Below are positions 1-64,000 of a stretch of DNA of 64,000 nucleotides, piece by piece. The number at the start of each line of letters is the position of its first letter. Positions within the stretch are counted from its first letter, which is position 1. The stretch is from Deltaproteobacteria bacterium. Lineage in GTDB: Bacteria > Desulfobacterota > Desulfuromonadia > Geobacterales > Pseudopelobacteraceae. The notes below the pieces were generated by a model that made no database searches, had not been told where the DNA came from, and saw only the letters and a program-made list of their open reading frames with translations. Position numbers and translations under genes: made by a program. The stretch is from assembly GCA_021780495.1 (NCBI GenBank), contig JAJXYO010000048.1:1-64000 (forward strand), written 5' to 3'.

Positions 1-374
1 CCGTAGCTGCGGATGTTCTGCAGGAAGAGTTTGTTGGCCAGCTGGACGTAGCTTTCCTTGGAGGCGCCTTCGGCGTCCCAGGAGAGTTTGCGCAGGGCGT
101 CCATGATGGAGGTCAGATCAACCTTGTTGGGGCAGCGGGTGGTGCAGGTCTCGCAGGAGGCGCAGTACCAGATGGAGCGGCCGGCCAGGATGCGCTGCCA
201 CTGACCCAGCTGCAGCAGGCGCACGACCCGGTTGGGGGGGTGTTCCATGAAGGTGGCCATGGGACAGCCGGCCGAGCATTTGCCGCACTGGAAACAACGG
301 CGCACAGAGGTGCCCGATAAGGCCTCGACCTTGCGGACAAAGTCCACGTCCATCGTAGACTGGGAAATCAACAT
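1..374 (-). CDS. HdrC-like 4Fe-4S protein (partial, C-terminus outside window)
   Basis: Partial reading frame running off the left edge. The translation contains two full CxxCxxCxxxCP ferredoxin motifs (CFQCGKCSAGCP near residue 27 and CASCETCTTRCP near residue 70), the arrangement of heterodisulfide reductase subunit C and related electron-transfer subunits. It probably passes electrons in a soluble or membrane-associated HdrABC-type complex; the partner genes lie outside the window. I chose the ATG at 374; an in-frame ATG at 353 is equally possible because neither has a clear Shine-Dalgarno site. The family call is firm, the complex is inference. Confidence 0.8.
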   Translation of the reverse strand, partial: MLISQSTMDVDFVRKVEALSGTSVRRCFQCGKCSAGCPMATFMEHPPNRVVRLLQLGQWQRILAGRSIWYCASCETCTTRCPNKVDLTSIMDALRKLSWDAEGASKESYVQLANKLFLQNIRSY

Positions 375-793
375 CTTTTTCTTTTTCACGCGGGTAACCT
401 TGCCGAGTAGCGGAGAGTGAGACAATCCGCCAGTGGGAATAGCCGTCAGATCCTGTAATAGATCAATACATCATGATAGCAAAATATGGACCAATACCGC
501 GCAGACAGCTGTGATGAGCCGATTGAACAGCGAGCGGGATCGACAGAATAAAGCCTTGTAATATCAGCTAGTTAATTCCTGCAACAGCCCGCACCGATCC
601 GACCCGGAATAACTCGATACCTGTGCTTTACCAGCTCGTGACGAGACAGAATCAGCCATCCAGATCGACGTTGCTTGCAGCTAAATTACTCAATGTGGCG
701 AAATCCCCCAAAATATATTGCTGGCGGACATGCCAGCGCTGTCGGACTGCCCGTAATCTCCCCAATATTCCGCAAGCAGTCCCTGGGCGCGAC
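375..793. other. non-coding gap
   Basis: About 420 bases between the divergently placed start of the HdrC-like gene and the 3' end of the chemoreceptor. Short frames occur on both strands but lack ribosome binding sites and recognisable motifs. I see no convincing terminator or RNA here. The promoter of the HdrC-like gene presumably lies in it. Confidence 0.4.
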
Positions 794-2425
794 TCAGGAA
801 GCCAGGGTGAATTGTGCGACCAGATGCTGGAGACCATCGGCACAGGTCGTAAGCTCACGGGCAGAGGCGGCTGAAGCATGCGAAAAGGAGGCGCTGGTCC
901 GGATCACCTCGGTGATCTGCTGGATGTTGCAGGAAATGTCCGTGGAGGTGGCGGATTGTTGCTCGGCGGCGGTTGCGATCTGGTTGATCTGCACGGTGAC
1001 ATCGCTGATCTGGTTGAAGATATCCTCCAGGGCTTTGCCGGACCTGGCGGCATCCTGCGTGCCGCGCTCGACCTCATGCACACCCTCTTCTATGGCTGTG
1101 ACCGCCTCTTTTGTATCCGTCTGGATGGCCTTGATCATCTGGCCGATCTCTTTGGTTGCCCGGGACGTCCGCTCCGCCAGGGCGCGCACCTCATCCGCCA
1201 CCACGGCGAATCCCCGCCCCTGCTCGCCTGCCCTGGCGGCCTCGATGGCGGCATTCAGGGCCAGCAGATTGGTCTGATCGGCGATGTCTTCTATCGTCCC
1301 GACGATTTCCCCGATCTGATCGGAACGTGAACCGAGGTTTTCTACGGTCACGGCCGTTTCCTTGACCCGTTCAGCGATGCGGTTCATGCCGGCCACGGTT
1401 TCCCGCACCACCGTAACACCCTCGGTGGCCAGCCCGCTGGCCTGGCTGGAGCTGTGGGCCGCTGTCATACAGTTACGGGCAATTTCCGAGGAGGTAGCCG
1501 CCATCTCCTCACTGGAGGTGGCCACCGTACCGGCCTGGGCCGCCACCTGCTCGTTGCCGGTGGCGATCTGCTCCGAATTCGCGTACAACGAATTGGAAGC
1601 TGAAGCAACGTGATGTGCCGTGCTTTTTATGGAGGTGATCATGTCACTGATCGAGATCAGCATGCGGTTGATGTTTTTGCCGAGTTCGCCTATTTCGTCC
1701 CTGGCGTAGATTTTCAGCTGGGTCGACAAATCACCGTCTGCCACCCGGTTCATGGCCGCCGCAACGCGGTTGATCCTGGTAACGAAATTGGTGATCAGAA
1801 AGATGGACGCTATCAGCCCCAGGACGATAGAAACCACTCCGGCGCCGATTTGGACCAGCTTCACCCTGTGATACAGCGCAACTGACGAGCTGTACTCGGC
1901 ATCCACACCCTTGCGCTGAAACTGTACCTGTTCGTCGAACAGCGCCTGAACCTTCTGCGTCAGCGGCACTCCTTCCTTGAGCAGCAAGGCGACAGCCGCG
2001 TCGCGCTGGTTGGCTTCAACCAGCTCCATGACTCGATTGTTGGCGGCCACGGCCGGGACAAGGGCATTTTTTACGTTTTCAAGCAGCTTGATGCCCTGTT
2101 CGGATTTTTCCAGTTCTGCCAGTCCGGCCATGGCCTCTTTATATTTTGCCCGGGCGCTATCGATATCATGCTTCACGCGCATGACTTCATTCTCGTCCTT
2201 GAGCAGCACCGCCATGCGGACGTCGCCCTGGATCTCCTCCACGGCCTTTGAGGCTTCAAGGGCATACATGGTTTTCAGGTAGTTGCCCTTGGCGATCCGT
2301 TCGACAGATTCATTCACTTTGCGGGTGCTGCCGAGCCCCAGGCAGATCATGACCACGATCATCGACAACAGAAAACCGAACACCATCCCCAGCTTGACCT
2401 TGATACCAAATTTAGCGAATAACAT
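794..2425 (-). CDS. methyl-accepting chemotaxis protein
   Basis: Inner-membrane chemoreceptor of 543 residues. A first membrane helix (about residues 10-32) is followed by a helical periplasmic sensor of the 4HB type, a second helix (about 190-212), a HAMP domain (213-265) and a long cytoplasmic signalling coiled coil. The conserved hairpin tip, ending in [18 protein letters not shown], is near residues 385-420. There is no C-terminal NWETF-type CheR tether. The start at 2425 is set by AAGGAG seven to eight bases upstream; the open frame extends further to 2551 but without such a site. No che genes are adjacent, so it is probably an orphan receptor; the ligand is unknown. Confidence 0.92.
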
Positions 2426-2843
2426 CACACGACTCCTTGGAATACCATTACCCACTGGCCATAAAATCACACACCACGACAGGCAGTTAGCGCCGGTGGC
2501 TTCATTCATGCCGCTTGTTTCGACAAGCAAAACGGCTCGCGACCGGCGCATTGGGATGGAGTTAGCAAAAGCTGCGCCAGGTTTTCAACAAACTGATATA
2601 CAAGGGTTTTGACCAAGAATGTTTGCCGAGGTTGATTCGAGTAGTGGGGAGAAGTTCATCTTGAGTGCCGGAAGGCATGTGGATAATGTCAACAGAAGAC
2701 CGGGCGTGTGTTGTGTAACTGTGGTAACAACGGCCTGATGGCGCCGGTATGAAAAAGGCGACCAACAGGGTTCGCATGTAGTGATCGTCAGCAGCAGCAG
2801 AGGTTACAGGGTATGATTCATTCCCCGGCCGGGCGCTCGTTGC
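2426..2843. other. non-coding gap upstream of chemoreceptor
   Basis: About 420 bases between the chemoreceptor start and the next minus-strand gene. A 71-codon frame at 2562-2777 has no supporting motif or binding site and I do not believe it. Nothing structured was recognised. Confidence 0.35.
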
Positions 2844-3257
2844 TCAATCAATTCTCCGGCCATGCAGGAGGGACCAGTGCCGGAGATTGCCGGGCAGGTG
2901 ACTGCCGACAACCCCGGCCACCAGCACCATAGCCAGCACCTCCATATTGGGATCCGGCCGTCCATGAATCAACGCAATCAGGCCGATATGCGCTGCCGCC
3001 ATCAAGCCGCGTCCCTGATAGGGCCAGTGCCGGCACCTGCAGATGCCGGAGATGATCAGTGCGCATCCTGATGCAATCGTCAGATGATGCCAGGTTGAGA
3101 AGCGGACAAACGGCACACCCCAGACAACCGCGCCGAACAGTACGCTCGATGCCCCGACGTGCCAGCTGCGCAACACCAGGTCCAGCAGCTTGGGCCAGTC
3201 TGAGCGTTGCTTTTTATCCGTTCTGTTTTTCAGGACACTGCGTGGATTTTCTGGCAA
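2844..3257 (-). CDS. small integral membrane protein, unknown
   Basis: Protein of 137 residues with a basic N-terminus (about 25 residues) and three to four hydrophobic helices (around 35-50, 55-75, 85-95 and 105-120). I do not recognise the family. The start is unusual: a TTG at 3257 preceded by GGGAGG with five to six bases spacing. An overlapping ATG at 3261 is in another frame and soon reaches a stop. It lies 16 bases after the fn3 lipoprotein gene, so it is probably the last gene of the TonB/ECF block. Confidence 0.6.
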   Translation of the reverse strand: MPENPRSVLKNRTDKKQRSDWPKLLDLVLRSWHVGASSVLFGAVVWGVPFVRFSTWHHLTIASGCALIISGICRCRHWPYQGRGLMAAAHIGLIALIHGRPDPNMEVLAMVLVAGVVGSHLPGNLRHWSLLHGRRID

Positions 3258-3273
3258 ACATGCCTCCCGATGT

Positions 3274-4704
3274 TCATCGTCTCAGGCCGATACTGAGGCT
3301 GCAAGCCCCGCGGGAATCAGTTTTGGTAATGACAAACATGTCCTTGAAATAGGACAGCTTACCCAGCGCAGTCGGGTCAGCCGCCGTGCTCAGTACACCG
3401 CTCACATCCATGGCAAGGTTGACATCAGGCGGTAATGAAGTAGTACCGGTGCTGTCGACATAGGCGGTATAGGCCGCGCTGCCGGAAGAATTTATCACGA
3501 TGCTTCCGGCAGCAGACAATGGGGTAACACCGGTCAAAAGCGTTCTGAGATCGTAGGCACCCGCCAGATCAGCCATGCTGAACGTAGTGGGGTCATTGGG
3601 GATAATATTTTCCATCTGGTAGATCCGCAACAGGTAGCGGGGAGCGGCACCACTGGTATCCGTGGCTGTTCCGACAATTATCGATTTATCGGCAGACATG
3701 ACTCCCCGGTCGATCACCGCAGCCGGTTGCGGAACAGCGCCTGTAAGACTTTCTGTAACCATGCCGTCTGCGGAAATATTCAGCATGCTGGCCTTGTCGC
3801 CCGGCTGTGCCGGATTTGAAGGTGCGATAAAAGACGTATACTTGATTTTCTGGTCCTTGCCGATCTGTCCAGCGGCGAATTCCCACTCCGGATTAAAGCC
3901 GCTTGCGATCTGGGAGTATATAAAGCGGCGCGCTCCGCCCCCCGTGTTCCCAAAACCCTGTACATCGCCGGCATCGCTGAACATGACACCGGGAACCTGT
4001 TTCTGTAGAATGGCTATCATCGGGGAGGCAGGATCAGGAGTTGCATGTGCAACAATCATTTTTCTGCCGAGAGCCATAACACCCTGAAAGGTTGGTGTCC
4101 CCGCCGGGACATCGCGCACCCGGCCGTCGGAAGCCACGAACAGGGCCGGAAGCAGGTAGACCGGTGACTGGGTATGTCCGGTGCTGTCGAGAAAAGAGTT
4201 GAAGGCGACGGCACCGGCGTTGTCAACGGTCACGCTGCCGCGCATCCAGCCTGCATTGGTGCCCGCGACCAGAATACTGAAGTTCCATGTGCCCGCCAGG
4301 TCAGCCTGAACATAGGGACCGAGCATTTCCGGCGTTGCAGCCACCTGGTTGGATTCTGCACTTTCACTGTTTGAATTGACGGACGTGACCACAAAATAAT
4401 AGGTCGTGCCGTTTGCCAGGCCGGCCTGGATGTAGGACGTACCGACAACAGTGGCAATCTTAGTTCCGGATGTCCTGGAAACGCCAGGCGTTGTTGAAAA
4501 GTATATAGCGTACTCTGCGGCGTTATGTGCCGTGGACCAGTTGAGCGCCACCTGGCCGTTATCGGCAGTTGCGGTCAGGCCGGTCGGCCGGTCTGGAGGT
4601 CCGGGGTCGTAACGCCACGGCGCATCGCCGCTGCATGCGCACAACTGTAGACAGAAAATGAGTGTTAAAACTATATGTAAAATATTCCGGCACCAGTTGT
4701 TCAT
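3274..4704 (-). CDS. fibronectin type III lipoprotein
   Basis: Predicted lipoprotein of 476 residues. The N-terminus has a hydrophobic signal ending in a lipobox (LCAC, then Ser), so Cys is the likely lipidated residue. One fibronectin III domain follows (about residues 35-125, with GTTYYFVVTSVN), then roughly 350 residues that I cannot assign and that may hold two repeated beta-rich segments, each opening with DLAG. The ATG at 4704 has GGGGGAAG upstream; the longer frame to 4824 runs into the receptor gene. Its fn3 module resembles those of the lipoprotein at 6822-7763, which lies on the other side of the TonB receptor, suggesting both act with it at the outer membrane. Confidence 0.75.
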   Translation of the reverse strand: MNNWCRNILHIVLTLIFCLQLCACSGDAPWRYDPGPPDRPTGLTATADNGQVALNWSTAHNAAEYAIYFSTTPGVSRTSGTKIATVVGTSYIQAGLANGTTYYFVVTSVNSNSESAESNQVAATPEMLGPYVQADLAGTWNFSILVAGTNAGWMRGSVTVDNAGAVAFNSFLDSTGHTQSPVYLLPALFVASDGRVRDVPAGTPTFQGVMALGRKMIVAHATPDPASPMIAILQKQVPGVMFSDAGDVQGFGNTGGGARRFIYSQIASGFNPEWEFAAGQIGKDQKIKYTSFIAPSNPAQPGDKASMLNISADGMVTESLTGAVPQPAAVIDRGVMSADKSIIVGTATDTSGAAPRYLLRIYQMENIIPNDPTTFSMADLAGAYDLRTLLTGVTPLSAAGSIVINSSGSAAYTAYVDSTGTTSLPPDVNLAMDVSGVLSTAADPTALGKLSYFKDMFVITKTDSRGACSLSIGLRR

Positions 4705-4756
4705 CGGTCTTCCCCCAGACGGTTTCCCGTCGCCATATATTGCCCGCATGCTCCTG

Positions 4757-6754
4757 TTACATCCGGATCTCAACGCCGCCGTAGATATAGCGCCCGGCTT
4801 GCGGCATACCGTAACTCGTCTCATAGTTTTCGTCGAACAGGTTGTCGGCCCCCAGATAGAGGGTTACCTTGTTGTCCAGAACTCTCTGGCTCAGCTTGAG
4901 ATTAACCAGGGTGTAGTCGTTCAGCTGTGCCTTCTGCACGGGAGTTACGTTGTTTTTGGTATAAAAATACTGGTTCCCGACATAGAGCAGCGACGCATAG
5001 GTCGAAAACCCGGATCCAAAGTCGTAGGTGACTTCCAGCGTGGCCTTGTCTCCCGGTGTATACTGCTGCTGGTCTCTGCCCGCCCGTGACCTGTCTTTGG
5101 AGTAGAGATGTGCATATGAAGCGCGCAGCAGGAGATTTTTTACCCAGCGCGTCGCAGCCGACAGCTCGATCCCGGCAAAACGTACCTCTGCCAGATTGGT
5201 ATTTCTGCTGGTTGACTGGTCATTCTGGATCAGATTTATCGCCTGCGTGTAAAACCCGGTGATACTGGCAGTACTTTCCCGGGGAAGTTTCCGCTCCACC
5301 CCGGTCTCATAGGTGTAGGAACGTTCTGCCGACAGGTTCGGATTACCCTTGGACAGGTCGTACAGATCACCCAGTGATGGGAAGCGGACGTTCCGCTTGA
5401 AAGACGCCTTCAGACGGGTCTCCCGGGACAGATCATAGCTGGCTCCGGCCAGCACGCCGTAGTCGTCACTGTTAAGTTCGTCCCTGGTCTGCAGGTAATG
5501 CCCATAGCCGGCCACGAGCCCCAATCCCGGCAGCGGCGACAGCTCGTACTCGATACCGGCTGAGTAGATGGAAAGGTATTTGTTCCCGTCCAACGGGACG
5601 AAGGTTGGCGGAATAGTGCCAAGCGACTGCTGACCGCTGTTATTCCAGTTATCCCGTTCGCCGGCGAGGGAGAGCGTCACTGTGCCGGCCTTCCCCAGAT
5701 CGTATCTGGGTTGCAGGGATACCCCGCTGATGGAGCTTGTGACGTGCTCCCGGAAGGAGCCGGCCAGGTTAATGGAGTTGAAGCTGCTGGTGTCGAACAG
5801 GTTGTCGTGCCCATCGAACTGATTGGTAAAGACCCAGCCCCTGAGGCTCAGCTGATCCGTTACCTGGTAATCTGCCGCCAGTTGGGCAGAAACACCGGTA
5901 GCGTTGTCAATGCGCTCATATTTGGGCGGGGAAGCAAAGGGATCATGGGAATCGTTGACAATACTGGCGGGTTTGCCGAATGAACCCTGGCTCAAATTGA
6001 AGGTTAACCCGAGGGCCAGGTCCCTGTTGGGGGTGAAATCGACGCTGCCGAACATTGAATTCCGTTCCCGGTCGCTGTTTATCCGGTAACCGGCGCCCTG
6101 TTCAGAGGTGGATCTGAAGCCGTCGGACAGGGGATAGCCATCAACCTTGCCAGTGCTTCCGCTCAGCAGGTAACTGAAGCGATCCGTTGCACCGGATATA
6201 CGTGCCTTGCCGAGATAGGGCGCGTGGTCACCGCTTTCCCCGGCCACCATCCCCTGCACACCGCTGGTGCCTTTTCGGGTAATAATATTGATGACGCCGC
6301 CCAATCCACCCTGGCCATAGAGCACCGAACTGGCACCCTCTGTCAGCTTGATCTCGGCGATGTTTTCCGTGGGTATGAGAGTAGGGTCGAACTGCTGGTC
6401 AAGGGCCGAGTTCATGGGGATCCCATCCAGCAGGAGCACAACGTGCCGGGTGCGAAAGCCGCGGATATCGATACGCGGGACCCCTTCACCGCCAATCCTG
6501 ACATTGACGCCCGGCAGCAGGGCAATGGCCTGATCCAGTGTCCTTGCCCCCCTGCGGCGGATATCCTCGGCAGTAACGGTATGAACCGTTTCACTTGCCT
6601 GGACACCTTCATCCTCCTGACCGGAAACAACGATCTCGCCGAGGGTATAGACGCCCGGCCGATTCTGCAGCTCTGCCGCAGAAACATCATGCCGAAAGAG
6701 ACACAGGCTACAGACAGCTGATAGCACGGCATAGTGCCGATATTTTGAGTTCAT
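4757..6754 (-). CDS. TonB-dependent outer-membrane receptor
   Basis: Outer-membrane active transporter of 665 residues. It has a signal peptide (cleavage near VSA-A, residue 26), a TonB-box-like segment (GEIVVSGQ) and a plug domain with LDQAIALLPGV, RIDIRGF and LLLDGIP. A 22-strand barrel follows, with the C-terminal pattern GRYIYGGVEIRM; the final Met instead of Phe is slightly atypical. Start ATG 6754; the binding site is weak. It lies downstream of tonB and of an ECF transporter set that begins with a Moco-type riboswitch, so its substrate may be a molybdenum or tungsten compound. This is inference; sequence alone would equally allow a cobalamin, haem or siderophore substrate. Confidence 0.93.
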   Translation of the reverse strand: MNSKYRHYAVLSAVCSLCLFRHDVSAAELQNRPGVYTLGEIVVSGQEDEGVQASETVHTVTAEDIRRRGARTLDQAIALLPGVNVRIGGEGVPRIDIRGFRTRHVVLLLDGIPMNSALDQQFDPTLIPTENIAEIKLTEGASSVLYGQGGLGGVINIITRKGTSGVQGMVAGESGDHAPYLGKARISGATDRFSYLLSGSTGKVDGYPLSDGFRSTSEQGAGYRINSDRERNSMFGSVDFTPNRDLALGLTFNLSQGSFGKPASIVNDSHDPFASPPKYERIDNATGVSAQLAADYQVTDQLSLRGWVFTNQFDGHDNLFDTSSFNSINLAGSFREHVTSSISGVSLQPRYDLGKAGTVTLSLAGERDNWNNSGQQSLGTIPPTFVPLDGNKYLSIYSAGIEYELSPLPGLGLVAGYGHYLQTRDELNSDDYGVLAGASYDLSRETRLKASFKRNVRFPSLGDLYDLSKGNPNLSAERSYTYETGVERKLPRESTASITGFYTQAINLIQNDQSTSRNTNLAEVRFAGIELSAATRWVKNLLLRASYAHLYSKDRSRAGRDQQQYTPGDKATLEVTYDFGSGFSTYASLLYVGNQYFYTKNNVTPVQKAQLNDYTLVNLKLSQRVLDNKVTLYLGADNLFDENYETSYGMPQAGRYIYGGVEIRM

Positions 6755-6785
6755 GAGGTACCGTCCGGGTTTCACTGGTAAGAAT

Positions 6786-6810
6786 CCCCCCCGGAGTTGA
6801 TCCGGGGGGG
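6786..6810 (-). terminator. perfect GC hairpin between fn3 gene and receptor gene
   Basis: A ten-base-pair perfect stem (seven C then GGA, paired with TCC then seven G) with a five-base loop, in the 67-base gap. On the minus strand it is not followed by a U-run, so it may stabilise or attenuate the message rather than terminate it. It would set receptor levels apart from those of the upstream transporter genes. Confidence 0.45.
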
Positions 6811-6821
6811 AGGTGCTGATG

Positions 6822-7763
6822 TCAGAGTACGGTGATTGCCTGGGCATTTGTCTGCGTTCCACTTTCACCGGCGGCATTTACAGCGGTGATCAGGACGTAG
6901 TAGGTCGCACCACTGATCAGACCGGCTACGTCAATAGAATTTGTAGCGCTGCTCGCAGGGGTTGCAGCCAGGACGGCTGATTTAGCCGGAACGGAATTTG
7001 ACTGCAGGTAGTAGACGTTGTAAGAAGTGGCGCCCAGAACCGCATTCCAGGTAACGGATATGTGACCTGCCACTGGTGACGTAACAACCCGTCCGGTTGG
7101 GCTTGCCGGAGGTTGCGGCGCTACGGAGGGGGTGGCGCTTTTTTCACTCGACACACTGCTCTCTCCGTTTGAATTCACGGCGGTGACAACAAAATAGTAC
7201 GGGGTGGCGTTTGCCAGACCGGTCACCACCAGCGGGCTGGCCACGGCGGCAATCTTGGTGCCTGTCGATACGGAAATGCCCGCAGTTGTTCCGTAATAGA
7301 CATTATAGGATGTCGCTCCGGCCACCGCGCTCCAGGAAACAGTTACCTGGCCATCACCTCCGGAGGCTGCAATCCCGGCCGGTTTTGCCATTGGTGTTGC
7401 GGGGACCTCGTTCGACACGGCACTCTCGCCGACATTGTTCACTGCGGTGACCACGAAATAGTAGGGCGTACCGTCGGTGAGCCCTGTTATCACCTGCGGA
7501 GCAGTAGCGTTGACCATCACCGCGCCGCTGGCGGTGGTAACGCCGGGGGTGGTACCGTAATAGATGTTGTAGGACGTGGCTCCGCTTACGGCGGTCCAAC
7601 TGACGGTGGCCGTGGCACTACCCGCCTTCACGGCTAGACCGAACGGCTGCGCCGGGGCCGTCAGGACCGTATTGCCGCCCCCGCCACAACCCGTAAAGAG
7701 CATCATCAGAACTGCCAGACTGGCAACTGCCAGCCACCCCATCAACTGTTTTCTCCATTTCAT
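6822..7763 (-). CDS. lipoprotein with three fibronectin III domains
   Basis: Predicted lipoprotein of 313 residues. Signal peptide with lipobox (LFTGC) and a Gly-rich linker, then three fn3 repeats of about 90 residues, two of them carrying the conserved ATPYYFVVTAVN or GTPYYFVVTAVN strand. Nothing else is present, so it is an adhesion or scaffold-like surface protein rather than an enzyme. AGGAGG lies seven bases before the ATG at 7763. It sits between tonB and the receptor gene in the same orientation, suggesting an accessory role in the uptake system. Confidence 0.8.
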   Translation of the reverse strand: MKWRKQLMGWLAVASLAVLMMLFTGCGGGGNTVLTAPAQPFGLAVKAGSATATVSWTAVSGATSYNIYYGTTPGVTTASGAVMVNATAPQVITGLTDGTPYYFVVTAVNNVGESAVSNEVPATPMAKPAGIAASGGDGQVTVSWSAVAGATSYNVYYGTTAGISVSTGTKIAAVASPLVVTGLANATPYYFVVTAVNSNGESSVSSEKSATPSVAPQPPASPTGRVVTSPVAGHISVTWNAVLGATSYNVYYLQSNSVPAKSAVLAATPASSATNSIDVAGLISGATYYVLITAVNAAGESGTQTNAQAITVL

Positions 7764-7807
7764 ACCGTTCTCCTCCTAGCAGTTAATTTCGGACCAAGCC
7801 GAATTCC

Positions 7808-8584
7808 CTATCGAGCAAGTGTAAATGTCATGGTAATGGTGAAGGTTGTCTCGGCTCCCTTGAACACGCCAGGGAGCGGCGGAAACGTTCCAACCGCGCT
7901 GATGGCTCGGCTGGCTGCTTCATCGAGAAAAGGGTGGCCGCACGACGTAAGCGCTTCAACACCTATGAGCGACCCGTTTCGGGCCAATACGAACCGGCGC
8001 CGGCAGCTCCCCTCCCTCCTCAACCTGCGGGCTGCCAGGGGATACTCCTTGTGCGTATCGATGAGGCGCTCCAAGAGCCGCTGGTAGGCGTCTCGCTGCT
8101 GTTGTGCAGCAACCTCGGTTCTTGTCCCGGTACCGTCGCTGCGCGGGCTCGTCTCCCGGCCTGCAGGTGCTGGACGGCCGGCTGCTGAACCAGAATTGAC
8201 GCCTGGCAGCACTCCTCCCGGATTGCCGAGGGCAAACCGTGGCGTAACAGGTGGCGCCTGAGCGGGCACCGTGGTGCCCTGCTGAACCGCCCCTCCGGCT
8301 AGCGGAAACTGCCTGGCGAGAGGCACCGCGGAGGCTGTTGCCGTGCGCCTGGGCTCCGGGCTCCGGGGGACTGCCGGAACAGCCCTGATCTGTCGCGCGC
8401 GCTCCTGACGTTCGCTGCTCTCCATCCGCTTCGCCGGCAACTCCACCACCATGTTTGACGAAGCGCCCCGCGGTACTGGCTGACGACCGTCAGTGGTCAA
8501 TGCGATGATCACCGCCAGATGGAGCAGCAGAGATACAAGCAGAAGGGGCGCAAGCCGCGCTATACCCCTTCCGCCGCTATTCAC
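7808..8584 (-). CDS. tonB: TonB energy transducer
   Basis: Protein of 258 residues with a short cytoplasmic N-terminus, one membrane anchor (about residues 12-30), a Pro-rich periplasmic spacer and a TonB C-terminal domain (about 165-258; EYPLAARRL, RNGSLIGVEAL, FLDEAASRAI, FPPLPG). It couples the proton gradient to the outer-membrane receptor. Start is a GTG at 8584 whose GTGA overlaps the stop of the S-component gene, so translation is coupled. exbB and exbD are not in the window. Being embedded between an ECF transporter and a receptor suggests a dedicated TonB. Confidence 0.88.
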   Translation of the reverse strand: MNSGGRGIARLAPLLLVSLLLHLAVIIALTTDGRQPVPRGASSNMVVELPAKRMESSERQERARQIRAVPAVPRSPEPRRTATASAVPLARQFPLAGGAVQQGTTVPAQAPPVTPRFALGNPGGVLPGVNSGSAAGRPAPAGRETSPRSDGTGTRTEVAAQQQRDAYQRLLERLIDTHKEYPLAARRLRREGSCRRRFVLARNGSLIGVEALTSCGHPFLDEAASRAISAVGTFPPLPGVFKGAETTFTITMTFTLAR

Positions 8585-9153
8585 CGTTTTTCGTCCTCTC
8601 CCTGATCGATCAAGCCGTTACGCTGCAGCCTCCGAATGATCGACGGCACCGCCAGAGCGCTGAGCCCGGCGTACAGGGCAAATAAGGACGCCGTAATGAT
8701 CGTCTTCTGCAGGACAATCTCAGTGTCCATTCCGCTCAGCCACTCAATCCATGTGTCTGAAAGCGCGCGAACAGCGGCAGACACAGACCCTACCAGGACA
8801 CAGGCCACCACGCTGGTTACAAAGGCCGGAAAGATATAGCCGGCACAATCCACAAGCAGAGCCGGCAGGAGGAACTTGACAAAGACAGCCGGACCTTTGG
8901 TACCCATGCCGAGCAGAAAACTGGCAAGGCTGACGATCAGCCCCACCAGGGTAGCCGAGCCGGTTTTCGGCACGCAGCCCCGCGCCAGGAGGAAAAAAAA
9001 CATGGTAAAAAACATGACGTGGCCCGGGAGGTGGAGGTGCAGACGCAGGCCGGCCCGTGCCAGGATGATGAATGTGGCGCAGAAGCCAAGGAGGATCCCC
9101 TCCCGTAAGGTGAAGCGGCGCCAGAGAAACATTCGTTCAGGGGTGTGCATCAT
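8581..9153 (-). CDS. ECF transporter S-component-like membrane protein
   Basis: Very hydrophobic protein of 190 residues with five to six predicted helices, cytoplasmic ends, and the size and position expected for the substrate-binding S component of an energy-coupling factor transporter. I do not recognise the substrate class; it does not look like CbiM/NikM, BioY or ThiT. Start: paired ATGs at 9153 and 9150, with AAAGG upstream, one base after the stop of the T-component gene. It overlaps tonB by GTGA. The call rests on context plus topology. Confidence 0.65.
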   Translation of the reverse strand: MMHTPERMFLWRRFTLREGILLGFCATFIILARAGLRLHLHLPGHVMFFTMFFFLLARGCVPKTGSATLVGLIVSLASFLLGMGTKGPAVFVKFLLPALLVDCAGYIFPAFVTSVVACVLVGSVSAAVRALSDTWIEWLSGMDTEIVLQKTIITASLFALYAGLSALAVPSIIRRLQRNGLIDQGEDEKR

Positions 9154-9154
9154 G

Positions 9155-9961
9155 TTAGACCTTTCTGTTAAGCTGGCCTCTGTTGCAGCATGGCTGCAAC
9201 AGAGGCGGGGTGACCGGTTGAGGCTTATCCGGCGACCGGACCGCCGGTTCACCACAGAGGGATACGTCGAAGTAGGTGCGCTGTTTCCGTCTGCCGAATT
9301 CGCGGGCCTCGGCCGACAGGGATACCTCTTCGGCTGTTTTGAGGGCCCGCACCATGAGCGGCAGCAGAAGGCAGTGGAACAGGTCGCCCCAGTTGCGCGG
9401 GTCAAGCAGTTGCCGGGGCAGCAGGCGCGCGCCGCGCAACCGCTGCGCTGTCGAAATCTCATCCAGCTCTCGAAAAAAGAACGGCACGAACCTGATGCTC
9501 ACAAACACCAGAAACGAGAGCCGATACGGGACAACCCGGCGCAGCCCTCTCATCATATCGCCGGTACTGGTGGTGCGCAGGAGCACCGCTCCCGGGATGT
9601 AGAACAGGATTACCTGCACGGACGTCCGGATCCCCGGCCAGAGCCCCTTGGATAGACCGCTGTGCAGGCAGTAGAGGCTGATGACGACCACAGCCTGGTA
9701 AACAAAAAACTTGATATCGCGCCACAGGTCAAAAGGTGTAAGCCGCGCCGCAAAGTAGTAGATCAGGGTCACGGCAACCAGCGCCAGCAGTTCGCGGGGG
9801 GTGCGCGCTCCCACGGCGAGTGCGCTCAACAGGGTGCAGAAGGCGATTTTCCACCCTGCCCCGAGCTGGTGTACCAGCGAGTCGCGGGTCATGTACTGGC
9901 AGGCATAGACACTCGTACGGGATAACTTGTGCCCAGTTTTTTTACCGGCAGGTTTCTTCAA
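9155..9961 (-). CDS. ECF transporter T component (CbiQ/EcfT family)
   Basis: Integral membrane coupling protein of 268 residues. After four to five helices it shows the two cytoplasmic coupling motifs of the family, QRLRGAR (about residue 178) and AREFG (about residue 226), which contact the ATPases. The C-terminal 35 residues are a poorly conserved tail. A TTG at 9961 with a G-rich site upstream overlaps the ATPase gene by 20 bases; an internal ATG at 9892 is the alternative. It forms the core of an ECF complex with the neighbouring double ATPase and S-like protein. Confidence 0.85.
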   Translation of the reverse strand: MKKPAGKKTGHKLSRTSVYACQYMTRDSLVHQLGAGWKIAFCTLLSALAVGARTPRELLALVAVTLIYYFAARLTPFDLWRDIKFFVYQAVVVISLYCLHSGLSKGLWPGIRTSVQVILFYIPGAVLLRTTSTGDMMRGLRRVVPYRLSFLVFVSIRFVPFFFRELDEISTAQRLRGARLLPRQLLDPRNWGDLFHCLLLPLMVRALKTAEEVSLSAEAREFGRRKQRTYFDVSLCGEPAVRSPDKPQPVTPPLLQPCCNRGQLNRKV

Positions 9962-11336
9962 GCCACCCCCCGCTAAGCTTCAGTCTGCGATCCGCCCAGC
10001 TACAATCGGGAAGTTCATCGTGAGATGCGATCACAATCGTGGTTCCGTAGCTGTCGGGCATCTTCGCCAGGATAGCCAGCAGGGCCAGACGTTGCGGGAA
10101 ATCGAGGCCGGCAAACGGCTCATCAAGCAGGAGCACACCCGGTTGAGGGGCTACCACCGCCGCAAGAGCCACACGGTGCTGTTCACCGAAACTGAGGGTC
10201 AGCGGCGCCCGCTCGGCAAGATGCTCGATCCCACAGAGGCCAAGCGCCTCAGCCACAACCCGCTCGGTTTCCCGGCGGGAAGCCCCCATTCGGCGCAGGG
10301 TGAATGCCACTTCCTCATAGACACTCTCGGCGAATAATTGCCGTGAAGGGTTCTGGAACAGCACCCCGACCTTTCCCGGCAGATGTTCCGGCTGGGGATC
10401 AGCAATGCCGGCAAGTTCTATTGTGCCGGAATCGGGTGTCTCCAGACCGGTCAAGCAGCGGAGCAGGCTTGACTTCCCGGCGCCATTAGTGCCGAACAGG
10501 TGTATCCGCTCCTCCCGCCTGACCTCCAAACTCACCTGCCTCAACACAATGCCGGTTTCAGGATAGGAGAGACAGACCTCCCGCATGGTAATGACAGCCG
10601 CTGACTCATGTCCTGATCTCGGCAGCGGTATGGCGGCGCGGTTTGGTTCATAGCGCTCAGGCTCCGGCATGGCAGGTGTTGAGGCGCCGACCCGGCCCCC
10701 TGCGATGGGCAGATAGCGGTCGATGATGCCTGAAAACGGACGTGGATCATGCTCGGCCATGATGATGGTATAGCCCTGGCCCTTCAACCCGGCGAGCAGC
10801 CCGCACAAATCCAGTTTCCCTTGGCTGTCCAGTTGCGAGGTCGGTTCATCGAGCAGCAGCAGTGACGGATTCATCGACAGGACCGCGGCTATGGTCAGCC
10901 GCTGTTTCTGGCCGGCCGAAAAACGCTCCACATGTCGCCTGTCACACCCTTCGAGCCCCACTGCCAGCAGAGATTTTCTGACTCGCCAGGCGATCTCCTC
11001 AGGCGGCAGGCAGAGGTTTTCAGGTCCGAAAGCAACCTCTTCTGCAACGGTCGTGCACAGGATCTGTGATTCGGCATTCTGGAACACCAGTCCGACCGGT
11101 GCCGACCATTCGCCATCACGTGCCGCCTCGGCAATCCTGATTGCCCCTGAATATTTACTGCCGGGCAGCAGCCCCTTGATGGCCAGCAGCAGGGTCGTCT
11201 TGCCGCAGCCGGAGTCGCCGGTCAGACAGATACACTCTCCGGTCCCCACGCTGCAGGATACGTCTGACAATGCCGGGCCAGAGGAACCGGGATAATGGTA
11301 CGTAAGGCCGCTTATGGTCAGAGCGTTACTCTGCAT
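9942..11336 (-). CDS. ECF transporter ATPase, two fused ABC domains
   Basis: Two CbiO/EcfA-type ABC domains in one chain (464 residues). Domain 1 has Walker A GDSGCGKTT, signature FSAGQKQR and Walker B LLLLDEPTSQLD. Domain 2 has GTNGAGKSS, LSFGEQHR and VLLLDEPFAGLD. It therefore supplies both ATPase sites of an ECF transporter. The start is uncertain: ATG 11336 gives the usual N-terminus but lacks a binding site. A GTG at 11390 overlaps the previous stop as GTGA with AAGGGG just before it and would add 18 residues. Confidence 0.88.
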   Translation of the reverse strand: MQSNALTISGLTYHYPGSSGPALSDVSCSVGTGECICLTGDSGCGKTTLLLAIKGLLPGSKYSGAIRIAEAARDGEWSAPVGLVFQNAESQILCTTVAEEVAFGPENLCLPPEEIAWRVRKSLLAVGLEGCDRRHVERFSAGQKQRLTIAAVLSMNPSLLLLDEPTSQLDSQGKLDLCGLLAGLKGQGYTIIMAEHDPRPFSGIIDRYLPIAGGRVGASTPAMPEPERYEPNRAAIPLPRSGHESAAVITMREVCLSYPETGIVLRQVSLEVRREERIHLFGTNGAGKSSLLRCLTGLETPDSGTIELAGIADPQPEHLPGKVGVLFQNPSRQLFAESVYEEVAFTLRRMGASRRETERVVAEALGLCGIEHLAERAPLTLSFGEQHRVALAAVVAPQPGVLLLDEPFAGLDFPQRLALLAILAKMPDSYGTTIVIASHDELPDCSWADRRLKLSGGWLEETCR

Positions 11337-11386
11337 GGAAGCTCTGGCCCATGAGCAATGCAATGATGGCTGCTTCGTACAATTGA

Positions 11387-11731
11387 TCACTTCCCCTTGA
11401 TATCAAGGGAAAATTTCCTGCCCTTTGGCGACGTTACGGTAGCACCAACTACCTTGCCTGCGACAACTCTGGCATCTAAGAGCGATTTCCGTCCGCCGTT
11501 CCAGTGGTAGTTCACGACAGGTGGGGATGTCCGTTGTACGTCACCCACGTTTATTCCTTCCGCACCGATCATTTTCACCAGCTGGGAATACGGCATCATC
11601 GGCTGCATTTTTTCGTAAAACCGCCTGTTAAAGACCGTGTCCGCAGTTCCCGTTTGAGCGGCAGACAGTGCCCCTGTTGCAATGCAGAAAATCATCAGCG
11701 CCAGCGTAGCTATGGTTATTTTCGTACTCAT
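11387..11731 (-). CDS. small secreted protein, first gene after Moco-type riboswitch
   Basis: Protein of 114 residues with a signal peptide (cleavage near ALSAAQ). The mature part (YSQLVKMIG, then YHWNGGRKSLLDARVVAGKVV) resembles the SmpA/BLIP-like small beta fold often written as DUF3862, but I am not certain. It is the first gene after the riboswitch at 11808-11975 and overlaps the ATPase gene (GTGA), so it could be a periplasmic binding or assembly factor for the transporter. Confidence 0.65.
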   Translation of the reverse strand: MSTKITIATLALMIFCIATGALSAAQTGTADTVFNRRFYEKMQPMMPYSQLVKMIGAEGINVGDVQRTSPPVVNYHWNGGRKSLLDARVVAGKVVGATVTSPKGRKFSLDIKGK

Positions 11732-11807
11732 GCCGTACTCCTTCTGGTCGATACTTTTTGTTGTGGGGTCTGACCGTTGTAAATCCCGTCAACCCTGGGC
11801 CGGGTTG

Positions 11808-11975
11808 AAATAAAACAGGGGTCCTTCATACACGAAGAGCCCCCTGCCAGTACGCTGTTCGTGCGCTCGGATGAAGTTTCTCCTTTTCAAAAGGAAGACG
11901 CTGCTGTTCCCGGCAGGACCCAAGGGCCGTCTTCCATAGGGCAAACTCTGGCAGGAAGAACAGCTCGGAGAAGCT
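11808..11975 (-). promoter_or_regulatory. Moco-type riboswitch with terminator (copy a)
   Basis: Minus-strand leader that aligns with the four other copies in this window. It has CUCCGAG at the 5' side (around 11965), a CUGCCGG-GAA-type hairpin and the UUCCUUUU/AAAAGGAGAA palindrome. The layout matches the Rfam Moco RNA motif as I know it: P1 from UCUCC and GGAGA, plus internal hairpins. An intrinsic terminator (CAGGGG/CCCCUG around a second stem, then UUUUAUUU) at 11811-11846 is the likely expression platform. It controls the secreted protein and the ECF/TonB genes. Family identity is from memory of the consensus. Confidence 0.75.
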
Positions 11976-12012
11976 TATGCGCTTTTCAACAGAGCGGCGG
12001 TCACAGGGACGG

Positions 12013-12210
12013 CTACCGCCTGCAGCAGCTGATCGCGGCGGCCGTCCAGCGCCGGTAGCGGCAGTTGTAACAGGAGCACGGTTCGTCAGCGACCTGCTCG
12101 TCCTCCTCATCGGGGTGAAACGATCCACAGGCTGCAGCAATGCGGGCGGCTTCGGCCCAATCATCTATCCCCAGCGCTGACTCCTGCAGGGCGGTTGCAG
12201 ACGCTATCAT
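12013..12210 (-). CDS. small Cys-rich protein (CxCxxC)
   Basis: Protein of 65 residues, acidic in the middle, with the motif EPCSCYNCRYRRW and a Cys pair near the C-terminus. It could bind zinc or an Fe-S cluster; I do not recognise the family. It is well supported as a gene: AAGGAG lies six bases before the ATG and the ATG directly follows the stop of the DDTDN gene. It is the last gene before riboswitch a. Confidence 0.6.
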   Translation of the reverse strand: MIASATALQESALGIDDWAEAARIAAACGSFHPDEEDEQVADEPCSCYNCRYRRWTAAAISCCRR

Positions 12211-12954
12211 TCAATACTCCTTCAACTGCTGCCGCGAACAGGTCTGCCAACGGACGCCATCGGACTGCCCGACGGCAGGAACAACCAGCAGGATCGCCCG
12301 GCCGTCCAGAAGGACCGTCTTCACCTTATCGCCCAGACGCACCATATCCCGGTTTTCCACACTGCTACCATCCAGGGCACGGACCTCATCGATATCTTCA
12401 CGATCGCGCAACGCAGCGACGCTCACGGCGCCTCCGGGTTCGGCGAAGGCCAGCTGCCCTTTCAGGCGGCCGTCATTGCCACCCAGCCGCAGCCCCGCCC
12501 CAGCCAGGGCCCCGATCACCCCCAGCCCGGTGCCGCCATGTTCAGAGAGATGGACCCCCAAACGCCGGGCCAGTTCATAGGCCGATTCCTTTGTCAGGAC
12601 GGATTCCTTGGCGGTCCGGCCGTATTGTATGATTTCTCCGGATTCCGGCAGGCGATCAATGACGGCAACGCACAGCCCCGGGTCGGATCCGGGGGCACTC
12701 TCCCTGGTCAGAAATTCGGCCGCATGGCTGATCACCTGCTCCAGGGACTGCGGCTCTATCCGCGCCTGGAAACACATGGCGCTATTGTGGGAGGTGTAGG
12801 GGATATCGGGGTGAACCAGCAGCTGGTGGCGGGTGATAAAGCTGCTCGTTCCCCAGCCGTTATCCTCCAGGTCAACGGCAATCCTGGATGCCAATGCACC
12901 GGTGCCCGGACTTTCCAGGTTGTCGGTATCGTCAATGCTGATCAGTATCTGCAT
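12211..12954 (-). CDS. DDTDN-domain protein (TiaS N-terminal-like)
   Basis: Protein of 247 residues whose N-terminus reads MQILISIDDTDN, followed by a GTG motif and a conserved middle (SHNSAMCF, EHGGTGLGVIGALAGAGLRLGG). This corresponds to the TiaS/DUF1743 nucleotide-binding fold used in tRNA agmatinylcytidine synthesis, without the rest of TiaS. In other bacteria such stand-alone proteins are uncharacterised. The start at 12954 is set by GGGAGG seven bases upstream; the frame begins five codons earlier. A Moco-type riboswitch directly precedes it, so a role in cofactor synthesis or metal handling is likely, though inferred only from that. Confidence 0.7.
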   Translation of the reverse strand: MQILISIDDTDNLESPGTGALASRIAVDLEDNGWGTSSFITRHQLLVHPDIPYTSHNSAMCFQARIEPQSLEQVISHAAEFLTRESAPGSDPGLCVAVIDRLPESGEIIQYGRTAKESVLTKESAYELARRLGVHLSEHGGTGLGVIGALAGAGLRLGGNDGRLKGQLAFAEPGGAVSVAALRDREDIDEVRALDGSSVENRDMVRLGDKVKTVLLDGRAILLVVPAVGQSDGVRWQTCSRQQLKEY

Positions 12955-12993
12955 CTGAACGCCTCCCATGTACAGCGTAAAACGTTTCAGTCA

Positions 12994-13165
12994 ATAAAAA
13001 AGGGGGACCCCTCCCCATGGAAAGGTCCCCCTGCATCCGGACGCGGGTCCGGTTGTAAGTGATTCTCCTTTTCAAAAGGAAGGTGCTGCTGTTTCCGGCA
13101 GGACCCGTTGGCCTGGCACCATGAGGTTTCCCTGGTAGGCGCTGCAGCTCGGAGAGGTGAGGTAT
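12994..13165 (-). promoter_or_regulatory. Moco-type riboswitch with terminator (copy b)
   Basis: The cleanest copy, without inserted repeat. On the minus strand CUCUCCGAG is followed by a CCAGGGA hairpin, a small GGCC/GGGUC stem, a CUGCCGGAAACAGCAG stem-loop and the CCUUUUGAAAAGG palindrome ending in GGAGA, which can pair with the initial UCUCC. A strong intrinsic terminator (GGGGGACC / GGGGUCCCCC then six U) lies at 12994-13033, just before the DDTDN gene. Aptamer about 13062-13162. Confidence 0.8.
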
Positions 13166-13229
13166 CTGTAGTTTACTGGTCTCGGTACATGCTGGTGGCA
13201 ATCACCGTTTCAACATGAATTTTGCGAGT

Positions 13230-13257
13230 AGTATCCACAAAGAATCGGTGAGTGCAA
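13230..13257 (-). promoter_or_regulatory. possible sigma-70 promoter for riboswitch b transcript
   Basis: On the minus strand TTGCAC and GATACT are separated by 16 bases, about 65 bases before the first conserved bases of riboswitch b. Spacing and position fit a housekeeping promoter; the match is only moderate. Confidence 0.3.
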
Positions 13258-13512
13258 GAAAATTGTTGCCACACCGGCCGCGCATGGTGCCGGCAACTTT
13301 GAGTTATGGATTAATACATATGTGCCTGTGGCCTGTTTACGAAACAATCAAGCTAGTAGCAAAAGTTGCGCCATTAATGTAACAGACTGATTTGTCGCAT
13401 ATTGTGTATTGAACCGGTTCGGACGACGTTAACGGCATTGGTGCCGGTGAGGAGAATATCTACAGGGGGATTAGTACGTGATACGAAGCCGATACAGGAA
13501 CCCGAACGAAAC

Positions 13513-13543
13513 GACCTCCGAGGCATTCTACACCTCGGAGGTC
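13513..13543 (-). terminator. hairpin after tupA
   Basis: Perfect 11-base-pair stem (GACCTCCGAGG / CCTCGGAGGTC) with a nine-base loop, 26 bases past the tupA stop. The minus-strand flank GTTTCGTT is only weakly U-rich, so termination may be partial. Confidence 0.55.
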
Positions 13544-13569
13544 ACCATGTGGCGCGGCAAACAGTCCCG

Positions 13570-14415
13570 TCAGAGCCCCAGTGACTTCGGGTTTTTTCCT
13601 GCATCCGGGAAGAACAATGGCGCGCCGAACTTCTCCACCCCGAAGCGGCCAATAACGGCCTGGGTCTTCTTGGCCACCATGAAATCGGCAAAGGCCTTGC
13701 CGCCCTGAACGTTGATCTTGGGCCACTTGACCGCATTGAGTTCAATGACATGGTAGACGTTGAGCAATTTACCGTCCCCCTCCACCAGGATTTCAAGCCC
13801 CAGCCTCTTTTTCAGCGCCAGATAGGTCGCGCGGTCGGTAAGGGTATAGCATCTTTTCTCTGCTGCCACGTTCAGGGTCTCCCCCATGCCGAGACCGGTC
13901 GGCTGGTACCATTTCTGTCCGTTCGGGTTGATCGCAACAGCTTTCCAGAGTCCCTTTTCTTTGGCATGGGTACCGGAATTGTCGCCACGCGAGATGAATA
14001 TGGCGCCGGTTTTGGCGATGCGCTTCAGCGCCTCGGCGGCCGTAGCCCCCTTGATCCGGGCCGGATCACTGGCAGGACCGACAACAATAAAGTCGTTGTG
14101 CATCACCAGGCGGCGGGTAACGCCGAAACCACCGGCCATGAATTTCTTCTCGGCTTCGGGTGAGTGCACCAGCAATACATCGGCCTCACCCAGCTCGCCC
14201 ATCTTCATGGCCTGGCCGGAACCGACCGAAATCGTTTTGACCACAAAGCCGCTCTGCTTCTCGAACAGCGGCACTAAAACATCCAGCAGGCCTGAATCCT
14301 GGGTGCTGGTGGTGGTGGCCAGGATGACCGATTTCGAGGCGGCGGCCGCCGGCAGTGAACCAATCAGCAGGGCCAGTATTGCGATAACAAGGGTAAATCC
14401 GGTCAGTCGTTTCAT
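13570..14415 (-). CDS. tupA: tungstate/molybdate-binding protein (TupA family)
   Basis: Periplasmic oxyanion-binding protein of 281 residues with a signal peptide (to about residue 26). The family hallmarks TTTSTQDSGLLD (about residues 34-45) and RGDNSGTH (about 143-150) are present; TupA binds tungstate with very high affinity. AAGGAG lies seven bases before the ATG at 14415. It is second in a two-gene operon with a moaE-like gene under riboswitch c. The usual permease and ATPase (tupB, tupC) do not follow: the next feature is a terminator and then riboswitch b. Confidence 0.92.
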   Translation of the reverse strand: MKRLTGFTLVIAILALLIGSLPAAAASKSVILATTTSTQDSGLLDVLVPLFEKQSGFVVKTISVGSGQAMKMGELGEADVLLVHSPEAEKKFMAGGFGVTRRLVMHNDFIVVGPASDPARIKGATAAEALKRIAKTGAIFISRGDNSGTHAKEKGLWKAVAINPNGQKWYQPTGLGMGETLNVAAEKRCYTLTDRATYLALKKRLGLEILVEGDGKLLNVYHVIELNAVKWPKINVQGGKAFADFMVAKKTQAVIGRFGVEKFGAPLFFPDAGKNPKSLGL

Positions 14416-14430
14416 ACATGTCTCCTTTTG

Positions 14431-14820
14431 TCAGATTAAATCGGCATACCTCTCCGTTTTATGTATGGTCGCCATCTTCTTCATGCGGCTGATGCCGTGC
14501 CTGCACGCCTCGAAGGCATCCTCGCTGTTGGGCGAACTGGCAGCCACCAGCGAAATGATATCGCCAACGACCAGGCAGCCGGTCCGCCGTATCAGCAGCA
14601 CATCCTCCAGTTTCCAACGGCTTTCAAGTTCCCCGGCAATCCCCTCCAATTCCCGCTGGCAATCACCGTGAGCCTGGTACTCGATGCAGGTGGTGGCCTT
14701 GCCGGAACCGGACTGCTGTTTGACGACCGCAAAATGAAAGACCACGGAGCCGGAGAAGGATGAGCAGATGGAATCGTAGACAGCGGCAGGCTCAATGGGG
14801 GTATCAACGAGTTTGACCAT
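14431..14820 (-). CDS. MoaE-like molybdopterin synthase large subunit
   Basis: Protein of 129 residues with the MoaE layout: an N-terminal strand (VKLVDTPIEP), a middle with CIEYQAHGDCQRELEGIAGELESRW, then VLLIRRTGCLVVGDIISLVAASSPNSEDAFEACRHGISRMKK. MoaE with MoaD inserts sulfur into precursor Z to make molybdopterin. It is divergent: the usual glycine-rich R-D segment after strand 1 is poorly kept. Start chosen at 14820 with GAGG six bases upstream rather than ATG 14832. It is 15 bases from tupA and directly behind riboswitch c. No moaD is in the window. Confidence 0.75.
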   Translation of the reverse strand: MVKLVDTPIEPAAVYDSICSSFSGSVVFHFAVVKQQSGSGKATTCIEYQAHGDCQRELEGIAGELESRWKLEDVLLIRRTGCLVVGDIISLVAASSPNSEDAFEACRHGISRMKKMATIHKTERYADLI

Positions 14821-14850
14821 TGTGTGCCTCATTTCTCAAAAGGATAAAAA

Positions 14851-15170
14851 GCAAAAAGCCCCTTCTCGCTAGAAAAGGGGCGCGGACGGACCACCGGCAG
14901 CGGCCTGTCATGCACGGGTTCCCCTTTTCATCCCTAACCCGGATAAACCGGATAAGTGCGTTAACAAAATTATTTTCTTGCCAAAAAACAAAGAAAATAA
15001 TTTCTAACTCACTAATAGACAGGATAGTTCGTTCACGAAGTTATTTTTGCCAGAACAACGCAAAAAAACTTCTAACTCACTAAGGAGGGCGGCGCTGTTT
15101 CCGGCGACACCCGCAGGTCGCAGGCCGTGAGGATTATCCCTGGTAGGCCGGTACGACTCGGAGACTGGCA
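14851..15170 (-). promoter_or_regulatory. Moco-type riboswitch with terminator and two inserted hairpin repeats (copy c)
   Basis: The 5' aptamer half (CUCGGAG complement at about 15158-15164, the CCAGGGAUAAUCC hairpin, and the CGCCGGAAACAGCG loop) lies at 15083-15168. Its CCUCCUU arm is separated from the AAAAGGGG arm (about 14920-14930) by two tandem hairpin repeats. A perfect intrinsic terminator (GCCCCUUUUCU / AGAAGGGGC then five U) is at 14851-14881, directly before the moaE-like gene. It is more divergent than the other copies. Confidence 0.7.
14937..15081 (-). repeat. two hairpin repeats inside riboswitch c
   Basis: Copies at about 14937-15013 and 15014-15081 share the frame GATAAGTGCGTTAAC or GATAGTTCGTTCACG at one end and TTCTAACTCACT at the other, enclosing self-complementary AT-rich arms. 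They belong to the same family as the copies at 29474, 29743 and 47659. Inner sequences differ, but the pairing is kept. Confidence 0.75.
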
Positions 15171-15197
15171 AAATATGGCGGCACTATAACGGGATCG

Positions 15198-15851
15198 CTA
15201 ACGTCTGGCAAGCTGGAATTTGTTATCGTTTCCCGCCGGAATATTTACGCTCCGCACCAACCAGGCTTCATGAGCGTATTCCAGAACATTCAGGCAGCCG
15301 TAGCCCTGTTCCAGGCGGAAGAGATTGGCCAGCGGCAGACCGAGCAGGTGGCAGAGGATGACCCGGTTCACCCCGGCGTGGCCGACGATCAGGATGTTTT
15401 CTGCGGACGGTTTCAGCAGCCCTTCAAAGACCGGCAGCACGCGGTCCGAGAGGTCGGCGAAGTTTTCACCTCCCGGCGGGCGGTACCCGGCCAGATCGGC
15501 TCCCCGTTGTTCGTATTCCCGGGGGAACAGCCGGCGAACCTCACTGAACGGCAGGCCGTCCCAGCGGCCGAGATCGATCTCCGCCAAACCCGGCAGGACC
15601 GTCAGGGGGGCCTTGATCCGGCGCCCGATGATGCGTGCGGTCTCGACGGAGCGCTGCAGATCGCTGCAGCAGATGCGGCTGAACGGGATTCGTGACAACT
15701 CCCGGCGCCACCGTTCGGCCTGTGACCGGCCTGCTTCGTTGAGCGGACCATCGCTCCGGCCGATGAAGCGGCGGACCGCATCCGGCCGCGAATCGCCATG
15801 CCGCAGCAGATAGATCGTGCATCCCGCCTGGATTTGACCGGATCGGTTCAT
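15198..15851 (-). CDS. histidine phosphatase (CobC/phosphoglycerate mutase-like)
   Basis: Protein of 217 residues with the catalytic LLRHGDS motif near residue 14, SDLQRSVETA, the acid/base region EIDLGRWDG and the second His in VGHAGVNR. This is the fold of alpha-ribazole phosphatase and broad-specificity phosphatases. The ATG at 15851 overlaps the stop of the NTP-transferase gene (ATGA), so it is the last gene of the aldehyde oxidoreductase island. Here it might hydrolyse a nucleotide made or used in cofactor maturation; that is inference. Confidence 0.85.
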   Translation of the reverse strand: MNRSGQIQAGCTIYLLRHGDSRPDAVRRFIGRSDGPLNEAGRSQAERWRRELSRIPFSRICCSDLQRSVETARIIGRRIKAPLTVLPGLAEIDLGRWDGLPFSEVRRLFPREYEQRGADLAGYRPPGGENFADLSDRVLPVFEGLLKPSAENILIVGHAGVNRVILCHLLGLPLANLFRLEQGYGCLNVLEYAHEAWLVRSVNIPAGNDNKFQLARR

Positions 15852-16975
15852 GACTGGACCTCTTGCAGCAGATCGGCAAGGGGACGTGCCAGACGCTCCT
15901 CGACGCGCCGTTGAATCGTGCGTGCGCATTCGAGACGCCGGGTAATCTTTGCCAGGAGCGGGAGTTCATGGGCATGCCGGTCCAACTGGCGCTGGAAGCG
16001 GGTCGCAAGCGGGACGATCCGGTCGCCCTCCACCAGTTTGTCAGCCAGATACAGCAGATCGGCGGCAGCGATGGCCGGGCCGGATGGCGGCGGCAGTTCC
16101 ATGTGAACAGCCACCAGATCGGCGACAGCAGCATACCCCAGCCCCCTCAACAACGCGGCCCCGGCTGCGGCGTGCTGCGGCTCTCCCTTGGCCAGATCGT
16201 GCAGCAGGGCGGCCGCCTCGATCAAGGCCAGGTCCAGCTCGCAACCGTTCCGATTCAGCCTTTCCGCCAGGAGGCACGCCAGGCGGGCCACCACGCGGCT
16301 GTGCCCGATCAGCGGACTGTCGGCTTCAAATCTGCCCAGCAACAGCTGTTCGCAGGCCTGCCGGGAGGGGATGGCCAATTTGTGCAACCTTTCCTGCAAC
16401 TGTCCATACTCCTGCGGGGTATCCATGTCCAGCAGGATGCCCTCATCACCGGTTTCAACTGTTTCCGCATCCGCCTCGTACTGCCTCAGTAAAGCCTTCA
16501 GGCCACCGCTACCCTGCCAGGCAAGGATGGCATCGCGATACGAGGCCGCAATCAATGGCGGATGTCCCCGCCGGCCGTGGCAGGCCGGGTAGATGATCCC
16601 TTTGCCGGAGGTTTGGCAGGCCCGTACCAGCTGTTCAACCGTCGCCTGGCTGACCAGCGGGATGTCCACCGGCAGCAGAAAAAAGGCCCGGCTCCCGGCA
16701 TCGAGGCTGGCGGCAGCCGCGAGCACCGAGGAGAACATCCCCTCCTGATAATGTTCGTTCAGCAGCGGCCGCGCCTGCAGGCTCTGAATGAGCGGCAGCA
16801 GGTCGCTCGATCTATGGCCGGCCACGACCCGGATATCGCGGATACCGGCGCCACGGAACAGGGCGATGGAACGCTCCAGAATCGTCGTGCCGCCAAGCGG
16901 CAGCAGCGGCTTGAAGGCTCCCATGCGGGAAGAATAGCCGGCCGCAAGGATGATGGCGGTAATGCCGGCACTCAT
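15848..16975 (-). CDS. MocA/MobA-like NTP transferase fused to HD domain (DVU_1551-like)
   Basis: Protein of 375 residues. Residues 1-200 are a nucleotidyltransferase of the MobA/MocA class (LAAGYSSRMGAFKPLLPLGG near residue 10, LLPVDIP with the metal Asp). Residues about 205-340 form an HD domain (HSRVVARLACLLAERL, then LLHDLAKG). MocA-type enzymes attach CMP to molybdopterin for xanthine-oxidase-family enzymes, so this is probably the cytidylyltransferase for Mop. The fused HD phosphohydrolase function is unknown. The ATG follows the xdhC stop by one base. Confidence 0.85.
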   Translation of the reverse strand: MSAGITAIILAAGYSSRMGAFKPLLPLGGTTILERSIALFRGAGIRDIRVVAGHRSSDLLPLIQSLQARPLLNEHYQEGMFSSVLAAAASLDAGSRAFFLLPVDIPLVSQATVEQLVRACQTSGKGIIYPACHGRRGHPPLIAASYRDAILAWQGSGGLKALLRQYEADAETVETGDEGILLDMDTPQEYGQLQERLHKLAIPSRQACEQLLLGRFEADSPLIGHSRVVARLACLLAERLNRNGCELDLALIEAAALLHDLAKGEPQHAAAGAALLRGLGYAAVADLVAVHMELPPPSGPAIAAADLLYLADKLVEGDRIVPLATRFQRQLDRHAHELPLLAKITRRLECARTIQRRVEERLARPLADLLQEVQS

Positions 16976-16976
16976 A

Positions 16977-18032
16977 TCATTGGGCTGTCCGGGCCCGGGC
17001 CTGGATCAGTTCGGCAATGATACTGACGGCGATCTCACTGGTTGTGGAGGCCTTGATGTTCAGGCCGATCGGGCAGTGCACTCGCTCCAGCGCCTCGGGC
17101 GGGAACCCTTCCTGCTCCAGCACCTTGAACAGCTCTTCCCGCTTGCGGTGGCTTCCCATCATGCCAATGTAGCCGGCGCCCGTCCGCAGGGCCTGGGCCA
17201 GCACGGTCTTGTCATGACGATGTCCGCGCGTGACGATCACCACATAGCTGTCGCCATCCAGTTCCGATCCGGCGAAGCATGCGTCGAAAGAGTCGAGCAC
17301 CTTGATGGAATCGGCCTTGGGGAAGCGTTCCCGGTTGGCGTATTCGCTGCGGTCATCCAGCACAACGGTCTGGAAGCCGACCATCTCCGCCAGCTGCGCC
17401 ACCTGTTGCGAGACGTGACCGGCCCCGTAGATGTGGACGGTGCTGGGGATGAAGCAGCGTTCAATGATGAACTGCTCATCGGCAATGGTCTCCAGCACCG
17501 GATAGGTCGAGCGGTAGGCCTTCTCGATCAGCATATCCAGCCATTGCTGCGGAAAAGGGAATTCGCCGCTCCGCGAACCATCCTCCAGAGCCAGGCAGCG
17601 CAGGGTCGGACGCTTCTCTGCTCCGGCCTTGCCGAGCGAGGCGACCAGATAGCATTTCTCCCCGGCTTGCAGGGCATCGCGCAAGCGGCGGAACATCCCG
17701 ATATTCTGCGCTGACGCCGGCAGATAATCCACCAGCAGCTTGACATTGCCGCCGCAGATCATCTGCATGCTGGCGGCGTCCGCACCCGAGAGATCGAATG
17801 ACAGGATCTCGGCCACGCCAGAGGTAAATACCCGGGCGCCTTTTTTCTGCGCGGCGGCCTCCAGCACCCCGCCCCCCACGGTGCCGATGGAGCTCCCATC
17901 GGAGCGGACCACCATCTTGGCACCCGCCAGACAGGGCGCCGAACCCGATTTACTGAGTACCGTTGCCAGTACCAGATCTTCTCCCTCGTCCTGCAGACCA
18001 CATACGGTCTGCGCCAGCCAACTCATCAGCAT
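16977..18032 (-). CDS. xdhC: XdhC/CoxI-family aldehyde oxidoreductase maturation factor
   Basis: Protein of 351 residues. The N-terminal XdhC/CoxI domain (GSAPCLAGAKMVV, TVGGGVLE, MICGG) is joined to a C-terminal Rossmann domain (VHIYGAGHVSQQVAQLA; YVVIVTRGHRHD; YIGMMGSHRKRE). XdhC binds molybdopterin cofactor and supports terminal sulfido-ligand insertion before the cofactor enters the hydroxylase. GGAG eight bases before ATG 18032 decides the start; the ATG lies inside the end of the ligase gene, giving overlap. Confidence 0.9.
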   Translation of the reverse strand: MLMSWLAQTVCGLQDEGEDLVLATVLSKSGSAPCLAGAKMVVRSDGSSIGTVGGGVLEAAAQKKGARVFTSGVAEILSFDLSGADAASMQMICGGNVKLLVDYLPASAQNIGMFRRLRDALQAGEKCYLVASLGKAGAEKRPTLRCLALEDGSRSGEFPFPQQWLDMLIEKAYRSTYPVLETIADEQFIIERCFIPSTVHIYGAGHVSQQVAQLAEMVGFQTVVLDDRSEYANRERFPKADSIKVLDSFDACFAGSELDGDSYVVIVTRGHRHDKTVLAQALRTGAGYIGMMGSHRKREELFKVLEQEGFPPEALERVHCPIGLNIKASTTSEIAVSIIAELIQARARTAQ

Positions 18033-19378
18033 TTCTTCTTCTCCCTGTAATCATGTAATGTTCGTTTGATACTGCTACTGCTCTGCCAGTTGCTGTCCGT
18101 CATCACGACCGGCGGAGCGATCCGGAGATAGTCTCCGGCCACAGCCTGCCGCAGGACCGGGATGCCCTCCAGCGCCGCTCGGACCGCGCGGCAGAGACCT
18201 GCTGACGCCCCGGCCCGGCTTAACAGGCTCACCTGCAGACAGTCCCGGTTGTGTTCCACCGTCACCGCCGCCCGGAAATTGAGCAGACCGGGCAGCGGAA
18301 ACAGGGCCTCATCCAACTCGGCCATGCCCAGCCGGCCGCCACTCGCCAGCTGCAAGCGGCCGGCCAGGCGGCCCGTGACCCTGGCGAGACGCTTCAGAAC
18401 GGTTCCGCACGGGCAGGGTTGCGGAATAAAGCGGGACAGATCGCCGGAGCGGTAGCGGATCAGCGGCATCCCGACCCGGGTCAGGGTGGTAAAGACGACC
18501 TCGCCCGGCTCCCCGTCCGGCAGCGGCCGGCCGCTGACCGGGTCGATGATCTCGACATACAGGTCCGCCTCCCGCAGGTGGCCGCCGTTGCGCGCCCGGC
18601 AGTCAACCGCCCCACCCAGCCCCATCTCGGTCATGCCGTAATGGTTGAAGACCGGGCAGCCCCAGGCGCGCTCGATCTCCCGCACGATGGCCGCGGGTAC
18701 ATGGTCGGCGCTCAGCAGGACGCTCTTGATCCTGCCAGGCGGGATAGTCGCCGCATCCGCATGCCGTACCAGTCCGAGCAGCTGCACCGGCAGACCGACC
18801 AGACAATCGATCTCCTCCACGATGATCTGGTGAATCGCGGCAGACTCGTCCCGGACAATGCCATGCAGGATGCCCTGGGCTCCCAGGCGCTCCAGTCCCT
18901 GCAGCAGCAGATCGCCGACGCTGCCGGGCAGTTCACCCGGCATCAGGATCAGCACCCGTTCGCCCGGCGCGACCAGGGTGGTCATGCCGTGGTGGAAAAA
19001 ATCCACGGTCAGCTCCAGCTCCTGCCGGGTAAAGTGCAGGCGTTTGGCCGCGTTGGTGGTTCCGGAGCTGCACAGGGTCACCACCCGCTCGATCTCCCCC
19101 TGGGAAACGCACAGGAAACGGAGGTCATGCGCCAGGATATCGGCCGGAGTCGTAAAGGGCAGCGCGGAGATATCCTCCAGGCTGCGCAGGCCTGTGTCGA
19201 CGATCCCGGCCAGTTGCCGCTGATAGAAGGGGCTGTGGCTGCGGGCATGCTCAACGGTTGCCCGCAACCTGCCCAGCTGATAGTCTTCAAGCCTGGACCT
19301 GGTCAGCGGCTCGTTCGGCGCTCCGGTAACTGACGGGGCAATTTTCGAACAGATCCATGCGTCGAGCGGCGTCAGCAC
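18026..19378 (-). CDS. AMP-dependent ligase, PaaK-like (DVU_1553-like)
   Basis: Adenylate-forming enzyme of 450 residues related to phenylacetate-CoA ligase. The phosphate-binding loop (TLCSSGTTNAAKR, about residues 100-112), the core motif FNHYGMTEMGLGG and YRSGDLSRF are all present. It would activate a carboxylate as an acyl-adenylate. Which substrate is used in aldehyde oxidoreductase maturation is not known to me. The start is a GTG at 19378 embedded in the end of the radical SAM gene. Confidence 0.85.
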   Translation of the reverse strand: MLTPLDAWICSKIAPSVTGAPNEPLTRSRLEDYQLGRLRATVEHARSHSPFYQRQLAGIVDTGLRSLEDISALPFTTPADILAHDLRFLCVSQGEIERVVTLCSSGTTNAAKRLHFTRQELELTVDFFHHGMTTLVAPGERVLILMPGELPGSVGDLLLQGLERLGAQGILHGIVRDESAAIHQIIVEEIDCLVGLPVQLLGLVRHADAATIPPGRIKSVLLSADHVPAAIVREIERAWGCPVFNHYGMTEMGLGGAVDCRARNGGHLREADLYVEIIDPVSGRPLPDGEPGEVVFTTLTRVGMPLIRYRSGDLSRFIPQPCPCGTVLKRLARVTGRLAGRLQLASGGRLGMAELDEALFPLPGLLNFRAAVTVEHNRDCLQVSLLSRAGASAGLCRAVRAALEGIPVLRQAVAGDYLRIAPPVVMTDSNWQSSSSIKRTLHDYREKKKC

Positions 19379-20712
19379 GCGTTACCCCGATGTAGCGGCT
19401 GACCATCGGCGGAGGTCAGGTTGTAGAGGCAGAACGGGATCATCCTGCCATCCGGCGCCACCACGTGGATACAGCACTCCTGGACCCGCTCCAGGTCCAG
19501 ATTCCAGACATCCTGGAAGGCCATGGCCGACACGGCAAAGGTGTTGCTGTGATGGTTTTCCAGAAAGGCGTCCAGGCTGTTGGCTGGGCAGCAGCTGCTG
19601 GCGGGCGCCGGAGCGGACCATTGCCGGGCCACGTAGGCGACCGCCCGCCCGGTCCCGGCGTTCTCCGTGGCACACTCGGCCGCGGCTGCGGTCAGAGACC
19701 GGAGCCCGCCATCCGGGAGCCGCAGGAAGTTGCCGTGAAACGAGCAGAGCGGATGCTCGCAGCCTGGCGGACAAAAGTGCTCTGTCCGCATCAAGCCGCT
19801 CGTCTGCTCCTCGATGGCCCGCATCAGATCCGGCAGGGTGAAACGGTCGCCGGCTGCGGGCGCACCGGGATGGCGGCCGAAGTAGCTGGCGGGCTGGAAA
19901 TGGACCCCCCGCACACCGGGCGCCAGCTCCAGCGCCAGCCGCAGGATGGCGCCGATATCTTCCGTGTTGACCCCCGCTACGATGGTCGGGACCAGCACCA
20001 CCCCCAGGCCTGCGGCCGCGCAGTTCTCGATGGCCGTGAGTTTTTCCGCCAGCAGGGCGCGGCCGCGAATCGCCCGGTAGATCGAGTCGTCGCTGCCATC
20101 GAACTGGAGGAAGACGGAGAAGAGTCCGGCCCGCTTCAGCTCAACGGCATAGGCCGGATCAGCGGCCAGACGCAGGCCGTTGCTGTTGAGCTGGATGAAG
20201 GGGAACCCCAGCTCGCGCCCCAGGGCGATGACGGCCGGCAGGTCGTCGCGGAGCGTCGCTTCACCGCCGGAGAGCTGGACGATGTTGTGCGGGCCGCTCC
20301 GCTCCAGCGCAATCCGGTACCACTGTTCAATGGCCGCCAGCGGCGGATCCTGCCCGGCCGGGGAACCGGCGGCAGCAAAACAATACGGGCAGGCCAGGTT
20401 GCAGCGTCCGGTCACCTCGATCAGGACCGTGCAGGACTGCTGCCGGTGCCCGGGACAGATGCCGCAGTCGAACGGGCAGCCGCGCGCTTGTGATGCCAGG
20501 TGCGTGCCAACCCGGACAGTTTTTTTGGGTCGCGACCAGCCGGAAATCTCAGGCTGCCCCCGCCAGACCGGGGTCCGGAACTCTCCGTGCTCGGGACAGC
20601 TCTTGACGAGCACGACATCCGCGCCTTCCAAGCGCCGCTCGGCCGGGATCCGGGTCAGACAGTGGGGACAGAGACTCTCGGTGGCTTGATTATTTCCCGA
20701 CCGCAACGTCAT
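19372..20712 (-). CDS. radical SAM protein, TrsS / COG1964-like
   Basis: Radical SAM enzyme of 446 residues. It has an N-terminal zinc-ribbon-like CPHC (residues 15-18), CPEHG, then GCPFDCGICPGH (about 79-89) and the cluster motif C104-x3-C108-x2-C111 (RCNLACPYC). LSGGEATLRDD and a C-terminal Cys-rich region (CPPGCEHPLCSFH) follow. The layout equals the COG1964 family that includes tetraether lipid synthase and the TrsS proteins of aldehyde oxidoreductase islands. Some TrsS proteins contain selenocysteine; here no in-frame TGA is needed. ATG 20712 is only two bases from GGAGGG; a TTG at 20706 has better spacing. Confidence 0.85.
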   Translation of the reverse strand: MTLRSGNNQATESLCPHCLTRIPAERRLEGADVVLVKSCPEHGEFRTPVWRGQPEISGWSRPKKTVRVGTHLASQARGCPFDCGICPGHRQQSCTVLIEVTGRCNLACPYCFAAAGSPAGQDPPLAAIEQWYRIALERSGPHNIVQLSGGEATLRDDLPAVIALGRELGFPFIQLNSNGLRLAADPAYAVELKRAGLFSVFLQFDGSDDSIYRAIRGRALLAEKLTAIENCAAAGLGVVLVPTIVAGVNTEDIGAILRLALELAPGVRGVHFQPASYFGRHPGAPAAGDRFTLPDLMRAIEEQTSGLMRTEHFCPPGCEHPLCSFHGNFLRLPDGGLRSLTAAAAECATENAGTGRAVAYVARQWSAPAPASSCCPANSLDAFLENHHSNTFAVSAMAFQDVWNLDLERVQECCIHVVAPDGRMIPFCLYNLTSADGQPLHRGNAC

Positions 20713-21130
20713 ACCCTCCGGCAATCAGCAGCTCCAGCACCTTGGTGTAGGTTTCGGCGACAATAGCGCCGCAACGCTGGCGCATTTCGCTACGGTCGCC
20801 GACGATCGTTTCACAGGTGGTGTCACCGTAACGCTCCCCATAGGTTTGGGAGAACCACTCGCCAAGATCCCGCAGCATGTACTGGAGCCCCTCATCCTGG
20901 TATTCATCGTCAACCCCCTTGCCGGCATACAGGCTGAGCAGGCAGGCGGCGCCGGTCAGGGTGCCGCACGGACCGCTTGCGAAGCCGCAGCCGTTGGCCA
21001 GTCCGCCCATGGCCCGGATCAGGTCGGGATTTTCCTTCCCCTGGGCCTCCAGCCCCAGGATCAACAGGATCTGGCTGCAATAATAGCCCTGATAGGACAA
21101 TTCCATCATCCGCAACTGGGTCTGATCCAT
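20690..21130 (-). CDS. C-GCAxxG-C-C family protein (DVU_1555-like)
   Basis: Protein of 146 residues with conserved Cys in YYCSQ, NGCGFASGPCGTLTGAA and later single cysteines (TTCETIV, RCGAIV), the signature of the C_GCAxxG_C_C redox family, which is presumed to bind a metal or cluster. GAGGAGA lies seven bases before ATG 21130. It overlaps the following radical SAM gene and is separated from the methyltransferase by a repeat-filled gap. Confidence 0.88.
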   Translation of the reverse strand: MDQTQLRMMELSYQGYYCSQILLILGLEAQGKENPDLIRAMGGLANGCGFASGPCGTLTGAACLLSLYAGKGVDDEYQDEGLQYMLRDLGEWFSQTYGERYGDTTCETIVGDRSEMRQRCGAIVAETYTKVLELLIAGGYDVAVGK

Positions 21131-21164
21131 GTTTCAATCTCCTCTAATATTGCCGACACCCGCC

Positions 21165-21256
21165 TCAATCTTAACCCCACCTGTCCTCCCCTTAGACAAA
21201 GGGGAGGGACGCGCGTGCACTCTCCCCCTCTTAAGTTAAGAGGGGGCCGGGGGGAG
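21165..21256. repeat. intercistronic palindromic repeats
   Basis: Two adjacent inverted repeats (CCTCCCCTTAG/CAAAGGGGAGG and CTCCCCCTCTTAA/TTAAGAGGGGG) between two island genes. They resemble the dyads at 21925, 24553 and 27525 and would form strong hairpins in the message. Confidence 0.7.
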
Positions 21257-21913
21257 TTACTGTTTACGCGCCACCAGCAGATAGTATCCCGGCCGCTGCC
21301 CGGCGCTGTTCGCAGCACAGCACAACCCCTCCAGGGAGCCGCCTGCCAGGATCAGGCGTGCCGCTAGTTCTTTCAACAGCGGGGTGTGGTCCTCCCAGAG
21401 GAGGGTCGCGAAGCCGTGTGTGGAGAGCCATTCTTCAACCGTTACGCGAGACACCGCCCCCTGGAGAGAACTGTCCGCCCCGTCCCTGCTGTACATATCG
21501 CTCAGGATCAGGTAGCCGCCGTGGCGCAACACCCGCTGGAACTCCGTCAGCGCCCTGCGAGGCTCCTCCAGCAGCGAAAGCACGCATTCGCAGAGGATGC
21601 CGTCCTGGCTCGCATCGGCAAACGGCAACGCCTCGGCCGTGGCCACAGCCAACAACAGGGCGGGGTTGCGATTCAGCCCCTCGGCGACCAGCACCGGGGA
21701 GCAATCCACCCCGCAGACCGCAAAGCCGTAGCGGCTGGACAGGTGTTCGACACTGACCCCGGGGCCGCAGCCCGCGTCGAGCAGCTGCGCTCCGGGGGCG
21801 AGGCTGCAGACAGCAAGCGCCCGGTCGGTCAGGGTCAGGCCGCCCGGCCGGATCGTTGGGCCGGTGACCGCACGCAGCGGGCCTGATTCGTAAGGATATT
21901 GGGTAGAGGGCAC
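21257..21913 (-). CDS. class I SAM-dependent methyltransferase (DVU_1556-like)
   Basis: Protein of about 218 residues with motif I LLDAGCGPGVS (about residues 44-54), an acidic post-I (CGVDCSPV), LPFADASQDGILCECVLSLLEEP and VLRHGGYLILSDMY. The open frame extends to 21970, but its first 19 codons are encoded by a palindromic repeat, so I prefer the GTG at 21913; a TTG at 21919 is possible. It is part of the aldehyde oxidoreductase island; the methyl acceptor is unknown. Confidence 0.8.
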   Translation of the reverse strand: MPSTQYPYESGPLRAVTGPTIRPGGLTLTDRALAVCSLAPGAQLLDAGCGPGVSVEHLSSRYGFAVCGVDCSPVLVAEGLNRNPALLLAVATAEALPFADASQDGILCECVLSLLEEPRRALTEFQRVLRHGGYLILSDMYSRDGADSSLQGAVSRVTVEEWLSTHGFATLLWEDHTPLLKELAARLILAGGSLEGLCCAANSAGQRPGYYLLVARKQ

Positions 21914-21924
21914 CGTCAAAAGCA

Positions 21925-21962
21925 AATCCCCCTCAATCCCCCTTTGCAAAGGGGGAGGTTTA
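21925..21962. repeat. palindromic repeat at methyltransferase start
   Basis: Inverted repeat CCCCCTTTGCAAAGGGGG with flanking AATCCCCCTC. It lies between the redox protein gene and the methyltransferase start and provides the upstream region in which a ribosome binding site would be expected. Confidence 0.65.
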
Positions 21963-21970
21963 AACCGCAC

Positions 21971-22174
21971 CTACTTGTCCTCAAGGATCCGCTCCGCATC
22001 GGCCATCTTGCCGGTCGCCAGCTCCTCGGAGACCAGGACCAGTCCGCAGTTGCGGCAGGCGGGCAGGTCGACTTCGAAATTGCCCTTCATGTAGGTAAAA
22101 CCGACTTTCATCATCTCAAGCTCTCCACCGCAGGCGGCGCAGATCCACCCCTGGGCTTCTCCCGGCAGGTTCAT
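21971..22174 (-). CDS. small redox/zinc-ribbon protein (DVU_1557-like)
   Basis: Protein of 67 residues with two CxxC knuckles (CAACGG at residue 12, CRNCGL at residue 40), fitting a rubredoxin-like or zinc-ribbon fold. The ATG overlaps the stop of the large Fe-S oxidoreductase (ATGA), indicating tight coupling and possibly an electron carrier for it. Confidence 0.8.
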   Translation of the reverse strand: MNLPGEAQGWICAACGGELEMMKVGFTYMKGNFEVDLPACRNCGLVLVSEELATGKMADAERILEDK

Positions 22175-24534
22175 TTCTTGACCCCCACTATTTTCATACG
22201 ATGGCAGTAGGCATTATGGACCTGGAAGCGGTTGTCTGCCGGGGTATAGTCGACCCAGAAGGTGACGTTTCCCGACTGGAGGCAGGCCCGGTACTGCCCG
22301 CTCGCGCTGTTTCTCAGCCGCTGACCGCTGCGCTCGGCATGGTCGATCACGGTGCGGACGTCTCCCTCCAGGATTCGCCGTTCATCGATCCGGCGACTCA
22401 CTTCGGGGGTCATCTCCAGCAGGATGTTCGCGTACGGTTCCACGATATCTTCTCCCTTCCCGCCCAGCTCCCGGAGGAGTTCCTGCTTGACCCTGGCGCG
22501 ATTCGTGCGGCGCTGGCTCCAGGAGATCCAGCCGCGGGCCGCCGGGTCCCCTCCCGCTACGGTCGGGAAGATGAGTTCGATCAGGTGGCTGACCCGCTTG
22601 CCGGCACCGGCCAGCTTGTCGCGGCACATGGCGCAGTAGGCCAGGTAGTCGTGCCCGCTGACGGTCGTGTGATAGTATTTGCCTGGATCGGCGGTTTTTG
22701 TCGAGGCTCGGCGGTCGATCACGTCCTTGGCAAGCTTTGGGTTGGCATTGTACATCAGTCCGCCGTAGCCGCAGCACTCAGGTTTGTCGCCACTCAGGGG
22801 GAGTTCCTCGATGGTCATCCCGATGGCGCCTGCAATGCGCCGGACGCTCCCCTGGGTCTCCGGGTCGTGACGGGTGATGCAGGGGTCGGCGACGGCGACC
22901 GTTGTTCCCGTTGCCGCGCAGGCATCAACGGGCAGTCCTGTCTCTTCCAGGACCCGCCAGAGCGAGACCGCCTCCATGCCGGGGATCTGCTCCCGGAAGA
23001 GGCTCAGGCAGGTGGAGCAGGCGGTGATCACCCGGGGGCTCCCCAGCTGTTCCCATTGGGTGCGGAGCGCGTCCATGGTCTCCCGGAACAGGTCATCGCG
23101 CCCAGCCCAGTAGGCAGGGGCGCCGCAGCAGCCCAGCATGACCCCGACCCCGCCGGTCAACCGTTCCTGCAGGAAGCGGTACGAGGAGATGACCTCGCCG
23201 GGTGAGGTGGCGCACAGTTGGCAACTGGGGAAATAGAGCCAGGCGCTGCCCTCCGTTCCCGGCTGGTGGTGGCTGAAGGCGAACTGCTCCCCGTTGCTGT
23301 GGGCCATGTCTGTAAGGGCAAACTCGTGGAAGGAGAGCGGCATGAACTTCTGCTCGTTCATGGCCCGGCGGGCCTGCAGGCAGAGGTCCCCCATGTTGAA
23401 CGCATTCGGGCAGACGGTCTCGCAGAGGCCGCAGGTGCTGCAGGAATTGACGAACTGGTTCTTGGTGTGGGCCGCGCCGTAGATGACCTGCTCGTTGTTG
23501 AAGATCTGGCGGGCATATTTTTTTGGGTAGGCCTGGTAGCGCTCCAGGTAGAGGCAGACCTTGACGCATTCCATGCACTCGCACTGGATGCAGCGCCCCG
23601 CCTCCGCCAGCGCCTCTTCGTTGCTGAACCCCGCCTCGGCGTCCTTCGGCTGTACTCGGGGAATGGGGTCAATCCCGGCAATGCTGGTAAAGAGCCTGGT
23701 CTGGAACGGTCCATCATTCTCCCGGCCGGCCCCCATATTGGCCTTCTGGATAAAACGCTCGATGGAGAGGCTCCCCTTGCGCCCCTGGATGGTCTCGTTA
23801 ATGGGAGAATAGGCACCGATGCAGCGGGTCCCACCGCCGGCATAAACCCCCTCCCGGTCTGTGGCGCCGCTGGCGGCATCGATGGTGATCTCCCCGGCGT
23901 CGTCCAGCTTCAGCGGCAGGTTGCACCCTGCGACGGCCTCCCGGTCGATGAAAACGGCATCAAACTCCCGGCAGATATCTTCGAACACCGTCGCATCGAG
24001 GGCCTGACCCAGCCGGCAATCGGCCTTCAGGGTATCCAGGACCGCCAACTCCTCGTCGATGATCTCTTGCGGCAGGGTGTTCCCGGGGAACTCCCGCAGC
24101 GAGCCGCCGAGTTCATGGCTGCGCTCGAAGATCGTAACCCCGAACCCTTTTCTGAGCAGATCCCAGGCAGCGGTCAGGCCTGCGAGGCCGCCACCCAGAA
24201 TCGCTATTGTCTGTCCCCTGCGGGGGAGCAATTGAACCCGCACCTTGCCGGTGGCTCGTTCCACGCAGTTACGTTCGAGCAGGCCGATGGCAATCGGCGC
24301 TTCCACCTCTCCCCGTTTGCACTTCAGCTCGCAGGGGTGGTCGCAGATCCGGCCCAGGATGCCGGGGAACGGCATGGTCTTGGCCAGCACCTTGAAGGCG
24401 GCCTCATGGTCACCGCGCCCCATCTCCTTCACGAACAGCCGGGCATCGATATGGATCGGACAGGCCGCCGTGCACTCGGGAGGTTCTTCCTGGATGCATT
24501 TCTGTTCCCATTCCCGCAGGTTGTCCTGTTTCAT
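22171..24534 (-). CDS. pyridine nucleotide-disulfide oxidoreductase with Fe-S and CCG domains (DVU_1558-like)
   Basis: Large protein of 787 residues. The N-terminus is GltD-like (CTAACPIHIDARLF; ICDHPCELKCKRGEVEAPI). An FAD-binding fold follows (AILGGGLAGLTAAWDLL, about residues 110-125). Next come a dicluster ferredoxin region (CIQCECMECVKVC; CSTCGLCETVCP) and two HdrB/GlpC-like CCG segments (GCCGAPAYWAG; CCGYGGLMYNANP). It probably takes electrons from the aldehyde oxidoreductase to NAD(P) or a quinone/ferredoxin pool. ATG 24534 has GGAG ten bases upstream; the frame upstream begins inside a repeat. Confidence 0.88.
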   Translation of the reverse strand: MKQDNLREWEQKCIQEEPPECTAACPIHIDARLFVKEMGRGDHEAAFKVLAKTMPFPGILGRICDHPCELKCKRGEVEAPIAIGLLERNCVERATGKVRVQLLPRRGQTIAILGGGLAGLTAAWDLLRKGFGVTIFERSHELGGSLREFPGNTLPQEIIDEELAVLDTLKADCRLGQALDATVFEDICREFDAVFIDREAVAGCNLPLKLDDAGEITIDAASGATDREGVYAGGGTRCIGAYSPINETIQGRKGSLSIERFIQKANMGAGRENDGPFQTRLFTSIAGIDPIPRVQPKDAEAGFSNEEALAEAGRCIQCECMECVKVCLYLERYQAYPKKYARQIFNNEQVIYGAAHTKNQFVNSCSTCGLCETVCPNAFNMGDLCLQARRAMNEQKFMPLSFHEFALTDMAHSNGEQFAFSHHQPGTEGSAWLYFPSCQLCATSPGEVISSYRFLQERLTGGVGVMLGCCGAPAYWAGRDDLFRETMDALRTQWEQLGSPRVITACSTCLSLFREQIPGMEAVSLWRVLEETGLPVDACAATGTTVAVADPCITRHDPETQGSVRRIAGAIGMTIEELPLSGDKPECCGYGGLMYNANPKLAKDVIDRRASTKTADPGKYYHTTVSGHDYLAYCAMCRDKLAGAGKRVSHLIELIFPTVAGGDPAARGWISWSQRRTNRARVKQELLRELGGKGEDIVEPYANILLEMTPEVSRRIDERRILEGDVRTVIDHAERSGQRLRNSASGQYRACLQSGNVTFWVDYTPADNRFQVHNAYCHRMKIVGVKK

Positions 24535-24552
24535 GATTGGTGTACTCCAAAA

Positions 24553-24640
24553 CAACCACCCCCCAGCCCCCTCCTTAAAGGAAGGAGGGGGAGCATTTAA
24601 AGCTCCCCTCCTATTTTAGGAGGGGTTGGGGGTGGTAAGG
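24553..24640. repeat. compound palindromic repeat between mop and oxidoreductase gene
   Basis: Outer arms ACCACCCCCCAGCCCC / GGGGTTGGGGGTGGT enclose two smaller inverted repeats (CCCTCCTT/AAGGAGGG and CTCCCCTCC/GGAGGGG), giving a cruciform-like structure. Very similar in layout to 27525-27616. Confidence 0.8.
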
Positions 24641-24650
24641 TTCTAACTTC

Positions 24651-27446
24651 TTACTTCTTCAACGTTTCAATTCCACCCTGTGACATGTAACCACCTGCCA
24701 CGGCGTCGCTGACGTCGAAGGCCTTCTTGTCCGACTTCAGAGCGGCCAGGACCTTTTCCGGATAGGCCGGGATGGACCTGATGCGCACGCCGCAGGCGCT
24801 GTCGATGGCGTTGATGATGGAGGCATGCGGGGCGGTCAACGGCCCTTCGCCCACACCGGCCTGACCGAAAGCGCCGTCTTTGCGCGGATACTCGGTGTAG
24901 ATCAGTTCCATATCATCGGGAACGTCCTTGATGAACGGAAAGCCGGAGCCGATCAGGGTGGTGTGCTTCTTCAGGTCTTCGAAATCTTCGGTCAGGGCCA
25001 GGCCGACACCCTGGACCAGGCCGCCGTACACCTGGCCGTCGACGGTCAGACGGTTGCTGATGGTGCCGTTGTCGCCGGCATAGGTCATCTTCAGCACCTT
25101 GGTCTTGCCGGTGGTGACATCCACTTCCACCTCGGACATGAACAGGGCGTACATGTAGATGCAGAACGGCGCCCCCTGCATGTTGTCGTCCATGTGGGTA
25201 CTCGGTGTGGTCCAGCTCCCCTCGTACTTGACCGGGAGCTCCGCCTTGACCATCTCGTCATAGCTGCGGAATGTGCCGTCAGGCTTCCGCAGTGCTTCGA
25301 GCAGCAGGCAGCAGGCGGCATGGATGGCGTTGCCGGTGACCACGTTCTGGCGGCTCCCGCCGGAAGGGCCGGAGTTGGGGTGCAGGCTGGTGTCGTTCAT
25401 GCTGAGATGGATCTGGTCCGGTCTCAGCCCCAGGGGGCGCAGGGTGTTGTGGGCGAAGGTGACCGTGCCGCCGTCAGAGCCCTGGCCATGGTCCTGCCAG
25501 GCATTGCCGACCGTGACGCTGTTGTCCGGGTTCAGTTCCACCCAGGCGCCCGAGGTGTCCGGGCCGTCGAGGCCGCAGCCGTACACGCCCAGGGAGACGC
25601 CGACGCCCCGCTTCTTGGTGTCGGTGGAACCGTTCTTGGCGCGCAGCAGGGCATCCTGGTACTTGGGACGCATCAGGTCGAACAGCTCCTCGAAGCAGAA
25701 TACTTCCGGCGTCTGGCCGGTCGGGGTGGTGGCCCCGGGACGGTAGATGTTCTTGTAACGCAGTTCGAACGGGTCCACCCCCATCTTCTTGGCCAGTTCG
25801 TCCATCAGGGATTCGGAGGCGAAGAAGCTCTGGGGAGAGCCGTAGGCGCGGAAGGCCGAGCCCCAGCCGTGGTTGGTGCAGACCGTGCGGCCAACGCCAC
25901 GGATGTTCTTGATGTCGTAGCCTGCGCCGGTGAACTGGGCGCCGCGCGTGGTCACCAGGTCGCCGAACTCGGAGTAGGGACCGTGGTCGCAGCTCCAGTC
26001 GGTCTCCATGGCCAAGAGTTTGCCGTCCTGGTCGGCACCCATCTTGATCTTGAACCACATGGGCGAGCGTTTGCCGGTGTAGGTCTGCTGCTGATACCAG
26101 TCGTAGCCGAGGAAACAGGGACGGCCGGTCGCCAGGGCGGCAGCGCCGACCAGCGCCTCCAGGGTCGGGCTGAACTTGTAGCCGAAGGTGGCGCCGGTGG
26201 GGTTCTGGACCACCACGATTTCATGCGGCTCAACGCCCAGGCCCGGGGCGATCATGTAGAGGTGCAGATGGATGGCGATCGATTTGGAGTGGATGACGAC
26301 CCGTTTCAGGTCATCGATGTAGGCAAAGCCCACATCGGCTTCGATCGGCATATGGGGCTGGCGCTGCAGGTAGTACTCACCTTCGACCACGTGGGCGGCC
26401 TTGGCCATGATCGGCTTGGTGTCCTCCCCCTTGTTGAGGGTGCACTCGTAATAGATATTCGGCGTGCCGGGATGGATCTCGATGGCGTCATCGGCCATGG
26501 CGGCCGGGGCGTTCATGTAGGCCGGCAGCACTTCCAGGTCGACCTTGACCATCTTCGCCGCTGCCTTGGCGTTTTCCTTGGTATCGGCGCAGACGATGGC
26601 GACCACGTCGCCGTACTGGAAGATCTTCTCGTCGTTCAGGATCGGGCGATCCCAGCCGTCACCCTTGTTGGTCGGGAAGGTGATCAGGCCGGTGATACGG
26701 TTCTTGCCCTTGACATCCTTGTGGGTAACGACCTTGAAGACGCCCGGCATCTTTTCCGCCTCGGAGGTGTCGATGCCCTTGATGATGGCATGGGAAACCT
26801 CGGGCTGCACCAGGGCGCACTGCAGGGTCCCTTCGGGGAGCTGGGTGCCCATGTCCTCGCCGAAATCCCACAGGCCGGTGACCTTGGCCACCGAGGTCGG
26901 ACGGGGGAAGCGGGAACCGTAGATTGTGCCGTCGGCCGGGATCTTGAACTCCAGGGCCTGGTCGCTGATCTCGCCGCGCAGCACCTTGGCGGCGTCCATG
27001 ACCGCGTCGACGATCATGCTGTAACCGGTGCAGCGGCAGGCGTTGCGGTACTTCTGGAACCAGTCGCGCACGTCCTCGCGGGAAGGGCTGGGGTTCTCGT
27101 CGAGCAGCGCCTTGGTGGAGACGATGAAGCCCGGGGTGCAGAAGCCGCACTGCAGGGCGCCGTGGAAGATGAAGGCCTTCTGGATGGCGTGGAGATTGAG
27201 CGGCGTGCCGATGCCCTCAATGGTGGTGATCCTGGAGCGGTTTTCAACCCGCTTCATCTTCATGACACAGGAGCGGACCAGCTTGCCGTCCAGTATCACG
27301 TTACAGGCGCCACACTGACCGGTGCCGCAGCCTACCTTGGTTCCGGTCAGATGGAGCTGTTTGCGCAGCACATCGGACAGGAGCGCTTCCTGGTCAACGA
27401 TCAGCGTTCGTTCGATGCCGTTGACGATGAGAACCTTCTTGTTCAT
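24651..27446 (-). CDS. mop: Mop-type aldehyde oxidoreductase (molybdenum hydroxylase)
   Basis: Xanthine-oxidase-family enzyme of 931 residues that oxidises aldehydes to acids. The two [2Fe-2S] clusters are bound by C40, C45, C48 and C60, and by C100, C103, C137 and C139, the same positions as in Desulfovibrio gigas Mop (907 residues). No FAD domain is present, so electrons leave via an external carrier. The molybdopterin region follows, with GVGEGPLTAPHA near the C-terminus carrying the expected catalytic Glu. AGGAGG is eight bases before ATG 27446. Upstream are the MoeA-like and NifX-like genes and two riboswitches; downstream are nine maturation genes. Confidence 0.95.
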   Translation of the reverse strand: MNKKVLIVNGIERTLIVDQEALLSDVLRKQLHLTGTKVGCGTGQCGACNVILDGKLVRSCVMKMKRVENRSRITTIEGIGTPLNLHAIQKAFIFHGALQCGFCTPGFIVSTKALLDENPSPSREDVRDWFQKYRNACRCTGYSMIVDAVMDAAKVLRGEISDQALEFKIPADGTIYGSRFPRPTSVAKVTGLWDFGEDMGTQLPEGTLQCALVQPEVSHAIIKGIDTSEAEKMPGVFKVVTHKDVKGKNRITGLITFPTNKGDGWDRPILNDEKIFQYGDVVAIVCADTKENAKAAAKMVKVDLEVLPAYMNAPAAMADDAIEIHPGTPNIYYECTLNKGEDTKPIMAKAAHVVEGEYYLQRQPHMPIEADVGFAYIDDLKRVVIHSKSIAIHLHLYMIAPGLGVEPHEIVVVQNPTGATFGYKFSPTLEALVGAAALATGRPCFLGYDWYQQQTYTGKRSPMWFKIKMGADQDGKLLAMETDWSCDHGPYSEFGDLVTTRGAQFTGAGYDIKNIRGVGRTVCTNHGWGSAFRAYGSPQSFFASESLMDELAKKMGVDPFELRYKNIYRPGATTPTGQTPEVFCFEELFDLMRPKYQDALLRAKNGSTDTKKRGVGVSLGVYGCGLDGPDTSGAWVELNPDNSVTVGNAWQDHGQGSDGGTVTFAHNTLRPLGLRPDQIHLSMNDTSLHPNSGPSGGSRQNVVTGNAIHAACCLLLEALRKPDGTFRSYDEMVKAELPVKYEGSWTTPSTHMDDNMQGAPFCIYMYALFMSEVEVDVTTGKTKVLKMTYAGDNGTISNRLTVDGQVYGGLVQGVGLALTEDFEDLKKHTTLIGSGFPFIKDVPDDMELIYTEYPRKDGAFGQAGVGEGPLTAPHASIINAIDSACGVRIRSIPAYPEKVLAALKSDKKAFDVSDAVAGGYMSQGGIETLKK

Positions 27447-27524
27447 ACGGTATTCCTCCTTGTGGTGTGTACAACAGGCGATATGCCCAGTGAAAATTGT
27501 TGGTAATTCAAAGGTGACAACTCA

Positions 27525-27616
27525 AAACCCAACCACCCCCAGCCCCTCCTTAGTAAGGAGGGGAGTTTTAAAAGCCCCCCCTCCTTCCTTTAAGGAGGGG
27601 GCTGGGGGGTGGTAAG
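27525..27616. repeat. compound palindromic repeat upstream of mop
   Basis: Outer arms ACCACCCCCAGCCCCTCCTTA / AGGAGGGGGCTGGGGGGTGGT with two inner inverted repeats, ending in GGTAAGG like the repeat at 24553-24640. It occupies most of the gap between the MoeA-like gene and mop. Confidence 0.8.
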
Positions 27617-27624
27617 GTTTGATA

Positions 27625-28647
27625 TCACGTCCCAAATCCGCAGTCCGGAAAGCGGCAGTCGGGGCAGCCCAGGCACAGGCCTCCATGGCCCAAGCCGGTA
27701 ATGTCGGACCGGGAAAGCCGGTCGCCGGCCAGGATGCGGGGGACCAGCAGGTCGAATACGGTGGCCTTGTTGTACATGGCACAGCCGGGCACCCCGACCA
27801 CCGGGATATCGCCGATATAGGCCAGCATGAACATGGAACCGGGGAAGGTGGGCGAACCGTAGGACACCTCCTGTCCACCTGCAGCCCGGATACTGGCAGG
27901 GGTGCGGTCGTCGGGATCGACCGACATGCCGCCGGTCAGCACGATCATCTCCGCCCCTTCGTCCAGCAGGTCGTGGATCGCCTGCACCGTCATGGCCACG
28001 CTGTCCGGCACCAGGATCTGTCGCAGCACGCTGCTTCCCAGATCGCTGATCTTAGCCATCATCACCGGGCCGAACTTGTCCTCGATCCGGCCATGATAGA
28101 CCTCATTGCCGGTAGTGACGATCCCGACCTTCAACTGTTTGAACGGCACGACATCGATCACCGGGCCGGACTCGCGACAGATATTCTCTACCGCGACGAT
28201 CTTGTCTTCCCCGGTATAAAGCGGAATGATGCGGGTACCGCCCACAAGGGCCTTGGCCGCTACCCGCCGGTTGGTATGGGCGGTGGCAAAGACGATCTCC
28301 TCGATGGCATTGATCCGCTCCAGGGCTGCCACGTTCACCTTCAGCAGACCGGGTTTGGTCGTCATCAGGCGGACCTTGCCCTCGCTGGGCGGCATCATCT
28401 GGATGCCGCGCCCCACCGCCGCCCTGGCGATCCTGAGCGCTGCGGCATCTTCATGAATAAAGCCCTCCTCCAGGTTGAGAACATAGATATTGTCCTTGCC
28501 CAGCTTGAGGAGTGTATCGATATCGTCCGGCACGATGATGTGCCCTTTTTTGAAGGCCCGGCCGTGAAATTCGCCCGGCACAATCCGGGTGATATCGTGA
28601 AAAAGAACCCTGCCGACCGCTTGTTGTACCGGTATTTCCGTCATCAT
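27625..28647 (-). CDS. MoeA-like molybdopterin-binding protein
   Basis: Protein of 340 residues with the MoCF/MogA-MoeA fold: KVGIVTTGNEV (about residue 165), then MIVLTGGMSVDPDDRTP and PVVGVPGCAMYNKATVFDLLVPRI. The N-terminal half resembles MoeA domains but is shortened. A CLGCPDCRFPDCG tail may bind a metal. It probably handles adenylated molybdopterin and metal insertion, here perhaps specifically for Mop. AAGGG lies nine bases before ATG 28647. It is transcribed with mop. Confidence 0.85.
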   Translation of the reverse strand: MMTEIPVQQAVGRVLFHDITRIVPGEFHGRAFKKGHIIVPDDIDTLLKLGKDNIYVLNLEEGFIHEDAAALRIARAAVGRGIQMMPPSEGKVRLMTTKPGLLKVNVAALERINAIEEIVFATAHTNRRVAAKALVGGTRIIPLYTGEDKIVAVENICRESGPVIDVVPFKQLKVGIVTTGNEVYHGRIEDKFGPVMMAKISDLGSSVLRQILVPDSVAMTVQAIHDLLDEGAEMIVLTGGMSVDPDDRTPASIRAAGGQEVSYGSPTFPGSMFMLAYIGDIPVVGVPGCAMYNKATVFDLLVPRILAGDRLSRSDITGLGHGGLCLGCPDCRFPDCGFGT

Positions 28648-28675
28648 GATCTGGCACCCTTCTCTGTCTGTCGTT

Positions 28676-29080
28676 TCAATGACTGCCGTGGTTACAGCTA
28701 TGCCCGCCTTCTCCGGCGCTGCAGCGCCCTTCCAGATGGCTGTTTTGGAGTGTCACTTCCGGCAGGTTGCCGCATTCCAACAAGGCTGCGTTCTGTGCCG
28801 CAGAGGCCGAATCGGCCTGATAGATCCTGAACCCGCACAGATTCATGGCCCGCAGCGCATCGTCACCGATGCCTCCGACCACGATGCCGTCCAATTGCTG
28901 GCCGCGCAGGGCGCTGAACGGGTTGCAGCCGGCATAGGGATTGGCAGGGTCACAGTTGGCAATGACACTGCTCTGCAGCGTCTCCGTATCGATGATCACA
29001 AATAAGGGAGCCGAAGCAAAATGGCCGTAGATGGTACTTTCTATTCCTGCGTCAATTACCACCGGGAAACATATTTTCAT
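28676..29080 (-). CDS. NifX/NafY-like iron-molybdenum cofactor-binding domain protein
   Basis: Protein of 134 residues with the dinitrogenase Fe-Mo cofactor fold: MKICFPVVIDAGIESTIYGHFASAPLFVI, the GIVVGGIGDDALRAM loop and a His/Cys-rich tail (CSAGEGGHSCNHGSH). Members bind metal-cofactor intermediates. AGGAGG six bases before the ATG at 29080 decides the start. It lies second in the operon behind the tandem riboswitches, so a chaperone role for a Mo/W intermediate is likely. Confidence 0.85.
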   Translation of the reverse strand: MKICFPVVIDAGIESTIYGHFASAPLFVIIDTETLQSSVIANCDPANPYAGCNPFSALRGQQLDGIVVGGIGDDALRAMNLCGFRIYQADSASAAQNAALLECGNLPEVTLQNSHLEGRCSAGEGGHSCNHGSH

Positions 29081-29161
29081 GATCAACCTCCTGGGTATAT
29101 CTTCCTCACTGATGCTAAATTCCCCAGCCACCTCTGAAGGTGGTCCGGAAGTCGCGGCAGG

Positions 29162-29332
29162 CTACCGGCCGTAGCAGTTCTTGAGCGAGTAGGTCTTGCA
29201 GGGTGTACACTGCGATTTGTACTGTCCAAGATGCTGGTAGCAGAACCACGAACCGCACTCGCTGCACTGTTTGACACGATAGTCGTCGGGATCGACCGGA
29301 TCGCCGCAGATTGCACATGTTGTCTGAGCCAT
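29162..29332 (-). CDS. small double zinc-ribbon protein
   Basis: Protein of 56 residues with four CxxC pairs or near pairs (CAICG, CSECG, CYQH, CTPC), so it may bind two zinc ions in a RING- or B-box-like way. AAGGGG is five bases before ATG 29332 (ATG 29335 is also possible). It is the first gene after the tandem riboswitches; I do not recognise a function. Confidence 0.7.
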   Translation of the reverse strand: MAQTTCAICGDPVDPDDYRVKQCSECGSWFCYQHLGQYKSQCTPCKTYSLKNCYGR

Positions 29333-29393
29333 CATTTCCCCTTGATTCTTTAGGTTATTTTTCAAACTTCCCCCTGAGAAACGTCCGACACCG

Positions 29394-29632
29394 AATAAAA
29401 AAGGGGCCCCTTCCGCACACAGGAAGAGACCCCTTTCAGACCCAACTGGGACTGATTACGGCTCTCCTTTTCAGCCCTGCTTCGCAGGATAAGTACGTTA
29501 ACGATTTTGTTTCTGCACAAGTTTCACAAAACAAATCTAACGTACTAAAAGGAAGGCGCTGCCGTTTCCGGCAGGACCCATGGGTCGGTCACCATGAGAA
29601 GTTACTCTGGTAGGTGCAGCGACTCGGAGATG
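29394..29632 (-). promoter_or_regulatory. Moco-type riboswitch with terminator, proximal of a tandem pair (copy d)
   Basis: The minus-strand aptamer (about 29461-29631) carries CUCCGAGUCGCUGC, an ACCAGAG/CUCAUGGU hairpin, the palindromic GACCCAUGGGUC stem, CUGCCGGAAACGGCAG and the final UUCCUUUU / GAAAAGGAGA helix. A 73-base hairpin repeat is inserted in the tip of that last helix. An intrinsic terminator (GGGGUCUCUUCC / GGAAGGGGCCCC, seven U) lies at 29397-29437, 60 bases before the zinc-ribbon gene. Confidence 0.8.
29474..29546 (-). repeat. hairpin repeat inside riboswitch d
   Basis: Begins with a small CCTGC-TTC-GCAGG hairpin, followed by AAGTACGTTA and TAACGTACT as exact nine-base inverted ends, with TTTTGTT/AACAAAA inside. 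Same family as 14937, 29743 and 47659. Confidence 0.8.
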
Positions 29633-29659
29633 TTGTATTGAACTATGTAACGCTGCCAC

Positions 29660-29905
29660 GAAACAAAAAAAAGGGTCTCTTCCGCATACAGGAAGAGACC
29701 CCTTTCAGACCCGGCCGGGACCGATTACGGCTCTCCTTTTCAGCCCTGCTTCGCAGGATAAGTACGTTAACGATCTGTTTTCTGCACAAGCCTCATAAAA
29801 ACAAATCTATAGGTACTAAAAGGAAGGCGCTGCCGTTTCCGGCAGGACCCATGGGTCGGTCACCATGAGAAGTTACTCTGGTAGGTGCAGCGACTCGGAG
29901 ATATA
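29660..29905 (-). promoter_or_regulatory. Moco-type riboswitch with terminator, distal of a tandem pair (copy e)
   Basis: Near-identical duplicate of copy d: the aptamer (about 29729-29903) has the same core and its own inserted hairpin repeat. Its terminator is a perfect GGGUCUCUUCC / GGAAGAGACCC stem followed by eight U (29663-29695 on the minus strand). Transcripts must pass both units in series to reach the operon. Confidence 0.8.
29743..29817 (-). repeat. hairpin repeat inside riboswitch e
   Basis: 75-base copy with the CCTGCTTCGCAGG hairpin and AGTACGTTAACG start; the right end reads ATAGGTACT instead of TAACGTACT, so the outer pairing has decayed slightly compared with the copy at 29474. 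Confidence 0.75.
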
Positions 29906-30020
29906 GTATTTGTCTAAAAAATAATTTTAAAATCCGATGTATCCGTATAACCAATAAAATTCAATAAATCAAATGATAAAAATCACGGAAACCAGACTCA
30001 AATGTAAATCTGTTCTATTA

Positions 30021-30049
30021 AATGCTGGCCACTATTCGCAGCCAGCATT
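30021..30049 (-). terminator. hairpin after aldehyde dehydrogenase gene
   Basis: Nine-base-pair stem AATGCTGGC / GCCAGCATT with an 11-base loop, 24 bases past the stop on the minus strand. No U-run follows, so only a moderate call. Confidence 0.45.
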
Positions 30050-30072
30050 CCGTCTGACGTTTGCTGTTATGC

Positions 30073-31419
30073 TTAGTTGGCGGTCGCGTTCCGGCGGGCC
30101 AAGCGCTTGATGTTGAGCAGGTTCTTGTAGCCGACGTTCTCGGTGGTGATGTTGCCGCCCATGGCGCCGCAGCCCAGCGTCAGAGAAGGGACCAGTGAGT
30201 TGTACAGGGCGCCGATGGTGCCGTGCACCGAAGGCTGGTTCCAGACCACGCGGTTGGCGTGCACTTTCAGTGCAAACTCATGGGCGATCTCTTCGTTCTC
30301 GGTGAAGACCACGGCCGAGTGGCCGGCGCCGCCGAATTCGAGCTGCACGGCTGCGGCATTGATGGCCGCTTCCTTGGAATCGACGATGAACCAGCCCAGT
30401 ACGGGCGAGAGCTTCTCGCGGCTCATCCAGTCTTCTCCGCCGGTGGTGGTCAGAGGCACCATCAGCAGCTTCCTGTCAGCCGGGATCTTGAAGCCGGCCA
30501 GCTCGGCAATGACCTGCGGGCTCTTACCGACTATGGCCATATCGGGCACCCCGCGCTCCTTATCGAACATGACGGATTCCAGCTTGTTACGTTCTGCTTC
30601 GGTGCACAGATAGGCGCCACTTCTTTCAAAGAGGATCAGGGCTTTTTCGGCGATGTTGCGATCATCGAAGATCACGGACTGGTCCGACGAACAGATGGTG
30701 CCGTTATCGAAGGTCTTGGAGGCAATAACATCGTCCACGGCCATGCGCAGGTTGGCGGTTTTTTCGATGAATACCGGCACGCCACCCGGTCCAACTCCCA
30801 GGGCAGGATGGCCGGAGCTGTAGGCAGCCTTGACCATGGCGCCGCCACCGGTAGCGATGACGATCGATACATCCGGGTGCTTCATCAGTGCATCGGTGGC
30901 CTCGATGGATGGCTGGGTAACCCATTGGATGCAGTTTTGGGGTGCTCCGGCGGCAACGGCGGCATCCAGCATGATCTGGGCGGCGGCGGCGCTGCATTTC
31001 TGGGCGCGTGGGTGGAAAGCCAGAATGATCACGTTACGACCCTTGAGTGCGATCAGGCATTTGAACATGGTAGTGGAGGTCGGGTTGGTGGTCGGTGTGA
31101 CGGCCGCGACAATCCCGAACGGCTCTGCAATGGAGATGATGCCGTCGGTTTCATCGATAACGCCGACCGACTTACCGTCCTTCATGTAATCGTAGACGAC
31201 CTGCGTGCCGAAATGATTCTTGATGACCTTGTCTTCTACGTTGCCGATACCGGTCTCTTCGACCGCAAACTCTGCCAGATACCGCTCATTGGCGACGCCG
31301 GCCGCCGTCATGGCCGCGCAGATGCTGTCTACCTGTTTCTGGGTGAACCCTTTGAACTCTTCGAGCGCTGTGAGTGCTTTTGCTGCCATCTGATCAATTG
31401 CCTGTACCGCTGTTGTCAT
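30073..31419 (-). CDS. CoA-acylating aldehyde dehydrogenase (AdhE N-domain / EutE-like)
   Basis: Protein of 448 residues converting an aldehyde, NAD+ and CoA to acyl-CoA. It matches the stand-alone acylating class, with AVTPTTNPTSTTMFKCLIALKGRN, the nucleotide region IVIATGGGAMVKAAYSSG, and the catalytic Cys in DNGTICSSDQ (about residue 245). The C-terminal alcohol dehydrogenase domain of AdhE is absent. AAGGAG seven bases before ATG 31419 sets the start. A sigma-54 promoter lies about 80 bases upstream and a divergent AcoR-like activator follows, implying induction by alcohol or aldehyde. Confidence 0.92.
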   Translation of the reverse strand: MTTAVQAIDQMAAKALTALEEFKGFTQKQVDSICAAMTAAGVANERYLAEFAVEETGIGNVEDKVIKNHFGTQVVYDYMKDGKSVGVIDETDGIISIAEPFGIVAAVTPTTNPTSTTMFKCLIALKGRNVIILAFHPRAQKCSAAAAQIMLDAAVAAGAPQNCIQWVTQPSIEATDALMKHPDVSIVIATGGGAMVKAAYSSGHPALGVGPGGVPVFIEKTANLRMAVDDVIASKTFDNGTICSSDQSVIFDDRNIAEKALILFERSGAYLCTEAERNKLESVMFDKERGVPDMAIVGKSPQVIAELAGFKIPADRKLLMVPLTTTGGEDWMSREKLSPVLGWFIVDSKEAAINAAAVQLEFGGAGHSAVVFTENEEIAHEFALKVHANRVVWNQPSVHGTIGALYNSLVPSLTLGCGAMGGNITTENVGYKNLLNIKRLARRNATAN

Positions 31420-31497
31420 GTTTTCACTCCTTTGTGTGGATGGTGGATTGCCTATCCCACTGAATAGATGATTCCGGTTTCGGATGTAGAGAGCTAG

Positions 31498-31514
31498 AGC
31501 AGTGTGCATGCCAA
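31498..31514 (-). promoter_or_regulatory. sigma-54 promoter of acylating aldehyde dehydrogenase gene
   Basis: Minus-strand TGGCATGCACACTGCT has GG and GC separated by exactly ten bases (consensus TGGCACG-N4-TTGC), about 80 bases before the start codon. Confidence 0.75.
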
Positions 31515-31689
31515 AAAATAAAACCTTTTTCTAAATCGTTCTGACAAGCGCATTGATTACCTCGTTTTTGCAAGATATTCGGCAGGTTGGCGATGATGGA
31601 CAACCGATATAAAATAATCAAACAGGCGTTGGGCGGGCTTTTGAGAGAGTATTCCCCACGGCACAGTGCTCCATGACGTAGCACTCACC

Positions 31690-31708
31690 GAACAAGGTGT
31701 TCCATAAT
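31690..31708. promoter_or_regulatory. palindrome, possible activator binding site
   Basis: TGTTCCATAATGGAACA is a perfect 17-base palindrome about 180 bases upstream of the sigma-54 promoter (in minus-strand terms) and about 105 bases before the activator start. Position fits an enhancer site for the adjacent AcoR-like regulator. A second looser dyad, AGTGCT-N9-AGCACT, lies just left at about 31663-31684. Confidence 0.45.
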
Positions 31709-31811
31709 GGAACAACTAACACTGTTTTGTGGCACAGAAATAGCAAGGTTCATTAACGCTGTATTGATGACAGGTGAGACGGTAGATAGGCCTAGCAGTG
31801 CGGAGGAAGAC

Positions 31812-33806
31812 ATGGGAAGTTTGGCAGCCGACAGGCTCAATTGTATCAGGAAGGCCCGTGAGGATTTTCTGTCCCACGGCATAATCCCGGCAGGCGTCAT
31901 TAACGAGACCATCCTCCGCTCCTGGCAAAGATCAGCGGAACGCGGAATCGGGATGGAGCGGGGCGAAACCCGCTGCATCCCCCGCTATGACCTGATGCAG
32001 CGCCGGGAGATGAACAATACGCTGCTGCTGCGTTCGCAGCCGGTTATGGAAAACCTGTATCACGAGATCTGCGGCACATCCAGCATGGTGCTGCTGGCGG
32101 ACAGCGAGGGGGTCATACTCCATTCCATCGGTGATCCGGACTTTGTGGACCAGGCCCAAAAGGTCTATCTGAAGCCGGGCGGCATCTGGTCGGAAGGGGT
32201 CAACGGCACCAACGCCATCGGCACCGCACTGGTAGAACAGAGCGCGGTACACGTACAAAGCAGCGAACACTTCATCGACAAGAACCGCTTCCTGACCTGT
32301 TCGGCTACACCGATATTCGATCCTCGCGGTGCGATACTGGGGGCGCTGGACGTGTCCGGCGATTATCGCGTTCACCAGCAGCACACCATGGCACTGGTGC
32401 GACTTTCGGCGCAGATCATCGAGAACCAGATGTTCGCCCCGGAGTTCCCCGATGACATCGTGGTCTGTTTTCACCTCAAACCCGAATTTATCGGCACCCT
32501 CTACGAAGGCATTGCCGTCTTCACGCCGCAGGGTGATTTTATTGCCGCCAATCGGAGCGCGCTGCTGCAGTTCGGTCTGGACCGCTTCAGGATGGCCGGA
32601 CACCGCTTTGATTCGCTGTTCCGCCTGAGCCTGCCGAAACTGCTGGAACAGGACAGTTTCCAGCACCATCCGGTTCTGAAGCTGCAGCTCCAATCCGGCG
32701 CCGAGGTCTACGCCCGTGTCTGGCCGGGAGCGACCATCTCACCGGTAACCTTCCTCCCCGTCAGCTCGTCGCCGTCACAAGAAACCAAGCCGCGCCCAAG
32801 CGGGCCGGGCAAACCAAGCCTGCTGCATGAACTGGAACTGGGCGACCGGCGGATGCAGGGCCTGATCGGCAAAGCCCTTAAAGTTGTCGGGCATGACATA
32901 CCGATCATGATTGAAGGGGAATCCGGTACCGGCAAGGAATTGCTGGCCCGCGCCCTGCACATGGCAGGTCCGCGCAAGAACGGGCCGTTTGTACCGGTCA
33001 ACTGCGCCTCCATTCCGGAGGGCCTGATCGAATCGGAGCTGTTTGGTTATCAGGAAGGGGCCTTTACCGGGGCAAAACGCAAGGGGCATATCGGCAAGAT
33101 CCGCGAAGCCGACAAGGGCACCCTGTTCCTCGACGAAATCGGCGAGATGCCGCTCCAGCTCCAGGCGCGACTGCTGCGTGTCCTGCAAGACCGCATGGTG
33201 TCCCCGCTGGGCGGCACCGGCAGCTTCCGGGTCGAACTTTCGGTGGTCTGCGCCACGAACCGGCGCGTCCGGGATGCGGTTGCCGCCGGGACCTTTCGCG
33301 AGGACCTCTACTACCGTCTCAATGGGCTCCTGCTCACCCTGCCCAGCCTGAAAGAGCGCGAGGACAGGGTCCTGCTGGCCACGAAAATCCTGCATGACCT
33401 GGCGGGCACGGAGCGAACCGTCAGCATCAGCCGCGAGGTCCTGCAGATCTTTGAACATCACCCCTGGCCCGGCAATATACGCCAGATGCATAATGTGCTC
33501 AGGACTGCGCTGGCACTGCTTGGGGAAGGTCACGAGATCACCGTGGAAGAACTGTCTGAGGATTTCATCGAGCAGGCCGGTAACGGCATCACAGGCGTGA
33601 AGCAAGGCGGGGAACCCGTGGCCGGAAGCAGTGGCAGTGCGCTCCTGGCTGACGTTGAGGCACGTCTCATCTCCGCGACCCTTGACCGGACCGGGGGAAA
33701 TATCGCCGCAGCTGCCAGGAACATGGGGATCGGCAGGAATACACTCTATCGAAAGCTGCGCAGCCTGACATCCACACACGGTAACGTGACCGCGCACGAC
33801 GTCTGA
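31812..33806 (+). CDS. AcoR-like sigma-54-dependent activator
   Basis: Enhancer-binding protein of 664 residues. The N-terminal part (SWQRSAERGI, then a GAF domain with GSIGDPDF- and GVNGTNAIGTAL-type motifs) is that of AcoR, the acetoin/aldehyde catabolism activator. The AAA+ domain has GESGTGKE, an intact GAFTGA loop, GTLFLDEIGEMP and REDLYYRL. A Fis-type helix-turn-helix closes it (AARNMGIGRNTLYRKLR). GGAGG five bases before ATG 31812 suggests this start, although the frame opens at 31707. It is divergent from the acylating aldehyde dehydrogenase gene with its sigma-54 promoter and probably controls it. Confidence 0.9.
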   Translation: MGSLAADRLNCIRKAREDFLSHGIIPAGVINETILRSWQRSAERGIGMERGETRCIPRYDLMQRREMNNTLLLRSQPVMENLYHEICGTSSMVLLADSEGVILHSIGDPDFVDQAQKVYLKPGGIWSEGVNGTNAIGTALVEQSAVHVQSSEHFIDKNRFLTCSATPIFDPRGAILGALDVSGDYRVHQQHTMALVRLSAQIIENQMFAPEFPDDIVVCFHLKPEFIGTLYEGIAVFTPQGDFIAANRSALLQFGLDRFRMAGHRFDSLFRLSLPKLLEQDSFQHHPVLKLQLQSGAEVYARVWPGATISPVTFLPVSSSPSQETKPRPSGPGKPSLLHELELGDRRMQGLIGKALKVVGHDIPIMIEGESGTGKELLARALHMAGPRKNGPFVPVNCASIPEGLIESELFGYQEGAFTGAKRKGHIGKIREADKGTLFLDEIGEMPLQLQARLLRVLQDRMVSPLGGTGSFRVELSVVCATNRRVRDAVAAGTFREDLYYRLNGLLLTLPSLKEREDRVLLATKILHDLAGTERTVSISREVLQIFEHHPWPGNIRQMHNVLRTALALLGEGHEITVEELSEDFIEQAGNGITGVKQGGEPVAGSSGSALLADVEARLISATLDRTGGNIAAAARNMGIGRNTLYRKLRSLTSTHGNVTAHDV

Positions 33807-33829
33807 TGCTGTGACGGGCCGGCAATCGG

Positions 33830-35836
33830 CTACCTGTCGAGCAGCTCCCGCACCTTCCGCAGCAGTTCGATGGGCTGAACCGGTTTCATGATGAGCTCCG
33901 CACCCGTGTCCAGCACATCGCGGCTCTGAATGATATCCTGGGTATAGCCGCTGGAATAGACGATCTTTACATCGGCATCAAGCTGCATGATCTCGTGAAA
34001 GGCCTCTTTACCGCTCATCTTCGGCATGATGATGTCCATCAGGATCAGCTTGATACTCTCCCGGTTGGCCTTGAACTTCTCAACGGCCTCCAGCCCGTCC
34101 TCGGCAGAGATCACCACGTACCCGAAACTGGTCAGAACCTCACGCACAAGCTCGCGCACCTCACGGTTATCCTCGGCCACCAGGATCGTTTCCGTGCCAC
34201 CTTTGGGCGGAGCCGGCGCGATGATCTCCCCGGCCTCCTGCTGCTCCATCTCGATCAGGGGCAGGTAGATGCGGAAGGTGGTCCCGATCTGCGGCTCGCT
34301 ATACACATGGATAAAGCCGTTATGCTGCTTGATGATCCCGTACACGATCGCCATGCCCAGCCCGGTGCCCTTGCCCAGCTCCTTGGTGGTGTAAAAGGGT
34401 TCGAAGATCCTGCTTTTGGTTTTCTCATCCATGCCGCAGCCGGTATCGGAGACGGTGATCAGGGCGTAACGGCCCGGTTTGCCATAGCCATGGGCCTGAA
34501 CAAAGGATGTGTCCACCGCCAGAAGTCCGGTGCCGATGGTCAGGGTCCCTCCCTGGGGCATGGCGTCCCGGGCATTTGTAGCCAGGTTGATCAGCACCTG
34601 CTCAATCTGGCCGCTGTCTATCCTGACCAACGGATCGGACGGATCAAGATCGGTTACAAGCTGGATATCCTCCCCGATGATCCTGATGAGGAACTTCTGC
34701 ACCTGCTGGACGAGATCATTGAGAATCGCCACCCGTGGGTTCATCTCCTGTTTGCGGCTGAACGACAGCAGACTGCGGGTCAGTTGGGCGGCCTTCTCCG
34801 CGGCATCGATGATCTGCTCCACCCGTGCCTTCTGCAAGGCCTCCAGAGCAGGATCCATCTTCAAAATGTTGCCATAGCCCATGATGACCATCAGGATATT
34901 GTTGAAATCATGGGCCACCCCGCCTGCCAGCTGTCCAACCGCTTCCATCTTTTGGGATTGGAGCAGTTGCTCCTCCAGATGCTTGCGATCGGTGATATCT
35001 TCCGCAATACCCAGCATGTAACAGGCCTTTCCCTGGCTGTCAAAGAGCGGGATTTTTTTTGCGCGCAGGATGCGGTCTTCACCCGACCTGGTTTTGATAG
35101 TCTCCTCGGGTATTTCAAGCAGTTCGCCACGAGCCAGCACCTCCCGGTCCTTCTGGCTGAAGAAGGCGGCCTGCTCCTCCGGAAAAAAGTCGTGATCTTT
35201 TTTGCCCAGCATCTCTTCACGGGGATAACCAAACACCCCCTCGCCCGCCTTGTTAATGGCGACATAACGGAGATCGGTCGCGTCTTTCGCAAAGACCATG
35301 GCCGGGATATTGTCGACGATGTTCTTGAGGAAGTCCTCGCTCTGGCGCAACGCCTCTTCGGACCGCTTGCGCTCGGTGATGTCCCGGGCGACCGCCAGCA
35401 CATAGGCCACATCGTGAAAATACATGCGATTCAGGGTGAGTTCGGCCGGAAATCGTCCGCCATCCTTCCTGAACAGATCCGTAACCGCCAGAGCCCGTTC
35501 GCCGCTATTCTCCTGGGGTGCCTTGATCAATGTCAGCGCGTCGGGACAGCTGCCCAGCGCCGAGAGATCGAAGATGGATTTAACAAGCAATTCCGGGCGG
35601 CTCCAGCCGGTCTGCCGGCAGGCGGATTCATTGACATCAACGATGAGACCGCTGACAACGCTAACCAGAAACAGGGCGTCGTTGCTGTGGTCGATAAAGG
35701 CCTTCAAGCGCTCCAGTTCTTCCTGGCGCTGCTGTAATTCGGGGTAATAGGTTTTGCGGAGGGAGTAATCGCCGAATCCGGCCAGTTTTTTCTGCAATGC
35801 CTCCAACGGGTCGGGAACATCAGAGCGATTCTTCAT
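33830..35836 (-). CDS. PAS-PAS hybrid histidine kinase with receiver domain
   Basis: Soluble sensor of 668 residues without membrane helices: two PAS domains (about 50-165 and 175-285), a HisKA helix with [14 protein letters not shown], an HATPase ([32 protein letters not shown]) and a C-terminal receiver ([12 protein letters not shown]; phospho-acceptor Asp in [13 protein letters not shown]). It overlaps the end of the iron alcohol dehydrogenase gene by 17 bases with GAGG before ATG 35836, so the enzyme and sensor are co-translated, as in ErcA/ErcS systems. Confidence 0.9.
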
Positions 35837-36980
35837 AGACAACCTCGATGTCACGTTGGGACGCCTTTCTCGGATTGGTGGCCATGCAGGGGTCTTTCAG
35901 GGCGTGATCGCTGAAGAAGTTGACATCGCTGCGTCCCACACCCAGGTTGTTCAGCGTGCGGACAATGCCGGCCGCGGCTTTCAGGTCCCTGATGTGATTG
36001 AGCAGGGCTGATTTCTTCTGCCGGGAACTTTTGCCGCGCAGATCCAGTCCCATGGCCGTGGCGATGTGTTCAAAGCGCTCCGGCGCCGCCGGCAGATTGA
36101 AGGCGATCACATGATCGAGCAGGATGGCGTTGCACTCGCCGTGGGCGATATCGAGTGCCCCGCCCAGGCTATGGGCCATGGCGTGCGTGGCCCCCAGGAT
36201 AGCGTTGGAGAAGGCCAGTCCGGCCTGCAGACTGCCCTGCATCACATTGCCGCGCAATTCCAGGTCATCAGGGGCTGCAATGGAGGGCAGCAGATTGGAG
36301 GAGACCAGCCGGATCGCCTCAAGGGCATGCAGGTCGGTCATGGAAGAACGGGCCGTGGAGACATAGGCCTCAATGGCGTGGGTCAGGGCATCCAGACCGG
36401 TGCAGGCTGTCAGGTACGCGTCCATGGAGGTCAGGGTTTCCGGGTCGATCAACGCCAGGTCAGGGACAACCGATTTGCTGATGATGGCGAATTTGACCTT
36501 TTCCAGCGGGTTGCTGATGATGACGAATTGCGACACATCGGCCGAGGTCCCCCCGGTGGTCGGCACACAGATCAGCGGCGGCATCGGCAGCCGTACCATA
36601 TCCACCCCTTCGAACAGCAGGATGTGACGGTCGTTGGAGGTGACAATGCCGATACCTTTGGCGCAGTCGATGGGGCTGCCGCCGCCCACGGCAATCAGCG
36701 CATTGCAATGCTCTGACCGGTAGAGCGCGACTCCGGCCATGATCTCATCGGCCTTGGGATTGGATGTTACCCCCGTGAACAGTGCGTAGGGGAGCCCTTC
36801 CGCTTCCAGGCTGTCCGTCACATCGCGGGTCCATCCTGCCGCAACCACGCCCGGATCGGACACAACCAGGATTTTACGCCCCCCCAGATTTTTGGCATAG
36901 CGTCCGGCCAGACGACGTGCCCCCACGCCGAAAACAAATTCAGGGGCAACAAACTTCCGCAGCTCAAAACTCTCTGACAT
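35820..36980 (-). CDS. ercA: iron-containing alcohol dehydrogenase, ErcA-like
   Basis: Group III alcohol dehydrogenase of 386 residues. The nucleotide loop is GGGSPIDCAKGIG; metal ligands are expected in DALTHAIEA, HAMAHSLGG and DIAHGECNA. The C-terminus [23 protein letters not shown] matches my memory of ErcA, a Pseudomonas protein of this family needed for ethanol-oxidation signalling. AGGAGG is four to five bases before the ATG. Overlap with a PAS kinase gene supports a regulatory or dual role. Confidence 0.88.
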   Translation of the reverse strand: MSESFELRKFVAPEFVFGVGARRLAGRYAKNLGGRKILVVSDPGVVAAGWTRDVTDSLEAEGLPYALFTGVTSNPKADEIMAGVALYRSEHCNALIAVGGGSPIDCAKGIGIVTSNDRHILLFEGVDMVRLPMPPLICVPTTGGTSADVSQFVIISNPLEKVKFAIISKSVVPDLALIDPETLTSMDAYLTACTGLDALTHAIEAYVSTARSSMTDLHALEAIRLVSSNLLPSIAAPDDLELRGNVMQGSLQAGLAFSNAILGATHAMAHSLGGALDIAHGECNAILLDHVIAFNLPAAPERFEHIATAMGLDLRGKSSRQKKSALLNHIRDLKAAAGIVRTLNNLGVGRSDVNFFSDHALKDPCMATNPRKASQRDIEVVYEESL

Positions 36981-37063
36981 GTCGCCTCCTGATTATTTGA
37001 AATTTATAACTGTATTTTATCCCATGCCGTGGCATCACTCAACCTTTTTCAGGTTATTACCAC

Positions 37064-37089
37064 AAAAAACAGGGGGATTACTCCCCCTG
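37064..37089 (-). terminator. intrinsic terminator after aldehyde dehydrogenase gene
   Basis: Minus-strand CAGGGGG-AGTAAT-CCCCCTG followed by six T, 50 bases past the stop of the gene at 37141. Confidence 0.85.
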
Positions 37090-37140
37090 AATATAAAGCA
37101 TTTTCATAGATAAACAATATGAAATCGATTACGGCTTACC

Positions 37141-38565
37141 TCATGATTTGAATTGAAGCGATTTCAATTCCAGAAATCCTTCCAGCCCATAGGCCCCCAG
37201 CTCACGGCCATAGCCGGACTGTTTGAATCCACCGAAGGGCGCCAGGGGGTTGAAGGTACCGCCATTGAGGTCCACCTGCCCTGCCCTGAGTCGCCTGGCC
37301 ACACGTTCAGCCCGTTCCGGATCGTTGGACCATACGGCTGCTGCCAGGCCATACGAGGTGCTGTTTGCAATTCTGATGGCATCTTCTTCATCCTGATAGG
37401 TCATGATCGACAGCACCGGCCCAAAGATCTCTTCCTGGGCGATGGTCATATTCGGGGTGACCCTGCCGAACACGGTCGGGCGGACGAAGAATCCGGTTGC
37501 CAATCCTTCCGGGGCCTGAGCGCCGCCGGTCAGGAGTTCGGCCCCCTCGGCGACGCCTTGGAGGATATAGTTCCGCACCCGTTCCCGTTGGTGCGAGGAT
37601 ACCAGCGGTCCGAGCCGGGTCTGCTCATCCAGAGGGTCACCCGGCGTGTAGGCGCAAGCGGCGGCTACCGCCAGGTTTGCGGCCTGATCGTAGGACTGTT
37701 CCGGAACCAGCAGCCGAGTCAGGGCATTGCAGGTTTGGCCGGAGTTGATGAAACAGGCGCCTACGGTGGTTTTGACCGCCGCCTGCAGATCGGCATCATC
37801 GAGCACCACAGCGGCGGACTTGCCGCCCAGCTCCAGGGTTACCCGTTTGACCGTTCCGGCTGCCAGCTCCGCCACCCTGCGGCCGGCGCGCAGCGAGCCG
37901 GTAAAAGAGATCAGATCCAGAGCGGCATGCCGGGCCAAGTGTTCTCCCACCTCCGTACCGCTGCCGGTCAGCAGGTTGAAAACCCCAGGCGGAAGCCCAG
38001 CCTCATGAACGACCTCTGCCAGAATGATTGCCGACAAGGGCGCCACCTCGCTCGGCTTGAGGACTACCGTGCAGCCGGCGGCCAGGGCTGGCGCGACCTT
38101 GGCAACGGCTTGATGCAGCGGATAGTTCCAGGGGGTGATGCACGCTGCCACCCCGACCGGATCGCGTAGTACCAGCGAATTGCCGATCCGCTCTTCAAAG
38201 TCGTACGTCCCCAGGAGCGTGACATAACTATCCAGGACAGTGGCCGGAAGCCCGGCCTGAATACGCCGCGACAGCTTGAGCGGCATGCCGGTTTCGCTGG
38301 AGATGATGCGGGCGATCTCCTCCGAGCGCAAAAGGAGTCCTTGGTGTATTTTGGACAGATAGCCAGCACGCTCTGCCGCGGATGTCCGGCCCCATGAGCA
38401 GAAGGCGGCGGCAGCTGCTGCAACCGCCTTGTCGGCATCAGCAACCGTTGCCGCCGGGACCCGGCCGATCACCGTTTCGGTCGCCGGATTCATGACGTTG
38501 AAAACCTGCGTAGCGCCAGGTGTCACCCAGCTGCCATCGATGTAAAGCCTGTCATGAACGCGCAT
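37141..38565 (-). CDS. NAD(P)-dependent aldehyde dehydrogenase
   Basis: Classical aldehyde dehydrogenase of 474 residues: [32 protein letters not shown], catalytic Glu in [11 protein letters not shown] and catalytic Cys in [11 protein letters not shown] (about residue 280), and EEIFGPVLS. It makes the free acid, complementing the CoA-acylating enzyme and Mop. A run of six G is four bases before ATG 38565. It may be cotranscribed with the small rubredoxin-like gene, but a terminator at 38664 separates them. Confidence 0.92.
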
Positions 38566-38663
38566 ACAGCCCCCCTTGCCCGTGTTTGTCAGATCCAGCG
38601 CTAATCATTGCCAAATCATGCCGCACAATTATTGTTCCTGCAAGCGTATCCCGAGAGTTTCCA

Positions 38664-38692
38664 CAAAAAAAGCCGTCCCGGCCGGGGCGGCT
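38664..38692 (-). terminator. intrinsic terminator
   Basis: Minus-strand AAGCCGCCCC / GGGACGGCTT hairpin with a GGCC loop followed by seven T, just past the rubredoxin-like gene (38733-38906). Confidence 0.85.
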
Positions 38693-38732
38693 TATGAGTC
38701 TCATGTGAGAACGGACGAGTTGTGGCCGGATG

Positions 38733-38906
38733 TTACGCCGCTTTTTTCATGGCAACGTCTACTTCGGCGAAGGAGTCTTCGTCGTTATTCAGGCATTTGG
38801 GACACTCAAGGGCTGCAAAATTGGCGCTGACCGTAATCGGTGTAAAATCCTCGGACAGGCTCTGGTAATAACAGATTCCACATTCAAACGAACTTTTCGT
38901 TTCCAT
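38733..38906 (-). CDS. small rubredoxin-like/zinc-ribbon protein
   Basis: Protein of 57 residues with CGICYYQ (residues 9-15) and CPKCL (about residue 35), spaced as in minimal rubredoxin-like or zinc-ribbon folds. AAGGAG six bases before ATG 38906 decides the start within a longer frame. A palindrome shared with the TetR promoter lies about 100 bases upstream, so it is a likely target of that repressor. Function unknown. Confidence 0.7.
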   Translation of the reverse strand: METKSSFECGICYYQSLSEDFTPITVSANFAALECPKCLNNDEDSFAEVDVAMKKAA

Positions 38907-39004
38907 AGTGATCTCCTTTTTTTTGCTCAGATGTTGTTGCGTGGTGCGATTTCGCCCGTTGCTTACGCGCATGACAATCCCTGCAAGATCTGTTTCCCTA
39001 AACA

Positions 39005-39018
39005 ATCAAACGTTTGTT
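39005..39018. promoter_or_regulatory. TetR-type operator (site 2)
   Basis: CAATCAAACGTTTGT contains the palindrome CAAACGTTTG; its reverse complement shares ACAAACGTTTGATTG with the site in front of the TetR gene. It lies upstream of the rubredoxin-like gene. Confidence 0.6.
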
Positions 39019-39049
39019 TTAACAACAAATATAAAAAAACCTGGTTTCA

Positions 39050-39640
39050 TTACTTGAGAATACCTCGGGTAAAGATATCCATGATATGGCGGATCAGCTC
39101 CTCATCGCGCTGCGGGGCATGATCGACCAATTCGGCTGTTGCCGGTTCGAGCAGAAAATAAAAGTTAATCATCCCGGCCAAGGCCAGTACCGTATCGGCG
39201 GGATTCAACCCCTCCCGGAACCTTTCATGGGAAAGCCCGTCCGTGAATGTCTCCAGCAGCATCTGCACGACCTTTTTAATCGCCGGTTTAACGATGGCCT
39301 CGAAGCAGACGGTTGGATTGGTCAACTCACTGGTATAGAAGCGGAGCAAATAAGGGCTTTTGCGGTAGCGCGAAATCGTGGCACGAACATACCATTCAAA
39401 TTTCTGTAAGGTATCGATGTCCATCTGCTCCAACTCATCCAGTTTTTCCAGTACGGCAAACTGCTCCCTCAGCACGGCGGCATACAGCCCCTCTTTGCCA
39501 CCGAAGTAGTATGAGATCATGGACAGGTTCACACCTGCCGCACCGGCCACCTCACGGACACTCACGCCGTTCAACCCCTTTGCGGCAAACAGGGGAATCG
39601 ATGCTGTAATCAGATTTTCTCGACAATCGTTATCAGCCAC
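39050..39640 (-). CDS. TetR-family transcriptional repressor
   Basis: Regulator of 196 residues. The N-terminal helix-turn-helix is typical (LFAAKGLNGVSVREVAGAAGVNLSMISYYFGGKEGLYAAVL), followed by a helical ligand domain resembling the CerR/YbiH class. Start is a GTG at 39640 with AGGTGA six bases upstream. Identical palindromic half-sites flank its own promoter and that of the next operon, suggesting autoregulation plus control of the rubredoxin-like gene. Confidence 0.88.
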   Translation of the reverse strand: MADNDCRENLITASIPLFAAKGLNGVSVREVAGAAGVNLSMISYYFGGKEGLYAAVLREQFAVLEKLDELEQMDIDTLQKFEWYVRATISRYRKSPYLLRFYTSELTNPTVCFEAIVKPAIKKVVQMLLETFTDGLSHERFREGLNPADTVLALAGMINFYFLLEPATAELVDHAPQRDEELIRHIMDIFTRGILK

Positions 39641-39676
39641 GCGTGGTCACCTATATACATATTTTCCCGGCTGCAA

Positions 39677-39692
39677 TACAAACGTTTGATTG
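39677..39692. promoter_or_regulatory. TetR-type operator (site 1)
   Basis: ACAAACGTTTGATTG, palindromic core CAAACGTTTG, 40 bases before the TetR start codon. Confidence 0.6.
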
Positions 39693-39765
39693 AGTTTAAT
39701 TGTACTCGCAAAATAAAAAAAAGCGAACAACTTCTTTGATCAGTTCCGGAAAGGCACTGCTTCAG

Positions 39766-39799
39766 TCGAGACCTGCGAGGTTTCAGAAACCTCGCAGGT
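39766..39799. repeat. long palindrome between SHOCT gene and TetR gene
   Basis: GACCTGCGAGGTTTC and its exact complement separated by two bases form a 15-base-pair hairpin, 33 bases past the stop of the SHOCT-domain gene. There is no U-run; similar palindromes are scattered in many bacterial genomes. It may still block read-through into the TetR promoter. Confidence 0.6.
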
Positions 39800-39831
39800 C
39801 AGTAACAGATCCACGTTACGAAAATCTCTAC

Positions 39832-40650
39832 TTACAGTCCGTTCAGTATCTCCATGCGCTTGCTGCGATATTCATCTTCACTGATGAGGCCCTTGCTCTT
39901 CAATTCGTTGAGTGTGGCCAGGCGTTCCGCGGGACTCCGTGTGTCGGTGCTTCTCACGTACGGAGCAGGTGCAGAGGGGTGCTGTCCAACCGGCATATTC
40001 TGTACCGCAACCGGCATCTGCCATGCGTCGCTGAAAGTCACCCAATCATTCCTGATCTGGTTGTAACCATTCTGGCCGGGCTGCGGCAGAAGCGTCCAAT
40101 CTCCTTTCGAGATTGTGAGTCTGCTTCCGGGCGTAAAAGGTGAAAGCCGGCGGTCGTCGCGCTCGTTGAAATCCTTCCGGACAAGTCCGAAGATGATATT
40201 GAAATGACCTGCCTTGTAGAAGGCGCGCCCCGTGGTCACTTTGGCGGTTTTGGCAAAACCGAACATGGCCTTGTACAGGCCGATGATCGCGAAGGTTACG
40301 TCTTCTCCGGGTGCGGCTTGTTGAAAGCCCTGCACCAGCTGTGGCACAAGCACCTCGAGGGATTCGTTGGTGATGAGCTGTTCGGGCTTGTTGTTGTCTT
40401 CGGAACGAATCTCAATGGAAGCAAGCATCGCTCTCAGCCTGACTGGGTTAATGTCAACCGGGTGATCATTCAAGATCACATTTCCGGCCGCAGGTGGATC
40501 CTGTGGTTCTAGAGCTACAAACTGGTCACGACTTTGCCAGAGATAGTGCACATCAGACGCAAGGGCGGTCGAGGAGAACATCAGGAGGACCAACAGTCCG
40601 GAAGCTACAGAACAGAGCCAGTTGGTATCACTGCTACGAAACATCTTCAT
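39832..40650 (-). CDS. secreted protein with C-terminal SHOCT domain
   Basis: Protein of 272 residues with a signal peptide (cleavage near TALAS, residue 32), an unassigned middle of about 190 residues, and a SHOCT domain at the end (AERLATLNELKSKGLISEDEY). SHOCT modules are common at the termini of proteins of unknown role. GGAGG four bases before the ATG. It stands alone. Confidence 0.75.
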   Translation of the reverse strand: MKMFRSSDTNWLCSVASGLLVLLMFSSTALASDVHYLWQSRDQFVALEPQDPPAAGNVILNDHPVDINPVRLRAMLASIEIRSEDNNKPEQLITNESLEVLVPQLVQGFQQAAPGEDVTFAIIGLYKAMFGFAKTAKVTTGRAFYKAGHFNIIFGLVRKDFNERDDRRLSPFTPGSRLTISKGDWTLLPQPGQNGYNQIRNDWVTFSDAWQMPVAVQNMPVGQHPSAPAPYVRSTDTRSPAERLATLNELKSKGLISEDEYRSKRMEILNGL

Positions 40651-41037
40651 ACTTCCTCCGTGTCATACATGGAATTGTTTGGCATCCAAACCATGGCTAT
40701 AATACGCAATAGTTGAGCCAATAGCATAAAAAAATACAAACTGTGTTTGTCTGAGTTTGCCGGGGCAGTCTTCTGAATTCCAGAGCAATAAGGGCGAGGC
40801 AGGTAAGTCTACCATAATGATGCAGGTATATAAAAAAACAGGGGCACCATAGTGCCCCTGCTCCAGTCTCGTATTGCGCTATTCAGTAGCTTTACCGCTA
40901 CGGTTGCCCTGCCACAATGGGTCCAGGTTCTTTGTTATGAAAACACGCTTTCGAGTTCGGATCATTTTTAATGTATCACTACTCCCGGCGACCCGGGTAT
41001 ATTTAAGCCCTGATAAACAGGATGGGAGCATCAACAA
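40651..41037. other. intergenic region with two minus-strand terminators
   Basis: Between the SHOCT gene start and the AmiS/UreI-like gene end. No gene is visible. A minus-strand segment of about 170 bases (40861-41037) lies between two terminators, contains a GTAGC-GGTAAA-GCTAC hairpin near 40890-40910 and ends in a perfect terminator, so it could be a small RNA or a second 3' end. Confidence 0.4.
40832..40860 (-). terminator. intrinsic terminator
   Basis: Minus-strand CAGGGGCAC-TATG-GTGCCCCTG followed by seven T. It is 180 bases beyond the terminator of the porin operon, with no gene in between. Confidence 0.85.
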
Positions 41038-41076
41038 AGCACTTCTCTGCCAGAAAGCGCAGAGAAGTGCTTTTTC
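41038..41076. terminator. bidirectional terminator of porin operon
   Basis: Twelve-base-pair perfect stem AGCACTTCTCTG / CAGAGAAGTGCT; five T on the plus strand and TTTGTTG on the minus strand. It directly follows the stop of the AmiS/UreI-like gene. Confidence 0.8.
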
Positions 41077-41080
41077 CTTA

Positions 41081-41611
41081 CTAAAATGGCAGTTTGCCGT
41101 ACGCCATCAGGCCGAAGGCCGGAACCAGCAGGCAGGTGAAGCTGAGGACAATAAACATCGTGGCAGCGACCTTGGGGTTGATCTTGCCATAGGTCACACC
41201 GGTTACGGTAAAACAGATCACCACAAACGTCAGGTTCATAAATGCCAGATAGGGGGTTACACCGATAAACGTCTTGCCATCCGGCTTCATGCCGCCGCCG
41301 GTGGCAAACAGATACGCATATACGGCACACACGATGCCGACCAGCAGAGCGCCGTTTCCTACGGTACGCAGATCAGTCACACCTGTCAGCAGGGCATGGC
41401 CGGTCTGCAGGTAGAGGACACCGAAAACAAACAACAGCCCGGCGGTAAAGGGATCGGCAAAAACTGCGGCCTGAAGCGTCGCTCCGATAACCACCAGGAC
41501 ACCTACAACCGCACTTACAAAACCGGTGCTTTTGGCTTCGCCGTAGCCAAGAAAAAACATACCCACCGGAACCCACATAATGCTGATCAATACAAGCAGT
41601 GCTAATGTCAT
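41081..41611 (-). CDS. AmiS/UreI-like integral membrane protein
   Basis: Protein of 176 residues made of six predicted helices with short loops, size and pattern of the AmiS/UreI small-solute channel family (FVSAVVGVLVVIGATLQAAV; TAGLLFVFGVLYLQTG). It may let a small neutral solute cross the inner membrane. AGGAGA is six bases before the ATG. It is third in an operon with a porin and a DUF4242 protein. The family call is moderate. Confidence 0.55.
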   Translation of the reverse strand: MTLALLVLISIMWVPVGMFFLGYGEAKSTGFVSAVVGVLVVIGATLQAAVFADPFTAGLLFVFGVLYLQTGHALLTGVTDLRTVGNGALLVGIVCAVYAYLFATGGGMKPDGKTFIGVTPYLAFMNLTFVVICFTVTGVTYGKINPKVAATMFIVLSFTCLLVPAFGLMAYGKLPF

Positions 41612-41662
41612 TGTCTTTCTCCTAAATTAAATTACAGTCCCATAGAGGGAGCAAAAGAATAC

Positions 41663-41935
41663 TTATTCGGCTGTGGTCGGATCAATCATGGTTCTTACTT
41701 CAGCAACGCTGTTGGCGGGAAATCCGCCCTGCTTGGCGTGCTCCAGCACCAGCTCCTTGTTGGGAGCGATGTAGATGCAGTAAATCTTGTCATCAGTGAC
41801 ATAACTCTGTACCCACTGAATCTGTGGGCCGAGACCCTGAAGGACACTACAGGATTTCTGTGATATCGCCTGCAGGTCAGCCGGAGGTATCGCGCCGGCG
41901 CCGGGAATTTCTCTTTCTATGACGTACTTAGGCAT
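41663..41935 (-). CDS. DUF4242 family protein
   Basis: Protein of 90 residues: MPKYVIEREIPG, then SYVTDDKIYCIYIAPN and EHAKQGGFPAN, the signature of DUF4242 (some members annotated as nickel-binding). Ferredoxin-like fold expected; function unknown. AAGGAG six bases before ATG 41935. Between the porin and membrane-channel genes. Confidence 0.8.
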   Translation of the reverse strand: MPKYVIEREIPGAGAIPPADLQAISQKSCSVLQGLGPQIQWVQSYVTDDKIYCIYIAPNKELVLEHAKQGGFPANSVAEVRTMIDPTTAE

Positions 41936-41969
41936 GGCAGGCTCCTTTACAAAGTAGCGTTCTTAAAAA

Positions 41970-43226
41970 CTACCAGTAGAACATGGTACCAAGCGCAATC
42001 TGGTTGGAGTGCTGTTTGGAGCCGTCATGCCACGTGTTCTGGGCATAGATGTACTCAGCCACGAACTGGGTGAACTTGTTCAGGTTGTAAGCAGCCATGA
42101 AAACAGCCGACTCCTGGTTTGTTACGATCACGGGGTTAGAGGCGCTGATTACCGGCTCGTTATCATTTTTCTCCTGGCGGGTCGAGCCATAGTTGGCACC
42201 CAGTTTGACGGATGGCGTCACCTGGTAGGTAGCCTGGAGCAGATAACCATAGGCCAGGCGTTCTTTCCCGTTGGCATCAACCGCAGAGCTATTGGCTCCC
42301 AGAACATCTCCATCCTGTGCGCTCAGCATACCCAGTCCCCTGCCGACGTAGCCGGAGCCCATCAGGCTCAGACCGCCAAAACCGATGGTCGCTCCACCGG
42401 AAGCGCCGATGGATTGATTGTCCTTACCGGGACGGGCAGCAGCAGCTTCACTGCGAGGAGCGGTTTGATACAGTCCGGAGAGCCAGGACTGTACGGACGT
42501 GCTGCCAAATGCTTTAGCGTAAGAGATCTCCGCCTCGACACGAGGGGAGTTGGTTTTGGCAGTGTCGCTACTGATCTTATATGGCTCGGCAACTTCCAGG
42601 GCTACTTTCACGCCAGCCAGATCAGGGGTGGTGTAACGGATCTGGGGACCAAAGTTGGTATAGAGGTAGCCGTAGCCGATGTGACCCAGGGTCGTACCGC
42701 CACGAAAGGCAGCTCCAGGGACTGTACCGGAGGTCAGTAAGGTCATGTCATTCAGGATGTTCTTGCCCTGATACAGGTTGAGCGCGCGACCGGCCAGCAG
42801 TTCACCGTAAGCACCCTTGGCAGTGTAAAAGAATTCGCGGAAATCGATATTTGGTGAGGTGTCGAAACGCTGGCTCGATTTATTCTGAATGTTCGGGTAG
42901 ATACCAACCCTGACAGTTGAATCAACACCATTGGTGGTAGGTGCCTTAACGTTGAAGGCAATGACCGACGGCAGAAGACCGACACCGACACCAAAATGCT
43001 GGTCATAGCTGTTCTCAGTACCACCAGCGCTGAGCAGACTCAGGGCATGGTTGCCACCGGGCGCAGGACTGGTCGTCGCATAGGTAGCAAACACATCCAC
43101 AATACCATCCGTGCTGAGCTGCCAGCCATTTTCACCACCAATGGTGAAGGCTGCATTAGCTGGCTTGCCGATTGTTAACGATGCTGCTACACAAAGCCCA
43201 AGTGCTACTAGAATTCTTTTCTTCAT
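41970..43226 (-). CDS. outer-membrane porin
   Basis: Protein of 418 residues with a signal peptide (cleavage near ANAAF, residue 26) and repeating amphipathic strands ending in a C-terminal aromatic (GTMFYW), typical of a beta-barrel porin. The plug and TonB box of receptors are missing, so it is passive. GGGAGA is six bases before ATG 43226. A perfect sigma-54 promoter lies about 290 bases upstream, so it is probably induced with the alcohol genes and may admit alcohols or acids. Confidence 0.85.
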   Translation of the reverse strand: MKKRILVALGLCVAASLTIGKPANAAFTIGGENGWQLSTDGIVDVFATYATTSPAPGGNHALSLLSAGGTENSYDQHFGVGVGLLPSVIAFNVKAPTTNGVDSTVRVGIYPNIQNKSSQRFDTSPNIDFREFFYTAKGAYGELLAGRALNLYQGKNILNDMTLLTSGTVPGAAFRGGTTLGHIGYGYLYTNFGPQIRYTTPDLAGVKVALEVAEPYKISSDTAKTNSPRVEAEISYAKAFGSTSVQSWLSGLYQTAPRSEAAAARPGKDNQSIGASGGATIGFGGLSLMGSGYVGRGLGMLSAQDGDVLGANSSAVDANGKERLAYGYLLQATYQVTPSVKLGANYGSTRQEKNDNEPVISASNPVIVTNQESAVFMAAYNLNKFTQFVAEYIYAQNTWHDGSKQHSNQIALGTMFYW

Positions 43227-43516
43227 AAGTAATCTCCCTCTTTCAATGAATTTGAACCCTCAAACAAGAATTCCAATCTAAAACAGTAAAACATCTTCAA
43301 TCCGTTTCAGTATCCTTCCATGCAAACCTTCCGGCTGTACATCTGCCGCATCTCCTTTCTATAAAAATAGTCTGTTCACTGCTTCAATTGTCGGTATCAA
43401 ATGCGGGAATAACCACCGGTCCATTTTACAAGCCGCTCTTTCATAATCGCGGTACCGTGAGCCCCCACTCACCCTGTGCAACCATGCCGGTTTAGTGCAC
43501 GCACTACAAAGCCTTG
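43227..43516 (-). other. long 5' leader of porin operon
   Basis: About 285 bases between the sigma-54 promoter and the porin start. No ORF with a ribosome binding site. Contains several near-palindromic TGTGCAAC / GTTGCAC elements (around 43475-43520) that could bind a regulator. Nothing else recognised. Confidence 0.4.
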
Positions 43517-43533
43517 TGCAACCGCGGTGCCAA
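43517..43533 (-). promoter_or_regulatory. sigma-54 promoter of porin operon
   Basis: Minus-strand TGGCACCGCGGTTGCA: GG and GC exactly ten bases apart and an almost exact fit to TGGCAC-N5-TTGCA. Confidence 0.85.
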
Positions 43534-43802
43534 AAATAAAACAATGGTTTTTTTGTTTATTATTATTATGTTACACGAACTACATCCAACAACACACTGT
43601 TTCATACTCATGTAGACAAACTGGACACATCGAGTAATACACTGTATTTATTGCACAATATGGCAATGAGGAAGAGTTCTACACCGTAGAGAATAGTCCC
43701 AAATATCTCCGTACCGAATGACCAGATGGTTTTGATGCGGGCAATTTAAAATTTATTGCTTAAAGGGCTCAAAAATCGATAAAATATAAAACCTGGTTTT
43801 GT

Positions 43803-43821
43803 ATTAGGCACGGGCATTGCT
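43803..43821 (+). promoter_or_regulatory. sigma-54 promoter of ErcA-like/kinase operon
   Basis: AGGCACGGGCATTGCT, GG-N10-GC, about 85 bases before the alcohol dehydrogenase ATG at 43906. Only the first base departs from consensus. Confidence 0.8.
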
Positions 43822-43905
43822 TGTATTACAGTATACTTCTGTCGCTCTGATGCCCTCACATCAGCGTAGATCGCGACTAGGTTGGCTGGCTATGAAAGGT
43901 CTGAA

Positions 43906-45072
43906 ATGAAAAAAAATCAGGACAACACTTTGCATAATTATAAGTTTGAAGTGCCTGAGATCATTTTCGGCAGAGGCATGTTGAGCCACGTGGGTGCATG
44001 TGCCCGCAGGCTGGGAGGTAAAAGAATATTTCTGGTCAGCGACAAGGGACTTTTCCATGCCGGCTGGGTCGATCTGGCCATGCGGAGCCTGCTTGATGCC
44101 GGCCTGGAGTTCATATATTTCGATGGAATCACCCCAAATCCCAAGGATCACGAGGTTGAAGACGGGGTCAGGGAATATCTTCGTCACGGCGCCGATGTAA
44201 TTGTCGGCCTGGGTGGCGGCAGCTCCATGGATGCGGCCAAAGCAATCGCCATCCTTGTGTCCAATGGAGGGAAAATCTGCGATTTTGAGGGCACGGATCG
44301 CATCATTCGCCCCCTTCCGCCGCTGGTGCTCTGCCCTACAACCTGCGGCACGGGTTCGGATGTATCCCAGTTTGCAATAATCAGCGATACCGGGCACCAT
44401 CGTAAAATTTGCATCATGAGCCGTTGTGTAGCCCCGGATATCAGCCTGACAGACCCGGACACCCTGGGAACATTGCCGGATGAATTCGTCGGCACCACTG
44501 CCACCGATGCCCTTAGTCATGCCATGGAGGCTTTCTTTTCGATTGCCTCAACCACCCTCACCGATGTTCACGCCATCAAGGCCTTACGTCTGCTGACAGA
44601 CAGCCTGGCAGACGCAGTTTACGAGCGCAGGCCGGAAGATCTGGAAAATCTGGCGCGGGCCAGCCTGCATGCCGGCATGGCCTTTTCCAACTCCATGCTG
44701 GGCATCGTCCATGCTCTGGCCCACCCGATTGGCGGCCTCTACGATGCAAATCACGGCAGTATCAACGCGATTCTGCTGCCGGAAGTCATCCGCTACGACA
44801 TTCCGGTCGTTACCGAAAAGCTTCAGGAACTTGCCTGGGGGCTCGGACACCGTTCCAACGGAGATATCAGCGCTGCCAGTGAAAAAGTCCAGGAAACCCT
44901 CGACTCGCTGCTGGAAGCCAGCGGTGCCCCGCGCAACCTCCGCAGTATCGGAGTCCTCCGCAAAGACCTGCCGGAACTGGCGCGTCAGGCACTCAAGGAC
45001 GTCTGTATTGTCACCTCCCCGCGTGAAGCAGATGAAGAGGATCTCCTGCATATTCTCGAAAGGGCGTACTGA
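43906..45072 (+). CDS. ercA: iron-containing alcohol dehydrogenase, ErcA-like
   Basis: Protein of 388 residues of the same class as the one at 35820. GGGSSMDAAKAIA is the nucleotide loop; metal ligands in DALSHAMEA, HALAHPIGG and DANHGSINA; C-terminus DVCIVTSPREADEEDLLHILE. AAAGG six bases before ATG 43906 sets the start (the frame opens at a TTG at 43882). Its stop overlaps the kinase start (TGATG). A sigma-54 promoter precedes it. As a second ErcA copy in tandem with a kinase and an NtrC-like regulator, it likely feeds alcohol sensing into transcription. Confidence 0.9.
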   Translation: MKKNQDNTLHNYKFEVPEIIFGRGMLSHVGACARRLGGKRIFLVSDKGLFHAGWVDLAMRSLLDAGLEFIYFDGITPNPKDHEVEDGVREYLRHGADVIVGLGGGSSMDAAKAIAILVSNGGKICDFEGTDRIIRPLPPLVLCPTTCGTGSDVSQFAIISDTGHHRKICIMSRCVAPDISLTDPDTLGTLPDEFVGTTATDALSHAMEAFFSIASTTLTDVHAIKALRLLTDSLADAVYERRPEDLENLARASLHAGMAFSNSMLGIVHALAHPIGGLYDANHGSINAILLPEVIRYDIPVVTEKLQELAWGLGHRSNGDISAASEKVQETLDSLLEASGAPRNLRSIGVLRKDLPELARQALKDVCIVTSPREADEEDLLHILERAY

Positions 45073-46289
45073 TGAACAAGGTTGCCGTTCGAACAAAAGT
45101 GGACGAATCATCACTTGAGCGGCTGCTCGGTCTGGACAGCTCCAAAATAGGCTTCTACGCCGAGGTTAAGCAGAAAATTCACGAGCTCGAAGCGGCAAAT
45201 CAGGGCCTGCGCAGTAAAAGCAGTGAATTCCAAGCCCTGTTTGACTCCATCATTGATGGTGTTATAGTGTATGACAACAATGGCATGGTGCAGCATCGCA
45301 ATCATGTCTGCCCGCAGTATTTCCCGCAGCAAACCTTGCCAGGCTGCTCGTGCCGTGAACTCTTTCATCCCGAGCTCGAATCCGCCCCCCATGTGTGCCC
45401 CGTGGAACGCGCCTTGGCCGGCGAACGGGTTGAAATATCGATCAGCTCTCTTCCTGCCGACGGGAATGCCCGTTACTTCGATGTCACCGCAACAACGATC
45501 GAAGGCGGCATCAACGAACAGAATCGGGCGCTCCTCTTTCTGCGTGATGTTACCGATAAACGGCTTCACGAATTCCAGCTCATACAGGCCGAGAAGCTTT
45601 CCAGCATCGGTGTGCTGGCGGCCGGCGTGGCCCATGAAATCAATAACCCGCTCTCGTCGGTTGCCGGATATGCAGAGGCCCTGCTCCGTCGCTTCAATGA
45701 AGAGCATTCACTGGCGGAAGATCCAAGGCTGGATGATTTTACAAAATATCTGCAGGTGATCGTTCGGGAATCGTACCGCTGCAAAAGCATCATCGATTGC
45801 CTGCTCTCCTTCAGCCGCAAATCCGATGGATCTGTCAGCAACGTAAATATCAATGCCGTACTGAATGAAGTCCTGGAACTTATCCGGTACAAATCACGCT
45901 ACGACAGAATCGAAATACAAACCGATTTTCAAGACGATCTTCCCGATGTTATCGCCGATCAGACCGGTCTGCGACAGGTGTGCATGAATCTTCTGATCAA
46001 CGCTCATCAAGCCATCAACGGGGCGGGCCTGGTAAGAATAACCACCCGGATGACACAACAAGCAATGGTCATGATCCAGATCAGCGATTCCGGTTGCGGG
46101 ATATCCAGAGAGGCTATCGACCAGATCTGGGATCCATTTTTCACCACAAAAAATGTCGGTCAGGGTAATGGTCTCGGACTGGCGGTTACCTATAACATCG
46201 TTAAACGCTTGGGCGGAGATATCAGCGTAGAAAGTCAGAGTGGCACAGGATCAAAATTCACCGTAAGGATACCGGCATGTCAGAAATAG
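45072..46289 (+). CDS. PAS histidine kinase with Cys-rich PAS (ErcS-like)
   Basis: Soluble kinase of 405 residues. A coiled coil (about 30-50) leads to one PAS domain (about 52-160) with an unusual set of cysteines (HVCPQYFPQ, GCSCRELFHP, HVCPVERAL). Then HisKA with AAGVAHEINNPLSSVAGYAE and HATPase (LLINAHQAING, DSGCGISREA, GNGLGLAVTYN). The cysteines recur in the kinase at 56131 and may bind a metal or sense redox state. Cotranscribed with the dehydrogenase upstream and an NtrC-like regulator downstream (13-base overlap). Confidence 0.9.
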   Translation: MNKVAVRTKVDESSLERLLGLDSSKIGFYAEVKQKIHELEAANQGLRSKSSEFQALFDSIIDGVIVYDNNGMVQHRNHVCPQYFPQQTLPGCSCRELFHPELESAPHVCPVERALAGERVEISISSLPADGNARYFDVTATTIEGGINEQNRALLFLRDVTDKRLHEFQLIQAEKLSSIGVLAAGVAHEINNPLSSVAGYAEALLRRFNEEHSLAEDPRLDDFTKYLQVIVRESYRCKSIIDCLLSFSRKSDGSVSNVNINAVLNEVLELIRYKSRYDRIEIQTDFQDDLPDVIADQTGLRQVCMNLLINAHQAINGAGLVRITTRMTQQAMVMIQISDSGCGISREAIDQIWDPFFTTKNVGQGNGLGLAVTYNIVKRLGGDISVESQSGTGSKFTVRIPACQK

Positions 46290-47659
46290 CTCGAAACGAT
46301 ACAAAGGTACTAGTTGTCGAGGATGATAAATCACTTCGGGAACTGCTGCAGATGGAGTTGTCACGCTCCGGATACAAGGTTACTGCCACGGCGAGTGGTG
46401 AAGAGGGGCTGACGGTATATCGCGAAGAGATATTCAACGTGGTGCTGCTGGATGTCCGTATGCCGGGAATGGATGGGGTGGAGACTCTCAAGCTGATGCG
46501 CGTGGAATCAACCATTCCGGAGGTTATCATGTTTACCGGCCATGGTACCATTGAAACGGCGGTGGAATGCATCAAACATGGCGCCTATGATTATCTCACC
46601 AAACCCATAAAGCTTGATGAACTGGAGATGCTGATCGACAAGGCCTGTGACAAGAATCGTTTACGACTGGAAAACATAAATCTCAAACTTGAAATAAACC
46701 GGTTCAGCAACCACCGCATCATCGGCAGAAGTCAGCCGATTCTGAAGGTTCTCGAAACAGTTCAACGGTGGGGCGCGACCGATGAGCATGTTCTGATCGC
46801 CGGCGAGAGCGGTACCGGCAAGGAATTGATTGCCCGGGCGGTCCACGATGCCAGTCGTCGCAGCAGCAAGCCCTTTGTGACGGTCAATTGCGGCAGGTTC
46901 GATGCCAATACCGCGGAGAGTGAACTCTTCGGACATATGCAGGGAGCCTTCACCAGCGCAAACAAAAGCCGTGCCGGACTGTTCGAGCTGGCTGATACCG
47001 GCACCCTGTTCATGGATGAGATCTCGGAGATGCCACTCGATGTCCAGGTCAAACTCCTGCGTATCCTTGAAACCAGCACATTTAAACGTATGGGGGGCAA
47101 CCACGACATCCGTGTCAACGTGCGCTTTGTCTTTGCCTCCAACAAGGTCCTGGCCGACTGCGTCAGCCGCGGCGAGTTCAGGGAAGACCTGTATCACCGT
47201 ATCAACCTGCTGCCGATCCCCGTGCCGCCGCTCCGGCAGCGGCCGGAGGACATCATCCCACTGGCCTGGTACTTTATCCAACAGTGCAATGAAAATGATT
47301 CCCGCAGCTGGGAGATCACCGATGAAGCCATGGCCTCGCTCTGCGCATATCAGTGGCCAGGTAACGTCAGGGAGCTGCGCAACACCATCCGCAGGGCCTG
47401 CATTCTGGCCAACGAGCCGATTATCACCCCGGATCTGTTTCCTTTCGCGCCTCAAAAAGCGACCTATTCTCCAGCGACGAGCGTAGCACGAAACGAGGAC
47501 CAAACCTTCACGGCCGCGCCGCTCTGGGCTGTGGAGCGAGACCATATCCAGAAGGTCCTTGAACTGGTTGAGCAGAACAAGAGTCAGGCCGCCAAACTGC
47601 TCGAAATCGACCGAAAAACCCTCTATAGCAAGCTGGAACGATACGGCCTGGAAACGTAG
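46277..47659 (+). CDS. NtrC-family response regulator with GAFTSA loop
   Basis: Regulator of 460 residues: receiver (VLVVEDDKSLREL; Asp in VVLLDVRMPGMDG), AAA+ domain (GESGTGKELIARAVH; LFMDEISEMP; FREDLYHRIN) and a Fis-type helix-turn-helix at the end (AAKLLEIDRKTLYSKLERYG). The sigma-54 contact loop reads GAFTSA instead of GAFTGA (about residue 220), which may change how it contacts sigma-54. It is the partner of the kinase just upstream. Confidence 0.92.
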   Translation: MSEIARNDTKVLVVEDDKSLRELLQMELSRSGYKVTATASGEEGLTVYREEIFNVVLLDVRMPGMDGVETLKLMRVESTIPEVIMFTGHGTIETAVECIKHGAYDYLTKPIKLDELEMLIDKACDKNRLRLENINLKLEINRFSNHRIIGRSQPILKVLETVQRWGATDEHVLIAGESGTGKELIARAVHDASRRSSKPFVTVNCGRFDANTAESELFGHMQGAFTSANKSRAGLFELADTGTLFMDEISEMPLDVQVKLLRILETSTFKRMGGNHDIRVNVRFVFASNKVLADCVSRGEFREDLYHRINLLPIPVPPLRQRPEDIIPLAWYFIQQCNENDSRSWEITDEAMASLCAYQWPGNVRELRNTIRRACILANEPIITPDLFPFAPQKATYSPATSVARNEDQTFTAAPLWAVERDHIQKVLELVEQNKSQAAKLLEIDRKTLYSKLERYGLET

Positions 47660-47886
47660 CCCTGCTACGCTCGATACGTGCGTTCACGAAACAATTTCTG
47701 CTTAACAACCGCAGAAATTGATTTCTAACTTACTGCCTTGCTACGCAAGATAAGTGCGTTCACGAAACAATTTCTGCTTAACAACCGCAGAAATTGATTT
47801 CTAACTTACTGCCTTGCTACGCAAGATAAGTGCGTTCACGAAACAATTTCTGCTTAACAACCGCAGAAATTGATTTCTAACTTACT
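47659..47886 (+). repeat. three tandem 76-bp hairpin repeats before moaA
   Basis: Units at 47659-47734, 47735-47810 and 47811-47886. The last two are identical; the first differs only in its first 20 bases. Each starts with a CTTGC-TAC-GCAAG hairpin and then has AAGTGCGTTCACGAAA paired with TTTCTAACTTACT around an AATTTCTGC / GCAGAAATT stem. The same element is inserted in three riboswitches of this window. The array fills the whole gap between the response regulator stop and the moaA ribosome binding site. Confidence 0.9.
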
Positions 47887-47899
47887 AAAGGTTACGACA

Positions 47900-48877
47900 A
47901 TGCCGCTTATCGACTCCATCGGCAGAACCATCAACTACCTGCGGCTTTCCGTTACGGATCGATGCAACCTGCGCTGCAGATACTGCATGCCTGAGGATGG
48001 GATCGGCAAGGTTGCTCATGGTGATATTCTCAGCTACGAAGAACTGTACCAGATTGCGCGGGTCGCCGTTTCGATCGGTATCGATAAGATCCGGATAACC
48101 GGTGGCGAACCACTGGTGCGTAAAGGGCTCATCCCGTTCCTGCAAAAGTTGGCCGAAATACCGGGGCTGGGACAACTGGTGCTGACGACTAACGGGGTGT
48201 TGCTGGAAAAAATGGCTGTTGACCTTCGTGCCGCCGGGGTACAACGGCTCAACATCAGCCTCGATTCACTGAACCCGGATACCTTTTCTCACATTTCCCG
48301 TTGCGGTGACCTGGCGCGGGTCTTGGCCGGCATCGAGGCGGCCAAGGCGTGCGGTTTCCCGATCAAACTCAACATGGTGGTAATGCGCGGGGTCAACGAC
48401 CACGAGATACCGGAGTTCGCCACACTGGCAACGACCTCGGCCACCACCGTGCGTTTTATCGAATACATGCCGGCAATCCGTGAACATAACTGGCAGCGAC
48501 TGGTGGTCACGGGCTCCGAAATACTGGCTCGGCTGGCGCAACACGTTACCCTGATACCTTTTGAGCAGACAGAACTGGCCGGACCGGCACGAAACTTCCG
48601 CATCCCCGGCGCAGCCGGAACCCTGGGTGTCATTACACCGGTCTCCCACCATTTCTGTTCCGATTGCAACCGGATACGGGTTACCGCCTCGGGCCTTGCC
48701 AAAGGGTGCCTCTTTGCCGGGTCGCAGGCCGACCTGAAACCATCCTTGCGGAGCGGCTCCCGCGGGCTTCTCGCCCAGGCATTGACCGCGATTGTTGACA
48801 CCAAACCGGTTCGTCATCAGATGAGCACGGAAACATGCCATCACCAAGCCTTCAGCATGTCATCCATCGGCGGGTGA
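47900..48877 (+). CDS. moaA: GTP 3',8-cyclase MoaA
   Basis: First enzyme of molybdopterin synthesis, 325 residues. The radical SAM cluster is bound by C22, C26 and C29 (RCNLRCRYC); ITGGEPLVRKG and LNISLDSL follow. The second cluster is in FCSDCNRIRVTASGLAKGCLF, and the protein ends in Gly-Gly as MoaA needs. AAAGG eight bases before ATG 47900 sets the start, directly behind the tandem repeats. There is no Moco-type aptamer in front of it. The C-terminal end (after CLF) is somewhat shorter and more divergent than usual. Confidence 0.93.
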   Translation: MPLIDSIGRTINYLRLSVTDRCNLRCRYCMPEDGIGKVAHGDILSYEELYQIARVAVSIGIDKIRITGGEPLVRKGLIPFLQKLAEIPGLGQLVLTTNGVLLEKMAVDLRAAGVQRLNISLDSLNPDTFSHISRCGDLARVLAGIEAAKACGFPIKLNMVVMRGVNDHEIPEFATLATTSATTVRFIEYMPAIREHNWQRLVVTGSEILARLAQHVTLIPFEQTELAGPARNFRIPGAAGTLGVITPVSHHFCSDCNRIRVTASGLAKGCLFAGSQADLKPSLRSGSRGLLAQALTAIVDTKPVRHQMSTETCHHQAFSMSSIGG

Positions 48878-49212
48878 GCACGCATTTGAGATGAATGAAG
48901 GCCGGAGACAATATCCGGCTCATGAGATCTTTGGAACGGATTTCATTTCTCAGCCATTCATGCGGCCCGTTCGCTGGCCCCGCCCGGCAGAACTGTAGCG
49001 ATTTGCTACACAGATCACCATTGCGTACATCCCGCACGTCATGCATATCAAGCCAAACAACGCAACATGTTAACTAATAAGTATTTTTACTGGCAAAACC
49101 CTGCTGTGTATTTTTTACTCACTGTAGATTAATGCGCCATTTTGGCCTATAATAAGTTTGACCAGATGCTAAAGGAAAGAACCGCTCCACACCGCAGGAA
49201 CGGGGTCAGAAC
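48878..49212. other. intergenic region before radical SAM/SPASM gene
   Basis: About 335 bases without a credible gene. A TATAAT box at 49150-49155 is about 60 bases before the next start codon and may be its promoter; no clear -35 box. No terminator for moaA was found. Confidence 0.4.
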
Positions 49213-50325
49213 ATGACACCTTCAAAACTATTGAAACAGTTGCATCGGAGCGACCTCCATCCCCCCGGAGTATTAACGCTCGCCATCACCAACGCCTGCA
49301 ACCTTACCTGTTGCCATTGCTGGGTCAGCGCAGGCGAGACACCATCCCCCACTCAGGTGCCAATACGAAAACTTTTCAACATCACGAAAGAGTTTGCGGC
49401 AATCGGTGGGCACGGAATCCGGATTACCGGGGGCGAACCGCTGTGTCACCCGCAATGGCTCGACATAATTCGTTTCGCCTGCTCGTTGGGATTCAAAAGC
49501 ATTGCACTCCAGACCAATGCAATGCTTTTGACTGATGAGCACCTTGCCGCCCTGCGTGCATTGGACTTTCCGGGCTTTTCAATCCAGATTAGCCTGGATG
49601 GAGCTACGCCTCAAACACACGATCTGGTACGCGGGGCAGGCGCCTTCAGGGCAGCCTGGTCAGGAATCGAAAAGCTTGTTGAGGCAGGTCTCGGCCGGCG
49701 AATTTCGATTTTTTTTACAGAGATGCGCCACAACATCGTTGAAATCCCTGCACTGCTCGATTTGGCAGACAGCGTTGGTATCGTTTCTGTTGTTACCGGA
49801 ACCATGGTGCTGTGTGGACGCGCCGCCGAAACGTCATTGATCGCGCCGCCCGAGGTGGAACAATACCTGAGTTTGCTGCAACGGTTCGACGAGGACATTC
49901 ACTTCCGGGACCTTTACAACAGGATGGGAACCATATCCGCACTGGAGTGGCGGGCGGGTGATACCGTCCGTCAAGGATGTTGTACCTTCATAGAGCATCC
50001 GTATCTCACCCCGTCCGGCAGGCTCTACCCATGCCTGCTGTGTCACAGCGATGAATACTCCGTAACGGGTGTCTATGAAAAAGGGCTCACTGCGGCCGCA
50101 GCAGAAGGCATCCCGCTCTGGACAGCACTGCTTCACATCAGCCGCCGGCGCGCCGTTGAAATTCCCGAATGTCGCGATTGCCCGGGTAAACAATACTGTT
50201 CCGGAGGGTGCATGGGGCGCGCATGGGGCAGCTGTGGAAATCTGCTGGCTGCAGATGACCGTTGCGCGGCGAGGCGGGCTATCTATCAACCGGAAAGCAT
50301 AAAATCGAATGCAAACGACCATTAG
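49213..50325 (+). CDS. radical SAM/SPASM-domain protein
   Basis: Protein of 370 residues. The radical SAM cluster is in ACNLTCCHCW (C29, C33, C36), with ITGGEPLCHP and ISLDGATPQTHD. A C-terminal SPASM-like part carries extra Fe-S ligands (CCTFIEHP, YPCLLCHSD, CRDCPGKQYCSGGCMGRAWGSC). SPASM enzymes modify peptides, or make haem d1, PQQ or other cofactors. No precursor peptide gene is evident beside it; the neighbour moaA suggests a cofactor role. Function not assignable. Confidence 0.85.
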   Translation: MTPSKLLKQLHRSDLHPPGVLTLAITNACNLTCCHCWVSAGETPSPTQVPIRKLFNITKEFAAIGGHGIRITGGEPLCHPQWLDIIRFACSLGFKSIALQTNAMLLTDEHLAALRALDFPGFSIQISLDGATPQTHDLVRGAGAFRAAWSGIEKLVEAGLGRRISIFFTEMRHNIVEIPALLDLADSVGIVSVVTGTMVLCGRAAETSLIAPPEVEQYLSLLQRFDEDIHFRDLYNRMGTISALEWRAGDTVRQGCCTFIEHPYLTPSGRLYPCLLCHSDEYSVTGVYEKGLTAAAAEGIPLWTALLHISRRRAVEIPECRDCPGKQYCSGGCMGRAWGSCGNLLAADDRCAARRAIYQPESIKSNANDH

Positions 50326-50684
50326 ATACTGAGGCCGCAAGCACACAAGAATAAAAATCAGGTTTACCGGCATACGTCAAACTTTGATAACAAACAACAT
50401 CTAGTTCAACAACTATTTGTTATTACTATTGTTATTTATTTCGTAAACACTTTTATATTTATATGCACCCCTGTTTTTAATACGTTTCAGCCAGCCCATT
50501 TGTCCCAGTCGAGGCTATTGGGTGGAAATTCCCCAGTGTAGATAATATCCATAGCTACAAAATCACCACATTGTGGACATAATTATATAAAACTGTTTCA
50601 TATCACCCCGCAAAGACCCTCCACCAGACACACCCGTTCAGCAAATAAATCGCAACTAGCTGTTATTTTTACGTATTTAAAGTT
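50326..50684. other. AT-rich intergenic region
   Basis: About 360 bases upstream of the sigma-54 promoter, with no gene. It contains the palindrome CCACATTGTGG (about 50569-50579), which may be an activator site. Otherwise nothing recognised. Confidence 0.35.
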
Positions 50685-50701
50685 GGCATTCAACTTGCTA
50701 A
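50684..50701 (+). promoter_or_regulatory. sigma-54 promoter of alcohol dehydrogenase gene
   Basis: TTGGCATTCAACTTGCT, GG-N10-GC, 200 bases before the ATG at 50901. The 200-base leader has no recognised element. Confidence 0.8.
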
Positions 50702-50900
50702 AGTTATTATCAACTCGATCATAACGGGCCTTGAAGTGTAGCCAGTCGGCTCTTTTGCAGCGAATGTAGATGATCGTATAACCAAGTTATGAGGAGGTGG
50801 TGGCGAAGTCTGAAAGGACACTTGCAGGAGAGGATGAAGCTTTTCAATGTAATCAAGTCAGCGCAAACAAAAAACACACACCAAAAAGGAGGAAGTACCC

Positions 50901-52106
50901 ATGTCACACAACAAAGACGTCAAACGGACCCTTAAGAATGAAAGACTGGAATACCCGATCAAGATGATGCATGCATATCCTTCCGTAAATGTCGGCTGGG
51001 GCGCACACACCATGGTTGGCAATGATGCCAGAGCACTGGGTATGACCAATGCCCTGATCGTAACCACCGGCCTTCGTGGCACCGGCATTGTCGAGACAAT
51101 CCAGGGCGTGTTGAAAGCTGCCGGGGTTGCTTCTGAAGTGTTTGATAAAGTTACTCCCAACCCTAAAGACCATGAAGTTATGGCCGGCGCCAAGGTTTTG
51201 GCAGCTGGTAAATTCGACGGCATCATCAGCCTCGGCGGCGGCAGCTCTCACGACTGCTGCAAGGCCATCAAACTCGTTCACAGCCATGACGGCCAGGATG
51301 TACGTACTTTCGAAGGCGCATTCAAAGCAACCAAGGCCAACACGATTCCTCAGCTTGCCATCAACACCACTTCAGGTACCGGTTCGGAAGTATCTTGCTT
51401 CTCGATCATCAACCATACCGATAAGAAGTACAAAATGGCCTTGTTCGATCCGAACTGCACACCCAGCAAATCAGTCAACGACCCGTTGATCCATCAGTGT
51501 ATGCCTGGCGACCTGGCCGGCTACACCGGCATGGACGCCCTTGCACATGGCGTTGAAGCCATCACTTCCCGCCTGGGTGTTGTCTCGGCCTACGGTCCTG
51601 GCCTGAGCGCAATATCATTGATCTTCGGCAACCTGCGTCAATCGGCAATGAACAGGAACAACGACAAAGCCATCGAAGCGATGGTCTGGGCTGAAATGGC
51701 CGCAGCCTATAGCTTCAACAGCGCCGGTCTCGGCCTGATTCACAGTATGGCTCATGCTCTGGGCGGTATGTACGACGCTCCTCACGGACTCTGCAACGCC
51801 ATCGGCCTTGGTCCTGTCATGACATTCAACCTGCCGGCCTGCCCTGAGCGTTTCAGGATGATGGCACAGGCTGCCGGTATCGACACAAACGGCATGTCTG
51901 ACATGAAAGCCGGTCATGCCTTTATCGACGCATGTCTGGAACTGAAAGCTGACCTGGGCATCACCAAGACCTTCACGGATCTTGGCCTGCTCGAAAAAGA
52001 CGTCGAAGGTCTGTCACGCTTCTCGGTAAACGATATCTGTACAGAGGGCAATCCTACTGACACAGGTCTGCAGGATATGATCAAGATCTTCCATCAGTGC
52101 ATGTAA
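50901..52106 (+). CDS. iron-containing alcohol dehydrogenase (methanol dehydrogenase-like)
   Basis: Catabolic group III alcohol dehydrogenase of 401 residues. GGGSSHDCCKAIKL is the nucleotide loop, NTTSGTGSEVSCF the following motif, and DALAHGVEA, HSMAHALGG and YDAPHGLCNA hold the metal. Unlike the two ErcA-like copies it has no kinase partner and has a strong ribosome site (AAAGGAGG, spacing eight), so it is likely the main ethanol-oxidising enzyme, feeding the acylating aldehyde dehydrogenase. Codon use is biased to C/G-ending codons, consistent with high expression. Confidence 0.92.
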   Translation: MSHNKDVKRTLKNERLEYPIKMMHAYPSVNVGWGAHTMVGNDARALGMTNALIVTTGLRGTGIVETIQGVLKAAGVASEVFDKVTPNPKDHEVMAGAKVLAAGKFDGIISLGGGSSHDCCKAIKLVHSHDGQDVRTFEGAFKATKANTIPQLAINTTSGTGSEVSCFSIINHTDKKYKMALFDPNCTPSKSVNDPLIHQCMPGDLAGYTGMDALAHGVEAITSRLGVVSAYGPGLSAISLIFGNLRQSAMNRNNDKAIEAMVWAEMAAAYSFNSAGLGLIHSMAHALGGMYDAPHGLCNAIGLGPVMTFNLPACPERFRMMAQAAGIDTNGMSDMKAGHAFIDACLELKADLGITKTFTDLGLLEKDVEGLSRFSVNDICTEGNPTDTGLQDMIKIFHQCM

Positions 52107-52144
52107 CAAACATGTAACTCATTGTGTGTCTATGTGATGTTATG

Positions 52145-52199
52145 CCGCTGGCCCCGAAGGGAACGTACCCCCTCAGCGGGCGCCAGCGGTTTTTATTTA
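52145..52199 (+). terminator. intrinsic terminator after alcohol dehydrogenase gene
   Basis: CCGCTGGC / GCCAGCGG stem around a GC-rich loop, followed by TTTTTATTTATT, 40 bases past the stop. Confidence 0.88.
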
Positions 52200-52314
52200 T
52201 TGAGATTTGATACTGCACCTGAAACACCATACACGCTGTTTCCTCCGGGCAAGGCACAATGATTGCAATGTTATTGGTCGTCGGGAGATTTAAATTCAAC
52301 GCTGCGAGGCCATC

Positions 52315-53217
52315 ATGATAAGCGAACAAGGGGTTAAGGATCTTCTCAACACAGGTGGCTACATTGCCGACGATGCCATCGCTACCGCCGTTTTTCTGGC
52401 TCTCCACATGGAGAAGCCGATCCTGATCGAAGGCCCTCCCGGCGTAGGAAAGACCGGTCTGGCCAAGGCACTCTCCACGGCCCTGGATTTCCCGCTGGTG
52501 AGATTGCAGTGCTACGAAGGGATCGACGAGGGCAAGGCCCTGTACGACTGGGAGTACGGCAAGCAGTTGCTCTATACCCAGTTGCTGCGTACCCAGCTTG
52601 ACACCTATCTCTCCGTATCGGCAGACCTGCGGGAAGCCGTCGAGCGTCTTTCTGCTGAGGAAAGCCTGTTCTTCTCCAAGAACTTCCTGGTGCAACGTCC
52701 GATTCTGCGCAGCTTTCTGTCGGAAAAACGTTCGCTGCTGCTAATCGACGAGATCGACCGCTCCGACGACGAGTTTGAAGCGCTGCTGCTGGAGTGTCTG
52801 AGTGATTTTCAGGTTTCGATCCCCGAACTGGGAGTGATCGAGGCCAAGAGAAAGCCGCTCACGATTCTGACCAGTAACGGTACACGCATGATCTCCGATG
52901 CGCTACGGCGCCGCTGCCTGTATCTCTATATCGGGTATCCGGAACTGGAGCGTGAGGTCGCAATCGTGCGGGTAAAATTCCCTGAAATCTGTGAGGATCT
53001 GGCGCGCCAGATGGTGAGTTTCCTGCGTAAGGCCCGTGACTTGAACCTGCGCAAGCCCCCCAGTGTTTCTGAAACCCTGGACTGGGCCCAGGTGCTTTCG
53101 ATCCTGAAGGCCACGCAACTCACGCCAGAGATCGTCGCCAATACGGTGGGGGTGATTGCCAAGCACCAGACCGACCTGCAGAAGGTAACGGATCTGGCTG
53201 CCCAGGAATTGAGCTAG
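52315..53217 (+). CDS. MoxR/CoxD-like AAA+ ATPase
   Basis: ATPase of 300 residues: Walker A EGPPGVGKT (about residues 39-47), Walker B LLLIDEIDRSD, and sensor-1 ILTSNGTR with RRRC arginine finger region. CoxD, in this group, is an AAA+ ATPase required to mature the molybdenum CO dehydrogenase. The next gene, two bases later, is the VWA partner, as in coxDE. It may mature Mop or another Mo hydroxylase; this is inferred from the pair. Confidence 0.88.
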   Translation: MISEQGVKDLLNTGGYIADDAIATAVFLALHMEKPILIEGPPGVGKTGLAKALSTALDFPLVRLQCYEGIDEGKALYDWEYGKQLLYTQLLRTQLDTYLSVSADLREAVERLSAEESLFFSKNFLVQRPILRSFLSEKRSLLLIDEIDRSDDEFEALLLECLSDFQVSIPELGVIEAKRKPLTILTSNGTRMISDALRRRCLYLYIGYPELEREVAIVRVKFPEICEDLARQMVSFLRKARDLNLRKPPSVSETLDWAQVLSILKATQLTPEIVANTVGVIAKHQTDLQKVTDLAAQELS

Positions 53218-53219
53218 TC

Positions 53220-54635
53220 ATGGAACGGATCATCGCCGGTTTCGTCGCAGATCTTCGTAAGAGCGGCATCCGCGTCTCACCCGGTGAGAGCCTGGACGCG
53301 GTTCAGGCCTTGGGATTTTGCGGCATACATGACCGCAAATCATCCCGGCAGATCCTGCGTCTGACACTGGTGAAGAATGTCAACGACATCCCGACCTTCA
53401 ATGAGGTGTTTAACCGATACTTCAGCCGGTTTCAGTTCGTTGACCCGGACACGAATTTACCCGATCTCATGGACGCGGCCATCACCAATATGGAGGGAGA
53501 ATTCAACTACCTGGATCAACTGCCGGGAGACGATCACGACGAGAACGGCCCCCTGCTCAAACTGGACAGCGATATCAACCCGGAAGATTTGGCCGAACTG
53601 AAAAGCCTGACGGAGATCGACCCGGACGACACGGACGGCATTGAAATCACCGTGCAGATGAAGGGGTATCGCGGGAAGGCCAAGAAAGCCCCCCGCCCGA
53701 CGCGCCGTTACACGCAAAATCCGCTCACGATCGAACTCAACAAGAGCAACAGCACCCAGATGGGGATCACCTTTACGCCGGAAGAGCAGATCGCCATGCA
53801 GGATGTGGTCTCCCGCATGATGATGCGTCTCCGCAAAGATATGAAACGAATGAAGAACAACCAGAATCGCGGGAAGTTGCATGTCATCAAGACGATCCAG
53901 AAAAATTACCGCCACGATATGGTACCGTTCCAGGTGGCGCTGCGCCGCAAACGCCGGGAAAAGCCCCGGCTGGTGGTACTCTGCGATGTCAGTTTTTCCG
54001 TAAGCCACGCCTCGCGCTTCATGCTGCTGCTGCTGCATACCCTGCATAATCAGATGCTGGATGTCCGCAGTTTCATCTTCAACCGGGAGGTGGCGGAAAT
54101 CACCGAGATGCTCGCCAACATGCCGGTCAACGACCTGATGGAAACCATCGACATGGGCGATATCATCGATCTGGATGAAAACAGCAGCTTCGGCCAGGTA
54201 TTTCTGGCCTTCAAGAAACGCTACCTGGAAAACCTGCGCGGCCGACCGGCCTTTATCATCCTGGGTGACGCCCGCAACAATTACGATGAGGCCAATGACT
54301 GGGTGCTGGACGAGATTCGCGAAAAGGCCCGCTACATGCTCTGGCTTACCCCTGAAGAACGGGACACCTGGAGTCGCGGCGATTGTTTGATGGACATCTA
54401 CGGCTCCTATTGCGACAAGGTGGAGGTCGTAAAAACGGTCGAGGATCTGAGCCTGGTTGTGGAAGACCTGCTCCGCGACATCTATGCCGACCGTGCACAC
54501 CCGATAGACAGGAAACGCCTGTTGGAAGCCAAAGCAGCGGAAATCTACGATTCCAAGGACTATTATACCCGTGGCACGAGCGGCGGCGCTGGCAGTGAAC
54601 CGGTTTTTGACCCGGCCGGCCGCAGCCATTGGTGA
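53220..54635 (+). CDS. VWA-domain protein, CoxE-like
   Basis: Protein of 471 residues. The C-terminal von Willebrand A fold has the MIDAS motif DVSFSVS (about residue 258) and LGDARNNY. The N-terminal region is the CoxE/DUF58-type helical part with acidic stretches around residues 100-145. With the preceding ATPase it forms a MoxR/VWA chaperone pair. Two bases separate the genes. Confidence 0.88.
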   Translation: MERIIAGFVADLRKSGIRVSPGESLDAVQALGFCGIHDRKSSRQILRLTLVKNVNDIPTFNEVFNRYFSRFQFVDPDTNLPDLMDAAITNMEGEFNYLDQLPGDDHDENGPLLKLDSDINPEDLAELKSLTEIDPDDTDGIEITVQMKGYRGKAKKAPRPTRRYTQNPLTIELNKSNSTQMGITFTPEEQIAMQDVVSRMMMRLRKDMKRMKNNQNRGKLHVIKTIQKNYRHDMVPFQVALRRKRREKPRLVVLCDVSFSVSHASRFMLLLLHTLHNQMLDVRSFIFNREVAEITEMLANMPVNDLMETIDMGDIIDLDENSSFGQVFLAFKKRYLENLRGRPAFIILGDARNNYDEANDWVLDEIREKARYMLWLTPEERDTWSRGDCLMDIYGSYCDKVEVVKTVEDLSLVVEDLLRDIYADRAHPIDRKRLLEAKAAEIYDSKDYYTRGTSGGAGSEPVFDPAGRSHW

Positions 54636-54690
54636 CCACCTGAAAGAGCAAGTACCACCCCCTGATAAATGTCGACGAAAAGGAGTAGCT

Positions 54691-55002
54691 ATGAGTTGCG
54701 ATAGCAAACATCACCAGATGCACATGTGTGCCCTTAAGGCCCAGGGACTGGACGACTGCATCAAGAGTCTTTCAGACCATCCCACGGTTGAATGCAGACA
54801 ATGCGGAGCCAAGGCGAACAGTTCCCAAAACCTGTGCGCCGCCCATCTGGGCGAATGGGCCCCAAGTGTGGAGGGCGGCCATGGCACGGTCAGCCTGGAT
54901 GAGATCGGCAAGCCGCACGAGGGCTCGGCCGTGCACAACGATAGCGATCCCCAGATTGATATCAAACAGGTACCTGGGGATGGCGTCTGCGGTGGATACT
55001 GA
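54691..55002 (+). CDS. small Cys/His-rich protein
   Basis: Protein of 103 residues. Cys and His cluster near the start (CDSKHHQMHMCALKAQG), and a possible zinc knuckle (CRQCGAKANSSQNLCAAH) is in the middle. The last third is acidic. AAAGGAG five bases before ATG 54691 decides the start. It lies between the CoxE-like and GldA-like genes; function unknown. Confidence 0.65.
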   Translation: MSCDSKHHQMHMCALKAQGLDDCIKSLSDHPTVECRQCGAKANSSQNLCAAHLGEWAPSVEGGHGTVSLDEIGKPHEGSAVHNDSDPQIDIKQVPGDGVCGGY

Positions 55003-55024
55003 AGGTGACTAAGGAAGTGAGCCT

Positions 55025-56137
55025 ATGAGCCGGATGCTGTTTTCGCCAGGTCGTTATATCCAGGGCGCAGGTGCCATCAAGGAAATTGGTGTGCACGCCG
55101 CGCGCATCGGCACGTCTGCCCTGGTTATCGGAGGGAAGACCGCTCTGTCGTTGTGCGCTCAGGACATCCTGGATAGTTTCAGCGCACATGGCCTCTCCTG
55201 TCATCAGGAATGCTTCCAGGGGGTATCATCCCAGCAGGAAATCAGACGACTCACGGGACTGGCAGCAGCCAACCGGGTCGATGTCATTATCGCGCTGGGT
55301 GGCGGGGCTGTCATAGACGCCGGCAAGGCGGTAGCGCATGAGATGAACCTACCGGTTATTGTCGTCCCGACGGTGGTATCAACCGATGCACCCTGCTCCG
55401 CACTGTCGGTAATCTACAGCGACACAGGTGTATTCGAGCGCTACCTGTTTTTGCGAAAAAACCCGGATTGCATCCTGGTCGATACGACGTTAGTGGCCGG
55501 GGCGCCGGTCAGATTCCTTGTGGCCGGGATGGGGGATGCCCTGGCCACCTTCTGGGAATCCGATACCTGCTTCAGAAGCGGAAAACCCAATCCGCTTACC
55601 GGGGGAGCCCTTCCCACTCTGGCTACCAGGGCACTGGCGCGGCTCTGCTACGAAACATTGCGGGAATCCGGTCTTCAGGCAAAGCTGGCGGTCGAAAGAC
55701 ATGTGATTACACCGGCGGTAGAAGCGATTGTCGAGGCAAATACCCTGTTGAGCGGACTGAGCTCAGAAAACGGCGGACACGCCGCTGCGCATTCGATTCA
55801 TAACGGCCTGACGACCTTGAAAGCGGCGGGTGACAAGCTCCATGGCGAAAAAGTCGCCTTCGGGCTCCTGGCCCAGCTGGTGCTGGAGGGACGCCCTGCC
55901 AGCGCCATCGAAGAGGTACAGGATTTCTGTTTCAGCGTAGGACTGCCGCTCTGCCTGGAAGATCTCGGCATCGCAAACCCCGGCCCGGACGACGTCGAAC
56001 AGATTGCCGCCGCAGCTGTTGCAGCAGGCGAGACCATACATTCCAGCTGGTTTCCTGTTACTGCCGATATGGTCGCAGCTGCCATCTGGACGGCTGATGC
56101 CCTGGGAACACACTACAAAATGGCTTCCCGATGCTGA
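55025..56137 (+). CDS. gldA: glycerol dehydrogenase-like iron/zinc alcohol dehydrogenase
   Basis: Protein of 370 residues of the GldA class: LVIGGKTAL, GGGAVIDAGKAVA, VVPTVVSTDAPCS; metal ligands in GMGDALATF, ENGGHAAAHSIHN and LHGEKVAFG. It normally oxidises vicinal diols. Its stop overlaps the start of a PAS kinase (ATGCTGA), the third such enzyme-kinase pair in the window. Confidence 0.88.
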   Translation: MSRMLFSPGRYIQGAGAIKEIGVHAARIGTSALVIGGKTALSLCAQDILDSFSAHGLSCHQECFQGVSSQQEIRRLTGLAAANRVDVIIALGGGAVIDAGKAVAHEMNLPVIVVPTVVSTDAPCSALSVIYSDTGVFERYLFLRKNPDCILVDTTLVAGAPVRFLVAGMGDALATFWESDTCFRSGKPNPLTGGALPTLATRALARLCYETLRESGLQAKLAVERHVITPAVEAIVEANTLLSGLSSENGGHAAAHSIHNGLTTLKAAGDKLHGEKVAFGLLAQLVLEGRPASAIEEVQDFCFSVGLPLCLEDLGIANPGPDDVEQIAAAAVAAGETIHSSWFPVTADMVAAAIWTADALGTHYKMASRC

Positions 56138-58146
56138 ACCACCCTTCTGACACACCACTCGCCGCCGCTGCCGCGGGCACTTCGCTTCCCGGCACAGACC
56201 TGGAAACGCTACAGCTCCTGCAACAATCGCAACAGCAGGTACAAGACCTGGAACGGCAGCTCGAAAATCTGCAAAACGCCAATCTGGAATTGAAGGCATC
56301 GCGGAATAAATACGCTCTGCTGTATGACTGCGCCCCTGTAGGCTATTTCACCTTCGACCGCGAAGGAGAAATACGGACCGTTAACCTGACCGGGGCCAGC
56401 CTGTTGGGGGGCGAACGCGCCATTCTGGTCAACCTCCATTTCGAGCAGTTCGTAGCCGTGGAAGATCGCTTCATATTTGCCGATTTCCTGCGGATGGTCT
56501 TTCTGGGACGCGATAAGATCACCTGCCGGGTGAAGCTGTCAATACAGGACAGACCGCCGTTGTATGTGCGGATCGAGGCGATGGCTGCCGGGATGGGTGA
56601 CGAGTGCCACGCCGCGATGGTGGATATCACCGAACGTAAACGGGCGGAAGAGCACTTGCGCGAGAGCGAATACAATCTGGCCAAGGCTCAATCGATGTCC
56701 CATGTAGGTTCCTGGCGTTCGGACCCCCTGACCGGTGAACTGCGGGTATCGGACGAACTGCTCCGAATCATGAATCTCAGCCGCGAAGAAGCCAGCCCGG
56801 AGGCCTTAACAAACCTTATCCACCCGGAAGATCGCGATGCCGCCATGGCCCTGTTACGGCAAGGCACTGAACATGGTACTACCTATGAGATCGAACATCG
56901 GCTGCTGCTGAAAGACGGCACCTCCAAATGGGTCTATACAACGGTCGAGCCGTCAGTCAATATCGCCCGGCAGGTCGTGAAACTGTACGGTACAACCCAG
57001 GATATCTCTGAACGCAAAAAGGACGAGGTCCGATTACGAAACAAGAAAAACGAGCTGCAAGCGATCTTCGATGCTGTCAATGATGGTGTCATCGTCTTTG
57101 ACCATAACGGTTCCATACAGCATCTCAATCACATCTGCCCGCAGTTTTTCCCGGAGGAGGTCCTTGCCGGAGGTGGCTGCCGGGACGTATTTCATCCGGA
57201 TGTGGCCTTCTCACCGCATAATTGCCCGGTTGAGCTGGCTCTGCATGGCGAACGGGTAGAGACATCCCTGGTTTCTGTACGGGAAGGACACAACACCCGC
57301 TACATCGATATCACGGCCAACCCCATCAAGGATGAACTGGGTGAAAAAACCCGGGCGCTCGTATTCATGCGGGATGTGACCCTGAAGCGCCTTCATGAAA
57401 TGCAGTTGATTCAAACCGAAAAAATGTCTAGTATCGGAGTCCTCGCCACGGGGATCGCCCATGAGATCAACAACCCGCTCACCTCGGTGGCGGGCTACGC
57501 CGAGGCGCTCCTGCGACGCTTTCGCGACGAGCCCTCGCTGGGTACGGACAACAGGCTGGATGACTTCCCCAAATATCTGGAGGTGATTGTCCGCGAGGCA
57601 TACCACTGCAAGGGGATTATCGGCAGTCTGCTCAATTTCGGCAGAAAATCTGACGGCTTGATCGGGACCGTAAACCTCAACGGACTGCTGCTGGAAATCC
57701 TTGAGCTGTTAAAGCACCAGCCCAACTATCGAGAGATGGAGGTCGTAGCCACGTTGAAGGAGAATATCCCTGCCATCCTCGGTGACCCATCCGGTCTGCG
57801 CCAGGTTTTCATGAACCTGTTGATAAACGCCTGCCACGCAATCAAGGATGGCGGCCGGGTCGAGATATCATCGACCTATTCCGATAAGGAGCGGGCGATT
57901 CTGGTTCAGGTTTCTGATACGGGCTGTGGCATTGCGCACGATGTCATTGACCGGATCTGGGACCCGTTTTTCACCACCAAAGAGGTTGGCAAGGGGGTTG
58001 GTCTCGGACTGGCGCTCTCATACAATATTGTCAAGCGTCATGGCGGCGAGATCAGCGTGAAGAGTACCGCCGGTGAAGGCTCACAATTTACGGTACGGTT
58101 ACCGGTGCGCTGTGAACAAGAGAACGTACGTGGTGCGGAACTCTAA
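56131..58146 (+). CDS. three-PAS histidine kinase with Cys-rich PAS
   Basis: Soluble kinase of 671 residues. A coiled coil (about 25-60), PAS 1 (65-175), PAS 2 (180-300, PAS/PAC fold), PAS 3 (305-425) with HICPQFFPEE, GGGCRDVFHP and HNCPVELAL, then HisKA (ATGIAHEINNPLTSVAGYAE) and HATPase (LLINACHAIKDG, DTGCGIAHDV, GVGLGLALSYN). PAS 3 onwards is closely related to the kinase at 45072. No receiver or regulator follows directly; the next gene is a PAS protein. Confidence 0.9.
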   Translation: MLNHPSDTPLAAAAAGTSLPGTDLETLQLLQQSQQQVQDLERQLENLQNANLELKASRNKYALLYDCAPVGYFTFDREGEIRTVNLTGASLLGGERAILVNLHFEQFVAVEDRFIFADFLRMVFLGRDKITCRVKLSIQDRPPLYVRIEAMAAGMGDECHAAMVDITERKRAEEHLRESEYNLAKAQSMSHVGSWRSDPLTGELRVSDELLRIMNLSREEASPEALTNLIHPEDRDAAMALLRQGTEHGTTYEIEHRLLLKDGTSKWVYTTVEPSVNIARQVVKLYGTTQDISERKKDEVRLRNKKNELQAIFDAVNDGVIVFDHNGSIQHLNHICPQFFPEEVLAGGGCRDVFHPDVAFSPHNCPVELALHGERVETSLVSVREGHNTRYIDITANPIKDELGEKTRALVFMRDVTLKRLHEMQLIQTEKMSSIGVLATGIAHEINNPLTSVAGYAEALLRRFRDEPSLGTDNRLDDFPKYLEVIVREAYHCKGIIGSLLNFGRKSDGLIGTVNLNGLLLEILELLKHQPNYREMEVVATLKENIPAILGDPSGLRQVFMNLLINACHAIKDGGRVEISSTYSDKERAILVQVSDTGCGIAHDVIDRIWDPFFTTKEVGKGVGLGLALSYNIVKRHGGEISVKSTAGEGSQFTVRLPVRCEQENVRGAEL

Positions 58147-58158
58147 CCATAGGTAACC

Positions 58159-58782
58159 GTGGATGTTGATATGAATCAGGCCACCCCGGAGCTGGCGCCA
58201 AATACGAAAAGCATACTGGATGCTATCCCCGCCTTTGTATTCGCGGTAGACGAAGACGTGCGCATCATTGAATATAACAGTGCGGCGGCGGCGCTCATCG
58301 ACAACAATCGCAGCGCCATCAGCGACATGCGGGCCGGAGAAGCCCTGCACTGCATCCATTCGCGCGACGTGCCCGAAGGATGCGGGCATGCCACCATCTG
58401 CCAGGATTGTATCATCCGGAACTCGGTTGGGATGGCACTCAGGGGCGATAAGGTTTACCGCAAGCGGGCCAAGATTGAACTCAACAGGAAAGGCCGCACA
58501 GCCGAAATCTTTGCCGTGATAACCGCTTCACCGATTGAGCTGGATGGCAGGAAACTGGTATTGCTGCTGATCGAAGACATCAGCGAACTGATAGCGATTC
58601 AGGACATCGTACCGATCTGCATGAAGTGCAAGAAAGTCCAGAGCGTTGACGAATTCTGGACTGCGATTGAATTGTACTTCAAGAAGAACTGGGGAATCGA
58701 TTTTTCCCACGGATACTGTCCGGAATGCGGCGATGAGGTAAAAAAACAGTTTAAAGAGTTCATTGATATCAACAAAAGTTAA
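58159..58782 (+). CDS. PAS protein with Cys cluster and C-terminal zinc-ribbon
   Basis: Protein of 207 residues. The PAS domain (about 20-140) contains CIHSRDVPEGCGHATICQDC, a Cys arrangement suited to metal or cluster binding. A C-terminal module (PICMKCKKVQSVDEFW, SHGYCPECGDEVKKQF) is one commonly found at the end of sensor proteins. No kinase domain. The start is a GTG at 58159 (ATG 58171 possible), 13 bases after the kinase stop. It is likely a sensory partner of that kinase. Confidence 0.75.
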   Translation: MDVDMNQATPELAPNTKSILDAIPAFVFAVDEDVRIIEYNSAAAALIDNNRSAISDMRAGEALHCIHSRDVPEGCGHATICQDCIIRNSVGMALRGDKVYRKRAKIELNRKGRTAEIFAVITASPIELDGRKLVLLLIEDISELIAIQDIVPICMKCKKVQSVDEFWTAIELYFKKNWGIDFSHGYCPECGDEVKKQFKEFIDINKS

Positions 58783-58867
58783 ATCAGTGCTTCGGCAGTA
58801 CAGCCTATCGGGGCGCGGCCACCAACAAGCTTTCATTCCGCCATATCGGTGTTTCAGCGCATCCCCC

Positions 58868-58972
58868 CTACCCCGCTACGACCGGAAGCAGCAAGGTAAA
58901 GGTCGTTCCCTTGCCGACCTCGCTTTCGCCTGTATCTCACCCTTGTGCTTCTTAACGATGCCGCAGGCTACA
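58868..58972 (-). pseudogene. remnant of histidine kinase C-terminus
   Basis: The minus-strand frame reads IVKKHKGEIQ, then after a one-base deletion EVGKGTTFTLLLPVVAG and a stop. This matches, nearly base for base, the last 30 codons of the kinase at 61953 (IVKKHNGEIQVESEVGKGTTFTLLLPIITG). The rest of the gene is missing. Confidence 0.8.
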
Positions 58973-59081
58973 CATTACACAATTCACCGTCATTGCTGAT
59001 CCAGTCAGATGGGTAACCCTGACACCACATCCGCCCGTTTTGCCTCATTTTAAGGCTTGGAGCTGCCCCCCTCATATTCCC

Positions 59082-59288
59082 TTACTCATTGAATTTGGCA
59101 TTAACGTAGAGCCACACCGGCCACAGCACGAGGACAAAAGGGAACATATATTTTATGACGTCGGAATAGGTGAGGAATGCGAACATTCGTTCCACTTTTC
59201 CCGCAAACTTGCTCGTATCAGTGAGCACATAGATAAGTACGCCAATAAGTAAATAGACCGCTAACAGGGTGATCAAAATGGTTTTCAT
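59082..59288 (-). CDS. small two-helix membrane protein
   Basis: Protein of 68 residues with two hydrophobic helices (about 4-22 and 45-62) around a charged loop. GAGG five bases before ATG 59288. No known family. It stands alone. Confidence 0.5.
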   Translation of the reverse strand: MKTILITLLAVYLLIGVLIYVLTDTSKFAGKVERMFAFLTYSDVIKYMFPFVLVLWPVWLYVNAKFNE

Positions 59289-59513
59289 AAAGACCTCACG
59301 ATAGTAATGAGGCGTAGCGGGTTCACCGCTGTCGCCGATTATTGGACATTTTTCTGAATAGCGCCATTAGGGTCACCCATTTTTTTATCGCTCAACGGCT
59401 ATGAGTGTGACCGGAGCGGCAGATTTTCCGCCGCGACCGAGTCCACACGAGAGTTGGGACATCCCTTTCCTCAAATGTGAATGTGCAAAGATCGTCTCCA
59501 AATGGTCCACCCT

Positions 59514-60266
59514 TCAAAGTTGTAAAACACAACGCATATTTGTGACCAAACGCATAGCATGAGCTTCGCTAATTTCTTCAAACGTAGCATACGGAATTGA
59601 GGGTTTTATTAGAAAAAAATATCTTTTCCCGCCATTGAAGAAAAAGGTGTACTCCCTTTGCTTGTATGATGGGAAAATCCAGCCAAAAAACATACTCAAT
59701 GCAATTGTATTTTTGCCATCATGCAATTCACTTTGAATATATTGTTTTTTATAAAGCTCGACATTTTCGCTGCCATTGACTTTCACAAGAATTGGTCTGA
59801 TTCCTGTTATATGTTTTCGTATAATATATACTTCAGCAGTCTTATTGAGCTCAGCGCTAACTTTTGGATCTGATGAGCTTGTTAGTGAGAAATTCGATTG
59901 TGAAGTATCTTCTGGATAGATCTTCTGATTGATAAAATTCAAAAACTTGTACCAACAGTAGCAACCCGCAACTGAGAGTGGGCATGTGAGAAAGAAAGCA
60001 AGAATAGAAGCCGACTTTCCTGATTTGTTACCTCCAGCTGTAACCGACTGCCATGTATCTACAAGTGCAGGGAAATGATCCGCCACAAAAAAATAGTTGA
60101 TAGCCATCAGAACAAAAAATAAGGGGACTACAGTTAAAGAAAATAATATTCGTAGTGGTAGCCGAAATTTTGTATTCCTGTAGGCAATCCAAGAAGGTGG
60201 GACAAAGAATAGGAGCAAAAGTCCGCCGATGATGGTCGATATAATAATTTTGTCTTGATCTATCAT
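59514..60266 (-). CDS. membrane protein of unknown function
   Basis: Protein of 250 residues with three probable helices (about 8-25, 35-55 and 85-105) and a soluble C-terminal domain of about 130 residues. I chose ATG 60266; the longer frame to 60362 runs into the group II intron 3' domain. AT-rich and different in codon use from the neighbours, suggesting transfer with the intron. Confidence 0.6.
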   Translation of the reverse strand: MIDQDKIIISTIIGGLLLLFFVPPSWIAYRNTKFRLPLRILFSLTVVPLFFVLMAINYFFVADHFPALVDTWQSVTAGGNKSGKSASILAFFLTCPLSVAGCYCWYKFLNFINQKIYPEDTSQSNFSLTSSSDPKVSAELNKTAEVYIIRKHITGIRPILVKVNGSENVELYKKQYIQSELHDGKNTIALSMFFGWIFPSYKQREYTFFFNGGKRYFFLIKPSIPYATFEEISEAHAMRLVTNMRCVLQL

Positions 60267-60284
60267 TTTATTTTTCTCTTCACC

Positions 60285-61140
60285 GGGTAGGCGGGGGGCC
60301 TTATGGCCCCCAACCCCCCTCAGAACCGTACGTGACAGTTTCCCGTCATACGGCTCAAGCACTCCAAAGTAATCTCCCTCTCGGGATACCCGACCACAGC
60401 TTCCGCTTGTGAACTTTACGATACCGGCCAGCAGTCTTCACCCGTAGGTGGAGGGCGCACCAGTCAATCTTGCGATTGCCGCCATTTGCTTTCCCTCCTG
60501 AAGAAGATTCTCCTGACTTCCACGTAATGGAGCACCGGCATGGGACGTGGGCTCCCTTTCGGGCCGGGTGATGTTGCAACCCGTATCCGCCCCATTACAG
60601 GACGGCATTCGCTTCTTCCCGCCTCTTACTCCCGCATCTCCAACAGTGTGCCTTACGGTTTCACCTGCTCCATTCATACCGGAGCGGAAATACGGGGTTT
60701 CCACGTTCCGCGTTTCTGACAATTGAATGGATGACTTAGGCCCGTTCTGTACACCGGCAGCTCTGTTGTCCCCGCAGGGGCACCGTTACATCCCCTGACC
60801 GGCTGCATACCTTTTGGTCCAAGCCTCTCAGCCTCATTTGGCTTGCTCCCCTTGACGGCGCGAGCGAACGTTCACTTGTGTTGGCCATATCACCCGGAAC
60901 CCTAGCCCTCACCCAGGTTGAGGCTTCCAGGAGGGCAGTTGCCTCACGGCTTCCACCCCTCCCGCCAAAGCGGGATTCGGTACATTGTCGGGAGGGCTTC
61001 GCACCAGCATGGATGCACCATGACAGCACGCCTCCCTAGGATACCCGTGGGGGAACACGGGGTCTGGTCAGAACCTCACGGGATTCAGCCAGACAGTCTT
61101 CAACGCGACATCGTGTCGCGACAACGGGACCGAGGCGCAC
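60285..61140 (-). mobile_element. ORF-less group II intron (remnant or non-autonomous)
   Basis: On the minus strand the 5' end reads GTGCGCCTCGGTCCC. The 3' part has the domain V hairpin GAGCCGTATGACGGGAAA and CACGTACGGTTC (60322-60357), followed by a GC-rich domain VI ending near 60285. In between are typical domain I-IV segments, including a short MAAIARLTGAPSTYG frame (about 60435-60482) like the start of intron maturases. The reverse transcriptase is absent. The intron lies just downstream of the lipoprotein gene stop. Ends are good to within a few bases. Confidence 0.82.
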
Positions 61141-61172
61141 CAGCGCGTCAGCGCCTGCGTGCCGCCGAGTGG

Positions 61173-61619
61173 TTATGTGCCTGCTTGCACTTTGACTAAA
61201 GCGTTGGTCTTTTCGATGTCAATTCTGCCAGCATCTATAACCACTGGGTGGTCCTTGAAAGTCGCATCCGAGGGCAGATCCACGACCCACCGCAGTTCTG
61301 ACAAAAATGGCAAACAATTGCTGCATCGTTCAACTCGAAGAATCTTCATCGATGTGCCTGGAGGGATAGTTCGCAGCGACACAACCTCGGGACCACCGAT
61401 TCCCGGTGGTTCCATGATGGTATAGTAGTCAACGATTTTCGGATACCCGATATCCTTTGCGATACCACAGATAATCAGCTCCGTTTTCGTCTTATACGCA
61501 GTGCCTATAAAGCGAGATAGCGATACATCGGCGCTTACGTCTTTGAACTCCTTTGATTTGCAGCCCACTGCCCCCAGCAGCAGGCAAGCGACCAGAGCAT
61601 ATCCCAAATATTTTTTCAT
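61173..61619 (-). CDS. small lipoprotein, unknown
   Basis: Protein of 148 residues with lipobox LGAVGC at residues 15-20 and a mature part I cannot assign. The C-terminal end (TNALVKVQAGT) abuts the group II intron about 30 bases after the stop. Compositionally similar to the AT-rich membrane protein at 59514. Function unknown. Confidence 0.6.
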   Translation of the reverse strand: MKKYLGYALVACLLLGAVGCKSKEFKDVSADVSLSRFIGTAYKTKTELIICGIAKDIGYPKIVDYYTIMEPPGIGGPEVVSLRTIPPGTSMKILRVERCSNCLPFLSELRWVVDLPSDATFKDHPVVIDAGRIDIEKTNALVKVQAGT

Positions 61620-61647
61620 ATTTCCTCACATAACTCGTAGATCAACG

Positions 61648-61740
61648 GTTTCCGTATATACGGAACTTGTTCCCTATATACGGTGCTTGCTACCTATACA
61701 AGGAACCTTAAAGGTTACCTATATTAGGAACTTGCGGACT
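61648..61740. repeat. short AT-rich direct repeats
   Basis: Four loosely repeated units of about 20-24 bases, around CGTATATACGGAACTTGTT, CTATATACGGTGCTTG, CTATACAAGGAACC and CCTATATTAGGAACTTG. Purpose unknown. Confidence 0.55.
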
Positions 61741-61952
61741 CGCGCTTTAATGCGGCATGACCCTCGCTTCGCAAGAAATCCACAGCATCTTGTGCAGCTA
61801 TATCACGAATGAATCTTAATAAAAATAGAAACTACACTCTTTGATTTTCTTTTGAAAGACACGGGAAGATGGGGAGGGTAAGCGGTGTCAGAACGACGCG
61901 GGAGGGATGGTGCAGATAGAGAATGGTAAGGGTTACCCCGACAGTGTGGCCG

Positions 61953-63962
61953 CTATCCTGTGATTATCGGCAGGAGAAGTGTGAAGGTGGTTCCCTTGCC
62001 GACCTCGCTTTCCACCTGTATCTCGCCGTTGTGCTTCTTGACGATGTCGTAGGCTATACTCAGGCCGAGGCCGGTGCCTTTACCCACCTCCTTGGAGGTG
62101 TAAAACGGCTCGAAGATCCTGTTCAGCTTATCGGCGGGTATGCCGCTGCCGGTATCGGATATCATTACGTAAATGTTATCATGGTCGCTCGACGTTCTGA
62201 TGCTGATCTCGCCCTGGTTCTCCAAAGACTGTGCCGCATTTACCAGGATATTCATGAAGACCTGGTTCAGCTGCCCGAGATTACAGACTGTTTGCGGTAT
62301 ATCCCCATACTCTTTATTCACGGTCGCATTGTATTTGAGTTCATTCCAGACAATCTTGATGGTGCTCTCCAGGCCTTCATTGATATCAGCCAGCTTACAG
62401 TCGGATGCATCGATGCGGGAGAAGCTCTTCAGCTCCTGCACGATCTTCTTGACCCGCTCCGCCCCTTCAAGGGACTCTTGAATCAGGCTGTCCAGATCTT
62501 TCAGGACATAATCGAGTTTCAGCGCTTTCTTGTGTTCCATGACATCATCCGCTACCTGGTGGGTACCGGCAGTGGCTAAGAGCGTATTGATCGCTGCGGA
62601 CTGAAAATCCGTAAAACTGATGATCTTATCCGTATATTTTTTGAGCGAATTGAGATTGCTGATGATGAAACCCATGGGATTGTTGATCTCATGCGCGACT
62701 CCAGCCGCCAGCTGTCCGATGGACGCCATCTTCTCCTGCTGCAACATGCGGGACTGGGTGGCTTTCAGTTCGCCGTAGGCACGTTCGAGCTGCCCGGTGA
62801 CCTGTCTCAATTCCAGGTTGGCCGACACAAACTCCTTGGTGCGTGCAATCACGCGCTGCTCAAGTTCCTCGTTCAGATCCTGGACGGCCTTTTCCGCCCG
62901 CTTGCGTTCGCCGATATCCTGGATGATGCCGTCCACATGGAGTATTTCACGGTTGTCATCGAAGGTGGGACGGGTACTCAGCAAGGCCCACATCTTGCTG
63001 CCGTCTTTCCGGTAGAACTCCACTTCGAAACTCTTGACATCCACCCCGTTCCGCATCAACCCGAACAACTCCCGGCGACGCTGCGGCTCAACATACAGCT
63101 GGGATTCGATATCGGTAACGCTCTCTATCAGTTGCTGGGGAGAATCGTAACCCAAGATAAAAGCGGTGGCAGGGTTGCAGTTGATGAACCTCCCCGCGGG
63201 CGTAGACTGGTAGATGCCTTCCAGGGCATTTTCGAAGATGCTGCGGTACTTTGCCTCGGCACACCGTTCCTGTTCGATGGCTCTCTTCATGTTGGCGTAG
63301 AAGGTGTGGTTTTCTACCGCTGAGACGAGCAGCCCCACCAGATTACCGATACCGAGCAGCGCGCCGTCACTGCTGCCGATGCGGTGGTAAAACTCTGCAT
63401 TGGCGGCGGAATTTCCAACCGCCAGGAGAGTGTGAGGGGGCTTGTGGGAGCAGAGCGGGTAGATCAGATATTCGTTCATGTGCAGCCTGGAGCGGGACTC
63501 ACCTAACACCTTGCTGTCTGTCTCGGCGCTGCAGACTATACATTCCGCTCCCTCTTGAAGAGCCGACAGAAGAGGATCGTCCTGCGTGATGACCAGCTCC
63601 GCGACAGCGCCCTTTTCGTGCTGGTCGTAATACCCGTCAAACGTGCAGACGGCATAACAGTCGCTCTGTTCGCGCTGCTCGAAGAAAATGACCCGTTCAT
63701 ATTCAAGGTTGTTGATGATGTATGCGATGGAATATTCAAAGACTTTCCGGATATCGAAGGTGGCATTGAACCTTCGATTCAGAGCGTAGAGATCTTTGTA
63801 CTCCTTCAGTTGCGCATCGAGTTCTTCCTGATACGCATACAGCTTGCCCTCCGCCTTGATCAGGCGTTTGACCTGCTGGGCAAGGCCCTCTTTTTCCAGC
63901 CGGAGTGCCGCTGTTTCGGCGGCCTCCGGGGAAACGATGTCGGTGCTGGTTTCGCTTTTCAT
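61953..63962 (-). CDS. GAF-PAS histidine kinase
   Basis: Soluble kinase of 669 residues: N-terminal coiled coil (15-60), GAF-like domain (about 65-225), PAS (about 240-360, SIFENALEGIYQS and DGIIQDIGERKRAE), a second coiled coil, HisKA (AAGVAHEINNPMGFIISNLNSL) and HATPase (ILVNAAQSLEN, DTGSGIPADK, GKGTGLGLSIAYD). There is no receiver; the response regulator is not in the window. A degenerate copy of its last 30 codons lies at 58868-58972. Confidence 0.92.
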   Translation of the reverse strand: MKSETSTDIVSPEAAETAALRLEKEGLAQQVKRLIKAEGKLYAYQEELDAQLKEYKDLYALNRRFNATFDIRKVFEYSIAYIINNLEYERVIFFEQREQSDCYAVCTFDGYYDQHEKGAVAELVITQDDPLLSALQEGAECIVCSAETDSKVLGESRSRLHMNEYLIYPLCSHKPPHTLLAVGNSAANAEFYHRIGSSDGALLGIGNLVGLLVSAVENHTFYANMKRAIEQERCAEAKYRSIFENALEGIYQSTPAGRFINCNPATAFILGYDSPQQLIESVTDIESQLYVEPQRRRELFGLMRNGVDVKSFEVEFYRKDGSKMWALLSTRPTFDDNREILHVDGIIQDIGERKRAEKAVQDLNEELEQRVIARTKEFVSANLELRQVTGQLERAYGELKATQSRMLQQEKMASIGQLAAGVAHEINNPMGFIISNLNSLKKYTDKIISFTDFQSAAINTLLATAGTHQVADDVMEHKKALKLDYVLKDLDSLIQESLEGAERVKKIVQELKSFSRIDASDCKLADINEGLESTIKIVWNELKYNATVNKEYGDIPQTVCNLGQLNQVFMNILVNAAQSLENQGEISIRTSSDHDNIYVMISDTGSGIPADKLNRIFEPFYTSKEVGKGTGLGLSIAYDIVKKHNGEIQVESEVGKGTTFTLLLPIITG

Positions 63963-64000
63963 GGTTTCCGCCGGGTCATCGTCAGTAAACCGCAGTGACT

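Follow-up and report, generated by a model that had tools for sequence, protein, structure and literature searches.

What does an operon import that joins a TonB-dependent outer-membrane receptor to an energy-coupling factor (ECF) transporter behind a Moco-type riboswitch? The window analysed, 64,000 nucleotides of contig JAJXYO010000048.1 from a sediment-type deltaproteobacterium of the Geobacterales, carries such an operon on its minus strand: a small secreted protein, the ECF ATPase A1A2, the T and S components, TonB, an fn3 lipoprotein, the receptor and another fn3 lipoprotein. Neighbouring genes overlap or sit less than ~100 bases apart, and profile searches bear out the one-direction, mostly overlapping order given in a preliminary description of this DNA; its component list was incomplete, as it overlooked the IDDTD gene, the most constant partner of the set. 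Within the window, the operon adjoins a molybdopterin-dependent aldehyde oxidoreductase row, whose maturation genes include a CobC-like phosphatase upstream at 15929-15198. The features are as follows.

15175-15053 (-): RF01055 aptamer without P3, 5′ of moaE-tupA (28.6 bits, sub-threshold)
14820-14431 (-): MoaE, molybdopterin synthase large subunit (PF02391, 87 bits)
14415-13570 (-): TupA-like tungstate/oxyanion binding protein, so named as it misses the NCBIfam TupA equivalog cut-off (NF041772, 234 vs 400 bits)
13166-13049 (-): RF01055 aptamer without P3, 5′ of the IDDTD gene (49.8 bits)
13032-13001 (-): predicted terminator of the IDDTD aptamer (14-pair stem, -27.5 kcal/mol)
12969-12211 (-): IDDTD protein, stand-alone TiaS kinase-domain-like (TCKD), under its own RF01055 aptamer; start more likely at 12954
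11982-11864 (-): RF01055 aptamer without P3, 5′ of the ECF-TonB operon (Rfam, 43.5 bits)
11846-11816 (-): predicted intrinsic terminator, the expression platform of an OFF switch (fold -15.8 kcal/mol, then UUUUAUUU)
11731-11387 (-): small secreted protein of ~114 aa, with no Pfam match and a related gene at five other loci
11390-9942 (-): ECF ATPase A1A2, two fused ABC domains (PF00005 twice; cbiO subfamily TIGR01166 above cut-off)
9961-9155 (-): ECF T component, CbiQ family (PF02361, 55.4 bits)
9150-8581 (-): ECF S component of an unnamed family, EcfS fold in its AlphaFold model
8584-7808 (-): dedicated TonB (PF03544, 46.7 bits; TIGR01352)
7763-6822 (-): fn3-repeat lipoprotein with three fn3 stretches (PF00041)
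6877-4757 (-): TonB-dependent receptor with plug (PF07715, 82.6 bits) and β-barrel (PF00593, 110.4 bits) domains
4824-3274 (-): second fn3 lipoprotein (PF00041), conserved in 15 loci

The aptamer and terminator in front of the operon, originally placed at 11808-11975, proved correct to within a few bases, and the terminator has a predicted alternative pairing with the 3′ strand of the aptamer. A terminator scan of the stretch returned 15 sites against 11.1 ± 3.8 expected, no excess over chance. The aptamers preceding the operon and the IDDTD gene score above the Rfam gathering score of 36 bits, while the third falls below it because a genome repeat interrupts its 3′ hairpin loop. The riboswitch formerly paired with tupA does exist, but it is the IDDTD gene that follows it; tupA lies behind the third aptamer, after moaE. 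Each of the six RF01055 matches in the genome lies on this contig and is devoid of the P3 stem. The highest-scoring one (82440-82556, 60.4 bits) ends 28 bases before a gene for a tungsten aldehyde:ferredoxin oxidoreductase; genes for ThiF and a TupB-like permease come next.

In an alignment of 26 RF01055 aptamers, P3 is absent from all 26, which places none of them in the P3-bearing, Moco-sensing class. P3-less RF01055 aptamers correlate with the tungsten cofactor (Tuco) (Regulski et al. 2008, PMC2408646). Since the aptamers fall in this class, tungsten appears likelier than molybdenum as the sensed and imported metal; of the Mo/W sensor proposed earlier, the link to these metals holds and tungsten becomes the better guess. 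The aptamers resemble the described class in their core, in their place 5′ of W/Mo genes, in their terminator platform and in their tandem copies, whereas the targets described there include no TonB receptor and ECF operon, and TonB is unmentioned (PMC2408646).

The inner-membrane module has the organization of a dedicated (group I) ECF transporter: the A1A2 and T genes adjoin S, an adjacency found in 23 loci, and Walker A, Walker B and signature motifs are recognisable in each half of A1A2. The AlphaFold model of S (pLDDT 81.6) has the six-helix EcfS fold, as testified by matches to 5edl (Z 16.7), FolT (14.7), ThiT (13.8) and then BioY, with a Foldseek probability of 1.00. CbiM and NikM chains match as well, at Z 10.4 and 11.8, which puts them below the vitamin EcfS proteins, and this nearness to vitamin-type folds could favour an organic cargo. 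At the sequence level, S matched no named S family above cut-off in Pfam or NCBIfam, and so belongs to none of the named cobalt, nickel or vitamin families. No CbiM match was found in either collection at E 0.1, scores for the MptD/Trep_Strep S family stayed below the curated cut-offs (14.0 vs 28.7 bits and 15.4 vs 76.45 bits), and a sequence-profile search of the PDB gave no match. The operon is akin to CbiMNQO and NikMNQO in its A and T components and its metal setting, but differs in an S that is not CbiM/NikM by Pfam and NCBIfam and has a fold nearer to vitamin EcfS.

The nearest solved chain to the receptor is BtuB (2.9e-21), and the receptor lies far outside the BtuB equivalog TIGR01779 (148 bits vs a cut-off of 599.7). 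In cobalamin systems, too, a cofactor riboswitch governs a BtuB-type receptor and the inner-membrane importer paired with it; the present operon differs in its S family, its riboswitch and its W/Mo gene neighbours. Uptake of a corrinoid, cobalamin or cobinamide, only incidentally under Moco/Tuco control, would account for the resemblance to BtuB and for the CobC-like phosphatase. It is very improbable, given the wide miss of the BtuB equivalog, the assignment of the CobC-like gene to the aldehyde oxidoreductase maturation row, Rfam scans of the loci that gave no cobalamin riboswitch, and clusters in which neither BtuCDF nor cobalamin genes were seen.

The core formed by the receptor, A1A2, T, S and IDDTD recurs in dozens of bacteria, among Geobacterales, Desulfuromonadales and other deltaproteobacteria. 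The same aptamer with a closely similar row occurs in about 12 other species, so the arrangement is not due to chance. S is present in 43 of 277 class genomes; 42 of these 43 have RF01055, against 167 of the 277 overall, counts that ignore shared descent. Three core-bearing genomes (G071, G072 and G078) have no RF01055 match anywhere. Across lineages, the neighbours of the core are tupABC, moaE, moeA, modE, a Mo-storage protein and a tungsten aldehyde:ferredoxin oxidoreductase. The row of locus L068 reads riboswitch-AOR-ThiF-ModE-receptor-A-T-S-IDDTD-TonB-porin-TupABC-MoeA, and that of L027 riboswitch-AOR-ThiF-riboswitch-IDDTD-receptor-A-T-S-TonB-riboswitch-MoaE-TupA-..-TupC-MoeA. Mo-storage protein (MoSto) genes lie in seven of the clusters (1e-55 to the Azotobacter protein), and at two loci a TupA-like binding protein sits between the receptor and the ECF genes.

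These neighbourhoods bear on two other explanations. The receptor with its TonB and the ECF module could be two distinct transporters under common control only, as hinted by two loci where a related receptor lies near IDDTD and S is absent; this is improbable, as the receptor stays next to A-T-S across three clades and several families, and in two different gene orders. Distinctly unlikely as well is a different cargo, either iron or an aldehyde-oxidoreductase-related compound, for which demand would track W/Mo enzyme activity. The aldehyde oxidoreductase row beside the operon fits such a substrate, and Moco/Tuco-type riboswitches do govern enzymes beyond uptake, but the neighbours that stay constant across lineages are genes for W/Mo transport, storage and cofactors, and not for any one enzyme. 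A phylogenetic profile with AOR was uninformative, AFOR domains being present in 246 of the 277 class genomes.

Regulation also varies with lineage: the operon is preceded by the riboswitch in one and by ModE-box-like operators in others. Such operators (consensus from PMC545781; P ≤ 0.01 per region) lie 5′ of riboswitch-less operons at twelve loci, and ModE is encoded in 22 of 25 genomes. Moco-II RNA (RF01713) was considered as a substitute switch and rejected: it occurs in several genomes with an RF01055-less operon, none was seen directly 5′ of the operon, and the sole element near one (L012, 7929-7884) precedes a different gene. The connection to Mo/W metabolism made in the preliminary description is thereby well supported, by many genomes and by two kinds of regulator.

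IDDTD matches TiaS in structure (E 3.5e-10) and in profile (6.4e-8), has the TCKD kinase domain and is predicted to be an ATP-dependent enzyme; residues D8, D9, D11 and T18 are invariant in 16 sequences. It fails the full-length TiaS equivalog (22 vs 600 bits) and has 252 aa against ~420. The TCKD fold and catalytic residues are common to IDDTD, the kinase domain of TiaS (tRNA-Ile2 agmatidine synthetase) and methanogenesis marker protein 11, but IDDTD has no tRNA-binding domains and is tied to W/Mo genes. Present in all 43 S-bearing genomes, it is, by gene content, the closest and most constant partner of the putative importer. A further 19 genomes carry IDDTD without S, and in several of those read it lies beside MoSto or TupABC. 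The idea of a salvage kinase tied solely to this importer is weakened by these genomes, and IDDTD may serve cofactor metabolism instead.

The same protein is central to an alternative in which the receptor and the ECF module would import molybdopterin or tungstopterin, whole or partial, for IDDTD to re-phosphorylate, as in cobinamide salvage. Control by a putative cofactor-sensing riboswitch, a receptor nearest to BtuB, a vitamin-type S fold and the retained kinase residues of the ever-present IDDTD all agree with it. We nevertheless regard it as unlikely: the clusters hold MoSto, TupA-like proteins and ModE boxes, which are metal-responsive, IDDTD also accompanies TupABC and MoSto where the receptor-ECF set is absent, and molybdopterin is very labile.

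What the sequence shows is the genes, the P3-less aptamers with their predicted terminators, an S of EcfS fold and a gene set conserved together with Mo/W genes. From these we infer, with a probability of about 0.6, a two-membrane system, driven by TonB and ATP, that takes up a tungsten (or molybdenum) species and is switched off when Tuco is plentiful. The fn3 lipoproteins may help to capture the cargo at the cell surface. Passage of this cargo through the outer membrane, as a scarce W/Mo species in an oxyanion complex or a metallophore chelate, would fall to the BtuB-like receptor with its own TonB. S would then bind the cargo, handed over in some lineages by a TupA-like protein, and T with the double ATPase would power its entry into the cell, where the metal would pass to MoeA-type insertion or to the Mo-storage protein. 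IDDTD may use ATP to act on the cargo or within cofactor metabolism. With abundant tungsten (or molybdenum) cofactor, the bound aptamer would stabilize P1, the terminator would form and the operon would be off; W/Mo starvation would turn it on.

Several points count against such uptake. W and Mo oxyanions are generally held to cross the outer membrane via porins, through which bare oxyanions should pass, and EcfS proteins usually bind vitamins with no binding protein involved. We know of no oxyanion-importing ECF transporter. TupABC is often in the same cluster as the core, so that tungstate already has an inner-membrane route. TupABC, ModABC and WtpABC resemble the present system in W/Mo control and neighbourhood, and a TupA-like protein sometimes lies within its row, but they rely on classical ABC permeases and have no TonB receptor, whereas the operon here has an ECF module.

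In the openly licensed literature linking TonB to molybdate, tungstate or molybdophores, to ECF transporters or to riboswitches, we found no description of a receptor-ECF system of this kind, so the claim that none had been described stands in that respect. It needs qualifying by the 2012 genome paper on Pelobacter carbinolicus, which noted earlier, of TonB channels close to molybdopterin riboswitches, that they ‘may transport metals’ (PMC3543383), in a single sentence without the ECF module, IDDTD, the cluster conservation or the tungsten link.

The gene content and its conservation suggest a new bacterial route to scarce tungsten or molybdenum. If so, some sediment bacteria would actively scavenge these metals or their complexes against a gradient, ECF importers would gain a new class of cargo, and the system would point to tungsten-binding metallophores. 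Should pyranopterin salvage prove true instead, it would be the first salvage route for a pyranopterin cofactor, parallel to that of corrinoids. Uptake of tungsten or molybdenum would bear on metal competition among tungstoenzyme-dependent anaerobes, and would give the IDDTD family a testable role.

The window belongs to a 93.9 kb contig (G000:C39); the genome measures 3.68 Mb, and its closest named relatives are Geobacteraceae and Desulfuromonadaceae. The contig carries the following RNA features:

11982-11864, minus strand: first Moco-type aptamer (RF01055, 43.5 bits)
11846-11816, minus strand: predicted terminator after the first aptamer
13166-13049, minus strand: second aptamer (RF01055, 49.8 bits) with its own strong terminator, upstream of the IDDTD gene
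15175-15053, 29641-29521 and 29912-29791: repeat-interrupted aptamers
61062-60282, minus strand: group II intron RNA domains (RF02012 and RF00029)
82440-82556, plus strand: strongest aptamer of the contig (60.4 bits)

Behind the 11846-11816 terminator, closely packed minus-strand genes encode a small secreted protein, a double ECF ATPase, a T component, an S component, TonB, an fn3 lipoprotein, a TonB-dependent receptor and a second fn3 lipoprotein. The aptamer, its terminator, the gene order and the tight spacing thus confirm the one-directional TonB/ECF row of the preliminary description, as does a terminator scan of the operon stretch, in which sites were no more numerous than in shuffled sequence. 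That description overlooked the IDDTD gene (12969-12211), which follows the second aptamer in place of the tupA proposed there; a tupA-like gene does lie upstream, but behind moaE (PF02391) and the third aptamer (15175-15053).

The IDDTD protein (247-252 residues) carries the motif IDDTDN close to its N-terminal start. In structure comparison its predicted model (pLDDT 87.8) hits the kinase domain of TiaS, a tRNA enzyme (E 3.5e-10), and the IDDTD profile finds the same domain (6.4e-8). Across 16 sequences the motif aspartates do not vary, nor does the position corresponding to TiaS Thr18. The tRNA-binding domains of TiaS are absent.

The P3 stem is lacking in all 26 aptamers aligned from the host genome and its relatives. 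The distribution of Moco RNAs without P3 follows that of tungsten cofactor (Tuco) metabolism almost perfectly, and Tuco sensing was proposed for them from this correlation, not from a binding result (Regulski et al. 2008, PMC2408646). Judged by sequence, the riboswitches of the window are of this tungsten-correlated type. A gap of 28 bases separates the strongest aptamer from a downstream gene of the tungsten aldehyde:ferredoxin oxidoreductase (AOR) family (82585-84321); next in the row come a ThiF gene and a gene for a TupB-like permease. For the aptamer ahead of the TonB/ECF row, the 3' strand is predicted to be able to pair with the terminator, consistent with a transcriptional OFF switch.

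A repeat of about 66-75 bases sits in the 3' hairpin loop of three of the host genome's six P3-less aptamers; the insert near 15 kb consists of two repeat units and is matched at 19 genomic sites. Because the aptamer 3' strand (TGAAAAGGAG/TGAAAAGGGG) continues beyond the insert, the core may still be able to fold. The tandem aptamers at 29912-29390 share 98% identity over 98 bases, and a terminator-like hairpin follows each of them. They stand upstream of a molybdotransferase-like gene (28647-27625) and of a gene for a molybdopterin-dependent aldehyde oxidoreductase (27446-24651).

A scan for the S family added 22 loci from named assemblies. Geobacterales and Desulfuromonadales account for nearly all of these; one is from Anaeromyxobacter and a few are from other deltaproteobacteria. 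The loci map to three arrangements (RS, riboswitch; TBDR, TonB-dependent receptor):

Clade I, including the window: RS-IDDTD-(small)-A-T-S-TonB-fn3-TBDR-fn3
Clade II: TBDR-(TupA-like)-A-T-S; some loci also have IDDTD and TonB in the neighbourhood
Clade III: TBDR-A-T-S-IDDTD

In the clade III locus L071, IDDTD is followed by ExbB, ExbD and TonB (PF01618, PF02472, PF03544) and a molybdenum-storage protein (MoSto). Beside clade III receptors (L070-L072) stand larB/larC-like genes and a P-loop protein, perhaps by chance. Of the 277 genomes of the class, 43 encode S (16 of 82 genera); as raw genome counts not adjusted for common descent, IDDTD occurs in 43/43 and RF01055 in 42/43 of these, against class-wide values of 62/277 and 167/277. 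The IDDTD family (L085, L090, L087-L089 and the window gene) is by itself linked to tungsten and molybdenum, with RF01055 in 60 of the 62 genomes bearing it, and often adjoins MoSto or TupABC genes.

The AlphaFold model of S (pLDDT 81.6) is mostly helical and of membrane type. It superimposes almost over its full length on EcfS structures, best on 5edl (Z 16.7), FolT (14.7), ThiT and BioY (both 13.8), while the metal S proteins NikM (11.8) and CbiM (10.4) rank lower. In the profile search no named family, whether for cobalt, nickel or vitamins, passed its cut-off. Conservation peaks at R36 to F48, a stretch that includes a PGH motif and lies at the junction of helices 1 and 2; this junction gates the binding site in known EcfS proteins. 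The conserved Arg and His at this junction would suit an anionic cargo.

The clusters contain tungsten or molybdenum genes: MoSto (L012, L013, L017, L071-L073 and L077; 1e-55 to the Azotobacter protein), ModE (L012, L068), tungsten-type AOR (L027, L068), MoaE, TupABC and MoeA. Locus L068 combines, in an unbroken row, an aptamer of P3-less length, AOR, ModE, receptor, ECF set, IDDTD, TonB, a phosphate-type porin (PF07396), TupABC and MoeA. Porin-like genes of similar N-terminal sequence in L068 (7153-5873; PF07396, phosphate-selective type) and L085 (7656-8960) stand immediately before tupA or moaE-tupA and could possibly encode an oxyanion porin for tungstate. A second TupA-like binding protein with the motif STIGPIDAGI, often ahead of tupA (L012 15982-15128, L017 1929-2774), scores 163.8 against a TupA cut-off of 400 and may differ in specificity.

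Operons devoid of a riboswitch carry, ahead of their first gene, sites resembling the G. sulfurreducens ModE consensus, CGnTATATA-N6-TATATAnCG (PMC545781); relative to Markov shuffles these reach P <= 0.01 in L026, L029, L033, L034, L012 and L070-L076, a set whose near-identical loci are not independent. Riboswitch loci of the Geomonas type also have a ModE-like palindrome, which precedes the IDDTD start by about 40 bases. The same upstream scan found no such site in L028, L030, L037, L068, L069 or the window. ModE genes are present in 22 of 25 genomes tested, and the putative sites suggest that ModE is a second regulator of the riboswitch-less operons.

The system is conserved and well tied to tungsten and molybdenum metabolism, a link that the preliminary description had proposed; its substrate and mechanism we infer. 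The operon most likely serves uptake of a scarce tungsten or molybdenum species, with a metal chelate or a metal oxyanion as candidate cargo. Receptor and TonB would import this species into the periplasm and the S, T and A components would carry it into the cell, for MoeA-type insertion or storage; under good supply the riboswitch, or in other lineages probably ModE, would shut the system. A pyranopterin is a possible cargo instead, in keeping with BtuB as the nearest relative of the receptor, the vitamin-like fold of S and the kinase-like IDDTD, but the partners include metal-storage and oxyanion-binding proteins, and IDDTD also occurs without the importer, in several such clusters still with MoSto or TupABC.

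For the Pelobacter carbinolicus genome, the parts consulted of the published account (PMC3543383) place TonB channels that "may transport metals" near cobalamin and molybdopterin riboswitches or metal- or molybdopterin-binding proteins, and three AOR genes under such riboswitches; these parts are silent on the ECF set and on IDDTD. That remark aside, the openly accessible literature yielded no description of a TonB-ECF system for tungsten or molybdenum, in line with the novelty claimed initially. Systems pairing a TonB receptor with an inner-membrane importer follow the same general scheme, but the one in the window employs an S family outside the named ones.
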